Source: a virus. Taken from it: a DNA stretch of 20,806 nucleotides. Shown here piece after piece: positions 1 to 20,806 of this stretch (the first letter of the stretch is position 1; every line of letters starts with the position of its first letter). The notes under the pieces are model-generated. The model had not been told where the DNA came from. It ran no database searches and saw only the letters and a list, made by a program, of their open reading frames with translations. The stretch is taken from positions 1 through 20,806 of IMG/VR virus record IMGVR_UViG_3300010354_000849; one strand, written 5' to 3'. The translations under genes were made by a program, and so were the position numbers.

Positions 1-879
1 GCCATCGGCACAGGTGCTGGCATATTTGGCGCTTCCCAGGCAGATTCTGAGGCCCGCAAGGCAGCAGAAGCTCAGTTCAAGTACAGCAACCAAGCCTGGC
101 GTATGGGAAAGCGTCGGCTTAAAGCTGACTACCGCTTTGCCAAGAAGGGTACAAACATTCAACGCCAGAATGAAGAAACCTTAGGAGCATTCAAGGATGC
201 TACCAATCTTCAGGACTGGCAATACCAACTTAAGATTCAAGACTTTGAATACGCCTCTCAGATGAGGCAATATGCTAAGTCACAAGAGCTTTATGGTCAG
301 CAGCTATCTTACAACAACATGGCAGCAAGTGCTGCTAAAGAAGCTGAGATGCGTCGTCTTGAAGATGCTACCAATGAGATTGCCTTTCAGAATCAAGACA
401 TTGTTATTAAGGCAATGGAGTCTGAAGGTGCTGCTGCTGTTAAAGGTCAGCAAGGTCGCAGTGCAGGCAAGAGTGATCAAGTTGTACTTGCCTCTCTTGG
501 TCGTAACCAAGCAATCCTCGCTGAGTCACTTCTCAGCGCGAGAGGTGAAACTCAAGCTGCATTGAAGAAAGTTGCTGCCGATAAGTTCGGTGCTGATATC
601 GCAGCAGAAGCTGCACGGATGCTCAAGCCTGAGCGTCTACCTCAGCCGCCTAAGCCTCTCAAAACGCCTCGTGCTGTCTTCCAGGATCCCCGTAAGCCTA
701 AGAGGTTTGACTACGGTCCTAAGCCCATTATGGGTGCTGTGGCGTCGTCTATGCCTGGAGCCATCACGAGTGGCCTCACTAGCCTCGCTGGTGGTATTGC
801 AGCCTTTGCTGAAGCCAATAAATCTCCAGCTTATAGTTTCAAAGATTATTCCAATATCTTTAAGCCTCAAGGAACGTAA
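1..879 (+). CDS. Internal virion protein, T7 gp14 position (5' partial)
   Basis: The reading frame is open from base 1, so the gene starts upstream; the first in-window ATG at 103 is probably internal. About 292 residues are visible. They open with a Gly/Ala-rich hydrophobic stretch (IGTGAGIFGASQA), followed by a long Gln/Ala/Glu-rich helical part typical of podoviral internal core proteins. Then come a Pro/Lys-rich linker (near residues 205-240 of the visible part) and a second Gly/Ala hydrophobic stretch (GAVASSMPGAITSGLTSLAG) near the end. T7 gp14 is an ejected protein that forms the outer-membrane pore of the DNA-ejection conduit; that role is inferred here from the composition and from the order of genes (gp14-, gp15- and gp16-position proteins, then tail fibre). 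The stop and the next start share one base (TAATG). Full length and true start cannot be seen. Confidence 0.82.
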   Translation, partial: AIGTGAGIFGASQADSEARKAAEAQFKYSNQAWRMGKRRLKADYRFAKKGTNIQRQNEETLGAFKDATNLQDWQYQLKIQDFEYASQMRQYAKSQELYGQQLSYNNMAASAAKEAEMRRLEDATNEIAFQNQDIVIKAMESEGAAAVKGQQGRSAGKSDQVVLASLGRNQAILAESLLSARGETQAALKKVAADKFGADIAAEAARMLKPERLPQPPKPLKTPRAVFQDPRKPKRFDYGPKPIMGAVASSMPGAITSGLTSLAGGIAAFAEANKSPAYSFKDYSNIFKPQGT

Positions 880-3833
880 TGGATCAAGTAAACTACAAAG
901 GGTACGCCCGGAGTGTTGGTTTCGATCCTGTTAAAGCTCCCTATGCTGCTCTCCAACGAATGGAGGAGCGCGACTCACGTATCCTACGGGGTATGGAGGA
1001 TAATAGGCGAGCTGTTAAACAGGTTCGTGACGAATACGGTGCTGGACTAGAACGTAAGTTCAGCCTAGAAGACCGCAACAGAAATGAGAACTATAGCCTC
1101 TTACAGAAGTACAGGGAGAATCGTGCATCTGCTGTGGAGGCTAATGCAAAGACAATCATTCAAAATCACCTAGAACGATCTAAGTCTATCCAAAATACAA
1201 TGGGTAGTCTTGCAAAGTTCAGTGACACCATTTCTTCTGCTCTGATGGACTTCCAGAAGGGTAAGAACGAAAGTGATATGAAGGCTGGCTATATGGAAGC
1301 AGCATCTGGTGGATTCACCCTTGAACGCCAGACAGCTGTTGCACAAGGTGAGACAGTACTTCAAACAGCAGGTGAAGCACAGGATCGAGTCGCAGAGAAC
1401 TTCCAAGCTGTTGGTGCTCCTGCTGATGTAGTCATGGGTCTCATGACTGGTAATAAGTGGAGAGACTATGGTCGTCTCAAAGCTTATTGGGATATGAATG
1501 TAGGTGAGTTCTCTGGCTATGCCCAGTCCAAACTCACTGAGATGGGAGCCATTACTGCAGCTGATCGTCAAGCTGCAATGCCAGACATCTTTGAAGGATT
1601 CATCCGAGATAAAGGTTTGTTCGGCCTGAAGGCTGACTTCCTGGCAGAAGGCCTGATCAAGATGCGTGGCCAGTACAACGCTCTTGTGGATGATGCTCGC
1701 AAGTCTGATGTTGTTAATCAGTCTCTTGATATGAGAGACGAAGCAATGGAGAATCTCTTCCGTTCCAAGAGCGGTGATGCATTCTCTGAGGCTCTTCGTC
1801 TTACTGCACGTACCTATGCCGAAGATGGTAAGACCCCTATCGGTCTAGGTAAGGCCCGAGCCATGCTCTACAAGGAGCTTGGTGATACCACTCGCTACAC
1901 CGAACAGGATGTTGAGCGGATCCTTTCTGGTGCTATGACTGATAACGGTCAGAGCATGAAGGATCGCTTTGGTCGTGATTATGATGATCTCATCAATACT
2001 CGTCGTAAGGATGCAGAAGCTGAGTTCTCCCTTAATCAGGCAGAAGAACGTCAACAGCAGAAGGCTGCCGAGAAGTCTCTCCTTAAGTGGGTAGACGAGA
2101 ACTGGGATGGTTCAGCTAAGACACTTAATGACATCATTAAGGAAGCTGAAACCAAAGGCATCCCAACTGATCGCCTGAAGGCTCACCTAGCTCGCAGCAA
2201 TGAGCAGAAGAATGCTGACTTCTGGAAGGAGCAGTTTGACTCTGCCTACGATCAAGGTACACTGACTCTTGAGGATGTAGACCAGCCTGGTGTTCCTTGG
2301 GAAGTCCGTAAGGAATATCGTGAACGCGCTCAGGAACAAGAGCGTCTTCGTGGTGAGTCTGGTATTAAGCAAGAGACCATCAAGGGTGAGTTACAGGACC
2401 TTATCAAGTCCAAGCTTGTTGGTGAGAGCACAGATCGTGCAGCTCACTACAGTGCTAAGTCTGCTACTGACTATGCCCTCCGTCTCTACAACAGTAAGTT
2501 CAAGCAGTACTCCAAAACAATGGAGCCTGCCCAAGCTGCTGCTCAGGCACGCAACGATGTGTTGAATGCTATTGAGAAGGGTACAGGTGCATTCAAGGTG
2601 ATCGGCTCTGCCGATGCCAAAGGTACACAGGCTTTTTACGGTGCCTTCACTCCTGGTAAGCATCCTGGTGCTCCTCAGGCCCTGGATATTATTGATGCTT
2701 CCTCTGTGCTGCGTCAGGTCCGTACTAACCCATCCCTGGTGGATAAGAAGGTTCTGACTAGTCCTGGTCTGCTGCAAGACATTGCTAATCGTATTGATAA
2801 CGGCAAGCCTTTCTCTATCCCGACTATCTACGCTGATCTTGCTAAGCCCCTTGGTAAGACACCTACAGAGATCCTTAATGCTCAGCTGAAGGCAGCTGGC
2901 CATACAGCACAGGTCCGTCCTGGCTTCCGTGAAACTCTGAATCAGATTCAAGATCCACGTCTTCGTGCCATCTTGGATCAACCTCTGACACAAGAGCGTC
3001 TCAATAGCGTCATCATTGGTAGTGGTAATGCACCGGCTACTGTACGTACAGGCTCTCAGGGCTACGCTGATGTTATCGCCCTAGGTACTGCTGCTGGATT
3101 CAAGTTCCCGCAAGCAATGGCTGCTATGTGGGCTTTGGAATCTGGTTACGGTAAGTACCACTCCAACCCCAATAACGTCTTCAATATCAAAGATCGTCGT
3201 ACTGGTCAGTTCAAGAGCTATGCATCGCCTCTTGAGTCAGCTAAGGACTTTATGTACCTAATGACTGACCCTAAGTATGCACCTGCTCTGAACGCTGCTA
3301 AGACCCCACGTCAGTTCATTGAAGGCATCGCTATGACCTATTCGGGTCAAGAGCGTGACTATGCCTCAAAGATCCTACGTGTGATGCGTGATAACGGTGT
3401 TAACCCTGATCAACCGTTTAACAATAACCCGAACCCTGCCCGTAATAACGGCTTCATGCGGCCTACCCTTGCTTACATCACAAGTGATATAGGTCCTACC
3501 TCTACTGGTGAGCATCTTGATGTTAAGGATGTAACTGGTAAGCGCTTTGCTGAGAATGCACTAGACAATTTTGTTGAGATCCAAGATCCTCAATTCGGTC
3601 GTATTTCTCTTGGCGCTCTTAAGAAGAAACTACCTGGCAGGGGGGACAACTTTGATGAACACGTAGCACGTGGGTCTCATGGTATTGACTACCCTACCGC
3701 AAAGGGTACTAAGTTATTTATTAAGAATGGAGCTAGGATTATTAGCAAAGCTCGCACTGCCCATGGGGATAAGGTTGTCATTCAACTCCCCGATGGACGA
3801 CGTTTCAGTTTCCTACATGGTAATGCCGTATGA
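879..3833 (+). CDS. Internal virion protein, gp15 position, with glucosaminidase and M23-like domains
   Basis: This is a 984-residue protein. Residues 1 to about 720 are largely charged, helical and of unrecognised fold, as expected of an ejected core protein. Residues about 728-837 form a FlgJ/endo-beta-N-acetylglucosaminidase-like domain: the WALESGYG motif places the catalytic Glu at 754, followed by NNVFNIK. Residues about 856-984 resemble an M23 (LytM-type) metallopeptidase with GPTSTGEHLDV (His879), SHGIDY (His934, Asp937) and FLHG (His980), in an unusual order (see findings). By position it corresponds to T7 gp15, which is ejected into the periplasm. The cell-wall domains suggest it opens peptidoglycan during DNA entry, a task that in T7 belongs to the transglycosylase of gp16. 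The start is supported by AAGGA about 10 bases upstream; the 3' end overlaps the next gene by ATGA. Confidence 0.87.
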   Translation: MDQVNYKGYARSVGFDPVKAPYAALQRMEERDSRILRGMEDNRRAVKQVRDEYGAGLERKFSLEDRNRNENYSLLQKYRENRASAVEANAKTIIQNHLERSKSIQNTMGSLAKFSDTISSALMDFQKGKNESDMKAGYMEAASGGFTLERQTAVAQGETVLQTAGEAQDRVAENFQAVGAPADVVMGLMTGNKWRDYGRLKAYWDMNVGEFSGYAQSKLTEMGAITAADRQAAMPDIFEGFIRDKGLFGLKADFLAEGLIKMRGQYNALVDDARKSDVVNQSLDMRDEAMENLFRSKSGDAFSEALRLTARTYAEDGKTPIGLGKARAMLYKELGDTTRYTEQDVERILSGAMTDNGQSMKDRFGRDYDDLINTRRKDAEAEFSLNQAEERQQQKAAEKSLLKWVDENWDGSAKTLNDIIKEAETKGIPTDRLKAHLARSNEQKNADFWKEQFDSAYDQGTLTLEDVDQPGVPWEVRKEYRERAQEQERLRGESGIKQETIKGELQDLIKSKLVGESTDRAAHYSAKSATDYALRLYNSKFKQYSKTMEPAQAAAQARNDVLNAIEKGTGAFKVIGSADAKGTQAFYGAFTPGKHPGAPQALDIIDASSVLRQVRTNPSLVDKKVLTSPGLLQDIANRIDNGKPFSIPTIYADLAKPLGKTPTEILNAQLKAAGHTAQVRPGFRETLNQIQDPRLRAILDQPLTQERLNSVIIGSGNAPATVRTGSQGYADVIALGTAAGFKFPQAMAAMWALESGYGKYHSNPNNVFNIKDRRTGQFKSYASPLESAKDFMYLMTDPKYAPALNAAKTPRQFIEGIAMTYSGQERDYASKILRVMRDNGVNPDQPFNNNPNPARNNGFMRPTLAYITSDIGPTSTGEHLDVKDVTGKRFAENALDNFVEIQDPQFGRISLGALKKKLPGRGDNFDEHVARGSHGIDYPTAKGTKLFIKNGARIISKARTAHGDKVVIQLPDGRRFSFLHGNAV

Positions 3834-6800
3834 CACAAACCCCATTTGTTGATGAAGAGGAGCTGAAGCGGCTTGAAGCTGAGAACAAGGCTCAGGAGGA
3901 AGCTCTAGATGCAGCTGCTCCTGAGTACAACGCTCAGAGTGCTAATCAGACTCAATTCAAAGAAGCTACTCCTCAAGAGAACAAAGCTGCTGGCAATGTT
4001 GAACCTGTTAAAGGTGCAACGAATCAAGCAATTGCTCAGTTGGTACCTGGCAATAACCAGAACCAACCTACAGAACAAAAGCCTCTGAACAAAGGTTCTG
4101 GCTTCCTCTACGGTAGTGGTGATGCTAATGCCACTCTTGCTGAGGATATCGGTAAGTATGCCACTGGTGTCTTTGAAGGTCTTGGCGCTGCTGGCATGGG
4201 CCTTATTGACTTTGGCCTAGACGCTATTGGGCGTATTCCTGGTGCTGAACCTATTGATGATGGTTGGGATCAGAAGACTAAGTTCCAGAACCCTTTCTTC
4301 CAAAAGCTCCGCAATATTGCTTCTGTTGTTCTGCCAAGCATCATGTCTGGTGGTGCTGCTGGCGCTGCCAGTAATGTTGTTAAAGGTGGTGCCTTGGCTC
4401 GTGGTGCTACAGCCCTTGGTGTTGGTTCTGCTCTTGAGTCAGGCATTATTGCTCTGAGTGATCAAGGTACTGACGATAACCTGTCCACTATGGTTAAGGA
4501 AGCTGCTCCGTGGCTGCCTGTACCTGAAGCGATGGTTATCTCTGATGGCGATTCACCTGAGATTCGCCGTCTTAAGAACATCTATGAGAACGCTTCTCTT
4601 GGTGTTGTTGGATCTCTAGTCGGCTACGCCTTCCAGGCAGGCAAGCCTGTGATGGGTTGGTTCAAGCCGAGGGATCGTGTAGCTCAGGAGTTTATGTCTT
4701 CTGAGGTTCTCGTTAATGCTGATGCTGCTACAGCTACACGACTTTCTGAGTTGTCTACACAGTCTGAGCAACTGAAGACTGCTGCCACTGAAGCAGCTCA
4801 ACAGCTTGAGCAGGCATCACAACTTGGCGCTGACCCTCTGACTATCCAGCAGATGGCTGATCAGGTCATGGGATCCTCAAAGGCTGCTAAGGCCCTTGAT
4901 GATGAGGCTGCGGCTATCACTGAGGAATACGTCACTACGGGGGCTTCTAGGGTCACAGAGAACCCTGTAGAGAGCTACCTGGAGCGTGATCAGATTAGCC
5001 GTGACCTACAAATTGATGAGGTCGGCAAGGATCGTCTCTATGCTGACCCTGAAGGTGTTAATGGCGCGGACCCGTACATCACTCCTGCCCTATTCCCTGA
5101 AGGCTCTACTACAGCAATGAGTCGTACTCCTGGCAACAATGCTAGGAACATGGCTGATACGACTGCTATCAAGAGTGGTGGTAGCGAAGGTTCTCCTGCT
5201 CCGATGATGTCTGAGCGGGCTTATCAATCTCTCTCCCGTACACTTGACAACCCTGAAGGCTCTACGTATGCACGTAACCTTGTGATTGATCTAGCAGAGG
5301 AGACACGAGCTGCTGGTAACTTTGATGCAATCGTGGATGGCTTCCGCTACACACGTCAGCAGATGACAGATGCAGCGTTTGAGATCTATAAGGACATCAT
5401 CACTGCACGTAGTGTTGACGACGTTAAGAAGCTGTTCCTTGATAACCGTGACGTTAAGAACATCCTTGATGGTCGTAAGATCAAGTATATTAACGATGTT
5501 CAAGCACAGGCTGTTGCCTATGCGATGCGTGACTTGACTGATAAGTATATCGGTCGTGTTGTTAACGAGACTTCCGCTCGTGCCATGGATACCACTGGCC
5601 GTGAGATCTCTGACATTGCAGAAGCCTATAAGACCTTCCCTGAGTCTGCAGACTTTGACCGTACAACCGAAGCAATTGCTGATCGTATTGCCTTCCTGAT
5701 GGAGGAGTACGCTCTTAACAAGTATATCGCTGGTTGGGCACTCAAGAACCAAGATCGTTGGGAAAAGGTTGTTAGTAAGTCTGGTAACCCTGAAGAGGCT
5801 ATCAAAGGCATTACTAAGCAGTTTGATCTGAAGCTGAATGAAGCCAAGCTGAAGTCACAGAACTATCGCAACATGATTGTGACTGTTGCTAAGGAGCGTC
5901 CTGATGCAGCACAGGTTCTGATCGATGCATTCGCTATCACCAAGGGTGATGTGGATACTATCGACAAATTGATGAAGTGGACGGCTAAGCAGGTCAGCCC
6001 TATGGGTCTTCTAAGGGGAGACAGCGATGGTCTTAACTTGTTTGCCCAAGGTGTCTTTGCTATTCGCTACAGCGGGATGCTGAGTGGTCTTTCACTACTC
6101 AAGACAGGTGTGGCAAACATGACTGTCTTAGGTCTTCGTACCACTAACTCGTTCCTTGGAACTGGTATGGGTATGTTGATGGGACGCAACACTGTTGATG
6201 ACCTACGTAAGGCTACCCATGTCTATGGGTCCATGTGGTCAGTTAACAACAAGGCTCTGAAGGATTCCTGGGAGACCTACAAGAAACTCTGGAATGCTGG
6301 CAAGTGGGGCAATGACTTCAAGATGGATGCCCGGATGCTTGCCCGTGAGGATCTTGTTGATTACGTGGCTCCTGATAAGTGGGAAGCTCTTGCCAAGATG
6401 GAACCCATCTGGGAGAAGAATGGTGACTGGGGCAAGCTCATGCAATACCGCACATCACGTCTTCTCTATGACTTGGGTAACTGGCGCTGGCATAAGTATG
6501 GAACCAATGGTTTGATCTCTGCTGATGCCTATATGTCCACTACGGTAGCTCACCAGTTGGCCAAAGCCCGTGCATGGGATGAGGTGTCTTCTATTGGCTA
6601 CAAGGGTGCAGAGCTTGAGCAGCAGATGCTTAAGGCAGAGAAGATGGCCTACGACGAGATGTTTGATTCAGCTGGCAACATCACTGATGATGCACTGAAG
6701 TATGTCTCTGGTGAGCTTTCAATGAACCTTGATGATGCAACTGCATCTTGGCTCAGTAATGGCCTTAATAAGCTTCCCTTCCTGAAGGGGTTCTTCATGT

Positions 6801-8089
6801 TCCCTACCACTGGTGTGAATGCAGCTAAGTACGCTATGTCGTACACGCCCATTGCAACTATTCCTGGCGTGAATCGCTATGCCAAGGTTCTCTGGGCTGG
6901 TGACAACATGGACCTCATTAAAGAGGCCCTGTTGGAGCATGGCATTACATACGATGCCGTACCTAACGGTATGGCTATCTACAAGGGTCTTGAAGCTGAA
7001 TACCGTGGTCGTCTTGCCTTTGCTGGTCTCTTGACTTCTGGTCTGATGGGTCATGCCCTTAGTGGCAAGATCCGTGGTAATGGTCCTGAGAACAAAGGTG
7101 AGCGTAAGAAGCTGCGTGATAACTTCAACTGGCAGCCAAAGACCATCAATATTGGTGGTAAGTGGGTTAACTATGCCGGTATCGAACCGCTAGATACTCT
7201 CCTTACTCTTGTGGGAGACCTTGCTTACTACTCTCGCGATCTTGGTTCAACCCTCACGGAAGACTTCGGTAAGAAAATTCTGTGGACTCTCTCAGCTACT
7301 TTCGTCAATAAGACATGGACTGCTGGTCTTGAGCCGCTAGTCGCTATCGCCAATGGTGATGAGACCGCTATCTCGCGTTACCTTGCTAACGAAGCACGTT
7401 CAGTGATCCCCTGGAGCAGTGGTCTTGGTGTTGTCAATAACGCTATTACTAGCTCCCAGAAGGATATCTACAATGACATGATCGGATATATCAAGAACCG
7501 TATTCCTGGCCTAGCTAGCACTCTTCCTGAGCAGATTGATATCTACACAGGTAAGCCGCTCAACGACATTGATAATCCTGTCCTTCGCGCACTCAATGCT
7601 GTTAACCCAGTAAAGGTTAGCGACGGTACTGAACCCTGGCGTCAGTGGCTTATCGATAGTGGTTGGGACGGTATCCAGATGATTCGTAAGGATAGCTCTG
7701 GTAATCATGAGTACACACCAGCTGAACGTGAAGTGCTCTACCGTTACATCGGTGAGCAGCAGATCTGGAAAGAGTACGACAAGATTAGCAAAAATAAGAA
7801 GTACAATGATCAACTGGATCGCATTCGTGCAATGCGAGCACAGGGTCGTCCTTCTGATGAAATCAATGCCGCCTATGTTGAGGTACATGGCGTTCTGAAT
7901 GATGTACTCGTCAAGGCACAGAAAGCCGCTGAGATGAGGCTTCAGAATGAGAATGAACCGATGTGGCGTGGTATTCAAGAATCCATCCGTAATAAGAACT
8001 ATCTGAATCAAGGTCGTGTCGATGATGCAGCTCGTGCTGCTGATCGTCGTAAGGCTGAGATTGAAAAGCTAACGCAAATGTATAGGTAA
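3830..8089 (+). CDS. Large internal virion protein, gp16 position
   Basis: This 1419-residue protein is the largest gene in the window and is close in length to T7 gp16 (1318 residues), whose genomic position it shares. The first ~90 residues are Gln/Asn/Glu-rich and probably disordered. Hydrophobic or amphipathic Gly/Ala-rich segments lie near residues 110-130, 163-208 and 254-268, and again near 743-790 and 1063-1079, which could insert in the host inner membrane. The C-terminal ~100 residues are highly charged and helical. I see no lytic-transglycosylase motif at the N-terminus, unlike T7 gp16; the muralytic domains are in the preceding gene instead. The likely role is forming the inner-membrane part of the ejection channel, by analogy with T7. 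It starts within ATGA overlapping the previous stop, indicating translational coupling. The family assignment rests on size, position and composition rather than on a clear motif. Confidence 0.83.
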   Translation: MTQTPFVDEEELKRLEAENKAQEEALDAAAPEYNAQSANQTQFKEATPQENKAAGNVEPVKGATNQAIAQLVPGNNQNQPTEQKPLNKGSGFLYGSGDANATLAEDIGKYATGVFEGLGAAGMGLIDFGLDAIGRIPGAEPIDDGWDQKTKFQNPFFQKLRNIASVVLPSIMSGGAAGAASNVVKGGALARGATALGVGSALESGIIALSDQGTDDNLSTMVKEAAPWLPVPEAMVISDGDSPEIRRLKNIYENASLGVVGSLVGYAFQAGKPVMGWFKPRDRVAQEFMSSEVLVNADAATATRLSELSTQSEQLKTAATEAAQQLEQASQLGADPLTIQQMADQVMGSSKAAKALDDEAAAITEEYVTTGASRVTENPVESYLERDQISRDLQIDEVGKDRLYADPEGVNGADPYITPALFPEGSTTAMSRTPGNNARNMADTTAIKSGGSEGSPAPMMSERAYQSLSRTLDNPEGSTYARNLVIDLAEETRAAGNFDAIVDGFRYTRQQMTDAAFEIYKDIITARSVDDVKKLFLDNRDVKNILDGRKIKYINDVQAQAVAYAMRDLTDKYIGRVVNETSARAMDTTGREISDIAEAYKTFPESADFDRTTEAIADRIAFLMEEYALNKYIAGWALKNQDRWEKVVSKSGNPEEAIKGITKQFDLKLNEAKLKSQNYRNMIVTVAKERPDAAQVLIDAFAITKGDVDTIDKLMKWTAKQVSPMGLLRGDSDGLNLFAQGVFAIRYSGMLSGLSLLKTGVANMTVLGLRTTNSFLGTGMGMLMGRNTVDDLRKATHVYGSMWSVNNKALKDSWETYKKLWNAGKWGNDFKMDARMLAREDLVDYVAPDKWEALAKMEPIWEKNGDWGKLMQYRTSRLLYDLGNWRWHKYGTNGLISADAYMSTTVAHQLAKARAWDEVSSIGYKGAELEQQMLKAEKMAYDEMFDSAGNITDDALKYVSGELSMNLDDATASWLSNGLNKLPFLKGFFMFPTTGVNAAKYAMSYTPIATIPGVNRYAKVLWAGDNMDLIKEALLEHGITYDAVPNGMAIYKGLEAEYRGRLAFAGLLTSGLMGHALSGKIRGNGPENKGERKKLRDNFNWQPKTINIGGKWVNYAGIEPLDTLLTLVGDLAYYSRDLGSTLTEDFGKKILWTLSATFVNKTWTAGLEPLVAIANGDETAISRYLANEARSVIPWSSGLGVVNNAITSSQKDIYNDMIGYIKNRIPGLASTLPEQIDIYTGKPLNDIDNPVLRALNAVNPVKVSDGTEPWRQWLIDSGWDGIQMIRKDSSGNHEYTPAEREVLYRYIGEQQIWKEYDKISKNKKYNDQLDRIRAMRAQGRPSDEINAAYVEVHGVLNDVLVKAQKAAEMRLQNENEPMWRGIQESIRNKNYLNQGRVDDAARAADRRKAEIEKLTQMYR

Positions 8090-8095
8090 CACCTA

Positions 8096-9640
8096 ATGGC
8101 TGTCACTCAGAATACATATACGGGTAATGGATCCACCACCAATTACTCTTTCACTTTTCCATATCTTGAGACGACCGACATCAAGGTTTCCTTGAACGGT
8201 ACGGTTACAACTGCATACACTCTGGCTAACGCTACCACTATCCAATTCAATACGGCCCCGACTACCGGGGCTGCTATTCGGATCTATCGGGAAACTGATG
8301 ATTCTGGATTGGCAGCCACCTTCTACCCAGGTTCTGCTATTCGATCTCAGGATCTGAATGAAAACTTTACTCAGAATCTCTACGTTACTCAAGAGTCTAA
8401 CCGAGAGGCCTCGTCAGCAACTAGCACGGCTAACACTGCACTGACGAACTCCAACACGGCAATCAGTACGGCCAATGCAGCCACTGCAACGGCCAACACT
8501 GCCTCCAGCAATGCCTCTGCAGCAGTATCAACGGCCAATACGGCAAGCACTAACGCCAGTGCTGCTGTGTCTACGGCCAATACTGCATCCACCAATGCAA
8601 CGGCTGCTGTAAATACCGCAAATAGTGCTGCTGCTGATGCGGCTACAGCTATTTCAACAGCTAATAGTGCAGTCACTACGGCAAATGCTGCTACAGCAAC
8701 GGCTAATGCAGCCTCTGCTACTGCAACTACAGCCTCAACCAATGCGAGTGCTGCTGTTTCTACAGCCAATGCTGCGACAACCACGGCTGGTAACGCAGTT
8801 ACAACAGCTAATAATGCTGTTACTACCGCCAACAGTGCAGTCACTACTGCAGGTAATGCAGTCACTACAGCCAACAATGCTGTGACGACGGCAAACAGTG
8901 CTGTGTCAACGGCTAACTCTGCCGTTACTACTGCTAATGCTGCTGCATCTGCTGTTGCTAATGCGATCTTGTATGACACGGTTGCTAATGTTGCTGCAAT
9001 TCCTGCGACACCATCGAACAATGATGCAGTTGAGGTTGTTAATTCGACTGGTATTCAAAGCTTTACACCGCTGAATGGCCTTCCTTCTGGCTTTGTCGGT
9101 GATTCGGGCCTTAGTGTTCGCCTTATTTATACAACGTCTGGTAATACCTGGAACTGGATTCAATATTTTCCTAATGATCCAGAGAACCGTTATGGGGATG
9201 CAATCACAACACTGCAGACTGATCTGAATGCTGCAGAAGCGGACATTCTTGCTTTGGATTCAGCCAAGCTGGATGCAACTACTGCTGCGTCTACTTACCT
9301 TACTCAGGCCAATGCTGCGTCTACCCTCGCCTCGATCAACAACACTTCCCTCACCGGAACTTCTTTGATCAATGCGGCAGGCATTGCTACTTGGGTTCGT
9401 TTCTCTGACTCTGATGCCAGCCACTACATCGGTCTACAGTCTCCTTCTGTAGTCACTTCTAACTTCACCTTAACTCTACCTGCGACTGCTGGAGCTGCTG
9501 GTCAAATCCTTTCTACAGATGGTACTGGCAACCTTAGTTGGGTGAATGACATTGTTGTTCTAGTCACTGATGGCGGTAACTTCGATAACGGAACCAGTAC
9601 TGTATCTACTTCTCAGACTCTTGATGGAGGTCAATTCTAA
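8096..9640 (+). CDS. Tail fibre protein with T7 gp17-type N-terminus
   Basis: This is a 514-residue protein. Residues 1-105 match the T7 gp17 N-terminal attachment domain by eye: TYTGNGSTTNYSFTFPYL, a LNGT strand, then AIRIYRETD and IRSQDLNENFTQ. That domain anchors the fibre to the portal/nozzle of the tail. Residues 108-290 are Ala/Thr/Asn/Ser heptads forming a probable trimeric helical stalk. After this comes a distal region with an LPSGFVGDSGLSVRLIYTT stretch, a further helical segment near 375-420, and a beta-rich end containing LPATAGAAGQILSTDGTG, a motif common in phage fibre tips. The start has an AGG about nine bases upstream. It lies six bases after the gp16-position gene, as in T7. 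Receptor specificity cannot be read from the sequence. Confidence 0.93.
   Translation: MAVTQNTYTGNGSTTNYSFTFPYLETTDIKVSLNGTVTTAYTLANATTIQFNTAPTTGAAIRIYRETDDSGLAATFYPGSAIRSQDLNENFTQNLYVTQESNREASSATSTANTALTNSNTAISTANAATATANTASSNASAAVSTANTASTNASAAVSTANTASTNATAAVNTANSAAADAATAISTANSAVTTANAATATANAASATATTASTNASAAVSTANAATTTAGNAVTTANNAVTTANSAVTTAGNAVTTANNAVTTANSAVSTANSAVTTANAAASAVANAILYDTVANVAAIPATPSNNDAVEVVNSTGIQSFTPLNGLPSGFVGDSGLSVRLIYTTSGNTWNWIQYFPNDPENRYGDAITTLQTDLNAAEADILALDSAKLDATTAASTYLTQANAASTLASINNTSLTGTSLINAAGIATWVRFSDSDASHYIGLQSPSVVTSNFTLTLPATAGAAGQILSTDGTGNLSWVNDIVVLVTDGGNFDNGTSTVSTSQTLDGGQF
8417..8966 (+). repeat. Heptad-repeat stalk of the tail fibre
   Basis: About 183 codons of degenerate 21-base repeats encode heptads of the form AVTTANN / AVSTANT. 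Higher-order copies are visible: a 14-residue unit (AAVSTANTASTNAS) occurs about three times near the start. A 21-residue unit, made of heptads ending AGN, ANN and ANS, occurs twice near 8785-8910. Synonymous codons differ between copies, so the protein repeat is better conserved than the DNA repeat. It is predicted to be a trimeric coiled stalk whose length can change by unequal recombination. Confidence 0.85.
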
Positions 9641-9642
9641 TC

Positions 9643-10284
9643 ATGCCTACACCTGCAACTCGCACACCTATCCGCATTGCTCGCGGTACTTACGCTAATC
9701 TTAACTCCTCCATCTCTGACATCCTGGAGGGGGAACTTGTCTATGCTACGGATCAAGACAAGTTTTATGTGAAGGAAGGTTCTTCCCTCATCGCTACCTA
9801 CCTGACTGCCGCTGATATTGGGGTTACCGTTCAAGCTTACGACGCTACCACCCTTAAATCCGCTGATATTGGAATCAGTCTTCAGGGCTACGATGCTGAC
9901 ACGGCAAAACTGGATGTAACACAGACATTCACCGCTGCACAGACATTTAGTGGGGGCATCTCTGACTCAGCCGGTAGTCTGAGGAGGCTTCCTCAGAACG
10001 CACAAACTAGCGCCTACACCCTAGTCGCATCCGACACGGGCAAGCACATCAGCATCACAAGCGGCGGCGTGACGGTCCCTCAAGGTGTCATGAGCGTTGG
10101 CGATGTCGTTACTGTCTTCAACGACAGCAGCAGTACTCAGACAATTATCCAAGGCTCTGGCGTGACGCTGCGCAAAGCTGATAGTACAACCACTGGCAAC
10201 TACACGCTGAATAATTACGGCATAGCGACTGTGCTCTGTGTAGGTGCAAATACCTTTGTTATTAGTGGTGTGGGGCTGAACTGA
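9643..10284 (+). CDS. Tail fibre-like structural protein
   Basis: This is a 213-residue protein. Residues 1-46 (TPIRIARGTYANL, then ELVYATDQDKFYVKEG) look like the small beta domain found at the N-terminus of many phage receptor-binding and baseplate proteins, where a short (R/K)RGT motif is followed by LVYATD. Residues about 57-92 carry two imperfect repeats (ADIGVTVQAYDATTLK and ADIGISLQGYDADTAK), seen in many phage fibre proteins. Residues about 120-213 form a beta-rich C-terminal domain (YTLVASDTGKHISITS, then SVGDVVTVFNDSS and an internal GSGVTLR), also typical of fibre tips. It follows the main fibre gene by two bases, with GGAGG about 12 bases upstream of the ATG. It shares one base with the next gene (TGATG). 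Probably an accessory fibre or tail tip subunit; the exact position on the virion is unknown. Confidence 0.72.
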   Translation: MPTPATRTPIRIARGTYANLNSSISDILEGELVYATDQDKFYVKEGSSLIATYLTAADIGVTVQAYDATTLKSADIGISLQGYDADTAKLDVTQTFTAAQTFSGGISDSAGSLRRLPQNAQTSAYTLVASDTGKHISITSGGVTVPQGVMSVGDVVTVFNDSSSTQTIIQGSGVTLRKADSTTTGNYTLNNYGIATVLCVGANTFVISGVGLN

Positions 10285-11132
10285 TGTCTACTTGCTCGCA
10301 AGCAGTGATGCTAGGCGCTGCTGGTTCTCCTCCTGTGCTTGTTGAGTACATCGTTGTCGCTGGTGGTGGTGGCGGAACTGGCCCTGGCGGCGGAGCTGGC
10401 GGTTACCTCAGTTCGATGTCTGGTGAAAGCAGTGGTTCCAATACGGCTGTAGCTCAACCGTTAACTCTTTTTAGAGGCATACCCTACTCCGTTGTAATTG
10501 GCGGTGGCGGTGCGGGAGGATATAACTCACCAGGATCGTACTCCGAATTTAACGGCATATATGCTTCTGGCGGCGGCTCTAACCCAACCAACGCTGCAGG
10601 CACAATGGGTGGCTCTGGCGGAGGTGGTTACTGGCAAGAAAACGGCCCAGGATTTCCGGGTGGACCTGGTTTTTTTGGCCAAGGTTTTGCTGGCGGTTCC
10701 GGTACTCAATATGTTTGGTACTGTCCGTGGCGTACTACGTTCACTGAGTGTCAAGTAGGTCATGGTGGGGGTGGCGGCGCTGGCGCACCCGGTGGCGATG
10801 CTCGCAATGGATATCAAGGTAATCCCGGCGGCGGAAACGGTGGCAATGGTATTTACAGTTCAGTAGCTGGCGTTTTTCTTGCAGGCGGTGGTGGTGGAGC
10901 TAAATTCGGTGATATCGCTTCCACCACGCCTGGGAGCCCTGGTCTCGGCGGTGGCGGTTCGCCTAATACTGGTGGTGGTGGATCTAATGTTGATCCAGGC
11001 GGTTCCGGTGTTGTTTACCTCAAAACACTTCTTACTCTTCCCCAGGCCGCAACAACTGGTAGTGTAAATATCTATCAATATGGTGCGTCTCGTATCTACA
11101 GATTCACTACATCAGGTACTATTACTTTCTGA
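10284..11132 (+). CDS. Glycine-rich tail-tip or adhesin-like protein
   Basis: A 282-residue protein that is extremely rich in glycine, with many runs of three to five Gly between short hydrophobic or Asn/Ser segments. The N-terminal VEYIVVAGGGGG is the classic start of glycine-rich phage tail domains. It ends in a short beta-type tail (GASRIYRFTTSGTITF) that often closes such domains in other tail proteins. Comparable glycine-rich regions in T-even-like adhesins (S16 gp38) fold as packed polyglycine-II helices and carry variable receptor-binding loops; a similar fold is inferred here. One insert near residues 148-165 contains two cysteines (WYCPW, TECQ), unusual in a protein that otherwise has only one other Cys, near its N-terminus. 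The gene is translationally coupled to the preceding fibre-like gene and sits within the host-recognition module. A receptor-binding role is likely but unproven. Confidence 0.75.
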   Translation: MSTCSQAVMLGAAGSPPVLVEYIVVAGGGGGTGPGGGAGGYLSSMSGESSGSNTAVAQPLTLFRGIPYSVVIGGGGAGGYNSPGSYSEFNGIYASGGGSNPTNAAGTMGGSGGGGYWQENGPGFPGGPGFFGQGFAGGSGTQYVWYCPWRTTFTECQVGHGGGGGAGAPGGDARNGYQGNPGGGNGGNGIYSSVAGVFLAGGGGGAKFGDIASTTPGSPGLGGGGSPNTGGGGSNVDPGGSGVVYLKTLLTLPQAATTGSVNIYQYGASRIYRFTTSGTITF

Positions 11133-11135
11133 CAT

Positions 11136-11573
11136 ATGGCGCATTTCGCTCAACTCGACAGTGATAATACTGTCATCTCTGTGATTGTCGTTTCTAATGA
11201 TTTAATCATAGACCCCGATACTGGTCTTGAGTCAGAACAGCTTGGTATTGACTTCTGTAAAAGTCTTCTTGGTGAGGATACGCGGTGGGTACAAACTAGC
11301 TACAACAACAATATTCGTCAGCGTTATGCGCCCATTGGAGGACGTTATGATCCTGACCATGATATCTTTATCCCACCTCCTCCATTTCCTAGTTGGTCAT
11401 ATAACTTCCTGATGCATCAATGGGAAGCTCCTGTTTCCAAGCCTGATGACGGATTGCCTTGGTATTGGAATGAGACCACTTGTGAGTGGCTACTCCCAAG
11501 TCACCCAGAATTAAACTCTATTTCTGAAGCTGAGCTTAAGCTACTTTCACAGCAGATTGCCGAATCGTTCTAA
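11136..11573 (+). CDS. Conserved cyanophage protein of unknown function, tail module
   Basis: A 145-residue protein starting MAHFAQLDSDNTVISVIVV. I recognise this as a protein type recurring in marine phages, often near fibre genes, with the landmarks FCKSLLG, WVQTSYNNNIRQRYA, GGRYDPDHDIFIPPPPFPSW and a W-rich second half. No enzymatic motif or membrane segment is visible. The pattern (small beta-rich, aromatic, one copy, in the fibre region) fits a minor structural or fibre-associated protein, but no function is established to my knowledge. It begins three bases after the glycine-rich gene and has no clear Shine-Dalgarno sequence, so coupling to the upstream stop is likely. Confidence 0.8.
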   Translation: MAHFAQLDSDNTVISVIVVSNDLIIDPDTGLESEQLGIDFCKSLLGEDTRWVQTSYNNNIRQRYAPIGGRYDPDHDIFIPPPPFPSWSYNFLMHQWEAPVSKPDDGLPWYWNETTCEWLLPSHPELNSISEAELKLLSQQIAESF

Positions 11574-11613
11574 GACGAGCTAACTTCCTTTCTACCTGTA
11601 TAGTATAAAACTA

Positions 11614-11811
11614 ATGATCACTATTCTTGGTATTAAAGTGTCCTATGAGGCACTTGCTTTTCTTGCCCTCTTTATTGGCTCCGAAATTGTCGGTGCTTCC
11701 AACCTTAAAGAAAATGGAATTGTCCAAATCATCCTTAGCGGTATCAATGCTCTGAAGCCGCTCCGTAAGGAAGACGATCAGATCCAACGCATTAAGGATA
11801 CATTCAAATGA
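11614..11811 (+). CDS. Small membrane-anchored protein, lysis cassette (holin candidate)
   Basis: A 65-residue protein with one hydrophobic segment (about residues 10-27, YEALAFLALFIGSEIVG), followed by an amphipathic stretch and a charged basic/acidic tail (LKPLRKEDDQIQRIKDTFK). Similar small proteins occur next to lysins in cyanophages. Its place directly upstream of a glucosaminidase lysin, with a four-base ATGA overlap, makes a holin or lysis-accessory role reasonable. However, a single membrane segment with this tail is not diagnostic. There is no Shine-Dalgarno sequence before the ATG; the 40-base gap upstream is AT-rich. Confidence 0.7.
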   Translation: MITILGIKVSYEALAFLALFIGSEIVGASNLKENGIVQIILSGINALKPLRKEDDQIQRIKDTFK

Positions 11812-12371
11812 GTATCAAGCTCCTTGACGTTATTCGTAACTACAAGGGGCTACCTCATCAAAAGCAAGCCATTGAGTCCCTAGAGAAGCTCCTAGGGGCT
11901 TATGGTTTGTCCGATGATGTGGAGTGGGTGAAACTTTGGCGTACTCCTACTCCTGTAGCTCCTCAACAATTTACTAATACCTGGGAAGGTATTGAAGCTG
12001 CAGCACGAGCTGCTGGTGCTAAATTCCCTGAAGTAGTCGCTGCTCAGTGGGCACTTGAGAGTGCATATGGTACTGCCCTTAGTGGTAAGAATAACTTCTT
12101 CGGTATCAAAGGTACTGGCACTGTTAAGACCACTTGGGAAGACTATGGCTATGGTCCTGTGACCATCAAAGCTTCCTTCAAAGATTTTGCTACTCCCTAC
12201 GACTGCGTTGAGCATCTTGTGACGCAGTGGTACAAAGATTATAAAGGCTATAAAGGCGTCAACCGAGCCACCTCTCGTGAAGACTGTGCATACCTCCTTA
12301 AGAAAGAAGGTTATGCGACAGATCCAGTCTACGCACAGAAACTAATTCGGTTGATGGAGCAAAATGATTGA
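11808..12371 (+). CDS. Glucosaminidase endolysin
   Basis: A 187-residue cell-wall hydrolase. Residues 1-45 contain an LxxxxNYKGLPHQxxAIxxL motif that I associate with cyanophage and cyanobacterial proteins linked to glucosaminidase domains. Residues about 55-187 form a FlgJ/endo-beta-N-acetylglucosaminidase domain (glycosyl hydrolase family 73-like). WALESAYG carries the putative catalytic Glu84, followed by NNFFGIKG and, near the end, a LLKKEGYATDPVYAQKLI segment typical of the family. It would cleave peptidoglycan glycan strands at lysis. No signal peptide is visible, so export would need a holin. AAGGA lies upstream of the start; both ends overlap their neighbours, placing it in a tightly coupled lysis operon. 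Confidence 0.9.
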   Translation: MSIKLLDVIRNYKGLPHQKQAIESLEKLLGAYGLSDDVEWVKLWRTPTPVAPQQFTNTWEGIEAAARAAGAKFPEVVAAQWALESAYGTALSGKNNFFGIKGTGTVKTTWEDYGYGPVTIKASFKDFATPYDCVEHLVTQWYKDYKGYKGVNRATSREDCAYLLKKEGYATDPVYAQKLIRLMEQND

Positions 12372-12609
12372 AGCCATCATTACGGGAGTCGTGTCTCTCG
12401 TTGTTGGCGTTGGCGGAGGAGTGTTGTCTCTAAGTTCACGAACAAACTCACGTATGGATCTCATCGACAAACGTATTGACCAAATGGAATTGCGTCTAGC
12501 AGAGAAATACGTACCAAGACAAGAACTCGCCAATGCACTCCAAAAAATGGAGGATCACATGATCCGTATCGAAAACAAATTAGATCAGATCGTATTGAGA
12601 AATGGCTAA
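12364..12609 (+). CDS. Small membrane protein with coiled coil, lysis cassette
   Basis: An 81-residue protein. Residues about 4-25 (IITGVVSLVVGVGGGVLSL) are a single N-terminal membrane segment. The rest is charged and helical with hydrophobic spacing suggesting a coiled coil, including a KYVPRQELANAL segment and a final MEDHMIRIENKLDQIV. The layout resembles small holin- or spanin-like accessory proteins, but no lipoprotein box or specific family motif is seen. GGAG stands close upstream of the ATG. It overlaps the lysin by eight bases and the small terminase by eight bases, so it is translated with both. Function as holin or anchoring factor is an inference from position. Confidence 0.75.
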   Translation: MIEAIITGVVSLVVGVGGGVLSLSSRTNSRMDLIDKRIDQMELRLAEKYVPRQELANALQKMEDHMIRIENKLDQIVLRNG

Positions 12610-12853
12610 GCAGAAGGCCAGTGAGGATATGTTCAACGAGTTACACAACATGGTAACCAAAGAACTCCTCAACCGAATCAAATCTGGTGAAGCCTCCACT
12701 GCTGATTTAAAGGCAGCCTGTGATTGGCTTGCCAAGAATGATATCAGTGGTGTCGCCTATGACGGCAACCCTCTGGACAAACTTGCCACCGTTCTACCCA
12801 AGGTAGATCCTGAACTTGTACAAAAGAGGTTGTATGGCAAGTCGCACATCTAA
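12602..12853 (+). CDS. Terminase small subunit (T7 gp18-like)
   Basis: An 83-residue protein beginning MAKQKASEDMFNELHNMVTK, followed by LLNRIKSGEASTADLKAACDWLAKN. This is the pattern I know from small terminase (DNA packaging) proteins of T7-like cyanophages; T7 gp18 is of similar size (about 89 residues). It would recognise concatemeric DNA and recruit the large subunit encoded about 4 kb downstream. In T7, genes 18 and 19 are separated only by the small lysis gene 18.5 (and 18.7 within it), so here the pair is split by a larger cassette. It sits between lysis genes, as in T7, where packaging and lysis genes are interleaved. Confidence 0.88.
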   Translation: MAKQKASEDMFNELHNMVTKELLNRIKSGEASTADLKAACDWLAKNDISGVAYDGNPLDKLATVLPKVDPELVQKRLYGKSHI

Positions 12854-13088
12854 TTACTACAAAAGCAACCCTACAGCTAAAGCCAAAAGGCTGAAGCAAC
12901 AAGCTGAATACAACAAGACCAAGGAAGGTCTCAAGATTCGTAGCAACGCTAACAAGCTAAATAGGAAGCTTGGTACCTATGGTAATGGGGATGGAATGGA
13001 TGCCAGTCACACTGGTCCTAATAAAGGAAAACTAGAGTCCCCTAAGGCGAACCGTACACGTCCGCGTAAGGGAAAGAAGTATGCCTAA
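12834..13088 (+). CDS. Small basic conserved cyanophage protein
   Basis: An 84-residue, very basic protein (start MASRTSNYYKSNP). Its second half has a conserved-looking GTYGNGDGMDASH stretch, then a Lys/Arg-rich end (NRTRPRKGKKYA). I recognise the DGxDxSH-type motif from small phage proteins but know no function; the basic charge suggests nucleic-acid binding or virion association. The ATG at 12834 was chosen over the upstream in-frame TTG at 12816 because AGAGG stands four bases before it. It overlaps the small terminase by 20 bases and the lysozyme by eight. Confidence 0.75.
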   Translation: MASRTSNYYKSNPTAKAKRLKQQAEYNKTKEGLKIRSNANKLNRKLGTYGNGDGMDASHTGPNKGKLESPKANRTRPRKGKKYA

Positions 13089-13683
13089 TCCACTAGCAAT
13101 TCTTACCAATACAACTGCACGTGACAGTCTAATTAAAGCCTTTGAGGGGTTTGAGCCAAGAGCGTACCCAAGGCCTGAGGGTGGTGGTTTTGCATATGGC
13201 TATGGATTTAATTTTGATACATCTGGAAAGGATGTATCCCCTCAGGCAACCATCACCAGACAACAGGCTGATCCGCTTCTGAAAGTGAAAATTGATCAAC
13301 ATGCATCGCAGGTTAGGCAGGATCCTGGCTACAAAAAGCTATCTCCTAATGCACAAGCAGCTGTTGAATCCTTCGCCTTCAACGCTGGTCCGAACTTCTT
13401 TGGTGCTTCAAATTTCCAGACACTTACTGATGCAATCAAGTCCGGTAACGACAAGAAGGTAGCAGAGGCTCTGAAGCTCTACACCAACGGTGGTGTGCCT
13501 GGTCTTGTACGGCGACGTGAAGCTGAGGCAAGGCTAGCCACTACTCCTTACATGTCTCCTAAGAACAGCACCCTTGCTAACGACCGTACCCGTAAAGACG
13601 GTACAAAGGCAGTCAAACAAGGAAAGCCTGTTACCTGGGATGCTGCATCTAAAAAATGGAAACCAGCAATGACTATCCGGTGA
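13081..13683 (+). CDS. GH24-like lysozyme (muramidase endolysin)
   Basis: A 200-residue protein with the architecture of T4/P21-type lysozymes. It has an N-terminal FEGFEPRAYP motif (Glu22 as catalytic acid), then GFAYGYG, a central VESFAFNAGPNFFGASNF block and GLVRRREAEARL near residue 150, all landmarks of the family. A ~45-residue Lys/Asn-rich C-terminal tail follows (PVTWDAASKKWKPA near the end). The usual Asp nine residues after the Glu is Arg31, and the usual Thr is replaced by Phe or Ala (positions 37-38), so catalysis may differ. No signal-anchor is seen, so a holin is needed for access to the wall. AAGGGA stands upstream of the ATG. It is the second lysin in the cassette. Confidence 0.86.
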   Translation: MPNPLAILTNTTARDSLIKAFEGFEPRAYPRPEGGGFAYGYGFNFDTSGKDVSPQATITRQQADPLLKVKIDQHASQVRQDPGYKKLSPNAQAAVESFAFNAGPNFFGASNFQTLTDAIKSGNDKKVAEALKLYTNGGVPGLVRRREAEARLATTPYMSPKNSTLANDRTRKDGTKAVKQGKPVTWDAASKKWKPAMTIR

Positions 13684-13684
13684 T

Positions 13685-14011
13685 ATGACTCCGTTGCTGC
13701 CCAGTCCTGATCACTACATATACAACCTAATAACAATGACAAGCCCTGAAGCAAAGCGTATGTGGAGACGCGCTATTAAAGAGCACTTCAATTGTCAATG
13801 TGTTTATTGTGGAGAAACTTATGAATTACACGAACTTACATTGGATCACGTTCGCCCTAAGTGTTTTGGTGGTGAAGACCTTACATCAAATCTCGTACCC
13901 AGCTGTCGTCAGTGTAATCAGGACAAAGGAAGCAACAATTGGCTCCAATGGATGAGAGCCACATTTGGCATCACTCCTAGAGAGCAACTAATCTTATCTC
14001 ATATTAAATAG
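13685..14011 (+). CDS. HNH endonuclease
   Basis: A 108-residue protein with a complete HNH core. CVYCG (Cys39, Cys42) and CRQC (Cys74, Cys77) form a zinc-binding pair, and LTLDHVRPKCFGGEDLTSN provides the catalytic Asp-His (His55) and the central Asn69, followed by NQDKG. Small free-standing HNH proteins near terminase genes can assist packaging in some phages; others are homing-type endonucleases. An alternative start is the ATG at 13736 (residue 18), which would begin just before the conserved part; neither start has a good Shine-Dalgarno. It lies two bases after the lysozyme and between the small and large terminase genes. The role (packaging or homing) cannot be decided from sequence. Confidence 0.85.
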   Translation: MTPLLPSPDHYIYNLITMTSPEAKRMWRRAIKEHFNCQCVYCGETYELHELTLDHVRPKCFGGEDLTSNLVPSCRQCNQDKGSNNWLQWMRATFGITPREQLILSHIK

Positions 14012-14013
14012 AC

Positions 14014-14382
14014 ATGGATACCAAAAAGCGTCGGACTATTAAAGACGATCTTGAAGAAATTCGCGCCATGACTCGTCGCTCTAGGGAGCGGCAAGGTGTT
14101 GATACTAAGTCAGATCTAGGCCAGAGGGCTATGAAGGCTGAAGGCACTGCAAAGAACTTCCAGGGTGGTGGCTATGAAACCAAGTCAAAACCTGATGGCT
14201 CCAAGTACCAAGGTGCACCTATCTCTAAGGCAAACCTTCAAGAGTACAAGCCAGCCTCTAACGAGCAAGTACAACCGAAGAAACCACAGCGTCGCTCCGG
14301 TGCAGGTCGAGAGGATGCGATGAACCGCTACATGGAAGAGCGGAAGCGCAAGAAGGATGGTGATTCCCGAGTTATTGGGTAA
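14014..14382 (+). CDS. Basic hypothetical protein
   Basis: A 122-residue protein, very rich in Lys, Arg, Gln, Glu and Gly and almost free of hydrophobic residues, so probably disordered. It begins MDTKKRRTIKDDLEEIRAM and ends with a basic helix (MEERKRKKDGDSRVIG). No family recognised. It follows the HNH gene by two bases and is the last gene before a strong terminator, so it closes this transcription unit. Its composition would suit nucleic-acid binding or a virion-linked linker protein, but that is a guess. Confidence 0.65.
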   Translation: MDTKKRRTIKDDLEEIRAMTRRSRERQGVDTKSDLGQRAMKAEGTAKNFQGGGYETKSKPDGSKYQGAPISKANLQEYKPASNEQVQPKKPQRRSGAGREDAMNRYMEERKRKKDGDSRVIG

Positions 14383-14408
14383 GACCTGTCCACAAACGTA
14401 CCAATAGG

Positions 14409-14435
14409 CCGCTCCGAAAGGGGCGGTTTTTTTTT
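14409..14435 (+). terminator. Rho-independent terminator
   Basis: A seven-base-pair GC-rich stem (CCGCTCC and GGGGCGG, one G-T wobble) closes a GAAA tetraloop and is followed directly by nine T residues. It lies 27 bases after the stop at 14382 and only 15 bases before the next ATG at 14450. It therefore separates the lysis/HNH unit from the downstream genes, or attenuates read-through into them. Confidence 0.93.
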
Positions 14436-14449
14436 GTGCTTGCAGATAA

Positions 14450-16207
14450 ATGCCACAAAGTCCAGATGAAATAAAAGCCCAGCAGAAATTCTTTCAAAGA
14501 GCCAATGGTCCTGTAATCGGTGCCCGCTCAACTTATGGGACACAGCCCAACAAACTCTTCAGAGAAAATCAAGAGCAAGGTCGATTACCGCGTCAATATA
14601 AGAGCTGGGATGACGCTGAGCAGCAATTCCTTGAGGAAATTAAAAAAGGGGTTAAGCCTGCTGCTGCCAGAAAAAAACTTGGCCTTACTTATGAGAATGT
14701 CCTAGGGCACCCATACTTTGATGTTGTAGTAGATAGGTACACGGGCGAGACACGAGGCTTCAACAAACGTGCGGTAAACGAGGATCTTCACCCATTGGCT
14801 GAGCGAGATCTACGACTTGCTTATGGTAAACAAACGGCTGATGGGTTCAGAGGTCAGCTTAAGGACGGATGGGGAGACTATAAGAAGAAGGCTTCTTACG
14901 ATCCTATGGCTATTTCGTCGCAAGATGAAGCTAAAGCTGTAAGGGAGTATCTAACCTCTTTCCTTGGCCGAGGAGACCCTAGGGATCAAGGTAATCAAAT
15001 CCATCGTGGTCATGGTTTCTCGGCATCTCAGGCTGGTGGTTCATTAAACCTGATGGACTTATTCCCTGAACTTGGTTGGACTAATGTTCATGGTCACCAA
15101 GGTCTTGCGGGAAATCCACGGATGCACCCTGATGACATGTACGACAACAACATGGCATCAACTGCTGAGCAGGGTTTCTTCTTTGATCTTTTAGATCGAG
15201 AAGGAAATACAATCAACCCACGGGCAACTCAGTGGCCTGGTACTTTCATTGCTGTCGATGAGAACGCCAACGAGATAAGGAAGAAGGTTGGCCCAATGAA
15301 TTACGACGTGGGTCCTGCTGTTGAGCAGAATCCAGGAGTATCATCTGGTGCGCTGGCTGCGCAACAGAGGCGTCGTGATGAGCTAATGGCTCAGATGGGA
15401 CAAGCCGGACCCAGGCAGGCGATTAACCAAGCTAACAGTCAATCCATAATTATGGATAACACACAATCCGTAGGTACACCTCTTCGGATCGTGCGTGACG
15501 GCACACCTGTGCAGCAAGCCCCAAAGCCAGCAAAAGTTACTGTCGTATCTCCTGATGGTTCTGAGCGTAAATTGACAACCCCAGGTAGTTCCAGTGAACA
15601 GATTGTTGAACGTCTGGTTGGTAATGGTGTTCCGCTTGATCGGGCTCAAGAGATTGCTACCCGGATGAGGCCAATCCCTAATAAGCCAAGAGTTATCCCC
15701 GCTCCTTCTGCTGACACTATAAACCTACCCTCTATCCCTAAGCTCACTACTGGTGGCCTGGTTAGTGGTGGCGTTTTAAGTCTCCTTATGGGGGAATCAC
15801 CAGCTCAAGCCTTTGCTTCTAACATACCTATTCTTTCGGACATAGAGGCTGACAACAATGGGATGGCAGAGCGTGCCGGTCAACTCTTTGTTGATCCACG
15901 TACAAATAGACTTATGCCAACAAATGTTGCTGAAGTTGGAAAGGGTCTTGCCTACCTAAACGGTAAACCAGTTGTAGTCCCCTATGGCTCTGTTGCTGGC
16001 ATTAAATCCAACGGTGAGATAGCTAAAGAGTCAGTTCGGCAGATAGCTGATGTTAACTCTAAGCGTCTTAGTAAGGTGACCTCTGCAGCTGCACCTGTAC
16101 TGAAAAAGGCTTCTCAATATATCCCTAAGCCTCTCAGTCCATTTCAACCACTTGTTGATGCCTACCGTGGCTTCAACAAAATCATCGCTAACATTGTTAG
16201 GGACTAA
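14450..16207 (+). CDS. Large conserved cyanophage protein of unknown function, nuclease-like motif
   Basis: A 585-residue protein. Residues 1-130 are charged, with a segment (WDDAEQQFLEEIKKGVKPAA) that looks like a small helix-turn-helix-type unit. Residues about 180-250 contain HRGH (185-188), then GHQGLAGNPRM, then YDNNMASTAEQ (Asn233/234, Glu240). This His-Asn-Glu order recalls beta-beta-alpha-metal nucleases such as Serratia nuclease. Residues 320-430 are Pro/Gln-rich linker. A C-terminal part has a hydrophobic stretch (GGLVSGGVLSLLMG, near 435-450), then QLFVDPRTNRLMP and GLAYLNGKPVVVPYGSV. I have met the last block in other cyanophage proteins but know no function. It starts 15 bases after a terminator, with no Shine-Dalgarno, and its TAATG stop overlaps the next gene's ATG by one base. 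It could be a virion protein or an enzyme. Confidence 0.75.
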   Translation: MPQSPDEIKAQQKFFQRANGPVIGARSTYGTQPNKLFRENQEQGRLPRQYKSWDDAEQQFLEEIKKGVKPAAARKKLGLTYENVLGHPYFDVVVDRYTGETRGFNKRAVNEDLHPLAERDLRLAYGKQTADGFRGQLKDGWGDYKKKASYDPMAISSQDEAKAVREYLTSFLGRGDPRDQGNQIHRGHGFSASQAGGSLNLMDLFPELGWTNVHGHQGLAGNPRMHPDDMYDNNMASTAEQGFFFDLLDREGNTINPRATQWPGTFIAVDENANEIRKKVGPMNYDVGPAVEQNPGVSSGALAAQQRRRDELMAQMGQAGPRQAINQANSQSIIMDNTQSVGTPLRIVRDGTPVQQAPKPAKVTVVSPDGSERKLTTPGSSSEQIVERLVGNGVPLDRAQEIATRMRPIPNKPRVIPAPSADTINLPSIPKLTTGGLVSGGVLSLLMGESPAQAFASNIPILSDIEADNNGMAERAGQLFVDPRTNRLMPTNVAEVGKGLAYLNGKPVVVPYGSVAGIKSNGEIAKESVRQIADVNSKRLSKVTSAAAPVLKKASQYIPKPLSPFQPLVDAYRGFNKIIANIVRD

Positions 16208-16500
16208 TGGCAGAAAAGAAATCAAAAGACTCCCCTCTTGTTGAGTTACTACGTAACCTCAAGATCAAATACCTTAACGGTCAGAACCCAATGGGTAGGG
16301 CTCAAGTCTCCCATGGGTTTAACCCAGCCAAGAATGCTTCATTGAACCTTGGCCGGATGATCGGTGCTGCATACGATCCTGAGATGCGTATCCGCCCTAA
16401 AGATCCCCAACAGGAACTACGTGCTTTCAACTCACGTCTTGGGATGACTGAACGTATCCACAACACTTATATCCAACCACGAGTAAAGCTCGCTGATTGA
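16207..16500 (+). CDS. Small hypothetical protein
   Basis: A 97-residue basic protein (start MAEKKSKDSPLVELLRNL), with no membrane segment and no recognised domain. The middle contains NGQNPMGRAQVSHGFNPAKN, and it ends in a Tyr/Arg-containing tail (TYIQPRVKLAD). It overlaps the preceding 585-residue gene by one base, has a TAGGGA sequence just upstream and is followed by a hairpin terminator, so the two genes form a short operon and may act together. Confidence 0.7.
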   Translation: MAEKKSKDSPLVELLRNLKIKYLNGQNPMGRAQVSHGFNPAKNASLNLGRMIGAAYDPEMRIRPKDPQQELRAFNSRLGMTERIHNTYIQPRVKLAD

Positions 16501-16507
16501 TATCTAC

Positions 16508-16538
16508 AAGCCCCTACAACACCCCTCTGGGGGCTTTT
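16508..16538 (+). terminator. Probable rho-independent terminator
   Basis: AAGCCCC pairs with GGGGCTT to form a seven-base-pair stem around a 15-base loop, with an alternative inner pairing of CCCC and GGGG around TCT. Four T residues overlap and follow the stem. It lies just after the stop at 16500 and before the sulfotransferase-like gene. The short T tract makes it weaker than the terminator at 14409. Confidence 0.7.
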
Positions 16539-16554
16539 CTATCCATATCCCTAT

Positions 16555-17091
16555 ATGAGTCCACCAACCTTTGTTACAGGCTCTCAGAGAAGCGGTACAA
16601 CAATTACTGCAGTCATACTTGCTTCTGACCATAATCTCTCCTTTGTTGATGAAGCTGAGTTCACTCCAGGTGTCAATTATGACGACTGTGTAGTTCACTT
16701 GCCATATGCCTTGGATGGTTATGTGCTGTTACACCACATGTACCCATCTGCTCACTTCATTGTTGTGACTAGAGATAAGGCAGACATCATCCGCAGCATG
16801 AAGCGTATTCATTGGTGCCAAGACAACGTACAAGACTGGGAACAGTTCCTTGATGACTACGTTGACCAACGTCTTCAGCTTATCGACAACCTTGCAAGGT
16901 ATATCCCTAACTCTGTGACTCTCTTCCCTTATAAGTCCTTAGAGACACACCGTCTTTTTGTTTCTAATAGAGATGGTTTTACCGTGAAGCAATGGAAAGC
17001 TGATATGCCTCGTGGTCCTCAGTATTGGCCAGATAACTTTCAATGTATATCCGATTATTATGCAAGACGTTCTCAAGTCTCTCCAGGGTGA
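16555..17091 (+). CDS. Compact sulfotransferase-like protein
   Basis: A 178-residue protein with the two PAPS-binding signatures of sulfotransferases. An N-terminal P-loop-like FVTGSQRSGTT (residues 6-16) would be the 5'-phosphosulfate loop. FIVVTRDKADIIRSMKRI (residues 68-85, Arg73 and Ser81) would be the 3'-phosphate motif. LFPYKSLETH near 123-132 corresponds to the usual YEDL region. Known family members are usually 250-350 residues; here only about 55 residues separate the two motifs, so the protein is compact or has lost its acceptor-binding insert. The reaction would be transfer of sulfate from PAPS to an unknown acceptor. It starts after a terminator without a Shine-Dalgarno and overlaps the terminase gene. 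It is probably a horizontally acquired accessory gene. Confidence 0.72.
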   Translation: MSPPTFVTGSQRSGTTITAVILASDHNLSFVDEAEFTPGVNYDDCVVHLPYALDGYVLLHHMYPSAHFIVVTRDKADIIRSMKRIHWCQDNVQDWEQFLDDYVDQRLQLIDNLARYIPNSVTLFPYKSLETHRLFVSNRDGFTVKQWKADMPRGPQYWPDNFQCISDYYARRSQVSPG

Positions 17092-18805
17092 TTTTAAGCT
17101 TTTCCTTCAAGCTCTGTGGCATCAACTAGATCTACCTTCTCCAACAAGGGCACAGTACGCAATTGCTGATTATCTACAACACGGACCTAAGCGACTACAG
17201 ATCCAAGCATTCCGTGGTGTTGGTAAGAGCTGGATCACTGGTGCCTTTGTTCTGTGGACATTGTTCAATGATCCTGAGAAGAAGATCATGATCATCTCAG
17301 CTTCCAAGGAACGAGCTGACAACATGTCTATCTTCCTTCAGAAGCTGATCATTGAAACTCCTTGGTTAGCCCACCTTAAACCAAAGAATGACGATAGTCG
17401 TTGGAGTCGTATCTCCTTTGATGTGAACTGCTCTCCTCACCAGGCACCTTCTGTAAAGTCCGTTGGTATTACTGGTCAGCTCACTGGCTCTCGTGCAGAC
17501 CTGATGATTCTTGATGACATCGAAGTTCCTGGTAACTCGATGACTGAGATGATGCGAGAGAAACTCCTGCAGCTTTGTACAGAAGCGGAGTCCATCCTCA
17601 CACCGAAGAAGGACTCACGCATTATGTACCTTGGTACACCTCAAACCACCTTCACCATATATCGAAAGCTAGCTGAACGCAACTACCGACCCTTTGTCTG
17701 GCCAGCACGTTATCCCCGTAAGGACAAGCTCCCTCAATACGAAGGCCTCCTTTCCCCACAGATTGTGGAGGATATCGAGATGGGAGTCGATGAGTGGACC
17801 CCTACAGACCCTGACCGCTTCTCCTCAGACGACCTATTAGAGCGTGAAGCGGCTATGGGTCGTAGCAACTTCATGTTGCAGTTCCAACTAGATACAACCT
17901 TGAGTGATGCAGAAAAGTTCCCACTTAAGTTCTCCGATCTTGTCATTACCTCTGTTAACCCGACTCAAGCGCCGGATGCTGTTGTGTGGTGCAGTGACCC
18001 TCGTAATTGTCTCAAAGATCTGCCTACGGTTGGCTTACCGGGTGATTACTTCTACTCCCCGATGCAACTCCAAGGCGATTGGGGTCCATACACAGAAACG
18101 ATCTGCTCCATAGACCCCTCAGGTAGGGGTACTGATGAAACAGCAGCTACATACATCTCACAAAAGAATGGCTTTCTCTACGTTCACGAAGTACGAGCTT
18201 ATCGCGACGGTTATAGCGACAGTACACTTCTTGACATCTTGCGTGGGTGTAAGCGCTACAATGTTACGAAGCTACTCATTGAAACAAACTTCGGAGACGG
18301 TATCGTTGCCGAACTGTTCAAAAAACATCTCCAACAAACCAAGCAAGCAATAGACGTTGAAGAGGTACGGGCTAATGTTCGTAAAGAAGACCGTATCATT
18401 GATGCCCTAGAACCCATCCTTAACCAACACAAGCTGATCATTGATCGTGGTGTTGTTGAGTGGGACTACGCTTCCAATAAAGACGCTCCACCAGAAGAAC
18501 GACTCCTCTACATGCTTTTCTACCAGATGAGTCGAATGTGTCGGGAGAAGGGTGCAGTTAAACACGACGACAGATTGGACTCCCTAGCACAAGGTGTTAA
18601 GTACTTCACAGATGCTATGGGTATCAGTGCTTATGAAGCGGTCAAGCAACGTAAGCAGGAAGACTGGCAAGACATGCTTGAGACATTTATCGATGATCCG
18701 CAGTCTGCAACCAACCACCTTGTACTTGGTTTTGACCTTGATCAAAGACGACAAGCTAGAGGTAAAACCAATCCTAGAGGTGTCACAAGCTGGGTCAAAA
18801 TCTAA
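17060..18805 (+). CDS. Terminase large subunit (T7 gp19-like)
   Basis: A 581-residue ATP-driven DNA packaging motor and nuclease that can be aligned by eye with T7 gp19 along its length. The N-terminal ATPase has FRGVGKSW (Walker A, Lys56) and LMILDDIE (Walker B, Asp152-Asp153), then LGTPQT as the coupling motif. The C-terminal RNase H-like nuclease has IDPSGRGTDE (Asp352), ETNFGDG (Glu408, Asp413) and HDDRLDSL (Asp503, Asp504, Asp507). The end (GVTSWVKI) recalls the T7 C-terminus that contacts the portal. The start at 17060 (MQDVLKSLQGDFKLFLQALW) aligns with T7; an in-frame ATG at 17012 would add 16 residues. No Shine-Dalgarno is visible and the gene overlaps the sulfotransferase-like gene by 32 bases. 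All key residues are present, so it should be active. Confidence 0.97.
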   Translation: MQDVLKSLQGDFKLFLQALWHQLDLPSPTRAQYAIADYLQHGPKRLQIQAFRGVGKSWITGAFVLWTLFNDPEKKIMIISASKERADNMSIFLQKLIIETPWLAHLKPKNDDSRWSRISFDVNCSPHQAPSVKSVGITGQLTGSRADLMILDDIEVPGNSMTEMMREKLLQLCTEAESILTPKKDSRIMYLGTPQTTFTIYRKLAERNYRPFVWPARYPRKDKLPQYEGLLSPQIVEDIEMGVDEWTPTDPDRFSSDDLLEREAAMGRSNFMLQFQLDTTLSDAEKFPLKFSDLVITSVNPTQAPDAVVWCSDPRNCLKDLPTVGLPGDYFYSPMQLQGDWGPYTETICSIDPSGRGTDETAATYISQKNGFLYVHEVRAYRDGYSDSTLLDILRGCKRYNVTKLLIETNFGDGIVAELFKKHLQQTKQAIDVEEVRANVRKEDRIIDALEPILNQHKLIIDRGVVEWDYASNKDAPPEERLLYMLFYQMSRMCREKGAVKHDDRLDSLAQGVKYFTDAMGISAYEAVKQRKQEDWQDMLETFIDDPQSATNHLVLGFDLDQRRQARGKTNPRGVTSWVKI

Positions 18806-19104
18806 CACGTCCACTTCCATTGCGCTGCAATCGATTTGGACCGATCCCACATGTATACAGGCAGAGGGAAGGGTGGACCCGACGCCTGGAGGGGGGAAAG
18901 ACTCCAAGACAAGCAAGTTGTCTTGATCATCTTTCCCTTCCTTTACTAATGAACAGTGAGGGAGCCAAGGCTCCAAAGACAAACATCTCCCTCTTAGTTC
19001 ATTCATCTACTTCCCCACCTCTTCCCCACATGAGTACTACTCCTCTCGACCACAGCCGAAGGCGTGGGAGGCAGTAGAGAATATGTCACTACCTCCTCTA
19101 ACCA
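18806..19104. other. Non-coding interval with hairpins
   Basis: About 300 bases without a convincing gene. It holds a perfect eight-base-pair hairpin (18905-18925), a short palindrome GGAGC-CAAG-GCTCC (18961-18974), a hairpin CCAC(A)GCC-GAA-GGC-GTGG (19050-19067) and an imperfect pairing of GGAGG..GTAG with CTAC..CTCC around 19068-19100. None is followed by a T run, so these are not classical terminators. It may be an untranslated regulatory or RNA-processing region between the terminase and the small gene at 19105. The only possible frame is a 42-codon stretch from the ATG at 18949, which I do not believe. Confidence 0.6.
18905..18925 (+). other. Perfect RNA hairpin, 8 bp
   Basis: CAAGACAA and TTGTCTTG are exact reverse complements around a five-base loop GCAAG, 100 bases after the terminase stop. 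The stem is AT-rich and is followed by GATCATCTTTCCC, not a U tract. It could be an RNA processing or stability element, or a protein-binding palindrome. Confidence 0.5.
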
Positions 19105-19287
19105 ATGAGTAGAACATATCGTAAACAACCTACCTACATCTGGAGACCAGTACAAACATACAGCGAACTAAAGCAACAGTACTTTGATGATGATGAGTAC
19201 AGGGTATCTACCCGTAAGCGTTTTATCCCATCCCTGTATGACGATATCCATGTGTCTGCCTACCAACAACTAGACCACCACCAATGA
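19105..19287 (+). CDS. Small conserved cyanophage protein
   Basis: A 60-residue protein (start MSRTYRKQPTYIWRPVQTYS), strongly charged, with no membrane segment. I recognise the MSRTYR start and the later KRFIPSLYDDIHVSA pattern from small proteins of both T4-like and T7-like cyanophages, but no function is known to me. It overlaps the ThyX gene by four bases (ATGA), so the two are translationally coupled and probably co-transcribed. No Shine-Dalgarno is visible. Confidence 0.75.
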   Translation: MSRTYRKQPTYIWRPVQTYSELKQQYFDDDEYRVSTRKRFIPSLYDDIHVSAYQQLDHHQ

Positions 19288-19922
19288 CTGTATCTCTAGT
19301 ACACATCACTCCCAACGCTGAAGAGCTTATTGCTTACATGGCTAGGGTGTCTAACCCATCTAATCAGAACAACACTGAGACTAGTGCTCGTCTGATTAAG
19401 TACCTTATTGATCACCATCACTGGTCACCGTTTGAGATGGTGAACATGTGTGTTGAAATTGAGACTACACGTTCTATAGCTGCACAGATCCTTCGACATA
19501 GGTCATTCTCGTTTCAAGAGTTTAGCCAACGGTATGCTGAGGTACCTATCCCTGCAGAACTACCAGAACTCCGTAGGCAAGATACTAAGAACCGACAGAA
19601 CAGTATTGATGACCTGGATGATGTGCTGAAGAAGAACTTCCAGTTTAGGATTGGTGTTCTGTATGGTGATGGTTACCGGCTGTATAAAGATATGGTAGCA
19701 GCTGGTGTTGCTAAAGAGTGTGCAAGAGAAGTGTTACCTCTGGCTACACCAACTCGCTTGTACATGAATGGCAGTATCAGGTCATGGTTACATTATTGTG
19801 ATCTACGTACTAGTAATGGTACGCAGAAAGAACATGCACAGATAGCAGGTCAAGTGCAAGACTTACTGTATGAGCATCTGCCAAATGTATGTGAGGCTAT
19901 GTGGAACAAAGACTTAAGCTAG
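19284..19922 (+). CDS. thyX: Flavin-dependent thymidylate synthase
   Basis: A 212-residue protein bearing the ThyX signature RHRxxxxxxxS exactly (Arg71-His72-Arg73 to Ser81, RHRSFSFQEFSQRY). It also has the downstream block LPLATPTRLYMNGSIRSWLHY and an LRTSNGTQKEHAQI end that corresponds to the substrate-binding region. It converts dUMP to dTMP using methylenetetrahydrofolate, FAD and NADPH, supporting phage DNA synthesis. The length is normal for the family. ThyX is common in cyanophages, where it is usually near replication genes; here it sits after the packaging genes, close to the genome end. In the binding block, the Tyr-Thr-Glu-Phe type segment seen in other ThyX proteins reads Pro-Thr-Arg-Leu. 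It overlaps both neighbours. Confidence 0.95.
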   Translation: MTVSLVHITPNAEELIAYMARVSNPSNQNNTETSARLIKYLIDHHHWSPFEMVNMCVEIETTRSIAAQILRHRSFSFQEFSQRYAEVPIPAELPELRRQDTKNRQNSIDDLDDVLKKNFQFRIGVLYGDGYRLYKDMVAAGVAKECAREVLPLATPTRLYMNGSIRSWLHYCDLRTSNGTQKEHAQIAGQVQDLLYEHLPNVCEAMWNKDLS

Positions 19923-20197
19923 AAGAGTTTAGGGTTCTCTATAAGACCTGGAAACGAGGTGTCCCTTGGTTGGATCACCTCATCCTTGGCTTCCTTGTTT
20001 GGCTTGAGGAGAAGTTGATTGATGCACGGGTTAAGGTGGAGGTTGATCAGGCAATCGAAGAGTACAAGAAGATTGAACCTCCGTTGCCTGATATGGTTGC
20101 TCCAGTTTATACGGAGAAGCCATCAGAGACATCTACAAGCCTCCCTGAGATGCGTCTAACAGCTCCTTGGTATACTGAACTGTATGATGAGAAATGA
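19901..20197 (+). CDS. Small membrane-associated protein (GTG start)
   Basis: A 98-residue protein with a probable GTG start, supported by GAGG four bases upstream. It overlaps the end of thyX by 22 bases in another frame. Residues about 21-40 (VPWLDHLILGFLVWLEEKLI) form one hydrophobic segment ending in charges. An acidic helical part and a Pro-rich tail with no membrane segment follow. No family recognised. The arrangement (coupled to thyX, upstream of a convergent gene) suggests a small accessory protein; a membrane role is inferred from the hydrophobic segment only. Confidence 0.62.
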   Translation: MEQRLKLEEFRVLYKTWKRGVPWLDHLILGFLVWLEEKLIDARVKVEVDQAIEEYKKIEPPLPDMVAPVYTEKPSETSTSLPEMRLTAPWYTELYDEK

Positions 20198-20198
20198 G

Positions 20199-20224
20199 GC
20201 CCTTGTAGGTCAATCCTGAAGGGC
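20199..20224. terminator. Possible bidirectional terminator between convergent genes
   Basis: GCCCTT and AAGGGC pair exactly, with inner AGG/CCT pairing around TCAAT, and the flanking GAG/CTC can extend the stem past a bulged G. It sits right after the stop at 20197 and contains the stop codon of the convergent minus-strand gene. No strong T run is visible on either strand, so function as a terminator is uncertain. Confidence 0.42.
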
Positions 20225-20509
20225 TCGTTCTAATAGGTAAGCGATTAGGTTGCTTAGACTTCTTCCTTCTTCGTCACTTCGTTCATCTAGTGTTTGTCGT
20301 AAGGACCACGGGATAGTGACAGTGACACGGGATGGTTTCCGTGTAAATACTGAAGGGAAGCTTTGGTTTTTACTTCCCTGGTGGAAATTGTTGGAGAATG
20401 CGGTCATCAGTTCAATTGCGGTTGGACTGGTCACGGGGTCGGTTGTTGACGCAACGCGGCCCCACCTATGCAGCATATCACCTGAAAAATTTTGACATAA
20501 TTTTCTCAA
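20210..20509 (-). CDS. Ribbon-helix-helix (CopG/Arc-type) protein, antisense to the late genes
   Basis: The C-terminal ~38 residues (RVTVTIPWSLRQTLDERS, then EEGRSLSNLIAYLLERAL) are a clear ribbon-helix-helix unit: a beta strand that would insert in the DNA major groove, followed by two helices with the conserved GRSLSNL turn. Such short proteins are frequent in cyanobacteria and their phages as DNA-binding repressors or antitoxin-like factors. The first 60 residues of the longest frame have no recognisable fold; the start is uncertain and could be the ATG at 20476 or the ATG at 20407 (65 residues). It is the only convincing minus-strand gene here, convergent with the thyX unit, so it is probably transcribed separately, with its promoter in the hairpin-rich region to its right. 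Its target is unknown. Confidence 0.68.
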   Translation of the reverse strand: MRKLCQNFSGDMLHRWGRVASTTDPVTSPTAIELMTAFSNNFHQGSKNQSFPSVFTRKPSRVTVTIPWSLRQTLDERSDEEGRSLSNLIAYLLERALQD

Positions 20510-20806
20510 GCCTTATATCGTTAGGGGAGGACGCACATCCCCCCGTGGCGGGGTATAAGAATAGGCATAGCGTCGGTATCAAGGACGCGCTAGATATGCA
20601 ATCTAGTAGCTGCACCTAGACAGTAACGCGAAGCGTTGGTCTATTGAGAACTACTCGCAACAGTGTTGATACGAATGCGTATTGATAGATATGAATTGAT
20701 CTGTATGGACTCATCATATACCATTATCAATACGACACACAACGATAAGCCCAGCTAATACATATACCAACACTGTGCCTACATGCATTCACACTCACGC
20801 ACAGCA
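20510..20806. other. Non-coding, hairpin-rich end region
   Basis: About 300 bases with no credible gene. In order: GGGGA/TCCCC (20524-20542) competing with CCCCG-TGG-CGGGG (20541-20553), GCGTC/GACGC (20570-20588), CTAGAT/ATCTAG (20590-20606) and AACGC-GAA-GCGTT (20625-20637). A set of nested inverted repeats follows between 20658 and 20776. The base composition becomes AT-rich after 20640. The minus-strand gene at 20509 would be read out of this region. It may be a regulatory/leader region or lie near a genome terminus. Confidence 0.6.
20658..20776. repeat. Nested inverted repeats
   Basis: ACAGTGTTG (20660-20668) is the reverse complement of CAACACTGT (20768-20776). Inside it, CGTATTGATA (20678-20687) is the reverse complement of TATCAATACG (20725-20734), and inside that ATATGA (20689-20694) matches TCATAT (20714-20719). 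Two local palindromes also occur: CAACA-G-TGTTG (20658-20668) and ATACG-AATG-CGTAT (20669-20682). The arms are in nested order, so a long imperfect hairpin or a series of operator-like sites is possible. Confidence 0.65.

Follow-up and report, generated by a model that had tools for sequence, protein, structure and literature searches.

The window, i.e., the whole stretch of DNA that was analysed, is a 20,806-base virus-record fragment of a T7-like cyanophage, and it encodes a T7-type terminase and the N-terminus of a T7 tail fibre. Three successive genes concern us here. The first (103..879, +) encodes a gp14-like protein, matched to the internal virion proteins of PHROG 15746 (E 5.6e-8), the second (879..3833, +) a gp15-like internal virion (ejection) protein of 984 aa, and the third (3830..8089, +) a gp16-like large internal virion protein of 1419 aa, which is positioned as in P60 gp34 and DSL-LC07. 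The gp15-like and gp16-like genes overlap at the stop of the former and the start of the latter, and the gp16-like product has no Pfam match. In Synechococcus phage P60, genes in this order carry internal virion protein annotations, and the gp15-like gene is placed between the tail tube B/gp14-like and gp16-like genes on the basis of how P60, DSL-LC07, and S-SRP01 are ordered and annotated. The gp15-like protein belongs to PHROG 24152 across its whole length (E 0), and its orthologues in P60, S-CBP1, and DSL-LC07 carry the annotation internal virion protein.

Several other genes of the window deserve mention. At 8096-9640, the tail fibre N-terminus is followed by a long T/A/N/S-rich repeat, which is TANxA-like and alanine-zipper-like. 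There are two further lytic genes, one for an endolysin-like glucosaminidase (11808-12371) and one for a GH24 lysozyme (13081-13683), bringing the glycan-cleaving domains of the fragment to three altogether. An ORF of the sulfotransferase family (16555-17091; Pfam Sulfotransfer_3, E 4.1e-11) adjoins the terminase gene and is a possible auxiliary gene. A ribbon-helix-helix (RHH_5) protein is encoded at 20210-20509 on the minus strand, opposite to the other genes.

In the gp15-like protein, Pfam recognises only a glucosaminidase domain (PF01832, residues 744-839, 3108..3395, +, E 2.7e-11) and leaves the last 129 residues without a match. PHROG 24152 is listed with unknown function, and the C-terminal domain is not described there. 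On the evidence of sequence, profiles, and predicted strand order, this C-terminal domain (residues 856-984, 3444..3830, +) is a circularly permuted M23 domain of the LytM/lysostaphin type. It opens with a block that corresponds to the end of a canonical M23 domain, namely two strands with an STGPHLHFE-like motif (residues 863-883, 3465..3527, +), in which His879 takes the place of the first His of HxH and Asp881 that of the second. A linker of about 45 residues (884-927, 3528..3659, +) with an LDxYVxV strand and short helices then joins the old C-terminus to the old N-terminus. The beginning and middle of canonical M23, from the HxGxD strand to the YxHL strand, come last (residues 929-984, 3663..3830, +), and the chain terminates just past the YxHL-type strand. 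The motif order is thus the one given in an earlier note on this DNA: GPTSTGEHLDV (His879, Asp881), then SHGIDYPTAKGT (His934, Asp937), and then GDKVVIQLPDGRRFSFLHG (His980). The domain shares with M23/LytM/lysostaphin (PF01551) the homologous strands, the HxGxD-like, YxHL-like, and GSTGPHLH-like blocks, and the two water-activating histidines. It differs in its rotated order, in a Ser for the His of HxxxD, in an Asp for the second His of HxH, in scoring below the Pfam cut-off, and in the absence of the hairpin that lies between YxHL and the GxSTGPH block; this hairpin was looked for at the start of the next gene (3830-8089), and none was seen there.

A phmmer search of the PDB with the window domain returned only weak M23 matches, made through the C-terminal block (E 0.34). 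Among single family members, Pfam M23 matched 8 of 16 and 8 of 10 in two sets (best E 1.3e-4), the matches of the latter set always covering profile positions 2-51 of 96 and ending near the protein C-terminus. The best score of a family member was 22.5 bits against a gathering cut-off of 28.7, and the window sequence gave no match. A profile of 30 members likewise met the ordinary M23 domain of cyanophage S-RIM44 by its C-terminal half only (E 2.2e-6). With a profile of 14 homologues, the M23 protein 5kqb was matched weakly (E 0.12 overall) in two stretches of swapped order, where profile positions 85-118 correspond to chain residues 28-61 and positions 10-40 to residues 96-125.

The permutation is best seen with a doubled profile, in which an alignment of 15 canonical-order M23 domains from cyanophage, Thermus phage, and PDB sequences is written twice in a row (222 positions). 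The window domain gives a single alignment over the junction (29.0 bits, profile 94-176 of 222), and all 33 domains scored, 30 podoviral and three from the S-TIM cyanophages, span the junction with 19.7-59.9 bits, the highest being that of S-TIM54, as against a best score of 10.1 bits among 3000 shuffled podoviral domains. One could suppose that there is no permutation at all, and that a partial M23 domain, the N-terminal half only, is preceded by an STGxHLD block that arose by chance. The first block of the window domain indeed adds only 2.2 bits to the score, and when the residues ahead of the HxGxD-like block are shuffled, 14 of 200 trials for the window alone match the real score. For the 30 podoviral and three myoviral domains together, however, merely 35 of 6600 such shuffles do so; hence the HxH-like block is convincing for the family, though not for the window sequence by itself, and chance was rejected at the level of the family. 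The STG.HLDVK-type block is moreover invariant, AlphaFold2 predicts a single confident globular fold, and the S-TIM domains, strong in both halves and with full ligands, are colinear with the podoviral ones, all of which makes a chance block very unlikely. An assembly or sequencing artefact, for which no supporting point was found, has a negligible chance of being the explanation, as the identical order occurs in more than 150 contigs and it is refuted by the isolates P60, S-CBP1, and DSL-LC07.

The cyanomyoviruses S-TIM5, S-TIM66, and S-TIM54 (Aurunvirus) provide the connecting form, a permuted M23 domain with complete canonical ligands. Their motifs run HLHxE (or HAHIE), then HxGxD, then AHL; the series in S-TIM66, for example, is GNTGGSTGPHLHAEI ... 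ELDKYITIGG ... KIHQGID ... FLAHL. The permuted order and the LDKYITIGG-like linker are shared with the podoviral domain, whereas HxxxD and HxH are intact, and the domain is internal, with Phage_lysozyme2 further on, in a myoviral baseplate-type protein annotated only as virion structural protein. In hhalign comparisons, the podoviral family is colinear with the S-TIM domains over 106 columns (probability 97.0, E 1e-10). The S-TIM domains align with doubled M23 across the junction (probability 99.1, E 1.6e-18) and with a single M23 profile as two separate halves. The permutation proposed in the earlier note is therefore borne out by the doubled profile and by these S-TIM domains, which with their intact ligands connect the podoviral family to true M23. 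No further S-TIM-like permuted domains were found beyond Aurunvirus in IMG/VR and phage records; the S-TIM and podoviral domains, aligned together, proved too diverse to serve for scanning. S-TIM5 also has an extra M23-like stretch (residues 430-464, L184:9415-9519, Pfam profile 45-79) upstream of its permuted domain. This stretch could be what is left of a duplication; alternatively, an insertion may have separated it from the permuted domain, and it would then be the hairpin that the latter lacks.

The AlphaFold2 model of the window domain (pLDDT 91.4, pTM 0.86) agrees with this layout. Its predicted strands follow the order F-G-linker-A-B-C-D-E, as against A-B-C-D-E-F-G in a canonical sibling of S-SRP01 type; the predicted order is that of M23 in rotation, rather than one of a fold unrelated to M23, which the earlier note had named as a refutation. 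Foldseek, which compares sequentially, found no M23 match for the window model in the PDB (best E 1.5), while the sibling, used as a control and modelled at a pLDDT of 70.9, gave 45 PDB matches at E <= 0.001; lysostaphin, LytU, EnpA, ShyA, and LytM head the list, in which the cyanophage A4 pre-ejectosome, EnvC, and DipM also figure. Against viral models, the window model met S-TIM5 H6WFX6 with no change of order (TMq 0.66, probability 1.00, E 0.015). The search also returned the BFVD match A0A510E7V3_3. His879, Asp937, and His980 would, to judge by the alignment to M23, cluster in one site, as the note had supposed.

In LytM, the zinc ion is bound by His210, Asp214, and His293, and the water is activated by His260 and His291 (PMC4594094). 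The alignment equivalents of the ligands are Ser933, Asp937, and Asp881, respectively, and those of the water-activating residues are His980 and His879. The His/Asp/His ligand set thus reads Ser/Asp/Asp in the window domain, and both water-activating histidines are retained. Among 95 distinct podoviral domains, His879, Asp881, Lys883, His928, Arg931, Ser933, Gly935, and Asp937 are invariant (95/95), and His980 (3816..3818, +), whose role is taken from LytM His260 (PMC4594094), is invariant in the 92 domains long enough to reach it. The family therefore has, without exception, a Ser for the His of HxxxD (Ser933, 3675..3677, +) with the Asp kept (Asp937, 3687..3689, +), and HxD for HxH, the Asp in place of the second His being the change already remarked on in the earlier note. 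That note also took the first His to be one position off, which does not hold. The His position of HxxxD is Ser933, and position 934 varies among the 95 homologues (H 64, Y 19, F 11, N 1); His934 was consequently rejected as a shifted zinc ligand. His928 and Arg931 have newly become fixed, and a candidate for the replacement ligand is the invariant His928 (3660..3662, +). With dN/dS of about 0.06-0.18 in close pairs, the permuted domain is under strong purifying selection, and the change of the podoviral site is an orderly replacement rather than decay.

An ordinary M23 domain may occupy the same place. The orthologue of Synechococcus phage S-SRP01 aligns end to end with the window protein (25%, E 1e-53) and has the same glucosaminidase, followed by an ordinary M23 domain that exceeds the Pfam cut-off (37.3 bits). 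In S-SRP01 and 14 further ORFs of this type, the M23 domain lies at the C-terminus, in the same position and likely with the same job as the window domain, but with ordinary order and ligands (HEGND, AHL, GPHVHLE). A classification of 172 long ORFs yielded 152 permuted, 15 of the S-SRP01 type, and five unrelated proteins, two of them S-TIM, counts that are not frequencies because the loci were mostly fetched using the permuted domain. An unrooted tree of the protein body, compatible with either direction of change, places the canonical rows in a single group (99/99) among the permuted ones. Two scans for relatives in bacterial or archaeal genomes, with an insensitive short-pattern first step, found none.

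The known M23 domains without zinc ligands, such as those of EnvC and DipM, are non-catalytic regulators, and the degenerate LytM domains of EnvC, NlpD, and DipM regulate amidases and other autolysins. Like those of EnvC, NlpD, DipM, and ActS, the window domain has a predicted M23 fold with zinc ligands replaced; they, however, are cellular regulators of ordinary order, and it is permuted and phage-borne. It is quite possible that catalysis was lost and that the permuted M23 relative binds peptidoglycan or regulates the neighbouring glycosidase. Ser933 and Asp881 replace two of the three zinc ligands in every copy, degenerate LytM domains are already known as a kind, EnvC and DipM are among the Foldseek matches of the canonical sibling, and the permuted domain is always C-terminal to another lytic domain where one is detectable. 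A pure binder, on the other hand, need not hold both water-activating histidines, Asp937, and His928 in 95 of 95 domains, and an apparently active M23 domain takes the domain's place in S-SRP01. Cleavage is slightly favoured because the polar set is invariant down to about 35% identity and because of this active-type M23 in S-SRP01, and we lean towards a rebuilt metal-dependent hydrolase that would cut peptide stems by means of Asp881, Asp937, and probably His928. The same invariant residues (Ser933, His928, Asp937, Asp881, His879, and His980) could also suggest an M23-like fold turned into a non-metal hydrolase, e.g., with Ser933 as nucleophile and His and Asp around it. This is improbable, as Ser933 may be merely structural, and we know of no precedent for a Ser-nucleophile hydrolase in the M23 fold.

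The lytic partner that precedes the permuted domain is variable. It is a glucosaminidase in the group of the window and in two other loci (L136, L140), an SLT transglycosylase in L131 and L114, and a weakly matched Phage_lysozyme2 in P60 (L022); some relatives of the window protein have no detectable lytic partner. The glycosidase is swapped wholesale between relatives (P60 L022, L131, L114). Neither P60 nor DSL-LC07 yielded an ordinary M23 domain in the rest of its genome. An M23 domain in a cyanophage ejection protein has a likeness in the pre-ejectosome internal protein of cyanophage A4 (PDB 9k2v), which is matched as ordinary M23 by sequential search and is, as far as the match shows, unpermuted. 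The variation of the partner and the lack of another M23 in P60 and DSL-LC07, together with the T7-like gene order, suggest that the permuted domain is an ejected, peptidoglycan-directed module working with the glycosidase, by analogy with T7-like biology and the A4 pre-ejectosome and from gene position and domain pairing. The gp15-like protein would travel inside the capsid and enter the periplasm on ejection; there, the glycosidase (in the window, the glucosaminidase) and the permuted domain would act jointly on peptidoglycan and so admit the DNA conduit. Taken as a whole, a permuted M23 domain with an altered zinc site that serves as a peptidoglycan-directed ejection module is the best explanation, and we regard it as likely.

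The domain also bears marks of recombination. Identity between the window protein and those of two other loci (L017, L018) falls from 86-94% at residues 720-855 to about 49% at 881-960 and rises again to about 90% at 961-984. The pattern is reversed with L005 and L001, the identity being 47-68% at 720-855 and 86% at 881-960. The stretch 881-960 (window 3519-3758) is 86% identical to L005, L001, and L026, whose flanks are mostly 21-68% identical. On these identities, the centre of the permuted domain (residues 881-960) appears to have been exchanged by recombination, the linker lying in the middle of the recombined stretch. The S-TIM5 (L184:8128-11121) and S-TIM66 (L185:926-3982) proteins are 98-100% identical, and their permuted M23 domains only 42-72%, suggesting that these may be a swapped cassette. 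Both patterns imply that, in each of two unrelated groups of phages, the domain was exchanged or has diversified. What drives the exchange is a matter of guesses, a match to host wall chemistry or an inhibitor being two of them. More tentatively, and rather doubtfully, the rebuilt centre (Asp881, Asp937, and His928 with His879, His980, and Ser933) could define, within the M23 fold, a peptidoglycan hydrolase of a new catalytic type, kept at one ejection-protein position and exchanged by recombination, perhaps for matching host walls or escaping a host inhibitor.

M23 is among the commonest folds of peptidoglycan peptidases. A search of the literature open without subscription found no description of a permuted M23 or LytM domain, and the podoviral permuted M23 domain with uniformly replaced zinc-site residues seems to be a hitherto undescribed form of this very common enzyme family. 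Owing to the permutation, profile searches and order-dependent structure searches leave such proteins, present in many cyanophages, without a functional label. The S-SRP01 domain (ordinary M23), the S-TIM domains (permuted, zinc site intact), and the podoviral domains (permuted, site altered and invariant) form a graded natural series, with which three things become testable: the tolerance of the fold for permutation, the function of the altered site, and the way in which cyanophages open the wall when they eject their DNA.
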